Source: Alphaproteobacteria bacterium (GTDB lineage Bacteria > Pseudomonadota > Alphaproteobacteria > ATCC43930 > CGMCC-115725). From it: a stretch of 48,413 nucleotides of DNA. Shown here one piece after another: positions 1 through 48,413 of the stretch (the stretch's first letter is position 1; each line of letters opens with the position of its first letter). The notes beneath the pieces are model-generated. The model was not told the origin of the DNA and made no database searches. It saw only the letters and a list, made by a program, of their open reading frames with translations. The translations under genes and the position numbers were made by a program. The stretch is taken from the NCBI GenBank assembly GCA_030041335.1, contig JASHOB010000126.1, forward strand, positions 1 to 48,413, read 5' to 3'.

Positions 1-390
1 TCAGAATTGAACATGGGGCTTCTCCCGTGTTTGTTGCGGCAATGGTGGTCTTTGCAAATGGTCGCGATGCCTCTCTAACGCAGCGCGCCAGTGAGCAAAG
101 CGAAGCCCGACACTTTCATAAGCCTGAATTCAAGTTCAGCAAATGCAGCACCAAGCGCGGGATGCGTTCTTTAAGAGTGTTCGAAATTGCCCCTTCGTAG
201 TGCGCGCAATCGTCGTCAAAAAGGCGCTCATCTATTCACCGCGGGGCGGTTTCCTGCGGGACATTTGCCAATTTGAGCTGTGAGAACGAGACGGGAACAC
301 AATGATCATTAGTTAACTTTTAATGAAACTACTGGAAGGCGCGAAACGTCCGCTGCATTCTACTGCCCATATCCGAATACCCCCAACTCT

Positions 391-419
391 GCCCCTGGTT
401 TTGCCAGGGGCTTCTTTTT
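391..419 (+). terminator. Intrinsic terminator 1 of a twin pair
   Basis: A perfect 8-bp stem (GCCCCTGG at 391-398, CCAGGGGC at 404-411) closes a 5-base loop, TTTTG, and is followed by a T-rich tract at 412-419. This is the classic Rho-independent form on the plus strand. No convincing protein gene lies upstream in the window, so it either ends a gene that starts before the window or a small RNA. A second copy with the same 5' arm and loop sits 137 bases downstream. Confidence 0.8.
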
Positions 420-441
420 CCCGTCACTCTTCCTATGTTTA

Positions 442-466
442 ATCTGAATCATTCGTTAAATCAGAT
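442..466. repeat. Inverted repeat just upstream of the sigma-54-like promoter
   Basis: ATCTGA at 442-447 and its exact reverse complement TCAGAT at 461-466 flank a 13-base AT-rich spacer. The right arm ends four bases before the promoter element at 471. Position suggests a protein-binding site acting on that promoter, but activators of sigma-54 promoters usually bind farther upstream, so a repressor site or chance are also possible. Confidence 0.35.
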
Positions 467-470
467 GGCA

Positions 471-485
471 TGGCACGTTCATTGC
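471..485 (+). promoter_or_regulatory. Sigma-54 (RpoN) type -24/-12 promoter
   Basis: TGGCACG at 471-477, four bases, then TTGC at 482-485 matches the sigma-54 consensus TGGCACG-N4-TTGC. The invariant GG (472-473) and GC (484-485) are separated by exactly ten bases, as that sigma factor requires. Transcription would start near 497 on the plus strand and run into the terminator at 528-558. The match is read directly from sequence; activity is inferred. Confidence 0.6.
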
Positions 486-496
486 CTCCTAATGGA

Positions 497-558
497 TGTG
501 AGCGTTTCATGGTTCCTCCACTTCCTAGCCCCTGGTTTTGCCGGGGGCTTTTTCTTTT
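497..558 (+). ncRNA. Candidate short RNA between sigma-54 promoter and terminator
   Basis: If the -24/-12 element at 471-485 is active, transcription from about 497 would stop at the hairpin and T-tract ending near 558, giving an RNA of about 60 nt. There is no ribosome-binding site or open frame of useful length inside. The 3' half is the terminator stem. This is inference from the promoter-terminator arrangement alone; no known RNA family is recognised. Confidence 0.35.
528..558 (+). terminator. Intrinsic terminator 2 of a twin pair
   Basis: Stem GCCCCTGG (528-535) pairs with CCGGGGGC (541-548) through one G-T wobble, around the same TTTTG loop as the copy at 391-411, and is followed by a long T-rich tract (549-558). 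The shared arm and loop suggest that the two terminators descend from a local duplication. Confidence 0.8.
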
Positions 559-758
559 CCGCAGCCCACCTTCTGTACACTCGCCGCACAGATCCATCGG
601 CCCTTATGTGATTTGACGAAGCAGTGTAGCGGCGTCACGAGTCAGACACACTCCAAACTAGAACATTACCCCCCAAAACTGGAGTTTCTGGGTTATCGCG
701 ATAACTGGAGTTCCTCGGCCGCCGGCCTCCAATCCCGACGGGCGGCCGATTTTTGCCT

Positions 759-998
759 TTAACCATTGCCTTTGCCTATCTCAGCCTTAGCCCGCTGCAC
801 CGCCGGCAATAGCTCCGCCCAATCATCGGGACTCTTGATCAGCTTGAGCTGCAATTCGGCAATCCGCTTCTCCCATTCGCGGTTGATTCCCGGTTCGCGG
901 ATCTGCTCGTCTAGCGCCATTCGCACAACTAGCTCATCATATGGCTTAAGACTGGCAAGCCAGCGCGTGAATTTTGGGGATACATAGAAAGGGCGCAT
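759..998 (-). CDS. Small hypothetical protein
   Basis: A 79-residue reading frame with ordinary, mostly charged and hydrophilic composition: helix-favouring stretches around residues 15-35 and 40-75 (many E, K, R, L), no membrane segment and no signal peptide. I do not recognise a family. The ATG at 998 has only a weak GGAG about 15 bases upstream, so translation initiation is not well supported. The opposite strand is also open over most of the span, but its product is serine-rich and low in complexity, so the minus frame is preferred. It may be a genuine orphan or a fragment of a longer ancestral gene. Confidence 0.45.
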   Translation of the reverse strand: MRPFYVSPKFTRWLASLKPYDELVVRMALDEQIREPGINREWEKRIAELQLKLIKSPDDWAELLPAVQRAKAEIGKGNG

Positions 999-1395
999 CG
1001 CGGCCGATATTGACTCCGCCGCCGACTAATCGCCAAACGGGCGAGACTTAACTTCCATCCTGTGCACACTCACGACTATGAAAACGTGCCACCAGCGTCA
1101 ATCGCGGATCCGGCCTGTTGGAGTTGGAATTGACGCCGGCGGCAAAGTTTCCCGAGCTGGTTGGGGAAGGACCAATCGAGGAAGGTCCACTCGGGGTTAT
1201 GATGATTGGGCGGATTGCCGTCTGCTCATCCCTCAATTTTCGGCTTCTGGGCGATCAACTCTTTCGTGCGGCGCCGGGAGAGAGCGAAGCCAACGCCGAA
1301 ATTTGGGCGCGGTATAGAAGGTGCGTCGCGTCACTTCGTGATTTTGCTTCGTGCCCGCTTTCGTGAATTTTGCCTCTGCGCGCACCATTGGCTTG
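999..1395. other. Intergenic stretch without a recognised gene
   Basis: About 400 bases between two small minus-strand genes. Several short overlapping frames exist on both strands (for example 1118-1366 plus, from a TTG), but none has a good ribosome-binding site or a recognisable product. No hairpin with a T-tract and no promoter pair stood out. Confidence 0.5.
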
Positions 1396-1617
1396 TCAAA
1401 CACGTTGGAAGGACCCTCTCAACCGACCACATAGGTATCCCGTGACGGGCAATAGGAGAAGCAATGCGTCTTGGTTCACTTCATAAAACGAAAAGGGGTC
1501 ATTCAAGTCCAGCAACAAAAAAACGCAAAGCAGCACGATCCCGATACCGCTTATCGCTATCAGCAAACACGTCAGATAAAGCCGGACCAAGTAACGTTCG
1601 AGGTATTCGGTGGACAT
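1396..1617 (-). CDS. Small two-helix membrane protein, hypothetical
   Basis: A 73-residue product starting at the ATG at 1617. That start is chosen over an upstream one because a purine-rich GAGGGGGGATG-type ribosome-binding site lies just before it. Residues about 13-36 form a strongly hydrophobic segment (TCLLIAISGIGIVLLCVFLL) and residues about 48-60 a second (LLLLLPVTGYLCG), followed by a basic tail with several arginines. The layout fits an inner-membrane peptide with a short periplasmic loop and both ends in the cytoplasm. I recognise no family and the neighbours give no functional hint. It stands alone on the minus strand. Confidence 0.6.
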   Translation of the reverse strand: MSTEYLERYLVRLYLTCLLIAISGIGIVLLCVFLLLDLNDPFSFYEVNQDALLLLLPVTGYLCGRLRGSFQRV

Positions 1618-1893
1618 TGCGTCATCCCCCCTCTGTGAGGTGATGAGGCTAGCACCTGGGCAGATTTCTAAACCAATCACGATGCCGCCCGGATTAAGAA
1701 TGTGATTGCCAGAGCCATGCGCGATCAGTTCCTCGCGCGGCGAAAGGCTCAGCGGCGGAATTTGGGAGATGAGTAGAACGCGCGCATGGCTGAAATGCGT
1801 TTTCTGTTAGCCCAAACGTTACCCCGACCTCCAACCGCTATTCTCTTATCGTATTGGCAGCGTTGGTAGCCAGCCTAAGTCATTGATTTAATT

Positions 1894-1980
1894 TGGTGCC
1901 CGCTGCCGGAATCGAACCGGCACGGCCTTTCGGCCAAGGGATTTTAAGTCCCTTGCGTCTACCAGTTCCGCCAAGCGGGC
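1894..1980 (-). tRNA. tRNA-Leu (anticodon TAA)
   Basis: Read on the minus strand, the 5' arm GCCCGCT pairs perfectly with AGCGGGC before ACCA, so the CCA end is encoded (1894-1896). The D-arm region reads GGCGGAACTGGTAGACGC, the anticodon stem-loop is AGGGA-CTTAAAA-TCCCT with anticodon TAA, a long variable arm (TTGGCCGAAAGGCCGT) marks it as a class II tRNA, and the T-arm loop is GGTTCGATTCC. The total of 87 nt including CCA is usual for tRNA-Leu. It decodes UUA, a rare codon in a GC-rich genome. It lies 13 bases downstream of the cinA-like stop codon on the same strand. Confidence 0.97.
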
Positions 1981-1993
1981 TCTTCCCCCATTC

Positions 1994-2752
1994 CTATAGC
2001 TCGGTCGGCTTGCCGCCAAGACTCCGCACCAGTTCCACCACCTCACCGACCGCATCGGCCAGGCGGGCGGTATTGGTACCGCGCAGCACGAGATTGGTCT
2101 CGGGCGCACCGCGGCCGAAAGTCGGATAAGAGCCGATGTCCAACTCGGGATAGCGGGCCTGGATTTCCCCCAGGCCTTTCGCGACGACACCCTCGGCCAA
2201 GGGACAGTTGACCGTGCGCGACAGAATAGGTGGGCCGCCATTGAGCTCGTGGCGGATGGCATCGAACATGCCTTGCATGATGCGCGGCACGCCGGCCATC
2301 ACAATGACGTTCCCGATACGAAAGCCCGGCGGACCCTGGATCGGGTTTGGCACCAGTGATGCGCCCTGAGGCGTGTACGCCATGCGCAGTCGCGCCTCGT
2401 TGAGCCCGCCGGGCGGATAGCGCTTCAGCATCATGCGGTGAATTTCCTCGTTGAGCACTAGCGGCACGCTGAAGGCGCGCGCAATGCATTCGGCGGTGAT
2501 GTCATCATGGGTCGGGCCAATGCCGCCGGTGGTGAAAACATAATCATATTTCGCACGCACCCCATTGACGGTGGCGACAATAATGTCGGCGTTATCCGGA
2601 ATCACCCGCGCCTCCATCAGCCGAACACCCCGCTCGGCCAATCCCTTGGCGATGTAGTTGAGATTCACGTCCTGAGTCCGTCCCGACAGGATTTCGTTGC
2701 CAATAACCAGAACGCATGCAGTCGGCGCCCTCTGGGCGGCGGTATCGCTCAT
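1994..2752 (-). CDS. CinA-like molybdopterin-binding domain protein
   Basis: The 252-residue product is a stand-alone MoaB/Mog-fold domain of the competence/damage-inducible CinA N-terminal type. Visible hallmarks are the start VLVIGNEILSGRTQDVN (about residues 14-30), the conserved TTGGIGPTHDD loop (about 74-84) that binds nucleotide or pterin in this fold, and the GVPRIM segment near 164-169. It lacks the C-terminal nicotinamide-nucleotide amidase domain of full-length CinA (over 400 residues). Such short versions occur in many proteobacteria and their substrate is not settled; FAD/ADP-ribose pyrophosphatase-type activity has been described for the family. It is transcribed divergently from map, sharing a 76-base intergenic region, with the tRNA-Leu downstream. 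Confidence 0.85.
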   Translation of the reverse strand: MSDTAAQRAPTACVLVIGNEILSGRTQDVNLNYIAKGLAERGVRLMEARVIPDNADIIVATVNGVRAKYDYVFTTGGIGPTHDDITAECIARAFSVPLVLNEEIHRMMLKRYPPGGLNEARLRMAYTPQGASLVPNPIQGPPGFRIGNVIVMAGVPRIMQGMFDAIRHELNGGPPILSRTVNCPLAEGVVAKGLGEIQARYPELDIGSYPTFGRGAPETNLVLRGTNTARLADAVGEVVELVRSLGGKPTEL

Positions 2753-2786
2753 TCCCGTTCCTCAAGAGACTGGATGTGTGAACATG

Positions 2787-2821
2787 CTAGGCTTGCTACT
2801 CTCGCCATGAAAGCCTAGATA
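2787..2821 (+). promoter_or_regulatory. map promoter overlapped by a perfect inverted repeat
   Basis: TTGCTA (2793-2798) and TAGATA (2816-2821) are separated by 17 bases, a good sigma-70-like pair that would start transcription near 2828. CTAGGCTT (2787-2794) and its exact reverse complement AAGCCTAG (2811-2818) flank a 16-base spacer and overlap the -35 and -10 elements, so a dimeric regulator bound there would block polymerase. The palindrome is seen directly; the regulator is unknown. Confidence 0.45.
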
Positions 2822-2828
2822 TCGCTAC

Positions 2829-3653
2829 ATGAATCTGGGCATGACGGCTTCCCGGGCAGACAGCGAAGCTCGGCGCATCAAAATTCATACCGCAGCGGAC
2901 TTCGAGGGCATGCGCAAGGCAGGAAGGCTCGCCGCCGAAGTGCTTGACTTCATCACGCCCTATGTTGTGCCTGGCGTCACCACTGAACGGCTTAATCAGC
3001 TCTGCCACGATTACATCATTCAGCATGGGGCCATACCGGCGCCGCTCAACTATCGCGGCTTCCCCAAGTCGGTCTGTATTTCCATAAACCATGTTGTGTG
3101 TCACGGCATCCCCGGCGACCGCAAGCTGATGGACGGCGATATCCTCAATATCGACGTAACGCCGATTCTTGACAGTTGGCATGGCGACTCAAGCCGTATG
3201 TATTTCGCGGGTGATAATGTCGGCGTCAAGGCGAGGAAACTCGTAGACGTCACCCATGAGGCGATGATGCGCGGTATCGCGGCGGTGCGGCCGGGCGGCT
3301 TCCTTGGTGATGTCGGCGAGGCGATCCAAACTTTCGCCGAGGCCAACCGTTTCTCCGTTGTACGCGATTTTTGCGGGCACGGTGTCGGACGCGTTTTCCA
3401 TGATGCGCCGTCGGTGCTTCACTACGGCCGGCGCGGCGAGGGCGTCGAATTGCGCGAAGGCATGTTCTTTACCATCGAACCCATGATCAATGCCGGCCGC
3501 TGGGAAGTTAAGGTACTGAACGACGGCTGGACCGCCGTCACCAAGGACCGCTCGCTCTCGGCGCAGTTCGAGCACATGGTCGGCGTTACCGGGGACGGCT
3601 GCGAAATCTTCACCCTGTCGCCCAAGGGTTGGCATAAGCCGCCCTACGTGTGA
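2829..3653 (+). CDS. map: Methionine aminopeptidase, type I
   Basis: This cytosolic metallo-enzyme removes the initiator methionine from new proteins. The 274-residue product has the pita-bread fold signature: metal ligands D109, D120, H184, E217 and E248, with catalytic H92 in the CHGIP-preceding SINHVVCHG segment. The spacing matches the E. coli enzyme with an offset of about 12-13. There is no N-terminal zinc-finger extension. The ATG at 2829 has no ribosome-binding site, and the predicted transcription start is almost at the codon, so translation may be leaderless; a second in-frame ATG at 2841 is an alternative. The gene is divergent from the cinA-like gene. The 245 bases downstream hold no recognisable gene; radC, a frequent neighbour of map in this class, is not visible. 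Confidence 0.95.
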   Translation: MNLGMTASRADSEARRIKIHTAADFEGMRKAGRLAAEVLDFITPYVVPGVTTERLNQLCHDYIIQHGAIPAPLNYRGFPKSVCISINHVVCHGIPGDRKLMDGDILNIDVTPILDSWHGDSSRMYFAGDNVGVKARKLVDVTHEAMMRGIAAVRPGGFLGDVGEAIQTFAEANRFSVVRDFCGHGVGRVFHDAPSVLHYGRRGEGVELREGMFFTIEPMINAGRWEVKVLNDGWTAVTKDRSLSAQFEHMVGVTGDGCEIFTLSPKGWHKPPYV

Positions 3654-3898
3654 ACGTCGCCGCCGCATGGCCGCCGAACCACCCTCTGAGTTCGATATCC
3701 GCTCGCGCCGCCGCTAGACCGCGGTTCTTCTCGAGGCCGCGCTCGCGGGTACACGAACGATCTCGCGACGGAAACGCAAATCCGCATCAGCTCTGCATCG
3801 ACCTGGGCGCGCCGGTCCCGCCGGAATTGAAGACGGCAAGTGGCAGGGACATCGGTCTTGGTGAGGTCGGGTTGGTCTCATGCCGCGGGTGGGGCCGG

Positions 3899-4702
3899 CT
3901 ATTCGAGGGATCCCAACGTCGTGCCGCCGTCGACTGTGAGCGATGCGCCGGTCATGTATTTCGATGCCGGAGAGGCAAGGAACAGCGCCAGGCCCTGGAT
4001 GTCATCGGTGTGGCCTAGGCGTTTCAATGGGCAGTGTTTTGCCAGCGCTGCTTGCACCTCCTTGTCTTGCAGTCGGCCTCCGGAAATGTTGGTGACGAAG
4101 GGACCAGGCGCGATCGCGTTTACCAGAATATCGTATTCTGCCAGTTCGAGGGCGGCCTGGCGCACCAGATGCGCCGCCGCCGCCTTGGCTGCAACATAGG
4201 GCGCGCCGACAACGGTTTCAGTCTTAACGGCAGAGATCGAAGTGGTAACGATGATGCGGCCACCCTTGCCCGTCTTCATGTGCTTGGCCGCTGCCTGAAG
4301 GGTCGAAAACAGCGCTTCGACATCGAGCTTGAAGATGCGATCCCAATAGTCGGGGTCGAGCGCTTCGAACGCCCGACCCACATTGCGCGTGCCGTCGAGC
4401 GCCAGAAAACCAGGCCCACCCCCAATACCGGCGTTTGCGAACACGACGTCAAGCCGGCGGTGCTTTTGCACGGTCTCGTCGAAGGCGCGATGGAGCGCGT
4501 TCCGGTCGGTGACATCGACCAGTACCCGTTGCGCGCCGATGCGCTTGGCCTCCGCGTCAAGCCGCCGCTGGTCGAGATCGAAAATCGTGACCGAGGCGCC
4601 ATTGTCCGCCATCGCCTCGGCATAGGCGAGGCCGATCCCGCTGGCACCGCCGGTCACCACCGTGACGAGATCCGATACATCGAACAAGGAAGATGCTTTC
4701 AT
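3899..4702 (-). CDS. SDR-family NAD(P)-dependent oxidoreductase
   Basis: The 267-residue short-chain dehydrogenase/reductase begins with a Rossmann cofactor loop TGGASGIG (about residues 17-24). An NAG-type motif follows (NAGIG, about 90-95), then the catalytic serine in TTSISAV and the YVAAK tetrad residues (about 168-172). The acidic residue after strand 2 (FDLDQRR) suggests NAD rather than NADP preference. The C-terminus ends with the usual LTVDGGTTLGS. The start at 4702 is chosen for its GGAGAC ribosome-binding site; an in-frame upstream ATG at 4801 adds residues unlike the family. It lies 178 bases downstream of the alcohol dehydrogenase on the same strand. The substrate is not predictable; the context suggests hydroxyacyl-CoA or alcohol oxidation. 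Confidence 0.85.
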   Translation of the reverse strand: MKASSLFDVSDLVTVVTGGASGIGLAYAEAMADNGASVTIFDLDQRRLDAEAKRIGAQRVLVDVTDRNALHRAFDETVQKHRRLDVVFANAGIGGGPGFLALDGTRNVGRAFEALDPDYWDRIFKLDVEALFSTLQAAAKHMKTGKGGRIIVTTSISAVKTETVVGAPYVAAKAAAAHLVRQAALELAEYDILVNAIAPGPFVTNISGGRLQDKEVQAALAKHCPLKRLGHTDDIQGLALFLASPASKYMTGASLTVDGGTTLGSLE

Positions 4703-4880
4703 CGACCGTCTCCAGATTGGCGTCCACCCCAGCACAACGTCGCTATTTTGCACGAGACGATCGAGGTTCGGGGTGACTGGCGTCAACCCGCGCGCGCCCA
4801 CCCACCGCCTCGTTGTCCCGGCAAGGCCAGCCGTCGACGCTTGTCGCCGCGAGCCGTCTTTTGGCGATGAGATTGATTGA

Positions 4881-5984
4881 TCAATCCATCCGCAATACCG
4901 GCTTTACCGTCTCGCCGGCGCTCGTATCCTGGAATGCGACGGCGATATCGTCGAACCGGTAGAATCTGATCAACCGTTCCAGCGGCAGGCGACCCTGTCG
5001 ATAATACTCGGCCAGCATTGGGATAAAGGTTTGTGGCGCTGCATCACCGCCAAGGATGCCCTTGATCGATTTGCCCGTCGCCAGCATCGGAAACAATGCT
5101 GGCGTCCAGGCGCCACGTGGTGCCGTGACGAAGCCCGCGACGCCACGCATGGTTAGACAGCCTATGGCCGCGTCCCAGATTTCCGGTACCTGCGTCGTAT
5201 TGAGGCTGTAATTCGCACCGTAGCGGGTGATTTCTTTGATGGTCTCGGCGGGATTTCGCTCGCTGGGATTCACCAAAGCGGTGGCGCCGAGGTCGAGTGC
5301 CAGGGCCAAGCGTGCAGGGTTGATATCGACCGCGATGATGTGCGTCGCGCCGACAATCCGCGCCGCCATTACCGCCGACAAACCGACACCGCCGACGCCG
5401 AAGACAGCGATGCTGTCGCCCGCGCCAACGCCAAGCGAATTGATCACGGCGCCCGTGCCGGTAATGACACCGCAACCCAGCGGCGCCAGCACTTCCAGCG
5501 GCATATCGTCGGGCACTTTGACCGCTGTCCGCTCCGGTGCGATCGCGTAGCGGGCGAACGACGATTGCCCGAAAAACTGCCCGAAGATGCGCTCGCCGCC
5601 TTTCCGCAGCGCACTGCTGCCGTCGGGACGCAAGCCGCCGAAATTCCGCGGCAAGACCTCGTGGCAGTAGCTCGGATAGTTGCGCCGGCAACTCGGGCAC
5701 ACCCCGCATGAGTTGCCGCTCATCACGACGTGGTCGCCGATCTTGAGCGTCGTGACGCCGCCGCCGATGTCTTCGACGATGCCGGCACCTTCGTGACCGA
5801 GCACGATGGGCTTGGGCGTGAGCCCGCCCCGTTTCCCGCCGGCATGCGCGCTCAGATCGGTATGGCAAATGCCGGATGCGACCACGCGAACCAGCACTTC
5901 CCCGGCACGTGGCGTTTCAATGTCGACGGTCTCGATCAGCGGGAAGGCGATGCCTTCGCGCGAGACGGCCGCTTCTGTTTTCAT
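4881..5984 (-). CDS. Zinc-dependent alcohol dehydrogenase (AdhC/aryl-alcohol type)
   Basis: The 367-residue medium-chain dehydrogenase has a catalytic-zinc Cys-His region (SGICHTDLSAHAGG, about residues 35-48) and a GHEGAGIVEDIG motif (about 63-74). Four structural-zinc cysteines lie in CGVCPSCRRNYPSYC (about 93-107), and the nucleotide loop is GVGGVGLSA (about 195-203). The pattern resembles aryl-alcohol (benzyl alcohol) or class III-like dehydrogenases that oxidise alcohols to aldehydes with NAD. The ATG at 5984 overlaps the upstream HdeD-like stop codon by four bases (ATGA), indicating translational coupling. An ORF extending farther upstream reads through the HdeD gene and is not the real start. 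The exact substrate is inferred only from class. Confidence 0.85.
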   Translation of the reverse strand: MKTEAAVSREGIAFPLIETVDIETPRAGEVLVRVVASGICHTDLSAHAGGKRGGLTPKPIVLGHEGAGIVEDIGGGVTTLKIGDHVVMSGNSCGVCPSCRRNYPSYCHEVLPRNFGGLRPDGSSALRKGGERIFGQFFGQSSFARYAIAPERTAVKVPDDMPLEVLAPLGCGVITGTGAVINSLGVGAGDSIAVFGVGGVGLSAVMAARIVGATHIIAVDINPARLALALDLGATALVNPSERNPAETIKEITRYGANYSLNTTQVPEIWDAAIGCLTMRGVAGFVTAPRGAWTPALFPMLATGKSIKGILGGDAAPQTFIPMLAEYYRQGRLPLERLIRFYRFDDIAVAFQDTSAGETVKPVLRMD

Positions 5985-6553
5985 GCCTGCCGGGCGGCAA
6001 GTGCCATCGAAATCAGGGCCGCGCCACCAAATACCAGATTGATGCCGAGCAACAAGCCGATCACCCAGGCCGAGGACCGGGGAAAACCAGCGAGGATAAT
6101 CGCGGCGAGCAAGATATCGATGATACCGCTGAACAACATAATTCCCCAGCGGCCGGAGAGCTGACGACGATGATCGAGCGCGAACAGGATCGAGGTAACG
6201 CCCTCGATCACGAAGAAAGCGATCATCAAAATCGTCAGCGATATCACGCCACCGACCGGCCATCCGATCAGGATGCCGCCGACCACGATGCCCAGAATCG
6301 CCGATATTAGTGACCAGACGAAGCCGGGCGCCGTACGCATCCGTAGGGTACTGATCAGACCGACGACGCCGCTGATAAGCAGGAGCCAGCCGAGCAGGAT
6401 GGCCACCGCGAGAGTGGCGACCTCGGGCACGATGATCGCAATCGCACCAAGAATCAGCAGCACGACACCTTCGACCAGAAACGTCGTCCAGTGGCGTTTG
6501 AAGGCTTCGGCAAAGCGCGCTTGCGTCGCCGGGAATTGCGATTGGCTGGTCAT
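5981..6553 (-). CDS. HdeD/DUF308-family membrane protein
   Basis: The 190-residue protein has about six hydrophobic helices arranged as repeated hairpins (residues about 26-47, 52-70, 82-103, 108-126, 138-157 and 162-185) separated by short basic loops, the pattern of the HdeD acid-resistance membrane family. E. coli HdeD affects acid tolerance at high cell density, but the biochemical role is unknown. The ATG at 6553 lies eight bases after the thiolase stop, and the stop overlaps the alcohol dehydrogenase start by four bases. It is therefore embedded in a metabolic operon, which is unusual. An open frame extends to 6805 inside the thiolase gene and is not used here. Confidence 0.8.
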   Translation of the reverse strand: MTSQSQFPATQARFAEAFKRHWTTFLVEGVVLLILGAIAIIVPEVATLAVAILLGWLLLISGVVGLISTLRMRTAPGFVWSLISAILGIVVGGILIGWPVGGVISLTILMIAFFVIEGVTSILFALDHRRQLSGRWGIMLFSGIIDILLAAIILAGFPRSSAWVIGLLLGINLVFGGAALISMALAARQA

Positions 6554-6561
6554 GTCAGCGC

Positions 6562-7758
6562 TCACAACACTTCGAACAACCCCGCAGCGCCCATCCCGCC
6601 GCCCACGCACATCGTGGTCACCACCCGCTTGGCGCCGCGCCGCTTTCCTTCGATCAGCGCATGGCCGACCATACGTGCGCCCGACATGCCATAGGGATGG
6701 CCGATCGAGATGGCACCGCCATCGACATTGAGTGTGGCGTTGGGAATGCCAAGCCGATCGCGGCAGTAGAGGACCTGGCAGGCGAATGCCTCGTTCAATT
6801 CCCACAGATCAATATCGTCCATCTTGATGCCGTTCCTCTGCAACAGCTTCGGCACCGCAAACACAGGACCGATACCCATCTCATCGGGCTCGCAGCCCGC
6901 CGCGACCATGCCGATATAGCGGCCGAGCGGCTTAAGGCCGCGCCGCTCCGCTTCCCCTTCCTCCATCAGCACCGCTGCCGACGCACCATCGGAAAGCTGC
7001 GATGCATTGCCGGCTGTGATGAACCTGCCTTCCTTGATGCGCTGGCCATTTTGAAACACCGGCTTTAGTCCCGCGAGACCTTGCAGCGTCGTGTCTGGGC
7101 GATTGCCCTCGTCTTTGGCGAGCGTGACGTCACGCTTGGTAACAGCGCCGCTGTCCTTGTCCGCGAACACCATGGTCGATGGCAGCGGCACGATCTCGGC
7201 GCTGAAGTGGCCGGCGGCCTGGCCCTCGGCGGTGCGGCGCTGCGACTGGAGCGCATACTCATCCTGCGCCTCGCGCGACACTCGATACCGTTCGGCGACG
7301 ATTTCCGCGGTCTCAATCATCGCCATATAAAGCGCTGGCACCTTGTCGTCGAGCCAGGGGTCGTGCGCCATGTTCAGCGCCTTGGTCTGCACCAGCGAAA
7401 TCGATTCAAGCCCACCGCCGACGGTGATCTGCATGCCGTCCTCGATGATTTCCTTCGCCGCCGTGGCGATCGCCATCAAACCGGAGGCGCATTGCCGGTC
7501 AACGCTCATGCCGGCGACCGACGCCGGCAGGCCCGCGCGCAGCGCGCATTGTCGTGCGACATTGGTGCCCTGGAACCCCTGCTGCAGGGCAGCGCCCATT
7601 ATCACATCTTCTACCTCACCCGGTTCGATGCCGGCGCGCTTCACCGCATGGGCGATGGCATGGCCCCCCAGCGTCTGGGCCGGCGTATCATTGAAGGCGC
7701 CGCGATAGGCGCGGCCGATCGGCGTGCGTGCAGTCGAAACGATGACGGCGCTGCGCAT
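6562..7758 (-). CDS. Thiolase (acetyl-CoA C-acyltransferase)
   Basis: The 398-residue enzyme catalyses thiolytic cleavage (or the reverse condensation) of 3-ketoacyl-CoA. The nucleophile C90 lies in DRQCASG, the base H354 in GHPYGMSG and the second cysteine C384 in [10 protein letters not shown], all at normal positions. The start at 7758 follows a strong AGGAGG ribosome-binding site; the ORF continues upstream to 7977 but with non-thiolase sequence. It sits 13 bases after the SDR stop and eight before the HdeD-like gene, so it is part of one transcription unit. With the upstream MFE-like SDR it can supply the dehydrogenation and cleavage steps of beta-oxidation. Specificity (acetoacetyl versus longer chains) cannot be read from sequence. 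Confidence 0.92.
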
Positions 7759-7771
7759 GGTTTCCTCCTGG

Positions 7772-8689
7772 TCATCCTCGTGTCGTTCTAGTGATGCCTG
7801 CCTTGGCCAATTCCTGGCCGCCCTGCCCGCCGGCGGTTTGCGGCAACAGGTCACCGTTCCGGTCCGAGATCTCATCGAAACGCGCGACCACCTGGTCGGG
7901 CGCGTCCGGGCCGAGCGGAATATGAACCCCTTTGGTAAGCGAAACGTAGGTGCGCTCGAAGCCGTTGGCGCCGGCATTCAGGATCACACGGTTCGGCGCG
8001 CCCTCATGCAGCATCGCCAGCACCGCGGGCGATACCGCCTCGGGCTTCATCGCCGCCTGCACTTCCGCTGGCATCAATGTGTCGGTCATGCGGGTGGCCG
8101 CCGTCGGCGCAAGACAGTTGACATGAACGTTGTATTTGGCGCCCTCGAGACCGAGGGCGTTCATCAGCCCAACCAGCCCCATCTTCGCTGCGGCGTAGTT
8201 CGACTGGCCGAAGTTCCCGAACAGGCCCGACGACGAGGAGGTCAACACGATGCGACCGTAATTCTGCTGGCGCATGATCTCCCACACCGCCTTACAGCAA
8301 TGTACAGCTCCCATCAGATGGACCTCGAGCACGGCGCGAAAATCGGCAAGCTCCATCTTGGCGAAGGTCTTGTCGCGCAGGATGCCGGCATTGCAGACCA
8401 AAATGTCGACGCGACCCCATTTCGCCCAGGCCTCGCCGACCATCGCCTCGACCGCCGCAAAATCAGTAACCGAAGCGGCGCTGGCAATGGCATCACCCCC
8501 CGCGGCCTTGATCTCGGAGACGACTTTCTGCGCCGACGCGGCGGCGCCCCCGGTGCCGTCGAGCGCGCCGCCCAAATCATTCACCACGATTTTGGCGCCG
8601 CGCGCGGCAAGCGCCAAGGCGTGGGCACGGCCCAAACCTCCGCCCGCGCCGGTCACAATGGCGACGCGGTTGTCAAAACGAATAGCCAT
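7772..8689 (-). CDS. SDR dehydrogenase resembling peroxisomal MFE-2 (3-hydroxyacyl-CoA dehydrogenase) domain
   Basis: The 305-residue SDR opens with [21 protein letters not shown], then the long insertion [14 protein letters not shown] that is characteristic of the (3R)-hydroxyacyl-CoA dehydrogenase part of multifunctional enzyme type 2. The NAG motif is CNAGILRDK (about 97-105), catalytic serines lie in [14 protein letters not shown] and the tyrosine in SNYAAAK (about 164-170). The C-terminal extension beyond residue 250 also occurs in MFE-type members. The ATG at 8689 follows GGAGGGACGG; upstream in-frame ATGs are less well placed. It is followed after 13 bases by the thiolase, its natural pathway partner. 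No hydratase domain is attached. Confidence 0.85.
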
Positions 8690-8803
8690 ACGCTTACCGT
8701 CCCTCCATTCACCACGGCTGTGGTCAGGCTTTAACGCAGCGCTCCCCGATGGGTCCTTTGCACAGGCTGGAGATGCCGGCAAGTTTGACCGGAGTGCCGC
8801 GCG

Positions 8804-9520
8804 CTAGGCGAAAATATCGGCAAAAAGATTCTTCATCGACTCCCACGAATGCTCGTCCGCCTTGCGATTGTACTTCGCTGCCGGATTGGTCTTGCCGTCA
8901 TTCGCGGGATTGGTGAAAGCGTGCACCGTGTTGCCGTAGTGGATCAACTCCCAATCGACCCCCCCTTCCTTCATCTCCTTGATGAAGGCCTCGACTTCAG
9001 CGGGCGGGACCAAGGGATCGTCGGCACCATGGCAGACAAGCACCTGCCCCTTGATGTTCTTGGCGTCGGCCGGTCGGGGCGTGTTGAGGCCGCCATGAAA
9101 ACTGACCACGCCCTTCACGGCGGCGCCGCTGCGCGCGAGCTCAAGCACCGTCGTGCCGCCAAAACAATAGCCGATCGCGGCGAGTTTGCCGGCGTCCACT
9201 TCCGGCCGTGCAGCCAGCGCCGCACACGCCGCGTCGACGCGGCGGCGCAACTCGGCCCGGTCGTTCAACAGGGCCATCAGCCAGCCCATCCCTTCCAGAA
9301 AGTCCTTTGGTGTTTTGCCATTGCCATACATATCGGCGGCGAACGCCACGTAACCGAGTTCCGCCAGCATCTTCGCCCGGCGTCTGGGATCGGCACCGAG
9401 CCCCATAATGTCGTGGCATACCAAGACGCCTGGACGCCTGCCCGTCTTGGTCTCGTCATAAACCAGCTCACCGCGCATGCTGGTGGCGCCGGAGCGATAT
9501 TCAATGGTCTCGGTCTTCAT
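8804..9520 (-). CDS. Dienelactone hydrolase family protein
   Basis: The 238-residue alpha/beta-hydrolase has the family's cysteine nucleophile in GYCFGG (about residues 117-122), an acid residue in CHGADDPLVPP (about 175-185) and the histidine in NTVHAFTNP (about 212-220). The early CHDIMGLGADPRRRAKMLAELGY segment (about 35-57) is typical. Carboxymethylenebutenolidase hydrolyses dienelactone in chloroaromatic and other aromatic pathways, but many relatives act on other esters. The start at 9520 has a GGGAGAAG ribosome-binding site. The gene is divergent from the DUF2784-like gene and 114 bases upstream of the SDR on the same strand, so it could head the cluster. Confidence 0.85.
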   Translation of the reverse strand: MKTETIEYRSGATSMRGELVYDETKTGRRPGVLVCHDIMGLGADPRRRAKMLAELGYVAFAADMYGNGKTPKDFLEGMGWLMALLNDRAELRRRVDAACAALAARPEVDAGKLAAIGYCFGGTTVLELARSGAAVKGVVSFHGGLNTPRPADAKNIKGQVLVCHGADDPLVPPAEVEAFIKEMKEGGVDWELIHYGNTVHAFTNPANDGKTNPAAKYNRKADEHSWESMKNLFADIFA

Positions 9521-9608
9521 GTCGCTTCTCCCTCGCTCATGGCTCGCCGTTGAGCCGGCATCGAGCTGATCATAGATTAGCCTCGGGCAATGCAGCAAGG
9601 TTGAGCCG

Positions 9609-10001
9609 GTGACACCGTCACTCGCAGCAATTTTGGCCTTAATCGTATTGGCAACGCACGTCGCGATCATCGCCTTCAACCTCTTCGGCCTGATCGCCAT
9701 TCCGCTGGGCGCATGGTGGCGCTGGCGGTTCGTTCGCATTCGCTGGTGGCGGATGCTCCATATCGCCATATTGGCAACCGTGGCGCTGCAAGCGCTGTTT
9801 GGTCGGGCCTGTGTCCTGACATTGTGGCAAGACTCCCTAACCGGCAGCAGCGGCAGTGCGCCTCTGATCATGCGCTGGGTGATGGGCTTGATCTATTGGC
9901 CCTTGCCAATATGGTTCTTCGCGCTGCTCTACCTCGTGGTCTTCGCTTACACCTTGGCGCTGTGGTTCCTGGTGCCGCCGCGCCCGCTGCTGAAATCGTG
10001 A
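9609..10001 (+). CDS. DUF2784-like membrane protein
   Basis: The 130-residue protein starts at a GTG with AAGG eight bases upstream. It has hydrophobic segments at about residues 5-34, 50-66 and 92-120 and a conserved-looking centre, HIAILATVALQALFGRACVLT...LTLWQDSL, in which cysteine, threonine and tryptophan residues are placed as in DUF2784 proteins. The function of the family is unknown. It is divergent from the dienelactone-hydrolase-like gene. Its 3' end overlaps the 3' end of livF on the other strand by 55 bases. Confidence 0.75.
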   Translation: MTPSLAAILALIVLATHVAIIAFNLFGLIAIPLGAWWRWRFVRIRWWRMLHIAILATVALQALFGRACVLTLWQDSLTGSSGSAPLIMRWVMGLIYWPLPIWFFALLYLVVFAYTLALWFLVPPRPLLKS

Positions 10002-10729
10002 TCTTCGACCGCTCGGTCGCGCAGACTACGCATGCCGACGAGGCGGTCGAGCGCCGAGGTATCGTTCAAGAGCGCTTCGCTCGGCCCGGTATGAACCGTG
10101 CGGCCCCGTTCCAGCACCATTACTTGCTCGGTAAGGCTGAGCGCGAAGCGGGTATGCTGCTCGACCAGGATGACGGTCAGCCCTTGTTCGGCCATCAGAC
10201 GACGGATACGGTGCGCGACGTCACGCACGACGACCGGCGCCAATCCCTCGAGCGGCTCGTCCAGCAATAGGAGGTCGGGGTTGGTCATTAGTGTGCGACC
10301 AATCGCCAGCATCTGCTGCTCGCCCCCCGACAATTCGCGGCCGAGATTGCGCCGTCGCTCGGCGAGCTTCGGAAACTGGGTATAGACCGCATCGCGATTC
10401 CAATGACCGGGCCGCGAAGCGATGACCAGATGCTCGTCGACGGTGAGCGAGGGAAACACCTCGCGCCCCTGTGGCACCCAGCCGAGCCCCATTTGTACCC
10501 GCCGGTCCGGCGCGATCGTGGAGATGTCGTTGCCGCGCCACCTTATCGTGCCGTGGCGTAGCTTCAAATGTCCCATGAGCGTGAGCATCAGCGTCGACTT
10601 GCCCATGCCGTTGCGCCCGAGCACGGCGAGAGAATGGCCGCTCGAAACAGACAGGGAAATCTGCTCCAGCACCAAACCGTCACCGTATCCGGCGCTGATC
10701 TCGCTCGCCTCGAGAAGCGCGTCAGACAT
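9947..10729 (-). CDS. livF: Liv-type ABC transporter ATPase (LivF-like)
   Basis: This is the second ATPase of a branched-chain-amino-acid-type importer, 260 residues. It has a Walker A motif GRNGMGKST (about 39-47), the signature LSGGEQQMLAIGR (about 137-149), Walker B LLLLDEPLEGLAP (about 159-171) and an H-loop near VEQH (about 194). The ATG at 10729 overlaps the livG stop by eight bases; a longer upstream frame lies inside livG. About twenty residues at the C-terminus, after the usual end, are hydrophilic and coded where the gene overlaps the convergent DUF2784-like gene. It is the last gene of the operon running from 18077. The cargo is inferred to be an aromatic acid from context. Confidence 0.9.
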   Translation of the reverse strand: MSDALLEASEISAGYGDGLVLEQISLSVSSGHSLAVLGRNGMGKSTLMLTLMGHLKLRHGTIRWRGNDISTIAPDRRVQMGLGWVPQGREVFPSLTVDEHLVIASRPGHWNRDAVYTQFPKLAERRRNLGRELSGGEQQMLAIGRTLMTNPDLLLLDEPLEGLAPVVVRDVAHRIRRLMAEQGLTVILVEQHTRFALSLTEQVMVLERGRTVHTGPSEALLNDTSALDRLVGMRSLRDRAVEDHDFSSGRGGTRNHSAKV

Positions 10730-11480
10730 CTTCGCCGTCGCCCAAATAGACTTCGCGCACTTGCGGATGGTCCGCGATTTCTTCGGGCGTGCCTTCGCAC
10801 AGGATCTGGCCCGCGACCAGCACGGTGATCCGTTCGGCAAACCGGAAAACCACGTCCATATCATGCTCGATGAAAAGCACCGCGACGTCGCTTGGCAGCG
10901 CGGCGAGCGCTCCGAAGATTTCGGCGCTTTCGTGCTGCGGGACCCCCGCCGCGGGCTCATCGAGCAACAGCACCCTGGGCCGCGCGGCCAGGGCCAGGAC
11001 AATCTCCAAGAGCCGCTGCCGGCCGTAAGCCAACTGATGTGTTGCCCGCTCCGCGTCGGCGCCGAAATCAAACCGGTTGAGCAGCTCCGTGGCCTCGTCG
11101 ATCTCGGCATGACAGCCCGACAAGCGCCTGAAGGGATTGACGCACAGGCCGTGACGCTGTGCGATTGCCAAGGTCGTCGCTTCGAGCGGCGACAGCGATG
11201 GAAACAGTGTGTTGATCTGGAATGTTCGCGCCAAGCCCCGGCGCACGCGCTCTTGGGCGGGCGCGCGGGTCACGTCCTCACCCTCGAGACGGATGCGGCC
11301 GCTCGATGGCGCCAGCACACCGGTCAGCAGATTGATGAAGGTGCTCTTGCCAGCGCCGTTCGGGCCAATCAGCGCATAACGCGCCCCCCGCGGCAAGCGA
11401 AACGACACGTTCTGGGTGACGCGCAACGCGCCGAACGAGCGGTTCAGCCCTTCGGTCTCCAGGACAACGTCGATGCTCAT
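10722..11480 (-). CDS. livG: Liv-type ABC transporter ATPase (LivG-like)
   Basis: The 252-residue ATPase begins [12 protein letters not shown] and carries Walker [10 protein letters not shown] (about 38-46), then a Q-loop region with [11 protein letters not shown] (about 87-97). The signature is degenerate, [11 protein letters not shown] (about 140-150) instead of LSGGQ, as commonly seen in LivG-type subunits of this group. Walker B is [11 protein letters not shown], followed by IEHDMDVVF. The start codon overlaps the livM stop (ATGA). Substrate specificity lies with the binding proteins encoded upstream. Confidence 0.9.
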
Positions 11481-12484
11481 CGCTTGACCCGCGCGATGAC
11501 CCAATCAACCGAACGGCGCAGGATCCCGGTGACGCCCCCGGTGCCGCTCATCACGATGATGACCAGGACGAGCCCGACCCAGAAATCCCAGTAGGCCGGA
11601 TTGATCAGCGAGAGCTGGTCGCGCAACACGGTGTAGACGACCGCGCCGATCATGCCGCCGATCAAGCTGCCAATGCCACCAAGCACCAAGGCGATCTGCA
11701 CCGAGATCGAGCGGTCGAAGCCCAGTACCTCAAGCGCGATGTACTGCGTTGTTTCCGCCAGCAGCGCACCGGCGACGCCAGCCATCGCCGCGGAGATGGT
11801 GAACGCCATCGCCAGCTGTACGCGAACGCCGATGCCAAGCGCCGGCACCCGGCGAACATTTTCGCGAATGCCCTTGAGCGCTAAGCCAAACGGCGAATTC
11901 ACCAGGCGACGTGCGAGAAGATAGAGAACAAAGATGACGATGAAGGAGTAGATAAAACCCACCCGGCCATCGATGTCGAACGTGAAGAGACCAAGGAGCG
12001 GCGTAATCTGCATACCTTGCAGGCCATCGTCGCCGCCGGTCAGCGAGTTCCATTTGTTGGCGATTTCGTAGCAAATCAGTCCGATCCCCAGCGTGACCAT
12101 CAGCATGGCAATGCCGTGGAGGCGTGCCACGAGCTGGCTGCAGATCGCGCCGGCAAGGCCTGCGACCAGCGCCCCGGCAACCAAGCCAAGGAGCGGGTCG
12201 CCCCACCAGTCGCGCGCCAGAATGCCGGCGGTGTAGGCGCCGATGCCGAAGAACGCGGCATGGCCGAAAGACGGAATGCCGGCATAGCCGAACATGATAT
12301 CGAGGGAGACGACGAAGAGACCGGTGATCATCGCCTGGGTGAGCAAAACCAGATGGCCGGGAAAGATGAAGTAGCTTAGCGCGGCACATATCCAGAACGC
12401 GATTTCCTCCCACCGCCATGCGGCGCGCCGCACGAATAAGGCGCGTGCCGAATGGGTAGCCTCGGGTGCTGGAACGGCGACCAT
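11477..12484 (-). CDS. livM: Liv-type ABC transporter permease (LivM-like)
   Basis: The 335-residue polytopic permease has about nine to ten hydrophobic helices starting near residue 30. It includes the conserved GYAGIPSFGHAAFFGIGAY region (about 65-83), where the family motif is usually GQ.SLGHAAFFGIGAY, and the late segment GGIGSLIGGMIGAVV. The N-terminal 25 residues are hydrophilic. It pairs with livH to form the membrane channel. It starts two bases after the livH stop and its stop overlaps livG by four bases, so the genes are translationally coupled. Confidence 0.9.
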   Translation of the reverse strand: MVAVPAPEATHSARALFVRRAAWRWEEIAFWICAALSYFIFPGHLVLLTQAMITGLFVVSLDIMFGYAGIPSFGHAAFFGIGAYTAGILARDWWGDPLLGLVAGALVAGLAGAICSQLVARLHGIAMLMVTLGIGLICYEIANKWNSLTGGDDGLQGMQITPLLGLFTFDIDGRVGFIYSFIVIFVLYLLARRLVNSPFGLALKGIRENVRRVPALGIGVRVQLAMAFTISAAMAGVAGALLAETTQYIALEVLGFDRSISVQIALVLGGIGSLIGGMIGAVVYTVLRDQLSLINPAYWDFWVGLVLVIIVMSGTGGVTGILRRSVDWVIARVKR

Positions 12485-12486
12485 CG

Positions 12487-13350
12487 CTAATGGCCCCGGC
12501 CGAACAGGCCATTGGGCCGGAACATCAGAATGACCACGGTCACTCCATAGATGATGAAGGCGCCGAGATAGGGAATGTAATACTTACCGACGACATCGCA
12601 GATGCCGAGCGCCAGCGACGCTGCCAACGTGCCGCGAATCGATCCCATGCCGCCAACCACGACGACAATCAGCAGATAGACCAGGTATTTCACCGGAAAG
12701 GCCGGATCGAGTCCGACCAGATAGATGGCGAGGCCGCCACCGAGTCCGGCAAGGGCGCTGCCAATGGCGAAGGCGAGCATGAACAATCGATCGATGTTGA
12801 TGCCACAACTGACCGTCATCCGACGATTGTCGACGGCGGCGCGGATCCTGGCGCCGAAACTCGTGTATTCGAGGCCGAGCACCAGGGCCAAGGTCAATAG
12901 CCCGCCAAAAATGATCAAGAACAAGCGATAGGACCCGATATCGAACCAGCCGAAATGGACGCGGCCTACGAGAAAGGCCGGGACATGGACTGCAGGAGGT
13001 ACGGCACCCCAGACGAAGGTCGCGGCAGCGACGGTCATGGTGACAATGCCGATGGTGAGCAGGACCTGGTCGAGCTGGTTGCCCCAATAGAACCGGCGGA
13101 AGATCGTGCGCTCGACGAGCACTCCCGCAGCCGCGGCACCGATCGCCGCCATTGGCAGCGCGCCGAAGAACGGCCAGCCATACCAGTTCATCAGCATCAC
13201 GACGATGTAGCCACCCAACATCGATAACGAGCCGTGTGCCAGGTTGGCGAAGCCCATCATGCCCATCGTCACCGATAAGCCGCCCGCCATCAGAAACAGC
13301 AGCACTCCGTACGCGACACCGGCGCCGAGAATGTTGACGAAATCAACCAT
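12487..13350 (-). CDS. livH: Liv-type ABC transporter permease (LivH-like)
   Basis: The 287-residue permease has about eight hydrophobic helices. The N-terminal segment AGVAYGVLLFLMAGGLSVTMGMMGFANLAHGSLSMLG (in parts, about residues 10-46) is the hallmark of LivH proteins, and GGMGSIRG near 227-234 is the cytoplasmic coupling loop. It forms the inner-membrane channel with LivM. Eighteen bases separate it from the upstream binding-protein gene and two from livM. Confidence 0.92.
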   Translation of the reverse strand: MVDFVNILGAGVAYGVLLFLMAGGLSVTMGMMGFANLAHGSLSMLGGYIVVMLMNWYGWPFFGALPMAAIGAAAAGVLVERTIFRRFYWGNQLDQVLLTIGIVTMTVAAATFVWGAVPPAVHVPAFLVGRVHFGWFDIGSYRLFLIIFGGLLTLALVLGLEYTSFGARIRAAVDNRRMTVSCGINIDRLFMLAFAIGSALAGLGGGLAIYLVGLDPAFPVKYLVYLLIVVVVGGMGSIRGTLAASLALGICDVVGKYYIPYLGAFIIYGVTVVILMFRPNGLFGRGH

Positions 13351-13368
13351 GCCATGCCACGCGAAGGG

Positions 13369-14703
13369 TCACTTCACCGGTTCGCCCAAATCGTTGACCG
13401 TGGGGATGGTGTCGAACTCGACGTTCTGCAGTTTGCCGCCGATCTTTTCGACTTTGCGGATATAGATGTTCTGCACGATGTCGCGGTTTTGATCGATGGC
13501 GATCGGGCCGCGCGGCGACTCAAAATGCATGCCCTTCAACAGTGCCATGGTCTTGTCGGGATCGAGTTTGCCGCCTTGCGCTGCCACCACATTATAGATC
13601 GCATGCATGACGTCGTAGGCAGCGACGGCGGTGAATTCTGGCCGCATGCCCGGCGGTGCCGCGCTATAGAAGGCTTTGACGAACTCGTGGTTAAAGGGCG
13701 AATCGTGCGCTTCTGAATAATCAAAGACCGTGATCATGCCGAGCGCCGCGTCGCCGAGTTGATCAAACTCGTTCTCGTCCGCGAGATCGCCCGTAGCCAG
13801 CACCGGCATGTTCTGCGCGTTCAAGCCGGCATCGCTATAGGCCTTGAGAAACGCCACCGGGTGGCCGGCAGCCGGTGCGAAAATGAAGATCGCCTGCGGA
13901 TGAGCGTCCTTCGCGCGCTGTAGATAAGGCGAATAATCGGGCGTCGTGAACGGCGGCTTGACTTCGCCGACAATCTTGCCCCCGGCTTCGGTGAAGGTCT
14001 TCTTGAAGACACGGCCAGCCTCGAGGCCGGGACCGTAATCGGTATAGATCGCGTAGACGGTCTTGAACCCGTGCTCAACCGCCCAGGTGCCGAACGGGGC
14101 AACCTCCTGCCCGGTGGTGAAGCCGAACCGCGCCAGGTAGGGTGCATGATCGAGGATCGATTTTGTCGCGGCATTGACGATAAGTACCGGCATGTGCGCC
14201 GGGGTCGAGACTGTTGCCGCCGCCAGCGCCTCTGGGGTCAGCGCGATGCCCGCGATCAATTCGACTTTATCGCGCGATACCAGCTCCGCCGCTTCCTGGC
14301 GCACGATATTCGCCTGGCCCTGCGTGTCGCGACGCAGCAGCACAATCTTGCGCCCTGCAACGGTGTCGCCGTGCTGCTGCATCCAGATCTTGATGGCGGT
14401 GTCAGTCTCTTGACCGAAAGCCGCCGCGCCACCGGAATAGGAACCGAGAAAGCCGATCCTGAGCGGCGTCGGTTCATCCGCCCGAGCCGTGCCGCCCGCG
14501 ACCAGGAGCGCCAAGCATGCCGCCGCGGCGCCGCGGTACCAGTCTCTTCGGTCGAAGAGAAGACCGGATCGGACGCCGGTCGGGCGCAGCCGGGGTCGGG
14601 TCGATGGCGGAGCCGCCGGCAAGATCGCTCCGACCCCCGCGCAACGCGCAACCGTTCCGAGGTGCGGCGAACGAGGGCACAGGGTATGCGGTGCACGCTT
14701 CAT
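13369..14703 (-). CDS. Liv-type ABC transporter substrate-binding protein, copy 1
   Basis: The 444-residue product is a periplasmic type 1 binding protein related to those for aromatic acids and branched-chain amino acids. The mature part starts after TARA-DEP near residue 76 with PLRIGFLGSYSGGAAAFGQE. The last residues, VEFDTIPTVNDLGEPVK, mirror the copy next door. A hydrophobic signal core (AAAACLALLVAGG) precedes the cleavage site, but the only ATG is at 14703, giving an unusually long leader of about 75 residues. A TTG closer to the signal (near AILPAAPP) could be the real start. The gene begins 17 bases after the stop of copy 2. It probably delivers an aromatic compound to LivHMGF. Confidence 0.85.
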   Translation of the reverse strand: MKRAPHTLCPRSPHLGTVARCAGVGAILPAAPPSTRPRLRPTGVRSGLLFDRRDWYRGAAAACLALLVAGGTARADEPTPLRIGFLGSYSGGAAAFGQETDTAIKIWMQQHGDTVAGRKIVLLRRDTQGQANIVRQEAAELVSRDKVELIAGIALTPEALAAATVSTPAHMPVLIVNAATKSILDHAPYLARFGFTTGQEVAPFGTWAVEHGFKTVYAIYTDYGPGLEAGRVFKKTFTEAGGKIVGEVKPPFTTPDYSPYLQRAKDAHPQAIFIFAPAAGHPVAFLKAYSDAGLNAQNMPVLATGDLADENEFDQLGDAALGMITVFDYSEAHDSPFNHEFVKAFYSAAPPGMRPEFTAVAAYDVMHAIYNVVAAQGGKLDPDKTMALLKGMHFESPRGPIAIDQNRDIVQNIYIRKVEKIGGKLQNVEFDTIPTVNDLGEPVK

Positions 14704-14720
14704 GCCCGTGGTCTCCGGCC

Positions 14721-15914
14721 TCAGTTCGTCTTTACCTGGTCGCCGTGACGGTCGACATTGGGAATTGTGTCGATTTCGACATTCTGCAGCTTGCCGTCAA
14801 CTTTCCGCACCTGCCGGATATAGACGTTCTGCACAATGTCGCGATCCTGATCGATGGCGATCGGCCCGCGCGGCGATTCGAATTTGATCCCCTTCAAGAA
14901 GGCGATGGTCTTGTCGGGATCGATGTGGCCGTGCTGTGCCGCGACGAGTTTATAAACCGCATTCATCACATCATAAGTGCAAACGCCGCCAAAATCGGGC
15001 CGGACATGAGGCGGCGCGAACGAATAGAAATCCTTTACAAACAAACGGTTAAGAGCCGAATCGTGAGCTTCTGAGTAATGAAACACCGTGTACATTCCGA
15101 GTGTCGCATCGCCAAGCGCATCGAATTGCAGTTCATCGGTGAGGTCGCCGGTCGCCAGGATTTTGACGCCGGCATCCTTCAGCCCGGAATCCGTATAGGC
15201 TTTCAAAAACGCCTGGGGATGCTCTCCTGCGGGCGCAAAAATGAAGATGGCTTGGGGGTTCGCGTCCTTGGCGCGTTGCACGTAAGCCGAATAGTCGGGA
15301 CTGCGCAGTGGCGGCTTAACCTCGCCGACCAGCGTGCCGCCTGCCTCCGTGAAGCTCTTCTTGAACGCGGCGCCGGCTTCGAGACCTGGACCGTAGTCCG
15401 TGTAAATCGCAAATACCCGCTTGTAGCCGTGCGCCACCGCCCAGCGGCCGTAAGGGACCGCGACCTGCGATGTGGTAAAACCGAAGCGCACCATGTAAGG
15501 CGCCCGGTCGAGAATACGGGTCGTCGCCGCGTTGACGATCAGCACGGGCGTATGGGTCTGGTTCGAGACCATTCCCGCCGCCATGGCATTGGGGGTGTAA
15601 TCGAGGCCGGTAATCAGCTCGACCTTGTCGCGCGCGATCAATTCCTGCACCACGCGATGGACGACGTCGGGATTGGGGCCCGTCGTGTCGCGCTTCAAGA
15701 GCACGATCTTGCGACCGGCAACGACGTCGCCATGCTCTTTTTGGTAAGCGGCGATCGCGGCATCGTCTTCCTGGCCGAAAATCGCGAAGGGTCCCGAATA
15801 GCCCGTGAGAAAGCCGATTTTCAACGGCACGGGCTCATCGGCCCGGGCCGGCATAAGACCGAGTGCCAAGAACGTAGCCACTGCCACGAACGAAGTCAGC
15901 ATGCGCCGAAGCAT
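14721..15914 (-). CDS. Liv-type ABC transporter substrate-binding protein, copy 2
   Basis: The 397-residue periplasmic binding protein has a clean signal peptide: basic MLRR, a hydrophobic core at about 8-20, and cleavage after PARA at residue 25. The fold start is PVPLKIGFLTGYSGPFAIFGQE, and INGEW-like ligand-pocket segments occur as in copy 1. It shares most of its length with the neighbouring copy: YTDYGPGLEAG, KPP, APAAGHP/APAGEHP, and the C-terminal VEIDTIPNV. The ATG at 15914 follows GGGAGG at good spacing. Two binding proteins feeding one permease usually broaden substrate range or affinity. It lies 134 bases downstream of the Rieske gene on the same strand. Confidence 0.9.
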   Translation of the reverse strand: MLRRMLTSFVAVATFLALGLMPARADEPVPLKIGFLTGYSGPFAIFGQEDDAAIAAYQKEHGDVVAGRKIVLLKRDTTGPNPDVVHRVVQELIARDKVELITGLDYTPNAMAAGMVSNQTHTPVLIVNAATTRILDRAPYMVRFGFTTSQVAVPYGRWAVAHGYKRVFAIYTDYGPGLEAGAAFKKSFTEAGGTLVGEVKPPLRSPDYSAYVQRAKDANPQAIFIFAPAGEHPQAFLKAYTDSGLKDAGVKILATGDLTDELQFDALGDATLGMYTVFHYSEAHDSALNRLFVKDFYSFAPPHVRPDFGGVCTYDVMNAVYKLVAAQHGHIDPDKTIAFLKGIKFESPRGPIAIDQDRDIVQNVYIRQVRKVDGKLQNVEIDTIPNVDRHGDQVKTN

Positions 15915-16048
15915 CTAAATCCTCCCGCCTTTTATCGAGATCGCCTCTGATTGTTTGCTAGACCAACTGTTTCGCGCAGGATCTACAACCGCATGGGCTG
16001 ACGCAAGCCATTTCGCCGCGCCCGGGTCCGGCTGAGTTGCTCTCCGAC

Positions 16049-17329
16049 CTATTCCGCGGCTTGCTGGAGCTCGAAGTGGGCGGCCGCCATGTCCTGCCAA
16101 CGCTCATCGCGTGCGATGTCCCGATCGCTCGCCAGCACTTTGGTGAGGTCTGGAAGCAGCAGACCGGGCGGCGGTTCGCCCGCCTCGGTCAGGCGGACTG
16201 CCTCCATCATCCGCCGACGGAGGCGAACGACGGCTTGATCGGCGGCAACGAGATGCTCTTTGGAACGATCGACGATCGGCTCCGACGACATTGCCATCAC
16301 CGCGTCCTCGCGTTGAATCCCGCGATGGCCGGTCCAGCTCTGATCCATGCTAGCCCGGTCCTGGCCGAGCCGGTCGTCCCAGCTCGCCCGGAACCAGCAA
16401 TCCTGTGGCGACCAGAAGCGCTCGTCGTCGAGGCCATGAACGCGCGTCAGGTCTTCGAACGAAATCGGCCGGTCGGCATGGGTGATGACAAAGGTCGCGG
16501 TCGAAATATCGTCCATCGGCGTCTCATAGACGCTGAAGCAATAAAAGGTGGCCGGAATGACCCGCAACGTCGGGAGAATTACCGGCGTGATGCGCACATT
16601 GCGTAAGCCGCTGCCCCCGTCCGCCAGCGAACTACGGATCGCGGCGTAGTGAAAGCCGAATGGCGTGTCCTCGATTTCGAGGCTCGGCGCATTGTCTTCC
16701 ATAATGGCGGCGTCGAGCACTCCGGCATCGGTTCTTTGCCGGCGGGCGCGCCAGCTCGGCCGCACCTGGTTGGTGTGGAGAATGCCGACATGCGACGAAT
16801 CGACGCCACCTTCTGCCAGCTGCAGATAGTTAGCGGTGACATTGACGCGATGAATCACGCGATGGCTCGCCGGCACCTCATCATAAGCAAAGCGGCGAAA
16901 AGGCGGCTCCAATTGGGCTGGACCGATATACGTCCAAATCAATCCGGACACTTCGCGCACCGGATAGGCGTTCGCCTTTAACGCCTGGCAGAGGCGCGGA
17001 TCGGGATGGTTGGGGGTCTCGAGCACGGTACCGTCGACCGCGAATTTCCAGCCGTGATAGAGGCAACGGATGCCGCCCTGCTCGACCCGCCCCAGCGCCA
17101 GCGATACCCCGCGATGCAGGCAATATTCGTCCAGCACACCGACCCTGCCGCTGGTATCGCGGAAAACGACAAATTTCTCGCCCAGGAGCTTGGTCCGCAA
17201 CGGCGCGCAATCGGGCTCGGCTAGCTGCGCCGAGGTGGCAATGGGATGCCAATAGCGCCGCATGACGTTCCCCATCGGCGTACCGGGACCGACCCGACAT
17301 AACGTCTCATTGTCTTCACGGCTCAACAT
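16049..17329 (-). CDS. Rieske-type ring-hydroxylating oxygenase, phthalate dioxygenase-like
   Basis: The 426-residue oxygenase component has a Rieske [2Fe-2S] site C70-x-H72 and C89-x2-H92 (CLH, CLYH) and mononuclear-iron ligands D177-x2-H180-x4-H185 in DSSHVGILH. This is the arrangement of phthalate 4,5-dioxygenase and O-demethylase (LigX-type) homotrimers. Such enzymes hydroxylate or demethylate aromatic acids using electrons from a separate reductase; no reductase or ferredoxin gene is present in this window. The start at 17329 lies one base after the aldolase stop codon; a longer frame to 17437 is rejected because it reads through that gene. The operon with Liv-type transport points to an aromatic carboxylate as substrate. 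Confidence 0.9.
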   Translation of the reverse strand: MLSREDNETLCRVGPGTPMGNVMRRYWHPIATSAQLAEPDCAPLRTKLLGEKFVVFRDTSGRVGVLDEYCLHRGVSLALGRVEQGGIRCLYHGWKFAVDGTVLETPNHPDPRLCQALKANAYPVREVSGLIWTYIGPAQLEPPFRRFAYDEVPASHRVIHRVNVTANYLQLAEGGVDSSHVGILHTNQVRPSWRARRQRTDAGVLDAAIMEDNAPSLEIEDTPFGFHYAAIRSSLADGGSGLRNVRITPVILPTLRVIPATFYCFSVYETPMDDISTATFVITHADRPISFEDLTRVHGLDDERFWSPQDCWFRASWDDRLGQDRASMDQSWTGHRGIQREDAVMAMSSEPIVDRSKEHLVAADQAVVRLRRRMMEAVRLTEAGEPPPGLLLPDLTKVLASDRDIARDERWQDMAAAHFELQQAAE

Positions 17330-17330
17330 G

Positions 17331-18077
17331 TTATTGCGCCGCCTGGCGGTAAGGGGCCCCCGCACGCGCGCACCAATATTCCCAGGCGCGATCCAATCCC
17401 ACCTGTCCTCGGCGCGCTTGCTCGCCGCGGCCGCCATTCACCTTGTCGACCTCGCCGGGGGTCAGAAACTTGATTTCGCCCAGGGCCGCCGCCTGCATTT
17501 GCAGCTCGGCATTGAGATTGAGGTAGATAGCCGTGCTCACGGCCTGTCGGATGCCGCCGGCCGCGACAACGCAGCCATGGCCCCGCATGAGCGCTGCCGG
17601 GCGGTCGCCCAACAGGCGCGCCAGGTCTCGGCCCATCGCCATGTCCGAGACCAGCATATTGGTGTCGCCGAATTTCGCCTGCGTATCCCAGATCGGCACC
17701 TCATGACCAATGCTGGCGCAGCTGTGCATCACCGGACGCAGCTTGGTGCCGGTGATGCCAAAGGGGATGACATTGTGGCTGTGATTGTGGACGACGGATT
17801 GAATTTCGGGTCGTACCTCGTAGATCGCACCGTGGATGAAACGCTCAAGGTAGGGAGAGCGGCCGCGCGCGTCGACCGCCACCCCTTCGAGGGTGAACTC
17901 CATAATGTCGCCCGCCTCGATGCATTCAGGTGCCCGGGCCCGCGACAGCAGGAAGCGGTTGGGATTATCCGGATGCCGCACGCTGATGTGACCATAGGCG
18001 TCGACAATGTTCTCATGCGACAAAATGCGGTTAGCCGCGACTAGGTCGTCGATCAGGAACTCGAGCGTTTCCGCCAT
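17331..18077 (-). CDS. Class II aldolase/adducin family protein, possible decarboxylase
   Basis: The 248-residue protein has metal-binding histidines in VVHNHSHN (H97, H99), a third in MRGHGCVV (H167) and an acidic residue in ERFIHG (E78), as in fuculose-phosphate-aldolase-fold enzymes. Members next to phthalate-type Rieske oxygenases include dihydroxyphthalate and related decarboxylases, so decarboxylation of a hydroxylated aromatic acid is a reasonable inference; retro-aldol cleavage is the alternative. The start at 18077 follows GGGAGGT, and the longer frame to 18134 lacks support. It is the first gene of the operon. It faces cysD across 149 bases that hold an AT-rich inverted repeat. Confidence 0.85.
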   Translation of the reverse strand: MAETLEFLIDDLVAANRILSHENIVDAYGHISVRHPDNPNRFLLSRARAPECIEAGDIMEFTLEGVAVDARGRSPYLERFIHGAIYEVRPEIQSVVHNHSHNVIPFGITGTKLRPVMHSCASIGHEVPIWDTQAKFGDTNMLVSDMAMGRDLARLLGDRPAALMRGHGCVVAAGGIRQAVSTAIYLNLNAELQMQAAALGEIKFLTPGEVDKVNGGRGEQARRGQVGLDRAWEYWCARAGAPYRQAAQ

Positions 18078-18143
18078 GGCCGTACCTCCCTTCATTTCTG
18101 GCGACGCTAGCATAGGGCTCAAGGACAAAAACAACAGATAAAA

Positions 18144-18169
18144 AATGTAGTTAATTTTTGAAATACATT
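18144..18169. promoter_or_regulatory. AT-rich inverted repeat in the aldolase-cysD divergent promoter region
   Basis: AATGTA (18144-18149) and TACATT (18164-18169) form an inverted repeat with a 14-base AT-rich spacer, in the only clearly AT-rich patch between two GC-rich operons. The site could be an operator for either direction: a regulator of the aromatic operon (GntR/LysR class) or of sulfate assimilation. No regulator gene is adjacent. No convincing -35/-10 pair was found for either operon. Confidence 0.35.
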
Positions 18170-18226
18170 GCTGATTTGGAGAAATTGATTTGCCTGTAGC
18201 CGGGGCTTCGCATTAGGTTGCAGCCT

Positions 18227-19129
18227 ATGTCCACGATGACTCATTTACAGCAGCTTGAGGCCGAGGCGATCCACGTCATGCGCGAGGTGGTGGCCGAATG
18301 TGCGCATCCGGTGATGCTCTATTCGATCGGCAAAGACAGTTCGGTTATGCTTCATCTGGCAATGAAGGCTTTTCATCCGGCAAAGCCGCCATTCCCGCTG
18401 CTGCATGTTGATACGACCTGGAAATTCCGTGAAATGATCGCGTTCCGCGATGCCACCGCGAAACGCCTCGGTCTTGATCTTATCGTTCACGTCAATCAGG
18501 AGGGCGTGGCTCAGGGCGTCAGCCCTTTCACCCACGGTTCATCGCTCCACACCGAAATCATGAAGACCGCCGCCTTGAAGCAGGCGCTCGACAAATATGG
18601 CTTCGACGCGGCGTTTGGCGGCGCGCGACGCGACGAGGAAAAGAGCCGCGCCAAGGAGCGCATTTTCTCGTTTCGCGCCGCGGGTCATCGCTGGGACCCA
18701 CGCCAGCAGCGACCGGAATTGTGGCGGCTATACAATACGAAAATAGGCAAGGGTGAAAGCATCCGCGTTTTTCCGCTGTCGAACTGGACCGAACTCGACG
18801 TCTGGCAATACATCTACATGCAAGCCATTCCCGTCGTGCCGCTCTATTTCGCCAAGCCGCGGCAAGTGGTGGAACGGGACGGCATGCTCATCATGGTCGA
18901 CGACCACCGTTTACCGCTCGAGCCGGGCGAAGTGCCGCAAATGCACAAAGTGCGGTTCCGCACGCTTGGCTGTTATCCGCTTACCGGAGCGATCGAGAGC
19001 GACGCCGAAACGGTCGGCGATATCGTGGAGGAGATGCTGACGACCCATCTCTCAGAGCGTCAGGGGCGCGTTATCGATTTCGATGCCACGGCCTCGATGG
19101 AAAAGAAAAAACGCGACGGCTATTTCTGA
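18227..19129 (+). CDS. cysD: Sulfate adenylyltransferase subunit 2
   Basis: The small subunit of ATP sulfurylase, 300 residues from the ATG at 18227 (E. coli CysD has 302), makes adenosine 5'-phosphosulfate from sulfate and ATP. The PP-loop nucleotide motif [18 protein letters not shown] occurs at about residues 31-48, and the conserved [15 protein letters not shown] at about 135-149. The C-terminal [10 protein letters not shown] is diagnostic. In-frame TTG (18218) and ATG (18236) are alternative starts; ribosome-binding support is weak for all. Its stop overlaps the cysNC start by one base (TGATG), so both subunits are coupled. Confidence 0.95.
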
Positions 19130-21036
19130 TGGCTTTGGTCAACGTTATTCCCGCTGTGCCACTCGAGACACGGCTCGCGGCGCTGGAGCAAACCAGCCTC
19201 CTGCGCTTCATGACTTGCGGCAGTGTTGACGACGGCAAGAGCACTCTGATCGGCCGCTTGCTCTACGATTCAAAGATGATCTTTGACGACCAGCTCGCGG
19301 CGCTCGAAGAGGATTCGAAACGGTTCGGAACTCGCGGCGGTGCCATCGATTTCGCCCTCTTGGTCGATGGCCTTGCCGCCGAGCGCGAGCAGGGTATCAC
19401 GATTGACGTCGCCTATCGCTATTTCGCGACCGGCAAGCGCAAGTTCATCGTCGCCGACACGCCCGGCCACGAGCAATACACGCGCAACATGGTCACCGGC
19501 GCCTCAACCGCCGACGCCGCCGTCATCCTGGTCGATGCGCGCCAGGGGGTGGTGACCCAAACGCGACGCCATTCCTATCTTATTGCACTGGTCGGCATCC
19601 GCAGCGTCGTACTGGCGGTCAACAAGATGGATCTGGTTGATTTTTCGCAGGCAGTGTTCGACAAGATCGTCGCCGATTACCAGGCCTTCGGCGAAAAGAT
19701 TGGCCTCGCCTCGTTCCTGGCAATTCCGATATCGGCCCTCGAAGGCGACAACGTCACCCGCTGCTCGGCGAGCACGCCCTGGTACGACGGTCCGACCCTG
19801 CTGTCGCATCTCGAATCATTGACCATAGCCGACCGCAAGCAGAGCCTGGATTTCCGTTTTTGGGTGCAGTGGGTCAACCGCGCCGGTCCCGATTTCCGCG
19901 GCTTCGCCGGCACGGTGTCGAGCGGCAAAGTGAAACGCGGCGATACGGTGCGGCTCGCGCCGAGCGGCAGAATTTCCAGCGTGACACGGATCCTCGGCCC
20001 GGATGGCGACCTCGACGAAGCCGCTGCCGACCAATCAGTGACCCTGACCTTGGCCCATGAAATCGATGTCGCCCGCGGCGATCTGTTGAGCACGCCAGAT
20101 GCTTCCCCGGGCCTCAGCGACCAGTTCGAGGTGACGCTGGTGTGGATGGCCGACCGGCCGATGCTGCCCGGCCGCTCCTACTGGCTCAAGATCGGTACGC
20201 GCACCGTCAGCGCCATCGTCACCGACCTCAAATACGTAGTGAACGTCAATACGCTCGAGCATACCGCAGCAAAGACGCTGGAGCTCAACGGGATCGGTAT
20301 TTGCAATATCGGACTCGGCCAGGCCGTTCCCTTCGACGCTTATGCCGACAATCACGAGACCGGTGGTTTCATTTTGATCGACCGCATGACCAATGCGACG
20401 GTCGGCGCGGGCATGATTTTGTTCGCGCTGCGCCGCTCGCAGAACATCCACTGGCAGTCGGTCGATATCGATCGTGCCGCGCGTGCCGGTTTGAAGCATC
20501 AGAAGCCTGCAATTCTGTGGTTCACCGGCCTCTCTGGCGCCGGCAAGTCGACGATCGCCAATCTCGTTGAGAAGCGGCTTCATATCGCCGGCAAGCACAC
20601 TTACATGCTCGACGGCGACAATGTGCGGCACGGGCTGAACCGCGATCTTGGCTTTACCGACGCCGACCGGGTCGAGAATATCCGGCGCATCGGCGAAGTC
20701 GCGAAGCTCATGGTCGATGCAGGACTGATTGTCATGGTCTCGTTCATTTCGCCGTTTCGCTCGGAACGGCGCATGGCGCGTGAGCTGGTTGCACCGGGCG
20801 AGTTTATTGAAATCTACGTCAACACGCCGCTCGCCCTGGCGGAGAGCCGCGACCCAAAGGGTCTGTACAAGCGCGCGCGTCGCGGCGAGATCAAGAACTT
20901 CACCGGCATCGACTCGCCCTATGAGCCGCCGGAAGAACCCGAAATCGCCCTCGACACAAGCCGTCTCTCGGCGGAAGAAGCGGCCCATACCGTTATCGCA
21001 AAGCTGATCGAATTCGGCATTGTCGCGGCCGTCTAG
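19129..21036 (+). CDS. cysNC: Bifunctional sulfate adenylyltransferase subunit 1 / adenylylsulfate kinase
   Basis: The 635-residue fusion joins two functions. Residues about 20-440 form CysN, the GTPase that drives sulfate adenylylation: P-loop GSVDDGKST (31-39), DTPGHEQ (110-116) and NKMD (165-168), followed by elongation-factor-like beta-barrels. Residues about 457-635 form CysC, APS kinase, with its P-loop GLSGAGKST (467-475) and [16 protein letters not shown], which converts APS to PAPS. Fused NodQ/CysNC proteins are common in alphaproteobacteria. The product feeds cysteine synthesis or sulfation. No PAPS/APS reductase gene is visible in the window. Confidence 0.95.
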
Positions 21037-21256
21037 GCCGTCGCCAAAGTCAGCGAAGGGAGTTCCTCGGGGTCGCTCGAAGCGGCGCTCGATTAGGGCG
21101 CCAGTCCCGCACCGGCCGCCGCGGGCCCTGGTCACGGTAGCGCCGGAGCCGGTACTCGGCGACGTCACCATGATTTGAAACTAATCCAGTCTTGTGACAT
21201 AGAGACTCTGTTGCAGTGCAGCGTCGCGATTGAGCCTTTCGGGGGTAGCAAGGTCG

Positions 21257-23020
21257 GTGGCGTCGAAGCGCTTCTCGCTCGTGCTTATCAAGCCGTCGCA
21301 TTACGACGACGACGGCTACGTCATTCAATGGTGGCGTTCTGCCATTCCCTCGAACACGCTCGCCGTTCTCAATGGACTGGCGCTCGATTGTCGCGCCCGC
21401 GGGATTCTCGGCGACGACGTCGGAATCGACATCTCGGCCTTCGATGAAACCAACACCCGCATCCAACCCTATCGCATCGCCCGGATCATCGGCCGTGACG
21501 CTGGCTTGGCCTGTCTCGTCGGCGTCCAGTCGAACCAATTTCCGCGGGCGATGGATATTGCCCGCGCGCTGCGCCAACTCGGGGTTCAAGTGGTCATCGG
21601 TGGCTTCCATGTCTCCGGCACGCTGGCGATGCTGCCTGGGATCCAACCGGAATTGCAGGAAGCGATGGACCTTGGCATCTCGCTGTTCGCAGGCGAGGCC
21701 GAGGGCCGGTTCGAAACTGTATTGCGCGACGCATACAGGGGCTCGCTAAAACCGCTGTACAATCACATGGATGACCTGCCGAACATCGCGCGGGCACCGA
21801 TTCCCATCTTGCCCAAGACCAAGGTTGGACGAGTGAGCGGCCACATCACCAGCTTCGACGCCGGCCGCGGTTGTCCTTTTCAGTGTTCATTCTGCACTAT
21901 CATCAACGTTCAAGGCCGGGTGTCACGCCGCCGCGGCGCTGACGATATCGAGCAGATCGTGCGCGCCAATGTTGGGCAAGGCATAAACCGCTTCTTCATC
22001 ACCGACGACAATTTCGCGCGCAACAAGGATTGGGAGCAGATTTTCGATCGTCTGATCGAGTTGCGCGAGGGCGAAGGCCTCAACATCAAATTCGTGATCC
22101 AGGTCGATACACTGTGCCACCGCCTGCCCAACTTCATTGAGAAGGCAGGTCGTGCCGGCGTGACGCGGGTCTTTATCGGCCTTGAAAGCATCAATCCTTC
22201 CGCCCTTGGCGCGGCCAAGAAACGTCAGAACCGCATCACCGAATACCGAAAAATGATGTTGATGTGGAAAAAAGCCGGCGCCATTACCTATGCCGGTTAT
22301 ATTCTTGGCTTTCCGGCCGACACGTCAGAATCACTGATTCGCGATATCGAGATCATCAAGCGCGAATTGCCGATCGATTTGCTTGAGTTCTTCTTCCTGA
22401 CCCCTCTCCCCGGTTCGGAGGATCATCAGAAGCTCTATCAGGCCGGCGCGCCGCTCGATCCAGATCTCAACAAGTATGATCTTGAACATGCCTGCACAAT
22501 CAACCACGCCATGTCGCGTGAGGTCTGGCAGGAAACCTACAACAGCGCCTGGCGGGTCTATTACTCGCCGGAGCACGTCGTCCGGGTGATGCGGCGGGCG
22601 CGGGCCACCGGCACCAGCATCGGTAACGCATTGTTCCTGATGCTTTGGTTCATTGGTTGCATCGAATTGGAAAAGGTCCATCCGCTACAAGGCGGTTATT
22701 TCCGTCGCAAATATCGGCGTGACCGGCGGCCGGGCTTGCCGATCGAAAATCCGTTCGTTTTCTATCCGCGGTACGTGGTTGAGCAAATCGTGAAGCATGC
22801 ACGGATGATTGCCTGGTTCGTGCGCTACGAGCGCATTCGCCGCTCGATCAAGCGCGACCCTGACGCGCGGAATTACAGCGATGATGCGATTGAACCGATC
22901 GACGAGCACGAGTTTGACTCGCATGAGATGTTCAAAGTAAGCGCGGCGACTGTGGCGGCGGTCGAGAAACATCGCAAGGAAGAGCGCGCCCGCGCCCAGT
23001 TGATGTTTCGACCCCAATAA
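21257..23020 (+). CDS. B12-binding-type radical SAM protein of unknown function
   Basis: The 587-residue product has an N-terminal region (about 1-190) resembling the cobalamin-binding fold used by BchE-like enzymes, with segments VGVQSNQFPRAMDIARALRQ and VVIGGFHVSG. A radical SAM core follows with the [4Fe-4S] ligands C206-x3-C210-x2-C213 in GRGCPFQCSFC, then the C-terminal SPASM-free tail. The GTG at 21257 is chosen because the family start VLIKPSHYDDDGY follows within a few residues; a TTG at 21230 gives nine more residues. Relatives are widespread in alphaproteobacteria, but I know no characterised function. Methyltransferase or oxygen-independent cyclase chemistry is possible. It lies 220 bases after cysNC on the same strand, probably in its own unit. 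Confidence 0.8.
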   Translation: MASKRFSLVLIKPSHYDDDGYVIQWWRSAIPSNTLAVLNGLALDCRARGILGDDVGIDISAFDETNTRIQPYRIARIIGRDAGLACLVGVQSNQFPRAMDIARALRQLGVQVVIGGFHVSGTLAMLPGIQPELQEAMDLGISLFAGEAEGRFETVLRDAYRGSLKPLYNHMDDLPNIARAPIPILPKTKVGRVSGHITSFDAGRGCPFQCSFCTIINVQGRVSRRRGADDIEQIVRANVGQGINRFFITDDNFARNKDWEQIFDRLIELREGEGLNIKFVIQVDTLCHRLPNFIEKAGRAGVTRVFIGLESINPSALGAAKKRQNRITEYRKMMLMWKKAGAITYAGYILGFPADTSESLIRDIEIIKRELPIDLLEFFFLTPLPGSEDHQKLYQAGAPLDPDLNKYDLEHACTINHAMSREVWQETYNSAWRVYYSPEHVVRVMRRARATGTSIGNALFLMLWFIGCIELEKVHPLQGGYFRRKYRRDRRPGLPIENPFVFYPRYVVEQIVKHARMIAWFVRYERIRRSIKRDPDARNYSDDAIEPIDEHEFDSHEMFKVSAATVAAVEKHRKEERARAQLMFRPQ

Positions 23021-23109
23021 TCCGGCGCGCAGATACGACTTTTAACATGCATGATTGAGCGTTCAGTAGTTCGGCTTTCTGGGTCACGCGCTATTCGCCG
23101 CGGGGTCCA

Positions 23110-23129
23110 GTCACCGGCGGTGACGTTTT
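23110..23129 (+). terminator. Possible terminator hairpin downstream of the radical SAM gene
   Basis: GTCACC (23110-23115), GGC, then GGTGAC (23119-23124) form a perfect short stem, followed by GTTTTC. It lies 90 bases after the radical SAM stop codon. The stem is short and the T-tract has only four T, so efficiency would be low; it may instead be a protein-binding palindrome. Confidence 0.3.
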
Positions 23130-23322
23130 CAGCCTCGACGCCATTGCTTGCATCGGCAAGTCCCGCGTTGCTGGCGAACAAGGGTGGAACGAGAAGGACC
23201 GCCTCGTCCGGGGCACCGCGCAAAACGGCGTTGGCCCGCGACACCCTACCTGCGCTCCGCGGAGATTGATCTTGGGTCATTGGCTGACGCGGCGTGGTAA
23301 GATGGAAGGCGTTGAGGGCCAA

Positions 23323-24663
23323 ATGACAAAACCGGTCCTGCATGTCATCGGCGGCGGCTTGGCCGGCAGCGAGGCCGCATGGCAAGCGTCGCGCCTCGGC
23401 GTCCGCGTCGTATTGCACGAGATGCGCCCCGTCCGCATGACCGAGGCGCATACGGGCGAAGGACTTGCCGAACTCGTTTGTTCCAATTCCTTCCGCTCCG
23501 ATGATGCCGCCAATAGCGCTGTGGGCGTGCTGCACGAAGAGATGCGCCGGGCGGGATCGATCGTTATACGGTCCGCCGACTCAACCCGAGTGCCGGCGGG
23601 CTCCGCCCTCGCCGTTGATCGCAATGACTTTTCGCACACCATCGGGGCGGCAGTCCGGGCCGAGCCCTTGATCGAAATTCGGCGCGAAGAGATTGCGGGC
23701 ATGCCGCCCGATGAGTGGGTAAGCGCCATCGTTGCCACCGGTCCGTTGACTTCGCCGGCGCTCGCCGAGGCGATCCGCTTGGCGGGCGGCGAGGATTCGC
23801 TGGCCTTCTTCGATGCTATCGCACCGATCGTGCATGCCGATAGCATCGATCTCACAAAGGTGTGGCGGCAATCGCGCTACGGTAAAGGGGATGGCGCCGA
23901 CTATCTCAACTGCGCACTCGACAAGGCGCAATATCTTGCTTTCGTTGCGGCGTTGCGCGCGGGCGAGAAGAGCACGTTCCGCGAGTTCGAAAAGAACACG
24001 CCCTATTTCGATGGTTGCCTCCCGATTGAGGTGATGGCGGAGCGCGGCATCGACACGCTGCGTTGGGGGCCGATGAAACCCGTCGGCTTGCGCGATCCGA
24101 GGACCGAGCGTCGGCCGTATGCGGTCGTGCAGCTTCGGCAGGACAATGCTCTCGGCACGCTCTACAATCTCGTCGGCTTCCAGACCAAGCTGAAACACGC
24201 CGAGCAGGTGCGTATCTTTCGCACGATTCCGGGGCTCGAGCGGGCGCAGTTCGCGCGGCTCGGTGGCCTCCACCGCAACAGCTTCATCAACAGCCCGCGC
24301 CTTCTCGACAGCCGCCTGCGCATGAAAGCACGGCCGGGACTGCGTTTCGCCGGTCAGATCACCGGGGTTGAAGGCTATGTTGAAAGCGCCGCCATTGGAT
24401 TGCTTGCCGGTCGATTTGCCGCCAGCGACTTGCTCGGCCAGGCGGTCACGCCGCCGCCGGTGACTACCGCGCTCGGCGCGCTGCTGCGCCATGTCACCGG
24501 CGGTGCCGACGCCGCTACCTTCCAACCCATGAATATTAATTTCGGATTGTTTCCACCCATGACCGAGATCCATCGCAGTCAGCGCAAGCAGGCGATCGCG
24601 CGACGGGCGCTCGCCGACATCGACTTATGGCTCCGCGACACCTTGAGCGAAGCGGCCGCTTAA
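23323..24663 (+). CDS. trmFO: Methylenetetrahydrofolate-tRNA-(uracil-5-)-methyltransferase
   Basis: This folate- and FAD-dependent enzyme forms 5-methyluridine at position 54 of the tRNA T-loop. The 446-residue product opens with the FAD-binding [11 protein letters not shown] (about 10-20), then [14 protein letters not shown] and [11 protein letters not shown], with C53 as the cysteine seen in characterised Trm[23 protein letters not shown] and the end [10 protein letters not shown] are family signatures. The ATG at 23323 has GAGG nine bases upstream; ATGs at 23302 and the ORF start at 23266 are less likely. It is monocistronic by position. Confidence 0.96.
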
Positions 24664-24821
24664 GCGTCGGCGCCGGCCTTGAGCTACCGCGGTCGCACGG
24701 TCGAAGCATTCCGCCTCGCCATCGGAGCGGTCGCGCCCTCCCCTAATTGTCGAGCGTGAGGCGTCACCATTGTCGGCGAATGTCGCGCCAAACCGGCAAA
24801 TCCCCCCGCCGCTGTCCGAAT

Positions 24822-25451
24822 TCAGGCCTGGGCGCTGGGCCGTGCGGACACTGTGACATACCAGCGCTTGAGGTGAGGCAGGTGCTCGATTGAAATTGTC
24901 TTCGTCCGGGAGCCGAAATCGTGCGCCACCAAGGCCGTAATATCGGCGACACTGTACCAATCCCCAGCTATGAATTCTTGTTGCGCCAAACGCGCATCGA
25001 GCAGCTCGAAGAATCGCTTCGCCCGCGTCTTGCCGCGCTCAGCAAGATCTGCGATTTGTTCGTAGGCGTAACGACCGGTGATGGCGCGGCCCTTCATACC
25101 CGGGGTCGAGTTGCGGAACCCTTCGGCGATTGCCAGCATGCCTTCGAGTTCGACGTGGCGCTGCCACTCCTCGACCACGCCAATTTCATAGGCGTCGCGG
25201 CCAAACAGGCGCGGCTCGGGATACGCCGCCTCGAAATAGCGGCAGATCGCTATGGTTTCGGCGATGCGGCGACCGTCGTCCAATTCCAGCACCGGCACCG
25301 TCGCAAACGGATTGATAGCGAGAAACTCCGGCTTGAGCTGCTCGGCCTCGCGCAGATTTACCTGCGTCTTTGGCACCTCGATGCGCTTCTCGGCAAGAAA
25401 GATGCGAACACGGCGCGGATTCGGCGCCAGGGCGAATTCATAAAGCTTCAT
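24822..25451 (-). CDS. Glutathione S-transferase family protein
   Basis: The 209-residue cytosolic GST has an N-terminal thioredoxin-fold domain (residues 1-78). It begins MKLYEFALAPNPRRVRIFLAEK and contains the cis-proline motif TVPVLELDDG (about 50-59) and the gamma-glutamyl-binding IAETIAICRYFE (about 62-73), then an all-helical C-terminal domain with VADITA (about 165-170). It conjugates or removes glutathione from electrophiles; the substrate is unknown. It starts 11 bases after the gamma-glutamyltransferase-like stop on the same strand, with a GGGAGGGGA ribosome-binding site, so the two are likely one operon concerned with glutathione adducts. Confidence 0.9.
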   Translation of the reverse strand: MKLYEFALAPNPRRVRIFLAEKRIEVPKTQVNLREAEQLKPEFLAINPFATVPVLELDDGRRIAETIAICRYFEAAYPEPRLFGRDAYEIGVVEEWQRHVELEGMLAIAEGFRNSTPGMKGRAITGRYAYEQIADLAERGKTRAKRFFELLDARLAQQEFIAGDWYSVADITALVAHDFGSRTKTISIEHLPHLKRWYVTVSARPSAQA

Positions 25452-25462
25452 CCGTCCCCTCC

Positions 25463-27040
25463 CTAGTACCCCAGTGCGCAGCCATCCTTGCGCGGATCGG
25501 AGCCGCCGATCAGCACGCCGCGCACGTGGTCGATCTCAATTGCCTGACCACCGCCGTGAGGCGAAACGGCCCAGGTTATCTTGTGTCCACGACGGGCAAG
25601 CTCGCTTGCCGTCGCCTCGGAGATGGTGGTCTCGAGCGCCAGTTCACCGCCATAGGCAAAGCTGCGGGGAACCTCGAGCGCCGCTTGCGGATCGCGGTTT
25701 CCGTCGAGGATTTGCGATAGGAAATGCGCATGGCCGCAGGCTTGGTAGTCGCCGCCCATCACGCCGAACGGCATTGCCGCACGGCCATCGCGCACCACCA
25801 TGCCCGGAATGATCGTGTGGAGCGGCCGCTTGCCCGGCGCGATGGCATTGGGGTGGCCGGGGTAGGTGCGGAAAGAAGCGCCGCGGCAATGCAGCATGAT
25901 GCCGCTTTTCGGGGCGTAAATGCCGCTGCCGAACGGATGGAACAGCGAGTTAATGAAAGACACCGCGTTGCGGTCGCGATCGACAACGCAAAGATAGACT
26001 GTATCTTTGTGAGGGGACTGATCCGCCTTACCCGGCGTCGATGCGCGCGTCATGGAAAGTTGTGCGCGCAACGCTGCGGCGTGATCCTTCGATAGCAGCT
26101 GGTCGACCGCCACTTTCACTTGCGCCGGATCGCCGATGTGCGCGTCACGCGCGGCGTATCCAGCCTTGGTCGCCTCAGCCAGCAAATGGATGTAGTCGGG
26201 GTCGCCCAATTTTCCCGGCTCGTAACCGGCAAGAATGTTGAGGATCAGCAGCGCCGCCAGTCCCTGGCCGTTGGGAGGGCATTCATAAATCGATGCGCCG
26301 CGATATACCGTCGAGATCGGCGTGACATATTCGCAGCGCTGCGCGGCGAAATCGTCGGGCGTGTGCAGACCGCCACGCGACTGAAGTCGCGCCACCAGCT
26401 CTTCCGTGATCCCGCCGCGATAGAAGGCATTGCGCCCTTCCCGCGCGATGCGTCGCAACGTGGCCGCGAGCGCTGGCTGTTTCAAGGTCTCGCCCAATCG
26501 TGGCAGCCGGCCGTCCCTGAGAAACGCTTTTGCGGCGAATTCATCGCGTCCGATCTTTTCCGAGAGGTGTTCGAAATCGTGCGCGACACGGGGCGAAATC
26601 GGCACCCCCCGCTCGGCATAACGCGCCGCCGGCTCAAGCAGTTCGGCAAGCGTCTTGGTGCCGTAGTCTTGATTGAGCCGGCACCAGGCATCGACGGCGC
26701 CCGGCACGGTCACGGCGTGCGGGGTCTCTGGATCGATCGTGCGGATGCCATGGTCGACATACCACTCTACGCGCGCTCGTTCCGGCGCGCGGCCAGAGCC
26801 GTTGAGCGCGATCGGTATGCCGGCCTTGGGCGCATAGAGCGCGAAGCAGTCGCCACCGATGCCGGTCGATTGCGGTTCGACCACGCCCAGCACCGCAACC
26901 GCGGCGATGGCGGCGTCCATGGCGTTGCCGCCGGCGCGCAGAACATCCAGCGCGGTCAGCGTGCCCAGCGGGTGCGAGGTAGCGGCCATGGCTTCGCCGG
27001 CCACGGCCACGGACCGATTGGGCTGATGAAAATCACGCAT
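25463..27040 (-). CDS. Gamma-glutamyltransferase-like hydrolase, no signal peptide
   Basis: The 525-residue N-terminal-nucleophile enzyme resembles gamma-glutamyltransferase: [12 protein letters not shown] (about 36-47), the STGIGGDCF region (about 58-66), and a threonine at position 347 in [10 protein letters not shown] that fits the autoprocessing nucleophile. The glycine pair is in MGGDYQACG. Classical GGT is exported, but this one starts [10 protein letters not shown] without a signal peptide, so it should act in the cytoplasm. The ATG at 27040 is chosen on family grounds and on AGG just upstream; an ATG at 27055 adds five residues. It is divergent from a binding-protein-like gene across 76 bases and probably co-transcribed with GST. 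The gamma-glutamyl substrate is unknown. Confidence 0.85.
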
Positions 27041-27116
27041 GCCTATCCATGGCATTGTTGGTAGTTGTGCTGCAAGCGCAATAGGATGCGGCGTCAATTT
27101 TCATTGGAGGCACAAT

Positions 27117-27842
27117 ATGTCGTCGGAACTCCTCGCTGAGCTTGCGCCCACTGGTGTTTTGCGCGCCGGCATTAATCTCTCGAACATATTGCTGGTGACT
27201 GGCCGCAGCCAGGCGGGCGATCCCGATGGCGTGTCACCCGACATGGCGTCGGAGGTAGCGCGCCGCCTAAACGTGCCGGTCAAATTCGTGCCATTTCAAA
27301 CGCCGGGCGAGCTCGCTGACGCTGCCGGAACCGGGGCCTGGGATATCGGTCTCATTGGCGCCGAACCCCAGCGCGCGGCGAGCATCGCTTTTACGGCCGC
27401 ATACTGCGAGATCGAGGCGAGCTATCTGGTGTGGACCGGCTCGCCCTTGAGCTCGACCGCCGAGGTCGATGCTGCGGGCGTGCGGATTGCAACCGCCGGC
27501 CGCGCCGCCTATGGGCTATGGCTCGAGCGCAACATCAAGCACGCAACGCTGGTGCGGACCGACACGGTGGCCGCGGCGGCCGATCGATTCAGGCATGAAA
27601 AACTCGAGGCGATGGCTGGGCTGCGACCGCGCCTGCTGACGGACGTGCAGGAAATTCCCGGCACGCACATTCTTGATGGCAAGTTCATGTCGGTCCAGCA
27701 GGCGATCGGCACGGCCAAGAAAAATACCGCCGGCGCCGCGTTTCTGCGCGGCTTCGTTGAAGAAGCGAAGGCGTCGGGCCTGGTCGCCCGTCTCATCGAA
27801 AAGCACAAGGTCAGGGGCCTTGCCGTGGCGCCTGCGGCCTGA
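27117..27842 (+). CDS. Family 3 solute-binding-like protein without signal peptide
   Basis: The 241-residue protein has the PBPb (SBP_bac_3) fold signs: LAPTGVLRAGINLSN at the start, VSPDMASEVARRL (about 42-54), the DIGLIGAEPQRAASIAFTAAY core in parts (about 80-100), and the EASYLVWTGS hinge strand. It begins with hydrophilic MSSELLAEL after a clear GGAGG ribosome-binding site and has no signal peptide or lipobox. It is therefore predicted to be cytoplasmic, or to use another exported form not visible here. No permease gene is adjacent. Opposed to the gamma-glutamyltransferase-like gene, it may sense or bind a related small molecule. Confidence 0.8.
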   Translation: MSSELLAELAPTGVLRAGINLSNILLVTGRSQAGDPDGVSPDMASEVARRLNVPVKFVPFQTPGELADAAGTGAWDIGLIGAEPQRAASIAFTAAYCEIEASYLVWTGSPLSSTAEVDAAGVRIATAGRAAYGLWLERNIKHATLVRTDTVAAAADRFRHEKLEAMAGLRPRLLTDVQEIPGTHILDGKFMSVQQAIGTAKKNTAGAAFLRGFVEEAKASGLVARLIEKHKVRGLAVAPAA

Positions 27843-27843
27843 A

Positions 27844-27862
27844 CCGGGTGCTCGGCACCCGG
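27844..27862. terminator. Strong GC hairpin right after the solute-binding gene
   Basis: CCGGGTGC (27844-27851), loop TCG, GCACCCGG (27855-27862) is a perfect 8-bp stem starting two bases after the stop codon. No T-tract follows, so it may stabilise the mRNA 3' end or act with Rho rather than as a classic intrinsic terminator. Confidence 0.4.
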
Positions 27863-27999
27863 GCCGGATCCGTCAGCGACCCGTCCCCGCAACGGGTTCC
27901 CGTTGGTTCGAGATGCGCGCTATCGCGGAATGAGGCTTGTTCGCCGTTGCGGTAGCGCCTACCTTCATTCGCAATGCACAAAACGAGACCTAACCAGCC

Positions 28000-29205
28000 A
28001 TGATGGAAGACGCTTTTATCTATGATGGGCTTCGCACACCGATTGGCCGCCATGCTGGTGCCCTCGCCTCGGTCCGACCCGACGACCTCCTCGGCGGTCT
28101 GATCAAGACGCTGGCGGCGCGGAATCCGTTTCCGTTGCCGCTCTATGAGGACGTCATCGTCGGCTGTACCAACCAGGCTGGCGAGGATGCGCGCAATGTC
28201 GCGCGTCATGCTGCTTTGCTCGCGGCGATGCCGGTCGAGGTGGCGGCGTTAACCGTCAACCGCCTCTGCGGCAGCGGCCTCGCCGCGGTATGCGACGCGG
28301 CGCGCGCGGCCGATGTTGGCCAGGGGGAGCTTTTTATCGCCGGGGGCGTCGAGAGCATGAGTCGGGCCCCGTTCGTCATGGCAAAGAACGAGACCGCGTA
28401 CGGCCGCGACGTCCGCGTATTCGACAGCACCCTCGGCGCCCGCTTCCCCAATCCCCGCGTTACGAAGGAATATGGCCAGGACACGATGGCCGAGACCGCC
28501 GATAATGTCGCGCGCGAACATCAAATCAGCCGCGCCGACAGCGATCGATTCGCCGCCGCGAGCCAGGAGAAATACGCCAAGGCCAAGGCCGCTGGCTTCT
28601 ACACGGACGAGCTAATGCCGGTGTCGGTGCCAGGCAAGCGAGGCACGTCGCTCACAGTCGCCCAAGACGAGCATCCGCGCCCCGACACGAATCTGGACGG
28701 GCTCGCTGCCTTGAAGCCGCTCAATCCTGACGGCGTGGTGACGGCCGGAAACGCATCCGGCATCAATGACGGAGCGGCGGCGCTGGTTGTCGGCACCGGT
28801 AAGGTTGGCGAAAAAATCGGCAAGAAGCCGCGCGCAAAGATCGTCAGCGCGGCAATCGCCGGCGTGGCGCCTCGCGTGATGGGACTGGGTCCCGTCCCGG
28901 CTTCGCAAAAGGCGCTCGAAAGGGCGGGGCTCTCGCTCAAGGATATGGATGTAATCGAGATCAACGAGGCGTTCGCGAGCCAGGTGCTCGGATGCCTCAA
29001 GATGATGGGCCTCGACGCCGCCGACGACCGGATCAATCCGAATGGCGGTGCGATCGCGATCGGCCATCCGCTGGGCGCGTCGGGCGCGAGGCTGGCGTTG
29101 ACAGCGATGCGCGAACTGGAGCTGCGGCGGGGGCGCTATGCGTTGGTCAGCATGTGCATCGGTGTCGGCCAAGGCATCGCCGCAATTCTCGAGCGCGTTC
29201 AATGA
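28000..29205 (+). CDS. pcaF: Thiolase, probable 3-oxoadipyl-CoA thiolase
   Basis: The 401-residue thiolase has nucleophile C90 in NRLCGSG, H356 in GHPLGASG and C386 in MCIGVGQGIA. The opening DAFIYDGLRTPIGRHAGALASVRPDDL (in parts, residues 4-30) and the GCTNQAGEDARNVARHAALLA stretch are close to PcaF/PaaJ proteins, which cleave 3-oxoadipyl-CoA to succinyl-CoA and acetyl-CoA. A convergent CoA-transferase pair resembling PcaIJ nearby supports this. A general acetyl-CoA acetyltransferase is the alternative. The gene overlaps the next by four bases (ATGA). ATG codons at 28000 and 28003 are adjacent and either could start. Confidence 0.85.
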   Translation: MMEDAFIYDGLRTPIGRHAGALASVRPDDLLGGLIKTLAARNPFPLPLYEDVIVGCTNQAGEDARNVARHAALLAAMPVEVAALTVNRLCGSGLAAVCDAARAADVGQGELFIAGGVESMSRAPFVMAKNETAYGRDVRVFDSTLGARFPNPRVTKEYGQDTMAETADNVAREHQISRADSDRFAAASQEKYAKAKAAGFYTDELMPVSVPGKRGTSLTVAQDEHPRPDTNLDGLAALKPLNPDGVVTAGNASGINDGAAALVVGTGKVGEKIGKKPRAKIVSAAIAGVAPRVMGLGPVPASQKALERAGLSLKDMDVIEINEAFASQVLGCLKMMGLDAADDRINPNGGAIAIGHPLGASGARLALTAMRELELRRGRYALVSMCIGVGQGIAAILERVQ

Positions 29206-30242
29206 GTCCCGATGCGGGCGGCGCGTCGCTCGATTATCTCTATCACCGTAATCCCGAACCGGGCGCGATCATCGAAGTTGCACCGGGCGTATCGTGGCTG
29301 ACCATGCCGTTGCCTAGTTCCCTCAATCACATCAACTTGTGGCTCTTGGAGGATGGCGACGGTGTAGCAATCGTGGACACCGGGATATTCTCGCAGGTGA
29401 CGCGCGATCACTGGCAGCGCGTGTTCGCGGGTCCGTTGGCGGGGCGGCGGGTGACGCGGCTCTTCGTGACGCATGCCCACCCCGATCATATCGGACTGGC
29501 TGGTTGGCTAACGGAGCTGCTAGGCACCGAGCTGTGGATCAGCGAGACCGAGTGGAATATGGGAAGGCGCTTCAGTCTCGACCCGGGCAAGATTCTGACG
29601 GAGAGCGGTTTAGCGCTGTTCAAGCGCGGCGGGCTGAGCGCCAGCGCCGAAGCGCTGATGCAGGCGCGTACCCTCGCTCGGGTGCCATCCAGCCCGGTAC
29701 CCGAGCTATATCATCGTCTCGAAGACGATATGATATTGCACATCGGCGCACGCGACTGGCGGGTGCTGATCGGACGCGGCCACGCACCGGAACATTGCTG
29801 CCTGTGGTGCCCCGAGCTCGACATTTTGATCGCCGGCGATCAGGTATTGCCGAAGATAACGCCAAATGTCAGCCTTTGGCCTGGCCGCGATGACGACAAT
29901 CCGCTCGGCAGTTTTTTGGCTACCATGGACAAGCTTGAGCGGGCGCTCCCCGACAGCGTGTTGGTATTGCCCTCGCACAATCTCCCGTTCCACCGCTTGT
30001 ACAATCGCCTGCAACAATTGCGCGACCATCACGCTGCGCGCATGGCGGACGTGCTAACTGCATGCGATCGGCCGAAAACCGCGGCGGAAATGGTGCCGCT
30101 CCTATTCCAGCGCAAACTTGACCAGCGGCAGACGACCTTTGCGATGGGCGAAGCATTGGCTCACCTGCAATACGGGGCCATGACCGAGCGCCTCGAGCGT
30201 GGCGAGCGCCCCGACGGCGCCTGGGTGTTCCGTCGGATCTGA
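29202..30242 (+). CDS. Metallo-beta-lactamase-fold hydrolase
   Basis: The 346-residue protein has the metal motif H91-x-H93-x-D95-H96 in VTHAHPDHIG. Further fold residues are in GRGHAPEHCCLW (about 185-196) and the aspartate of LIAGDQVLP (about 209-217). A C-terminal winged-helix-like region with TAAEMVPLLFQRKL (about 289-302) is typical of the lactonase/thioesterase-like LACTB2 branch. It probably hydrolyses an ester or thioester. Its start overlaps the thiolase stop, and it is followed one base later by a hotdog thioesterase, indicating one operon of CoA-ester turnover. Confidence 0.85.
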   Translation: MSPDAGGASLDYLYHRNPEPGAIIEVAPGVSWLTMPLPSSLNHINLWLLEDGDGVAIVDTGIFSQVTRDHWQRVFAGPLAGRRVTRLFVTHAHPDHIGLAGWLTELLGTELWISETEWNMGRRFSLDPGKILTESGLALFKRGGLSASAEALMQARTLARVPSSPVPELYHRLEDDMILHIGARDWRVLIGRGHAPEHCCLWCPELDILIAGDQVLPKITPNVSLWPGRDDDNPLGSFLATMDKLERALPDSVLVLPSHNLPFHRLYNRLQQLRDHHAARMADVLTACDRPKTAAEMVPLLFQRKLDQRQTTFAMGEALAHLQYGAMTERLERGERPDGAWVFRRI

Positions 30243-30243
30243 A

Positions 30244-30690
30244 ATGCCCGATTCGGAAAAGTCGACGCTGACGCCGCCGACCGACCGGTCGTCCTACACA
30301 AGCTGGGCGATGGATAAGCTGCGGCTTGGCGACACCGACCGGCAAGGCCACGTCAACAACGCCGTATTCGCGACCTTTGCCGAGACCGGCCGTATCGAGT
30401 TCATGCGCGATGATACGCTTAATCTCGATCGCCATGGGTTGGGTTTCGTCGTGGTGCGTCTAGAGATCGATTTCCGCAGCGAGTTGCATTGGCCAGGAAA
30501 GATCGACATCGGAACACGGCTGCTGGCAGTCGGCCGTACTTCGTGGCGGCTGGAGCACGGCATGTTCGACGGCGAACGGTGCGTCGCAACGGCGGTCTCC
30601 GTGATGGTGACGATCGACGGCGCGACACGGCGGCCAACGCCTCTGCCCCAACCGCTGCGCAGCTGGTTGGACTCGCGCCTCGCGCGCTAG
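30244..30690 (+). CDS. Hotdog-fold acyl-CoA thioesterase (4-hydroxybenzoyl-CoA thioesterase/YbgC type)
   Basis: The 148-residue protein carries the family motif GDTDRQGHVNNAVF (about residues 29-42), in which D32 is the expected catalytic aspartate. The EFMRD helix region and the strand FVVVRLEIDFRSELHWPGKIDI follow in order. It hydrolyses acyl- or aroyl-CoA to free acid. The ATG at 30244 is one base after the upstream stop. Its stop codon overlaps that of the convergent CoA-transferase gene by three bases. Confidence 0.85.
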   Translation: MPDSEKSTLTPPTDRSSYTSWAMDKLRLGDTDRQGHVNNAVFATFAETGRIEFMRDDTLNLDRHGLGFVVVRLEIDFRSELHWPGKIDIGTRLLAVGRTSWRLEHGMFDGERCVATAVSVMVTIDGATRRPTPLPQPLRSWLDSRLAR

Positions 30691-31358
30691 GCCGCCGGTG
30701 CTTCGAGCACTCGCCAGTCGTTGGCGAGCGTGAGCCTTGCCTCCGTCCTCTCCTGCAAACCCGCGAAGTCCAGACCTGGCACCATCTCGCGCGTAATCAA
30801 ACCATCGCGCGTGACGTCGATTACCGCCAGGTTGGTGTAGATGCGCTTCACGACACCCGCCGCAGTCAGTGGATAGTGACAGCGCTTGCGAATACGCGGC
30901 GCGCCTTCCTTGGTGTTGTGCTCGAGAATGACGCGTATCTCCCTGGCGCCTACCGCCAAATCCATGGCGCCGCCGACGCCCGGGGGCGTATTCGGGTCCT
31001 CAACGGTCCAGTTGGCGAGATCACCCTCCTCCGAGACTTCGTATGCGCCAAGGAGCGCAAGATCGAGGTGCCCGCCGCGGATCATGAGAAAAGCGTCGTT
31101 GTGATGAAAAAACGCGCCGCCCGGCAAGAGCGTCGTCAATCCCTTGCCGGCGTTAATTAGGTCGGGATCTTCCTCGCCCTTTTCCGGGGCTGGTCCCATT
31201 CCCAAAATGCCGTTCTCGCTGTGCAGCACTACTTCGCGGCCCTTCGGAATGAAATCCGACACCAGCGTCGGCAAGCCAATGCCGAGATTGACGTAGGCGC
31301 CGTCGCGAATGTCCTGTGCCGCGCGCCACGCGATCTGCCGTCGTGATAGCTGCTTCAC
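30687..31358 (-). CDS. pcaJ: 3-oxoacid/3-oxoadipate CoA-transferase subunit B
   Basis: The 223-residue beta subunit contains the catalytic glutamate in LHSENGILGMGP (about residues 46-57), the NLGIGLPTLV opening (about 23-32) and the LLPGGAFFHHNDAFLMIRGGHLD stretch, all shared with PcaJ/ScoB. With subunit A it transfers CoA from succinyl-CoA to 3-oxoadipate (or acetoacetate). The start is a GTG overlapping the subunit A stop (GTGA), so expression is coupled. A PcaF-like thiolase convergent to it makes the 3-oxoadipate role likely, but ScoB-type activity cannot be excluded. Confidence 0.88.
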   Translation of the reverse strand: MKQLSRRQIAWRAAQDIRDGAYVNLGIGLPTLVSDFIPKGREVVLHSENGILGMGPAPEKGEEDPDLINAGKGLTTLLPGGAFFHHNDAFLMIRGGHLDLALLGAYEVSEEGDLANWTVEDPNTPPGVGGAMDLAVGAREIRVILEHNTKEGAPRIRKRCHYPLTAAGVVKRIYTNLAVIDVTRDGLITREMVPGLDFAGLQERTEARLTLANDWRVLEAPAA

Positions 31359-32020
31359 CTTCCCACCTCCACGATGCGATCGACAAAGATGCTCGGCGTG
31401 ACGATCGTCTCGGGATCAAGCGAGCCCAACGGGACGAGTTCCTTGACTTGGGCGATCACAAGATCTGCCGCCATCGCCATCACCGGATTGAAGTTTCGCG
31501 CCGATTTGCGGTAGACAAGATTGCCCCAGCGATCCGCTTTTAGCGCCTTGATCAGCGCTGCATCGGCCTTCAGCGGACTTTCTAAGACATACTCCTTACC
31601 GTCGATGACGCGCGTTTCCTTGCCGCGCGCCAATTTGGTTCCCGCACTGGTACGCGTATAAAAGCCCCCGATGCCGGCACCCGCTGCCCGCATCCGCTCG
31701 CTCAATGTCCCTTGCGGCACCAACTCCAGCTCGATGGCGCCCTCGGCGTAGGCCTCCTCGAAGCAATGCGAATCGCTCGTCCGCGGGAAGGAGCAGATAA
31801 TTTTCCGGACGCGACGTTCCTTGATCAGCTTGGCGAGGCCGACCTCGCCAGTGCCGCTGTTGTTGCAAGCGACGGTGAGATTGCGTACGCCCGAATCGAT
31901 CAACGCCTGAATAAGTTCGACCGGTTCGCCAACCGCGCCAAAACCCGCGAACAGAAGGGTCGCGCCGTCTTTGATTCCGGCGACCGCAGCCGCGACGTCC
32001 TTAACCCGCTTGTCGATCAT
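31355..32020 (-). CDS. pcaI: 3-oxoacid/3-oxoadipate CoA-transferase subunit A
   Basis: The 221-residue alpha subunit shows the nucleotide loop GFGAVGEPVELIQAL (about residues 26-40) and the signature CSFPRTSD (about 75-82). Also present are VPQGTLSERMRAAGAGIGGFYT (in parts) and the ending LDPETIVTPSIFVDRIVEV. The VRKIICSFPR and RKSARNFNPVMAMAA stretches look closer to PcaI than to ScoA. The ATG at 32020 follows GAGAGGAGC. It is the first gene of the two-gene operon. It is separated by 218 bases from the cytochrome c gene, and those bases hold no recognisable gene. Confidence 0.88.
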   Translation of the reverse strand: MIDKRVKDVAAAVAGIKDGATLLFAGFGAVGEPVELIQALIDSGVRNLTVACNNSGTGEVGLAKLIKERRVRKIICSFPRTSDSHCFEEAYAEGAIELELVPQGTLSERMRAAGAGIGGFYTRTSAGTKLARGKETRVIDGKEYVLESPLKADAALIKALKADRWGNLVYRKSARNFNPVMAMAADLVIAQVKELVPLGSLDPETIVTPSIFVDRIVEVGR

Positions 32021-32238
32021 GCTCCTCTCTTAATCCGATCGCCGATCGCCCGGCACGACCAGCGAGCTTGCTTGCTTTGCCGTTTCTCGGCTTGACGTCC
32101 CGCCGCCGGGCAGGTTCTGCTTCCCCGGTTGCCGGAATTTTGTAGGCATTCAATTCTCTCTATCCGCGCCCTGTGTACCGTTGCCGGCGCCGCTACCGAC
32201 GCAAAAATGGCATGTCCGACCGCCGCGTCAAGGACGTT

Positions 32239-33153
32239 TCAGGTTGGGCCGCCAGGCTTTTTGGGGCGTTTCTCTGTATGAATCGGCGGCAGCGATTTGA
32301 CATATACCGCGATGCCATGGCGATCGGCCTCGGATAGGGCGCTTGTCCCCTTCACCACTTGCGCCATCCCGGCGCCCACGAAATCAAAGTCGGGTGTCTG
32401 GCCTGTCGCAAGCAATTGCGTCACGTCTTCGACGCTCCATGTCGCGATTGCACTCGACGGATCGGAGGTGATGTTGGGTGCGTCCTGCCGATCGGGCCCG
32501 GTCGGATTCCCCGAGTAAGCCCGACTCTCTTCGAGCGCGCCTAGAACATTGCGCGGTGTATGACACTCCTGGCAGTGACCTACGGCCTCGGCAAGGTAAC
32601 GCCCGCGCTGCCATTCCGCGCTTCTGCCGGGGACCGAGGGCAGGGTTCCCTCGCGAAAGAAAAGCACGCGCCAAAACCACAACAAGAAGCGCCAGCCGAA
32701 GGGCGGCTTGATTTCACTGGCGCGGCTCGCCTGGGCGACCGGCTTTAGCGTCTTCAAATAGGCATAAATGTCAGAAATATCGCGATCGGTGAGATGAGTG
32801 AAAGATGGGTAGGGAAAGACCGGATAGAGATATGTGCCGTCGCGACCGATCCCGGATCGCAGTGCGCGATGAAAGTCCGCCTCACTCCATTTGCCAATGC
32901 CAAAGTTGGGATCGGGAGTGATGTTCGGCGCGAAGAACACACCGAACGCCGTTACCAAGGGCGGTCCGCCTGCCAGCGGGGCACCCTTATGCTTTTGATC
33001 GGTGTGACAAGAAGTGCAGTCGGCTGCGGTAAAAAGATATTGCCCGCGTTCGACCGCGGGATCACCGGCAGCGATCGAGCACGGGATCCACGCCAGCGAC
33101 GCCAGGGCGAACGTTACTGCTGCGGCATCTTTTCGCGAAACTTGGAATGGCAC
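32239..33153 (-). CDS. Diheme cytochrome c
   Basis: The 304-residue periplasmic protein has two c-type heme sites, C46-x2-C49-H50 (CTSCH) and C194-x2-C197-H198 (CQECH), each followed by a domain with PNITPD/PNITSD motifs and axial-methionine candidates. A hydrophobic signal core lies at about 11-29. The double-domain layout resembles cytochrome subunits that take electrons from membrane alcohol or sugar dehydrogenases, but no such dehydrogenase is adjacent. The only ATG, at 33153, lies 40 bases inside the upstream cytochrome c' gene, so translation is likely coupled. Confidence 0.88.
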   Translation of the reverse strand: MPFQVSRKDAAAVTFALASLAWIPCSIAAGDPAVERGQYLFTAADCTSCHTDQKHKGAPLAGGPPLVTAFGVFFAPNITPDPNFGIGKWSEADFHRALRSGIGRDGTYLYPVFPYPSFTHLTDRDISDIYAYLKTLKPVAQASRASEIKPPFGWRFLLWFWRVLFFREGTLPSVPGRSAEWQRGRYLAEAVGHCQECHTPRNVLGALEESRAYSGNPTGPDRQDAPNITSDPSSAIATWSVEDVTQLLATGQTPDFDFVGAGMAQVVKGTSALSEADRHGIAVYVKSLPPIHTEKRPKKPGGPT

Positions 33154-33590
33154 GCGCCACAGCCGTTCTTGCCGAGATTGCCGATCGCCACCAGGATGGC
33201 CCGCTTATCGCCCTTCCGCACCGCGTCGCCCAGTGCGGTTTCTAGGTCTGCAACCTTTGGCGGGATGGTTTTGAACTCGGCATAGTCCGTCCAGATCTCC
33301 GGCTTGGCATAGGTTTTCGCATCTGGCAGATCGGCGCTGCTGGTACCAGGCGGAAACAGCGAGAGTAGTTTGCCGCTGATAAACTGCAATTCATCGACCT
33401 TGTAGCCGGCATCCGCCTGGTCGCCGCCGACGCCCTTCGCGAAATTGGCAATGTATTTGAGATTGGCGGCCTGCTGCTTCATTGTGTCCTGACGCTTCTT
33501 GACTATTGCCGCTTTATCTTGCGCCGCGACGCTGGCGGCAACGCCGGCCATGGCCATCAATGCCCCGGCCAGCACGATCATTTTCCGCAT
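33114..33590 (-). CDS. Cytochrome c' (class II cytochrome c)
   Basis: The 158-residue protein has a signal peptide (MRKMIVLAGALMAMAGVAASVAA, in parts, cleaved near residue 23) and a four-helix-bundle pattern with the heme motif C144-x2-C147-H148 close to the C-terminus, diagnostic for class II cytochromes. The R-Q-x2-M near the mature N-terminus fits the sixth-ligand region. Such proteins bind NO or CO or shuttle electrons in the periplasm. The ATG at 33590 follows GGGAGGGTGGC. It is the first gene of the pair, and its last 40 bases overlap the diheme cytochrome start. Confidence 0.9.
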   Translation of the reverse strand: MRKMIVLAGALMAMAGVAASVAAQDKAAIVKKRQDTMKQQAANLKYIANFAKGVGGDQADAGYKVDELQFISGKLLSLFPPGTSSADLPDAKTYAKPEIWTDYAEFKTIPPKVADLETALGDAVRKGDKRAILVAIGNLGKNGCGACHSKFREKMPQQ

Positions 33591-33663
33591 GCCACCCTCC
33601 CAGATAGATCGCCGACCCGATAAGGGCAGGCCCCGCCCCTAATCCCGCAGATGCGCTTGAAGT

Positions 33664-34059
33664 CTACAGTAAACCCAGTTCCAGCCTTGCCTCATCGCTC
33701 ATTCGGTCTTGGGTCCACGGCGGTGTCCATACCACTTTGATCCGCGCCTCTTTGACGCCCTCGACCCGCTTTACCGCCGCCTCGACCTCTCCCGGCAGCG
33801 CGATGGCGGCCGGACAGGCTGGCGTCGTCAGCGTCATCTCGACATAGACAGTGCCATCCTTGTTCACGAGCAAGTCATAGATTAGGCCAAGATCGATGAG
33901 ATTGACCGGAATTTCTGGATCACGGACCGTTTTCAACGCTTCGATTACCTGCTCGGTAAGCTTGGCGTCAGCCGGATCGGATTCCGGCCGTACCACGTTG
34001 GCGGTGAGCTCAGCCGGATCACCAGGAAAATCGAAAGGCGGTTTGTCGTCGGGAGCCAT
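33664..34059 (-). CDS. sufT: SUF system assembly protein SufT (DUF59/MIP18 family)
   Basis: The 131-residue protein carries the DUF59 core: VIEALKTVRDPEIPVNLIDLGLIYDL (about residues 38-63, in parts), the TLTTPACPAAIALPGEV segment with the conserved cysteine near 84, and VVWTPPWTQDRMSDEAR near the end. SufT helps mature Fe-S proteins. It starts five bases after the sufU stop and is the last gene of the operon. Confidence 0.92.
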   Translation of the reverse strand: MAPDDKPPFDFPGDPAELTANVVRPESDPADAKLTEQVIEALKTVRDPEIPVNLIDLGLIYDLLVNKDGTVYVEMTLTTPACPAAIALPGEVEAAVKRVEGVKEARIKVVWTPPWTQDRMSDEARLELGLL

Positions 34060-34064
34060 AGGCG

Positions 34065-34529
34065 TTACTCGGTCTTAACGGTGGCGCCGGTGGCGCCGCT
34101 TTTGAGCGCGGCCTCGAATGCGTGCCACGCCAGTGTGGCGCATTTGACCCGCGCGGGATACGTCTTGACGCCGGTCAGCGGCTCGAGCCGTTCAGCATCA
34201 TCCTGGAGCGCCGGTGGCACTGAAGCGTCGTCCCGGCCGGTGACCTTGGCGTGGAACGATTTGAACAGCGCATCGGCCTCGGCCGGGGTCTTGCCTTTGA
34301 GAATTTCGGTCATCAGCGACGCCGAAGCTTGGCTGATGGCGCAACCGCGCCCCTCAAAACTCACATCACGAATTTTGTCCCCGTCAAGTTCGACATAGAC
34401 CGTGACACGATCGCCGCATAGCGGATTATGACCGTTGGCGAAATGGGTAGCGTGATCGAGCTTGTGAAAATTTCGCGGATGTTGGCCGTGATCGAGAATG
34501 ATGTCCTGATAGAGCTCACGCAAATCCAT
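34065..34529 (-). CDS. sufU: SUF scaffold/sulfur-transfer protein SufU
   Basis: The 154-residue NifU/IscU-like protein has three conserved cysteines, C38 (in NPLCGD), C63 (GRGCAIS) and C130 (RVKCATL), with D40, the metal-binding set of SufU. It receives sulfur from SufS, as a zinc-bound acceptor or a scaffold. Two starts fit: ATG at 34529, with GGTGA upstream (chosen), and a GTG at 34538 that overlaps the sufS stop. SufU replaces SufE in this operon. Confidence 0.92.
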   Translation of the reverse strand: MDLRELYQDIILDHGQHPRNFHKLDHATHFANGHNPLCGDRVTVYVELDGDKIRDVSFEGRGCAISQASASLMTEILKGKTPAEADALFKSFHAKVTGRDDASVPPALQDDAERLEPLTGVKTYPARVKCATLAWHAFEAALKSGATGATVKTE

Positions 34530-34534
34530 CTGTA

Positions 34535-35752
34535 TCACCGTTTGAAGGTCTTTTGGGCGACCTGAATCGCCGCCGCAAACGCGTCGATGTCGCGCTCGTC
34601 GTTGTAGATGCCGAATGACGCGCGGGTCGTAGCGCCGAGGCCGAGTCTTTCCATCAGCGGCTGCGCGCAGTGATGGCCGGCGCGCACGGCGACCTGTTGT
34701 GCGTCAAGCAGCGTCGCTAAATCATGTGGATGAATGCCCTCGGCCTCAACCGAGAGGATGCCGAGCCTCTGCTGCCCCGCACCGACGAGGCGTACCCCGG
34801 GCAGGCGGGCAATGCGGTCTACGCCATACCCGGTGAGTATTTCCTCGTGCTCCAGAATGGCGCCACGGCCGACACCATCAACATAGTCGAGCGCAAGCGC
34901 CAGCCCGATCGCGCCGGAAATATCGGGCGTGCCAGCTTCGAAGCGCGCCGGTGGCCCTTGGTAGATTGTCTTCTCGAATGTGACGTTGAGGATCATATCG
35001 CCGCCGCCCTGAAACGGCGGCATGGCATCAAGGATCGCCTTCTTGGCGTAAAGCACGCCGATGCCAGTGGGGCCGTAAATCTTGTGGCCGGAGAACACGT
35101 AGAAATCGCAGTCAAGCGCCTGGACATCGAGCGCGAGCCGGGGCGCCGCTTGACAACCGTCGACCAGGAGCTTTGCACCCTTCGCGTGTGCCAACGGCGC
35201 GATCGCTTCGATGGGCACTAAGGCACCTGTGGCATTCGCGAGGTGAGTCACGGCGACCAGCTTGGTGCGCAGCGAAATCAGTTTCTCCAGTGCCGCCAGA
35301 TCAAGACCGCCGGTCGCGTCGATCGGCGCGACCACGATCTTGAAGCCGATGCGATCGCGCAGCAGCTGCCACGGCACAATGTTGGAGTGGTGCTCCAGCT
35401 CGGTGAGCAGAACCTCATCGCCTTCCTTAAGGAAGGTGCCGCCCCACGCGTAAGCCACCAGATTGATGCCCTCGGTCGCGCCGCGCACGAAGACGATCTC
35501 GCTCTCCTGTCTGGCATTAAGAAATCTGGCGACGCGTGCCCGGGCCTGTTCATAGAGTTCGGTCGACCTGGCCGAGAGGCGATAGACGCCGCGGTGCACA
35601 TTGGCATAGTCGGTCCGATAGAAGTTCGCGATGCCATCGATCACCGCCGCAGGCTTCTGCGAGCTCGCAGCACTATCGAGGAATACCAGCCCCGGATTGT
35701 TGGCGAAGATCGGAAAGTCGCGCCGCAGTGTCGCTGGATCCAAGGTCATCAC
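34535..35752 (-). CDS. sufS: Cysteine desulfurase SufS
   Basis: The 405-residue pyridoxal-phosphate enzyme removes sulfur from cysteine for cluster assembly. The cofactor lysine K224 lies in FSGHKIYGPTG and the persulfide cysteine C362 in RAGHHCAQP. ELEHHSNIVPW and VDGCQA are the other class V landmarks. The GTG at 35752 overlaps the sufD stop; the ATG three bases later is equally well placed behind GGAG. It works with SufU, encoded next. Confidence 0.95.
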   Translation of the reverse strand: MMTLDPATLRRDFPIFANNPGLVFLDSAASSQKPAAVIDGIANFYRTDYANVHRGVYRLSARSTELYEQARARVARFLNARQESEIVFVRGATEGINLVAYAWGGTFLKEGDEVLLTELEHHSNIVPWQLLRDRIGFKIVVAPIDATGGLDLAALEKLISLRTKLVAVTHLANATGALVPIEAIAPLAHAKGAKLLVDGCQAAPRLALDVQALDCDFYVFSGHKIYGPTGIGVLYAKKAILDAMPPFQGGGDMILNVTFEKTIYQGPPARFEAGTPDISGAIGLALALDYVDGVGRGAILEHEEILTGYGVDRIARLPGVRLVGAGQQRLGILSVEAEGIHPHDLATLLDAQQVAVRAGHHCAQPLMERLGLGATTRASFGIYNDERDIDAFAAAIQVAQKTFKR

Positions 35753-37044
35753 GCTTTCTCCGCAGCCAGCCAGCGGCGGACCTGGCGCGCCAGATGTTCG
35801 CGTACTTCCGGGGATTCGATCGTGTCAATTGTCTCGAGCAAAAACGCCTCGATCAGCATGCGTCGCGCCTCATCAACGCCGATGCCACGGGCGCGGAGAT
35901 AAAACAACGCATCCTTATCAAGATCGCCAACCGCCGCACCATGCGTGCATTTGACGTCATCGGCGAAAATTGCCAATTCCGGCTTGATATTGACCGAAGC
36001 ACGATCGCTCAGCAGCAAGGCACGGCTGGTCTGCTTCGCATCCGTCTTCTGCGCCCCTTCGCGCACCCGGATGGTGCCCAGAAACGCGCCATGCGACCGC
36101 TCGTCCAATACGCCCTTAAACAATTCCTGCGTCGTTGCATCGGGTTCGGCATGGTCGATGACAACGGCGTTAGTCGTGTCCTGATCGCCACGCTGAAGAT
36201 AGGCGCCGGCGATATTGGCATGCGCGCCCTTGCCAAGAAGAACCTGTATGTCGTTTCGCGAGAGGTTCGCCCCGAGTGTCAGGCCAAAATTCCGGTAGCG
36301 CGCCGACCATCCAAGGGAAATGCGAGCGCTAGCGAAATGGACGGCTTCGCGGCTCTCGTCCTGTAGTTTGATGTGCGTAAGCGAGGCGCCTTCGGCCACG
36401 GCGATATTGGTCACGACGTTATCCCAATAAGCGCCCTGGCCGACATAGGTCTCTATCACCGTGGCTTCGCTGCCAGCGCCAATGCGGACGGAATTCCTCA
36501 GATAAATCGATGTCGGCAGCGCACTCTTCCCGAGATGGACGATCTCGATGGGTCGGTCGAGCGCAACGCCCTCGTCCAGGTCGAAAACAAAGCCGTCCGC
36601 GAAAAGCGCCGCGTTAAGGGAGGCGAAGGGCTGGGTGCCGCCGAGATCAATTTCGGAGATGGCAAATTCTGCAGCCTCGGGACGCTCTGATATGGCCTGG
36701 GACATCGAGCCCAACCACAGGCCCGGCGGCAATTTGCTCGGCAGCGCTCGGACGATGCCATTGGCGAAGACAAGCCGGTAGGCTGGACCTTCGAAACCAA
36801 GTTTGCCAAAGTCCGTATCTTCATTTGCCGTTACCGCCAGGTCGCGCCGGACCGGAACAAAGAAATTCTCCGCCAGGGGACGGGTGCTGGTGAAGCGCCA
36901 GGCTTCATCGCGGCGGCTGGGGAAACCGCGTTCGCCAAAAGCCGCCAGCGACTTGGCTCGCGCGTCGACGAGCCATGCTGGCTCGGCCGGGTTCGCGCGG
37001 AAAGCGTCGCGATAAGGGACCGCTTCGGCTTTGATCGCAGCCAT
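35749..37044 (-). CDS. sufD: SUF complex subunit SufD
   Basis: The 431-residue protein of the SufBC2D scaffold has a right-handed beta-helix middle and the conserved C-terminal block. That block includes DDVKCTHGAAVGDLDKDALFYLRARGI (about 362-388, in parts), followed by EARRMLIEAFL. It has a partner site for SufC and no catalytic residues of its own. Three bases separate it from sufC and its stop overlaps the sufS start, so stoichiometry is probably set by coupling. Confidence 0.94.
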   Translation of the reverse strand: MAAIKAEAVPYRDAFRANPAEPAWLVDARAKSLAAFGERGFPSRRDEAWRFTSTRPLAENFFVPVRRDLAVTANEDTDFGKLGFEGPAYRLVFANGIVRALPSKLPPGLWLGSMSQAISERPEAAEFAISEIDLGGTQPFASLNAALFADGFVFDLDEGVALDRPIEIVHLGKSALPTSIYLRNSVRIGAGSEATVIETYVGQGAYWDNVVTNIAVAEGASLTHIKLQDESREAVHFASARISLGWSARYRNFGLTLGANLSRNDIQVLLGKGAHANIAGAYLQRGDQDTTNAVVIDHAEPDATTQELFKGVLDERSHGAFLGTIRVREGAQKTDAKQTSRALLLSDRASVNIKPELAIFADDVKCTHGAAVGDLDKDALFYLRARGIGVDEARRMLIEAFLLETIDTIESPEVREHLARQVRRWLAAEKA

Positions 37045-37047
37045 TGC

Positions 37048-37791
<744 letters not shown>

Positions 37792-37799
37792 GAGAAATG

Positions 37800-39236
37800 T
37801 CAGCCGACGCTGCCTTCGAGACTGACCGAGAGCAGCTTTTGCGCTTCGACCGCGAATTCCATCGGTAATTCTTTCAGTACCTCTTTGCAGAAGCCATTGA
37901 CGATCAACGACAGCGCGTCCTCCTGCGACAAGCCGCGGCTGCGGCAATAGAACATCTGCTCCTCTGATATCTTTGAGGTCGTCGCCTCGTGCTCGACACG
38001 AGCCATCGGATTACGCACTTCGATGTAAGGCACGGTGTGCGCGCCGCACTTCTGGCCGATCAGAAGAGAATCGCATTGGGTGTAATTGCGGGCGTTTGCG
38101 GCATTGGGCTGGACGCGCACCAGACCGCGATAGGTGTTCTGCCCTTTCCCGGCGGATATGCCTTTCGAGATCACCGTCGAGCGCGTATTGCGGCCGAGAT
38201 GAATCATCTTGGTTCCGGTATCGGCCTGCTGGTGGTTGTTGGTCACCGCGACCGAATAGAATTCGCCAACTGTGTCGTCACCCTCGAGGATACAACCTGG
38301 ATATTTCCAGGTGATGGCCGATCCCGTCTCGACCTGCGTCCACGAAATCTTCGATCGCGCGCCCCGGCAGGCGCCGCGCTTGGTGACAAAATTGTAAATC
38401 CCGCCTTTGCCTTCGGCGTCGCCCGGATACCAATTTTGCACGGTTGAATACTTGATCTGCGCGTCTTCCAGCGCGACCAACTCGACGACGGCGGCATGCA
38501 ATTGGTTCTCGTCGCGCTGCGGCGCAGTACAGCCCTCGAGATACGAAACATAGGCCCCCCGGTCCGCGATCACGAGCGTGCGCTCGAACTGGCCGGTCTT
38601 GGCAGCATTGATGCGGAAGTAGGTCGAGAGCTCCATCGGACAGCGGACGCCGGGCGGCACGTAGACAAAGGAGCCGTCGCTGAACACGGCCGAATTGAGC
38701 GCGGCATAAAAATTGTCGCCCTGCGGCACTACGGACCCGAGATACTGGCGTACCAGGTCACCATATTCGCGTACTGCCTCGCCGAAGGAGCAAAAGATTA
38801 TGCCGAGTTCGCCGAGCTTGTCCTTGAAGGTCGTCGCCACCGAAACGCTGTCGAACACCGCATCAACCGCGACGCCAGCGAGTGCGGCGCGCTCATGCAA
38901 GGGAATGCCGAGCTTGGCATAGGTTTTCAGCAATTCGGGATCGACCTCGTCGATCGATTTGGGCGTCGCTTTTTGTTTGGGAGCGGAATAATAGCTGGCG
39001 GCCTGATAATCGATCGGCGCGAAATGAACATTGGCCCATTTCGGTTCTTGCATTCGCTGCCAGCGCCGGAACGCGCCCAGCCGCCATTCCAGGAGCCATT
39101 GCGGCTCGCCCTTCTTTGTAGAAATAAAGCGGATCACGTTTTCGTTGAGGCCCGCCGGCGCGCGATCCTCGTCGATTTCAGTGATGAAACCGTATTTGTA
39201 ACCTTCCTTAACGAGCGCTTGCGCAACATCACTCAT
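37800..39236 (-). CDS. sufB: SUF scaffold subunit SufB
   Basis: The 478-residue subunit is the cluster-building partner of SufC and SufD. Recognisable blocks are [20 protein letters not shown] near the N-terminus, [18 protein letters not shown] in the middle, the beta-helix containing [28 protein letters not shown], and the C-terminal [19 protein letters not shown]. Its length is normal. Its start overlaps the stop of the Rrf2 regulator by four bases, so the whole operon is transcribed from the regulator's promoter. Confidence 0.96.
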
Positions 39237-39685
39237 GGCTGCACCGTCGGTTGGCTTTGCGTCGTGTCGTTCGCCGCTGGCACACCGAAAGGCGTCAGCT
39301 CAGCCAATGTCACCGCCGAAAGCGCCGCGCCGACGACGCGGTTAATGCGTTGCCAATGCGGCCGGGTCGAGCAGAATTCGGCGCGCGCGCAGTCGGGCTG
39401 GTGGCTGGTACATTGAGTGGGCGCGAGCATGCCGTCGATTGCCGCGATCACTTCGGTCAACGCGATTCGATTTGCCGGCCGCGCCAAACGATAACCGCCC
39501 GCGGCACCCCGTGCCCCGGTCACAATGCCGGCGTGAGCCAACGTCTTCAGAACCTTAGCCACGGTCGCGCGCGGCAGCCTGGTCTCCGCCGCGAGAGTGG
39601 CAGCGGTCATTTGTCGCTCGCCGGCCATCGCCATGTGGGTCGCGACGATGACCCCGTAATCCGCTAGCTTGCTCAGAATAATCAT
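39233..39685 (-). CDS. Rrf2-family regulator of the SUF operon (IscR-like)
   Basis: The 150-residue regulator has an N-terminal winged helix (about 1-65, with [22 protein letters not shown] and GGYRLARP) and three cysteines at 92, 99 and 105. That is almost the C-x5-C-x5-C arrangement by which IscR binds a [2Fe-2S] cluster, here with one extra residue in the first gap. It is therefore likely to report Fe-S status and control sufBCDSUT and its own gene. It is the first gene of the operon. The upstream 60 bases show no unambiguous Rrf2 box. Confidence 0.92.
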
Positions 39686-40303
39686 ATCTAACCCGTGGAA
39701 ATCGCTCGCTTTATCCGGCCGGCCAATAATTCGGACTGGCGCGGTACGGATTAGGTTGGGACTTAAATCACGGCTTCAAGCTGGCCGCCAGGAAAATTTG
39801 CCGCGAATTGCCGATTTTCAGCGCCATCAAGGCTTTTGTTGCTCATTTGTTCAGACCAGCGAATACTCGCTATCGTAGAAGCAAAATTTGCACCGGATCT
39901 GGGTCGGGTTGGGCCGGGTCGTGATCGCGCACGCGGCCGCTCGACGGGTACTCCGTCTCGATCACGGACAACTCGGCAAGGCGCCCGCTCAGCCGGCGAT
40001 GGAACCCAATGGCGACGCGCCGGCCGGCACCGAAAGGCCGATCGGAGACCCCGGCTCCACCCTTCTGCGCCGCCGAGATCCCGGTCCTTGGCGGATTTTC
40101 CGGCCACGCCAAGCGTGGTGAAGGCTCGAGCGCGCCCAGCCTTCCCACGGAGTTGGGATCGCGACGACGAGAGAGACAACCCGTTGCGGCCCGTTCAGTT
40201 TTGTCGGCCAGCTTGCAGAGCGACAGCCAATATCGAGCAAGGTCCGTTCTTCATTCCCTTGCGGTCGGGGAACCATTATCTATGAGACCGGGTACATGAC
40301 GTC
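39686..40303. other. Long divergent region between the SUF operon and the two-component system
   Basis: About 618 bases must hold the promoters of both units. Frames on both strands (for example 39763-40179 minus) are rich in arginine and serine, lack ribosome-binding sites and look like GC-rich noise. A perfect 10-bp palindrome, ATGACGTCAT, lies at 40296-40305 over the response-regulator start codon. No IS or tRNA is seen. Confidence 0.5.
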
Positions 40304-40978
40304 ATGAAACTCTTGGTCATCGAGGACGATCGCGAGGCGGCGGCTTACCTGGTGAAGGGGCTCACCGAAAGCGGCTATGTCGTCGATCATGCCCCCGACG
40401 GCCGCGAGGGTTTGTTCCTTGCCACTTCCGGGAAGTACGACGCGCTGGTGGTAGACCGGATGCTGCCCGGAATGGATGGGCTGGCTCTTGTCTCGGCTCT
40501 GCGGGCGGCAGAAATACCGGTGCCCGTGCTGATCCTGAGCGCGCTTGGCGCGGTCGACGATCGGGTCAAGGGCTTGCGCGCCGGTGGCGACGATTATCTC
40601 GTTAAGCCCTTTGCCTTCGCCGAGTTGTTGGCTCGGATTGAGGTGCTCCTGCGCCGCGGTGGCACGCCGCTCGCAACCACCCGGCTCAAGGTCGGCGATC
40701 TCGAGATGGATTTGCTGGCCCGCCAAGTCACCCGCGGCGGCAAGGATATCGAGTTGCTGCCGCGCGAATTTCGGCTTCTGGAATTTCTCATGCGTCACGC
40801 GGGACAGGTAGTGACGCGGACCATGCTACTGGAGAATGTTTGGGACTATCACTTCGACCCGCAGACTAACGTTATCGATGTCCACGTCAGCCGTTTACGC
40901 CACAAGATCGACCGCGGTTTCGACCACACGCTTTTGCAAACCATTCGCGGCGCCGGCTATAGTCTGCGCGCAAATTGA
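40304..40978 (+). CDS. OmpR-family response regulator
   Basis: The 224-residue regulator has a receiver domain (about 1-115) with acidic pocket E7/D8/D9, phosphorylated D51 (VVDRMLPGMDG) and K101 (LVKPF). The OmpR/PhoB winged-helix domain (about 128-222) includes LLPREFRLLEFLMRH and the recognition helix NVIDVHVSRLRHKID. It is encoded 15 bases before its histidine kinase. The sequence resembles regulators of copper or other metal or cell-envelope stress (CusR/QseB group), but the target is not identifiable. Confidence 0.92.
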   Translation: MKLLVIEDDREAAAYLVKGLTESGYVVDHAPDGREGLFLATSGKYDALVVDRMLPGMDGLALVSALRAAEIPVPVLILSALGAVDDRVKGLRAGGDDYLVKPFAFAELLARIEVLLRRGGTPLATTRLKVGDLEMDLLARQVTRGGKDIELLPREFRLLEFLMRHAGQVVTRTMLLENVWDYHFDPQTNVIDVHVSRLRHKIDRGFDHTLLQTIRGAGYSLRAN

Positions 40979-40993
40979 GGCGGGTGATTCGGC

Positions 40994-42400
40994 ATGTTCC
41001 GTCTCCTGCGTACCAATGCGTTCCGCCTGGCGGCGCTTTACATGGCACTGTTCGCCGTGTCTGTACTGACGGTTTTGGTATTTATTTATTTTTCGACCGC
41101 GAATTTCGTCGAGCGTCAGGCAGAGGAGACGATTGGCGCAGAAATCACCGGTTTGCAGGAGCAATATCGCGCCCATGGTTTGCTCGGCCTGATCGCAGCT
41201 GTCAACTCGCGCACCGCAACCGAGCGCAACGAGCCGACGCTTTATCTGCTCACTGATCCGCGACTGCATCGCATCGCGGGCAATTTGGCCGCGTGGCCGC
41301 AAACCGCGGCGATCAAACCCGGGTGGGTCGAATTCTCTGTGTCCCTGGTGAGGCGTGGCCAGCCCGTTACTTACGATGCACTCGCATCCGTCTTTATCCT
41401 CAACGGCGACTATCGGCTGCTCGTCGGACGTGACCTGCGTGACGCCGCCGTATTTCGGCGACGCGTGGCGCAGACGCTGTTCTGGGCGGCGCTCTTGACG
41501 TTGGCGCTTGGTCTGGTCGGCGGATTGTTTATGACGCGCAATGTATTGCGTCGCGTGGAGGCGGTGAACCGAACCAGCGCAAGCATCATCCAGGGCGATT
41601 TTGCGGAGCGCGTGCCGGTAACGGGCAGTGGCGACGAGTTCGATCAGCTGGCCTCCAACCTCAACGCGATGCTCGACCAGATCGAGCGCCTCATGGCGGG
41701 CATGCGCCAAGTTACCGACAATATCGCGCATGATCTCCGAACGCCCTTGTCGCGACTGCGCGCGCGCCTCGAGGTAACGCTATTGGAACGGCCCGACGCG
41801 AACCGGTACGCGGAAGCGCTGGCCGAAACCATCGCCGAGGCGGATCATCTGCTCGGCACATTCAACGCGCTGCTTAGCATCGCGGAGGCCGAGGCCGGCG
41901 CTCGTCGCGATCACATGGCAACTGTCGACCTCGACGAGATAGCGCGCTCGGTCGTCGATCTCTATGAGCCGGTGGCAGAGGAAAGGGGCCTCAAGCTTGC
42001 CCTCGACACGACTTCGCCGGCGCTGGTACGCGGCGACCGCCATCTTCTGTCGCAGGCAATCGCCAATCTCCTGGATAATGCCTTGAAATATACGCCCGAA
42101 GGCGAGGTGCACCTCGTGCTGCGTCGCAGTAATGGCGGTCATATCGAACTCGAGATTGCCGATACCGGGCCCGGCGTTCCCGCCGCGCACCGTGAACATG
42201 TGTTTGATCGGTTCTTCCGCTTGGAAAACAGCCGCAGCACACCCGGCAACGGATTGGGGTTAAGTTTAGTCCGCGCTGTCGTCAAGCTTCATGGCGGCGA
42301 AATTCGGCTAGAGGACAACTCTCCGGGGCTAAAAGCGGTCATGATACTACCGGCAGCTCCCGAACGCGCCGTGGTATCAATCAACCGATCCGCGGCGTGA
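40994..42400 (+). CDS. Sensor histidine kinase, EnvZ/QseC-like
   Basis: The 468-residue membrane kinase has transmembrane helices at about 10-33 and 162-182 framing a periplasmic sensor of about 125 residues. A HAMP domain follows (about 180-235), then the phosphoacceptor H246 in NIAHDLRTPLSRL. The ATP-binding domain has an N-box NLLDNALKYTP, a G1 box DTGPGVP and a G2 box GNGLGLSLV. It should phosphorylate the preceding response regulator. Its 3' end overlaps a small convergent gene by 24 bases. Confidence 0.93.
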   Translation: MFRLLRTNAFRLAALYMALFAVSVLTVLVFIYFSTANFVERQAEETIGAEITGLQEQYRAHGLLGLIAAVNSRTATERNEPTLYLLTDPRLHRIAGNLAAWPQTAAIKPGWVEFSVSLVRRGQPVTYDALASVFILNGDYRLLVGRDLRDAAVFRRRVAQTLFWAALLTLALGLVGGLFMTRNVLRRVEAVNRTSASIIQGDFAERVPVTGSGDEFDQLASNLNAMLDQIERLMAGMRQVTDNIAHDLRTPLSRLRARLEVTLLERPDANRYAEALAETIAEADHLLGTFNALLSIAEAEAGARRDHMATVDLDEIARSVVDLYEPVAEERGLKLALDTTSPALVRGDRHLLSQAIANLLDNALKYTPEGEVHLVLRRSNGGHIELEIADTGPGVPAAHREHVFDRFFRLENSRSTPGNGLGLSLVRAVVKLHGGEIRLEDNSPGLKAVMILPAAPERAVVSINRSAA

Positions 42401-42559
42401 GCAATCGGGCTCATGGTGCAGGCGTTCAGCTGTCTCGGCGACTAGGGCGCGAAGATCGCTCACACATAGACCGGCGCTGCGCATTACCGGCACCATCACT
42501 TCATCATCCAACAATTCGTCGATACTGGGTTCAAGCCCGCCGGATTTCCAACTAGGCAT
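42377..42559 (-). CDS. Small conserved-looking hypothetical protein
   Basis: The 60-residue acidic protein (SIDELLDDEVMVPVMRSAG, then VSDLRALVAETAERL) looks helical. The ATG at 42559 is preceded by a strong GAGGAGG ribosome-binding site, the main reason to accept it. No membrane segment is seen. It is convergent to the sensor kinase and overlaps its last 24 bases. The DELLDD motif recalls short alphaproteobacterial proteins of unknown function; no function is proposed. Confidence 0.6.
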   Translation of the reverse strand: MPSWKSGGLEPSIDELLDDEVMVPVMRSAGLCVSDLRALVAETAERLHHEPDCSRRGSVD

Positions 42560-42897
42560 GGTCGCCTCCTCGCCACCGAAAGCTCACGCGCAGTATCACG
42601 ATCTTCCGTGTCGACAGTGTGGCACTTGCCTAAAATCTACCGCCCTTGCCGTTTTTTTTGGCGATGAAAGATATTTGCGACCGCGCCGACTCCTTGTGCC
42701 GCCTCCTGATCGTGACCGCAAACCCTACCCATGCGGCCTTAGGCTCGCTTTAACGCGCGCAAACGTTCCTCAGCCGCAGCTGCCCGGCTCGCGGTCGCCT
42801 TCGAATCAACGTCGCTTTTTTGAGCTATTAGATCAGCGGATCAACCGCTGGTTCCTCTAGCTCCGTGTGTTACCACGTGCCCTGGCACCATTCTTTA
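42560..42897. other. Intergenic stretch without a recognised gene
   Basis: About 340 bases. The only notable feature is a run of eight T at 42652-42659 on the plus strand, without a convincing preceding stem. It presumably holds the promoter of the 60-residue gene on the minus strand. Confidence 0.4.
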
Positions 42898-43314
42898 TTA
42901 TGCCAAGCTAATCGCGTCACGCGCGATCGGCCGACGCTGATCCTTGGTTCGACTCTCAGGCGGAAGTTGGAGCACCGTCGCCATCTGCCCTTCGCAGAGA
43001 TGCGTGACGAACACGGTCGAGCCGTCTGGAAACTCCAAGGCATCATGATGAGTGCCGTGAACGTGCGCTGAGATTTTGGCAAACGACGCGACCCGCGCGG
43101 GAATCCGTCTGGTGCGCAAAAGAAAGAACCGCCGCTCGTAGGTGACATCATCCTCAAATGCGATTTGCGTTCCTGGCAGCAGACAAACCGCAACATGAGG
43201 CTTGCCAACTTCGGTGAATCCCCGCGTCGCCGTCCCGGCGAACTTCGTCAGGACGAGTCGGTCTCCGCTCTTGGCGGGCCGCGAGGCTAACAAGCTCAAG
43301 CTGTAGTCGCACAT
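42898..43314 (-). CDS. Conserved-type hypothetical protein
   Basis: The 138-residue soluble protein starts MCDYSLSLLASRPAKSGD after a GGGAGAATG-type ribosome-binding site. The product has ordinary composition, a possible beta-rich core (VAVCLLPGTQIAFEDDV, RRFFLLRTRRI) and a histidine-rich centre (HVHGTHHDAL, about 84-93) next to FPDGSTVFV. I have an impression of similar proteins in Bradyrhizobium-like genomes, but no function is known. The histidine cluster could bind metal. It is monocistronic. Confidence 0.7.
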   Translation of the reverse strand: MCDYSLSLLASRPAKSGDRLVLTKFAGTATRGFTEVGKPHVAVCLLPGTQIAFEDDVTYERRFFLLRTRRIPARVASFAKISAHVHGTHHDALEFPDGSTVFVTHLCEGQMATVLQLPPESRTKDQRRPIARDAISLA

Positions 43315-44068
43315 AACGCATTCTCCCTTGTACGACGTTGCAATTCATGTGGGGAACAGCCGAGCGCAGCAGCCCGTTCCTCTCGGCATCCTAGGTTTGA
43401 CCTTGTGAACCGCTTCATACCGGCCACCGCACGCGAGCTCACTGGCTCACCAAGGAGGTGCTCAGAGATGTTGCTCTCGTCGTCGACGCGTTGGCGCTTT
43501 GGAGTGGCTACCGCTTCTTTCGCGCCAAGATGAGGTCTCACTTGGCGTCCAAGCCTCCACCGATAAGGCCACTGCCGCGGGTTCCGGTCAAGCGTAACCA
43601 AGGTGAAACCAACTCCGACAAAAAGAGGAGTGATATCAATCGTCCTCGGACCACGGCTGATGTTCTGGCACCGCGCATCATCTTCTCTCGGCCGTGCTCC
43701 GGCGGAGCGTCTCAGGATGGTTCTCGATGCCGAGCCCGTCTAATCGTTGCCGATGGCCCCAGCTTGGAAACGCCATCGATGCCCCCGGTGCCCGCCACGA
43801 GGCTAGGTGCTATCAACGCCCATCCGCTTGCAGAACGCGCCCCCCGTGTCACGAGCCGCGGCGGATTTGCGGGATCGTGCGTGAAAAGGCTGCCCACCCG
43901 CGATGAGCTTGGGTCGCTGCCCGGAATTATGCGGTCTGCCCACCTTAGGTCCTTGGCGATCACGGTGATTGGCGTGACCAAATCGCACATGGATCTATTC
44001 CGAAATCGTATTTGTTCCAGCCGTTGATTGCGGCCTATCTTCAAGTGAAGGACACGGGGAGGAACGTC
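43315..44068. other. Long stretch without a recognised gene
   Basis: About 750 bases. A plus-strand frame from a GTG at 43458 runs to 44027, but an AAGGAGG at 43452-43458 touches that GTG and is better spaced for an ATG at 43468 that yields only 21 codons. The long frame turns proline- and arginine-rich after its first 25 codons. No family is recognised; a degraded gene is possible. Confidence 0.45.
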
Positions 44069-45274
44069 GTGAGAAGAGCTGAAATCAAGCTCGTGGCGGC
44101 ACTATCCATAACAGCGTTCGCAGGTACCGGTGCTGCAGCTGCGCCTTATCCCGGAATATCGGACACCGAAATTATTATCGGCCAGACGACGCCTTACAGC
44201 GGCCTCTTGTCATCTCTTGCTGTGGTGTCAAAAGCCAATCTAGGCTATTTCCAGATGATCAACGATCGAGGCGGCATCAGCGGCCGCAAGATCAACCTCA
44301 TCAGTCTTGACGACGCCTACAGCCCACCAAAAACCTTCGAACAGACGCGCAAGCTGATCGAGCAAGATAGGGTTTCTTTCATCTTCCAGAGCATGGGGAC
44401 GCCGACCGGTGCGGCGGTCCAGGCCTATCTCAACCAGCGCGGGATCCCACAGCTGTTCCAATCGACCGGCGGCTCGCGCTTCAACGATCCGGGCCGTTAT
44501 CCCTATAGCTCCGAGTTTTCACCCAACTACAAGGACGAGGCGACTATCTACGCCAAATACATCCTGCACAACATGCCCAACGCAAGGGTTGCCCTGCTGT
44601 ACCAGGATGACGATTTCGGCCGCGACTATCAGGGTGGCTTGCATGCCGGCTTCGGCAATCGCTACCGCGATATCGTCGTCGCGGAAGCGGGCTATCAGGC
44701 AACCGATCCCACCGTCGATTCGCAAATGATTACGCTAAAGGCAAGCGGCGCTGACGTTCTGGTGGCCGGCGCCGGGCCACATGCGCTGTTGCAAGCGATC
44801 CGCAAGGATTACGATCTCGGCTGGAAGGTGCCGATGTTCATTCCGTCGACGACTGCAACCATCGGGGTGCTGGCGCCGGCCGGCCTGGAGAAAGCGGTGG
44901 GAGTCATGGGCGGCGCCTTCATGAAAGATCCTGAAGACAAGCGCTGGGCCGACGACCCTGACACGAAGGCCTACCTGGTCTGGCTTGCCAAATACTATCC
45001 CGGCGGAAACGGGGATCCTACCAATTCACTCATCACCTACGGCTACAACGCCGCGGCGTTAATGGTGCGGATCCTGAAGGATTGCGGCAACGATCTCAGC
45101 CGCGAGCACATTAATGAGGTCGCCACACATTTGCAGGACGTTCAACTACCAATGTTCCTGCCGGGCATCACCGTGACGACCACGCCACAGGACCACAGCA
45201 TCGTCCGAAAACTGCAGATCGTGCGCTTCAACGGAACGGGCTGGGATCCGAGGGGCGGTTTGGTCCAAAAGTAG
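44069..45274 (+). CDS. Liv-type ABC transporter substrate-binding protein, orphan
   Basis: The 401-residue periplasmic binding protein starts at a GTG behind GGGGAGG; an upstream frame from 44012 is less well supported. It has a signal peptide core LVAALSITAFAGTGAAAA, then PYPGISDTEIIIGQTTPYSG, the type 1 binding-protein opening. NLGYFQMINDRGGISGRKINLISLDDAY and LYQDDDFGRDY further mark the amino-acid-binding Livfam group. No permease or ATPase genes follow, so it must use a transporter elsewhere. It differs clearly from the two copies at 13369-15914. Confidence 0.88.
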   Translation: MRRAEIKLVAALSITAFAGTGAAAAPYPGISDTEIIIGQTTPYSGLLSSLAVVSKANLGYFQMINDRGGISGRKINLISLDDAYSPPKTFEQTRKLIEQDRVSFIFQSMGTPTGAAVQAYLNQRGIPQLFQSTGGSRFNDPGRYPYSSEFSPNYKDEATIYAKYILHNMPNARVALLYQDDDFGRDYQGGLHAGFGNRYRDIVVAEAGYQATDPTVDSQMITLKASGADVLVAGAGPHALLQAIRKDYDLGWKVPMFIPSTTATIGVLAPAGLEKAVGVMGGAFMKDPEDKRWADDPDTKAYLVWLAKYYPGGNGDPTNSLITYGYNAAALMVRILKDCGNDLSREHINEVATHLQDVQLPMFLPGITVTTTPQDHSIVRKLQIVRFNGTGWDPRGGLVQK

Positions 45275-45607
45275 CGCGGGCCGAGCGAAGACGATGCCGA
45301 TAGCGTCGATCACCATTCAGCCGCTTTCGGCGCTACACGGTCGAGCGACGCCGGCCTGGCAGCGAGTGCCGGTGAGGGATCGGTCATCTGGGCAAGGCCG
45401 CGCGCCAAGCCCGCTTCAACGCGGCTCGGCTCAAGGTGCGCACTACCTTCAAGCGATAAACCCGATGCCTGGCCTGCGGCGCCGCTACTTTGACACCACC
45501 GGGGGCTCGACCTCGTGTCGGAGGCCGCTGGGCCCAGTCCGTGGCTCGCATCCGTCTCATACACTGGGAGACGATTTTCCGACGTTGCCGGTGACGGGAG
45601 GTACAAC
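45275..45607. other. Intergenic stretch before the MetE-like gene
   Basis: About 330 bases with no recognised gene. It carries the GGGAGGT ribosome-binding site of the next gene at 45597-45603. A frame open from 45515 in phase with that gene begins inside it but lacks initiation signals. Confidence 0.45.
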
Positions 45608-46741
45608 GTGACAAACCCGATTCCGCGTGCCGACCACTGCGGCAGTTTGATCCGCCCGGCCGCACTCAAGAAGGCGCGCGTTGAATTCATGCATGGCCGT
45701 CTGAGCCGCGACCAGCTCGAGGAGATCGAGGATCGCGCCGTTCTTGACGTGCTCGCGATGCAGCGCGATGTCGGGCTCGACATTTACAGTGACGGCGAGT
45801 TCCGTCGCGGATCATGGCTTGCCGCCATCTCCGAAGACTTCTTCGAGGGCATGCGCAATGAAGGGATCGACTATATCCGTTATCCCTTCCTCAAAGGCGT
45901 CAAGATCAAGGATCCCCTGGTCGAGGTGCCAGCCAATCCCATCGTCGTTGGCGAATTGAAGCTGAAGCGGCGCACCACCGATCGCGAGATCGCGTTCCTT
46001 AAACGCCATGCGCCCGGTCAGTTCAAGACTACGGTTCCAAGCCCGGTAACCCTGTCACGCTCCTCCTTTCGCGCCGGCGTCAGCGATCTGGTGTATCCGA
46101 CCTGGAAGGATTTCTTCGACGCCTATTGTGACCTGACGGTCGGCGAGATCCGAGCGGCGGTCGCCGACGGCTCGACCTATATTCAACTCGACGCGCCGCA
46201 CTACACGCGCTTCATAGTGCCAGAGCGCCGCCGACAGCTCACCGATCTCGGCATCGATCTAGCAAAGGAACTCGACGCGGCGGTCGCGGCGGAGAATCGG
46301 TGCTTGCGCGCTGCCCGACGAGAAGGCGTCACCGTTGCGGTGCATATCTGCCTTGGCACCTTTATCCTGGGCGTGCAGGGTCCGCTTGGCGGGGCCGGAG
46401 ATTACGATGCTTCGATCGTGCAGAGGCTGATTCACGATCTCGACGCCGATATCTTCCTGCTCGAATATTCAGAGCGAGCCGGCAGTCTCGAAACGCTGCG
46501 TGGCACGCCGAAAGGCAAGACGATCAGCCTTGGCATTATCAATATTCGCGATCCACACGTTGAAACTCGCGAGGCGATCCTTCCTAAGGTTGAAGCGGCG
46601 TCGAAATTCGTCGCTGTCGAGAATCTCAGCCTCTGTCCGAATTGCGGATTTTCCGGCAGCGCCGCCGACGCTTGGGTGACGGAGGATGTCGAAAAACGAA
46701 AGCTCGCCGTACTTGTCGACACGGCACGGGAAATTTGGTGA
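45608..46741 (+). CDS. MetE C-terminal-domain-like methyltransferase (cobalamin-independent methionine synthase family)
   Basis: The 377-residue protein matches the C-terminal catalytic half of MetE: an early ADHCGSLIRP, then the FKTTVPSPV block (about 137-145), QLDAPHYTRF near 195 in place of the usual QIDEPA, the zinc-ligand region VHICLGTF, LLEYSERAG, and the final ENLSLCPNCGFSG with the last zinc cysteine. It lacks the N-terminal MetE half, so it is a core-type enzyme that may transfer methyl from a small donor other than folate. It starts at a GTG behind GGGAGG. It lies downstream of an orphan binding protein, 333 bases away on the same strand, so the two may be related by substrate. Confidence 0.85.
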   Translation: MTNPIPRADHCGSLIRPAALKKARVEFMHGRLSRDQLEEIEDRAVLDVLAMQRDVGLDIYSDGEFRRGSWLAAISEDFFEGMRNEGIDYIRYPFLKGVKIKDPLVEVPANPIVVGELKLKRRTTDREIAFLKRHAPGQFKTTVPSPVTLSRSSFRAGVSDLVYPTWKDFFDAYCDLTVGEIRAAVADGSTYIQLDAPHYTRFIVPERRRQLTDLGIDLAKELDAAVAAENRCLRAARREGVTVAVHICLGTFILGVQGPLGGAGDYDASIVQRLIHDLDADIFLLEYSERAGSLETLRGTPKGKTISLGIINIRDPHVETREAILPKVEAASKFVAVENLSLCPNCGFSGSAADAWVTEDVEKRKLAVLVDTAREIW

Positions 46742-47422
46742 GCGTCCGTCGCATGTGCCTAGTGTCGCGCCAGGATCACAGTATCAATGCAATCTCTGTG
46801 GCGCCACGTGCTAGGGCTACCCATACCCTCGGTTGACATCTTGAAGCAGTCTTTCGACCAGCCCGCTCTACTGGATACTCAGTTTGCCGGATACCCCGAA
46901 CTTGGGGGCGATTCCTTCTTGGTCACATCATACAAAAATTTCGTCTGCCGCTGCCTCGATCTGGCGATGGCCGCCCTACTTTGTAAACCGATCTTATCGG
47001 CGCGTGGTGCTGTGTAAGTGACTTGCGAGAAGACAAACACCATGAGCGGCATCCGATTCGTGGGGCCGTCCCCCAGGCTACTGCAGTAGATGGTCGATCC
47101 TGCCCTTATGCATAGCAACGTGACACGGTCGAAAACTGCGTCATGAGACTGGCGATGGTCCGCCCGAGCTTCGATGTTCTTCCCGGCATTGCCACGTGAA
47201 TGCGCCGCGACCAGTCCGGTGCCGAGGCTTTGGCAAGAGCGTTCGGCGCAACGCGCCAGCTTCACTGCAGGAGCGCCTCGTCTCCGCTGGTATACCGGTA
47301 TCGCCAACCCTATCGCCGCCCCGAAATTGGACGTCGCACAAATCCTACGGCCCGGTCGAGGTCTTCCCCTTAGCCGCGATCATTCTCGCGGAGCCGGCGC
47401 CGACACGGCCGAGGGAGCGCCG
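46742..47422. other. Long stretch without a recognised gene
   Basis: About 680 bases. Short frames on both strands lack ribosome-binding sites and recognisable products. No hairpin with a T-tract stood out. The region may hold gene remnants. Confidence 0.45.
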
Positions 47423-47638
47423 TTAGTGCAATTTGTAGCAGTGCCCGCCACCCTTGTGCTTTACGTGTGCGCGACACGCGTGCAGTGTCGAAAAAGAGCA
47501 GTCGGGGTGTCCCGTCTCGGTCGCGCCTCTTAACTGCGCGCAGTACTTGGCGGCGTTTGCAGAGCCTTGAGGATAAACAACGAGGCCCATCGAGAGGAGC
47601 ATCATCGCAACGATAAGCGCCAGCTTTGAAGTCGACAT
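47423..47638 (-). CDS. Small secreted DUF3551-like protein
   Basis: The 71-residue product starts at the ATG at 47638 behind GGGAGG, rather than at the open frame's 47674. It has a signal peptide (basic STSK, hydrophobic LALIVAMMLLSMGLVV, cleavage after ANA near 27), then a short cysteine-bearing mature part YCAQL...DCSFSTLHACRAH...GHC. The four cysteines and the CSF-x4-AC spacing resemble DUF3551 proteins, common in Bradyrhizobium and relatives and of unknown function, located in the periplasm or outside. Confidence 0.75.
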   Translation of the reverse strand: MSTSKLALIVAMMLLSMGLVVYPQGSANAAKYCAQLRGATETGHPDCSFSTLHACRAHVKHKGGGHCYKLH

Positions 47639-48413
47639 ATCAAACCTCCCTTCGAGGTTTATGATCGCCCTCATGGCGGACCTCGCAAACTGCGAAGCCC
47701 TGCGCGTTAAGTTTATCGCGGATCTGGTGCGCGACCAACTCTGCCGCGGTAATAACAGCCACGCGGTGGGGCGCCGTGGATCGCGTCAATCAGCGCCTGG
47801 AGGTTTGCCCAAGGGGATAGGCTGATCGCCATCGGCCCTGGTTTTTCCGTTCTATTCCGTCTCAACTTGATTCCCATGTTGCCCGAAGGCACCGAAATCC
47901 GGCGCGACAGCCGTCCAGCCCTCGGAAACGCAAAGCCAACTCGGGGTGGCTAACCGCGACCTTTTTCTTATAACTGCTTGATTTTATGTGATATTATCTC
48001 TGCCCAGCGAATGGTTTTGTCGCGCCGATTCCTCTGGATTGCTCAACCCGCTTGGTCGGACGATCTAGTACCTCGGCACACAGGTTTTGAAATGTTGCGT
48101 GAGCGGTTTCTCGGGGCCTGAGCTGACTCCGCTTCAGTCAGGCGGAAGGGCAGTTCATTTTGAGCAGCCGCTTTGGGTGGAAAGCCGACGGTCCGCTGAC
48201 GGACGCCGACGGGCCGAAGCGGACGTTCGGTAGACAATCAGACGCCGACGAAGCTCAGCAGCCACGATCCTAAAACGGCCAAATTTTCTGGCAGGCGCCC
48301 CATCAGGAAAACCCGCCTTCAGTGGTGAACGTCGGATGGAAAGGGCGAGCCCCCGCCTTCTTGTGCAACCGTCAATGCCGCAGAAATCCGTCGTTGCCTG
48401 CACGGTGATCGAC
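47639..48413. other. Window end without a recognised gene
   Basis: About 775 bases. An AT-rich patch at about 47958-48000 (CTTATAACTGCTTGATTTTATG and following) contrasts with the surrounding GC-rich sequence. Two arginine-rich minus-strand frames (48043-48237 and 48155-48403) lack initiation signals and resemble no family. A gene could begin beyond the window end. Confidence 0.4.

Follow-up and report, generated by a model that had tools for sequence, protein, structure and literature searches.

The stretch of DNA analysed here (the window, 48,413 nucleotides of contig JASHOB010000126.1 from an Alphaproteobacteria bacterium) harbors, at about positions 467–558 of its forward strand, what we would tentatively, and with somewhat less than even confidence, explain best as a duplicated gene encoding a short RNA that acts in trans by base pairing, in the style of MmgR (alpha-r8). 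Judging from its sequence, such an RNA would open with a hairpin and close with an intrinsic terminator, and between the two a C/U-rich stretch containing UUCCUCC would be left unpaired; it would bind the Shine-Dalgarno (SD)/start-codon regions of mRNAs, blocking their translation in the manner of AbcR and NfeR1, with the front of the gene serving as a perfect sigma-54 element and as the left arm of the hairpin at once. An RNA of about 85–90 nt that includes the hairpin and starts at about 467–474 seems most likely. An earlier note, made from the letters alone, had read the same place as a sigma-54 promoter driving a small RNA of about 60 nt; a terminator-ended RNA gene is still the best reading and the motif is credible (RpoN, other sites in the genome, a 10/11 counterpart on contig C93), but the proposed length is doubtful, because the hairpin, which both copies retain, has its first paired base at 474, within the proposed promoter.

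Features of the candidate gene

391 to 411, forward strand: another terminator upstream of the gene's own, the stem of which it closely resembles; 88% identical to the 527–549 terminator region
439 to 510, reverse strand: a 23-codon open reading frame (ORF) with the SD GGAGG (MKRSHPLGGNERAMPSDLTNDSD) and the start GGAGG-AACC-ATG, probably no gene
456 to 461, forward strand: TTAAAT, a possible −10 box (by eye, without a matching −35) for a start near 467–470
471 to 485, forward strand: sigma-54 −24/−12-like element TGGCACG-N4-TTGC (TGGCACGTTCATTGC), matching exactly (11/11) here and 10/11 in C93
474 to 500, forward strand: hairpin with arms 474–483 and 491–500, 10 pairs and the loop GCCTCCT, overlapping the −24/−12 element
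477 to 564, forward strand: sub-threshold match to Rfam RF00519 (suhB / MmgR, alpha-r8), 30.7 bits against a gathering cut-off of 41
504 to 523, forward strand: the stretch GTTTCATGGTTCCTCCACTT with the anti-SD core UUCCUCC (513–519), 19/20 identical in C93
527 to 558, forward strand: intrinsic terminator, stem 527–549, T-rich tail to 558, the stem being kept in C93

The sigma-54-like element

The element at 471–485 has, just as the earlier note had described, the GG-N10-GC spacing and all of the 11 specified bases, and the sigma-54 start predicted from it lies at about 497; its C93 counterpart reads CGGCACGTCCATTGC. That such a match is rare by chance is true per site and less so per window, as the exact pattern, which occurs once in the window, was found at least once in 5 out of 100 dinucleotide-shuffled windows, and at least two matches with no more than one mismatch, as present in the window, were found in 48 out of 100. 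Throughout the genome (5,173,962 bases in 262 contigs), 7 exact elements were counted versus 3 for a reversed control pattern, so perhaps about half of them are real. Of the six other exact elements, one stands 45 nt upstream of a cyanase gene (TIGR00673, 144.8 bits, above the cut-off) and one, following a gene for an NMT1_2 protein, 123 nt upstream of a NarK-like MFS gene (TIGR00886, 279.5 bits, below the cut-off of 311.7). Two more lie 52 nt upstream of a transglutaminase/DUF2126 gene and 99 nt upstream of a LysR-type gene, respectively, and the remaining two overlap ORFs at their first codons, all of these ORF starts being mechanical assignments. Cyanate and nitrate use are typical targets of nitrogen control. 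As RpoN itself is encoded in the genome (C68:19035-19511, PF04552, 222.1 bits) and exact copies precede the cyanase and nitrate-transporter-like genes, the motif appears credible in this genome. According to PMC3616915, 112 start sites in S. meliloti carry predicted RpoN motifs. A search for NtrC/NifA enhancer sites upstream of the window gene or its C93 copy yielded only NtrC-type hits with 2 mismatches (about 0.36 expected per 300 bases), the scan being one of little power that found none at the cyanase site either.

A second copy on contig C93

The candidate gene is duplicated within this genome: BLAST aligns window 472–596 with C93:5445-5569 at 83% identity, and further matches on the same contig to window 602–672 (71 bases, 83%) and 796–842 (47 bases, 81%) indicate that a larger piece was duplicated. 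Since the RNA part is no better conserved than these flanking pieces, its identity alone is no sign of selection. Upstream of 472, no colinear similarity between the window and C93 was found by BLAST; it starts right at the −24 GG, and the differences between the copies are distributed unevenly (1 in the 14 positions of 472–485, 6 in the 12 of 486–497 and 2 in the 26 of 498–523), a pattern that fits a sigma-54 promoter whose spacer is free to vary and, equally, a hairpin whose loop is.

A hairpin overlapping the element

The left arm of the hairpin (474–483) lies inside the −24/−12 element, and the same 10-pair stem can be drawn in both copies (CACGUUCAUU/AAUGGAUGUG against CACGUCCAUU/GGUGGACGUG): all 10 pairs form in each, and the 4 pairs that vary between the window and C93 do so on one side only and are all still paired. 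When the partners were displaced by 1–3 columns, with both helices taken together, 37–46% of the cells paired versus 100% for the true arrangement; when changes of like number and kind were placed at random, the 10 pairs survived in 1.07% (starting from the window) or 0.93% (starting from C93) of cases, and with the changed positions fixed, in about 6% of trials. The conservation of the stem rests on two copies, and a shuffle control is powerless with two sequences (500/500 reach the observed values). As for stem length by chance in a 104-base stretch, the 11 pairs of the window were reached in 16 out of 2000 shuffles, and the 10 pairs of C93 in 52 out of 2000. Folds of 33 bases (472–504 in the window) agree with the 10-pair hairpin, with 7/200 and 2/200 shuffles folding equally well, whereas longer folds of the window give an imperfect longer hairpin instead (475–482 with 498–505 and 470–473 with 507–510); in longer folds of C93 the 10-pair stem is retained and outer pairs are added.

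Terminator and open reading frames

The intrinsic terminator that had been placed some 60 bases downstream of the element is indeed there, with 10 pairs (7 of them G-C) at 527–549 followed by TTTTTCTTTTC; a scan of window 1–3000 gave 5 terminator-like sites, the shuffle mean being 3.6, and terminators similar to that of this gene recur in the genome at 391–411 and on contigs C192 and C55 (82–89% identity). The accompanying claim that there is no room for a protein can be retained in part: no forward-strand ORF of at least 60 aa lies between 471 and 537 (a listed one, 538–762, starts inside the terminator), but shorter frames do exist, namely, one from the ATG at 492 on the forward strand, open for at least 39 codons and passing through the terminator, and the reverse-strand one at 510–439.

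The terminator at 391–411 is possibly the end of a separate upstream RNA, and its similarity to the one at 527–549 hints at a further short transcript whose end would lie about 60 nt upstream of this gene; the fold of window 300–422 has a z of −2.80, and weak MicF and PrrF matches extend over window 288–419.

Resemblance to MmgR (alpha-r8)

The expectation that the RNA would be without a described family was not supported, as it shows a resemblance to alpha-r8/MmgR (RF00519), a family with a member in Sinorhizobium that is reported to be induced by NtrC. In a search of 561 bases with all families, the RF00519 match had an E of 2e-4 and headed the 9 matches listed for window 200–760 at E ≤ 10; its E was 4.2e-4 when the whole genome was searched with RF00519 alone. 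Within this genome it ranked third of 17 at E ≤ 10 (66.4, 57.2, 30.7, then 18.6 bits), with 150 of 290 first-look candidates scored, and the C93 copy obtained 18.2 bits, neither copy thus reaching the gathering cut-off of 41 bits. Anti-hemB also weakly matches window 473–556 (22.8 bits, E 0.0047). Alpha-r8 RNAs, as described in PMC12559287, comprise a weak hairpin, the ten-base single-stranded UUUCCUCCCU and a terminator; the window has a hairpin 5' of the core and a Rho-independent terminator, and the core itself is incomplete (GUUCCUCCAC, with UUCCUCC only). All 14 control genomes matched RF00519 at E ≤ 10, and 3 of them (Caulobacter, Synechococcus and Thermus) at E ≤ 0.01, one above the cut-off, and a different RNA from the same bacterial family reached 33.5 bits. 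As control genomes and a different RNA also score near 30 bits, the similarity is suggestive and not proof, and, since both the score and the full core fall short, the window RNA is to be regarded, by its sequence features, as MmgR-like and not as a member of alpha-r8.

In the bacterial family, RF00519 is matched at E ≤ 0.01 in 39/39 genomes and above the cut-off in 38. At 29 such loci from other genomes of the family, the hairpin, core and terminator were seen by eye, as was, commonly, a TTGAC/TAAAT-type promoter, often accompanied, close to the start, by a TTGTGCAGTGCGG-like element. Only one of the 29 has a sigma-54 element scoring as high as 9/11 (1.3% of shuffles reach at least 9), with none better, and in 20 there is no GG-N10-GC within 95 bases before the core. 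In Caulobacter, alpha-r8 siblings have unrelated promoters, and extra copies stand also elsewhere than at the usual neighbour, as PMC12559287 reports. That neighbour, N-formylglutamate amidohydrolase, was not seen on the right side of the window gene, where the nearest proteins with Pfam matches above the cut-off are MoCF_biosynth/FLAD1_M and Peptidase_M24 (two intervening small ORFs have none); the left neighbour lies beyond the start of the contig.

Many alpha-r8 genes of the bacterial family (L054, L063, L067, L069, L072, L075-L078 and others, by eye) carry the TTGTGCAGTGCGG-like element at their start, and it is similar to the PhaR motif, the PhaR/AniA site, that PMC12542648 reports for mmgR of S. 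meliloti, which may point to an ancient PHB link. A GCACGTTC shared by the window and the alpha-r8 gene on contig C255 is absent in the copies of two congeners and was treated as chance.

For MmgR of S. meliloti, PMC7143759 describes induction by NtrC and repression by AniA, and lists predicted RpoD and RpoN motifs. By analogy, the MmgR-like RNA of the window is possibly under nitrogen control, too.

Distribution in other genomes

A BLAST search of 61 genomes with window 300–600 (E ≤ 0.001) returned the own genome only, and one of 39 genomes with window 465–600 (E ≤ 0.1) added short pieces in 4 others (E 0.02–0.07). A covariance model (R2) run at E ≤ 1 on the 39 genomes of the bacterial family recovered the two copies in the own genome (E 1.6e-22 and 3.6e-21), a weak hit on contig C55 (4.7e-4) and matches in 9 others, the best of which had an E of 0.0096 (G029) and 0.0141 (G012); in 43 genomes of the order (the own and 42 others), only the own genome and the same weak G029 hit (E 0.0096) were found at E ≤ 0.01. 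The matches, 12 of which were re-scored and 10 viewed as alignments, were mostly led by the terminator or represented a different RNA (G012); the G029 hit (76% G+C) has CCUCCACU and most of the stem pairs. An exact search with the 20-base seed pattern gave 0 matches in both genome_contigs and viral_contigs (the own genome's records were perhaps left out), and R2 found 1 match (E 0.54) among 80 loci around the neighbouring M24 peptidase gene, whose best relatives, among those listed from named genomes, show 76% identity and come from alphaproteobacterial metagenome assemblies. Within the genomes searched, no convincing relative was found outside this genome, although three congener genomes are 61–80% complete, which makes absence there weak evidence. 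Taken on its sequence features, this is probably a real, lineage-restricted, two-copy MmgR-like small RNA.

Anti-Shine-Dalgarno stretch and a candidate target

The block at 504–523 is complementary to an SD and start codon (GGAGGAACCATGAAA). When the genome was searched for its 18-base complement, allowing at most 3 mismatches, 4 sites turned up besides 2 self hits (1 for the reversed control), and one of the non-self sites is the start of a Glu_synthase gene (PF01645, 277.5 bits), whose start region GGAGGAGCCATGAAACG could form 17 contiguous pairs with the RNA, one of them G-U. The duplex of 501–526 with this start was computed at −40.4 versus −33.4 for the best of 500 letter shuffles, for a site that was picked post hoc and with SD-like complements being favoured in any case; the Glu_synthase-family mRNA as a target is a lead only.

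Start site and competing readings

The RNA may either start at about 467–474, with the sigma-54 motif being coincidental or secondary, or have a sigma-54 start at 497, and we are leaning to the form with the hairpin. For the former, TTAAAT at 456–461 would be the −10 box and has a suitable position, and TTAAAT/CTAAAT boxes also precede several alpha-r8 genes of the bacterial family (by eye); no convincing −35 could be seen by eye in the window, nor a −10 or −35 in C93, and the count of sigma-70 consensus sites in window 1–3000 was 0. That the sigma-54 element is used at all, alone or as a second start near 497 yielding a 60-nt form without the hairpin, seems nearly, though not quite, an even prospect.

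An unlikely reading, albeit the strongest of the rivals, has a sigma-54 polymerase with an enhancer-binding protein starting at about 497 and producing an RNA of about 60 nt (seed and terminator), the hairpin then being either a DNA site for a regulator or a dyad that arose by chance. In its favour are the scores of the element in both copies, colinear similarity beginning at the −24 GG, the clustering of copy differences in 486–497 and the presence in the genome of RpoN and of further such elements at plausible nitrogen genes. A transcript from 497, however, would be without the hairpin, since the latter begins inside the element, and yet that hairpin is kept in both copies via pair-preserving changes; moreover, the alpha-r8 match begins at 477, the (low-power) enhancer scan found no site, and the alpha-r8 genes of the bacterial family are without such elements, save for the single 9/11 case.

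It is rather improbable that there is no functional RNA here and that a chance motif and a generic terminator are seen in a mosaic of duplicated, decaying intergenic DNA, even if the exact motif turned up in 5 of the 100 shuffled windows, similar terminators recur, several duplicated patches are common to this region and contigs C93, C193 and C109, and no convincing homologue was found among the 38 other genomes of the family. Against such a reading stand the preservation of the hairpin across two diverged copies, the near-identity of the seed block and an Rfam score above the genome's other sub-threshold scores.

We give little credence to a two-form RNA, in which transcription from a housekeeping start near 468 would give a form protected by the 5' hairpin and a sigma-54 start inside the hairpin a 60-nt form without it, the nitrogen state thereby altering the structure of the RNA and not just its amount. 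Finally, the conserved block being a minus-strand gene for a small protein is highly improbable, for although a perfect SD-spacer-start is present in both copies (the block's one change swaps ATG for GTG in C93), a translated search with the C93 frame hits the window (59% identity, E 8.6e-9, one internal stop), which is expected from DNA similarity alone, and, by eye, a few of the differences in 602–672 leave the amino acid unchanged in one minus-strand frame, the frame has only 23 codons in the window and 46 in C93, its 9 differences are spread 4/3/2 over codon positions 1/2/3, which is not coding-like, the long C93 frame has no Pfam/NCBIfam match at E ≤ 1, and the T-tract of the terminator is on the forward strand.

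Returning to the MmgR-style RNA gene, the use of the element would matter either way. If used, an MmgR-like RNA would be wired directly to RpoN, the nitrogen control that has been reported for Sinorhizobium MmgR would gain a basis in sequence, and one stretch of DNA would be both promoter and RNA hairpin, an unusual case; if not, it is a warning that a perfect −24/−12 match can sit within an RNA's own stem.

Neighbouring repeats and other RNAs

600 to 757, forward strand: repeat unit, with further copies on C93 (L107:5615-5750), C193 (L203:2104-2240, reverse strand) and, twice, C109 (L204:1975-2102 and 1701-1803, reverse strand)
1894 to 1980, reverse strand: tRNA-Leu (UAA), between the RNA region and the MoCF_biosynth gene
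L083, L084, L085, L086, L087, L089, L091, L092, L094, L096, L097 and L108: loci of the AGAGGGTCTNCGGACCCTTACGTCTCCCAGACGTGAAGCCTCCCTGTTCA-ACT RNA in other genomes

The repeat unit downstream, present in five copies in this genome, is made up of a promoter-like block (TGATTTGACGA-G...GGC-TC-CGA), a variable middle, a GC-rich hairpin and a T-rich tail. No Rfam match was found within 608–757 at E ≤ 10, and in the 38 other genomes of the family (E ≤ 0.01) there were short matches in 14, all to the terminator part except for one of 22 bases (G019); these comparisons make it look like an RNA gene or element that is multi-copy and specific to this genome. Window 1126–1247 matches C193:1659-1779 at 92.6% identity and is among several duplicated patches that this region shares with that contig.

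A conserved RNA of about AGAGGGTCTNCGGACCCTTACGTCTCCCAGACGTGAAGCCTCCCTGTTCA-ACT and a terminator was seen at 12 loci in 12 genomes, covering 8 of the 11 genera of the family, with no clear copy in the own genome. Four of the five loci scanned were sub-threshold to MmgR and SorX, and the fifth gave nothing at E ≤ 1; by sequence, this may be an RNA family that Rfam does not yet list.

Comparison with known systems

The window RNA is like MmgR and the SisA-D RNAs of alpha-r8 in its similar size (MmgR being 77 nt), in the order of a 5' hairpin, a UUCCUCC anti-SD stretch and a Rho-independent terminator, and in occurring in more than one copy per genome, as alpha-r8 does in some species. It differs in scoring below the cut-off, in its incomplete core, in its longer hairpin, in being found in a single genome and in its front, which is unlike the sigma-70-type promoters of the family members (by eye). 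AbcR1/2 (alpha-r15) and NfeR1 (alpha-r14), as presented in PMC7143759, similarly target mRNA start regions with unpaired anti-SD motifs, but AbcR1/2 are 120 and 114 nt long with three hairpins, and NfeR1 has three hairpins as well; no such family was among the 9 matches listed for window 200–760 at E ≤ 10. As to regulation, the start site of the window RNA is a prediction, the low-power scan gave no convincing enhancer site, and it is by description, not by sequence, that it is likened to small RNAs under sigma-54. The Qrr RNAs are sigma-54-dependent small RNAs that receive their signal via an enhancer-binding protein. NrsZ of Pseudomonas, according to PMC8395346, is likewise a small RNA under sigma-54, responding to a nitrogen signal with NtrB/C.
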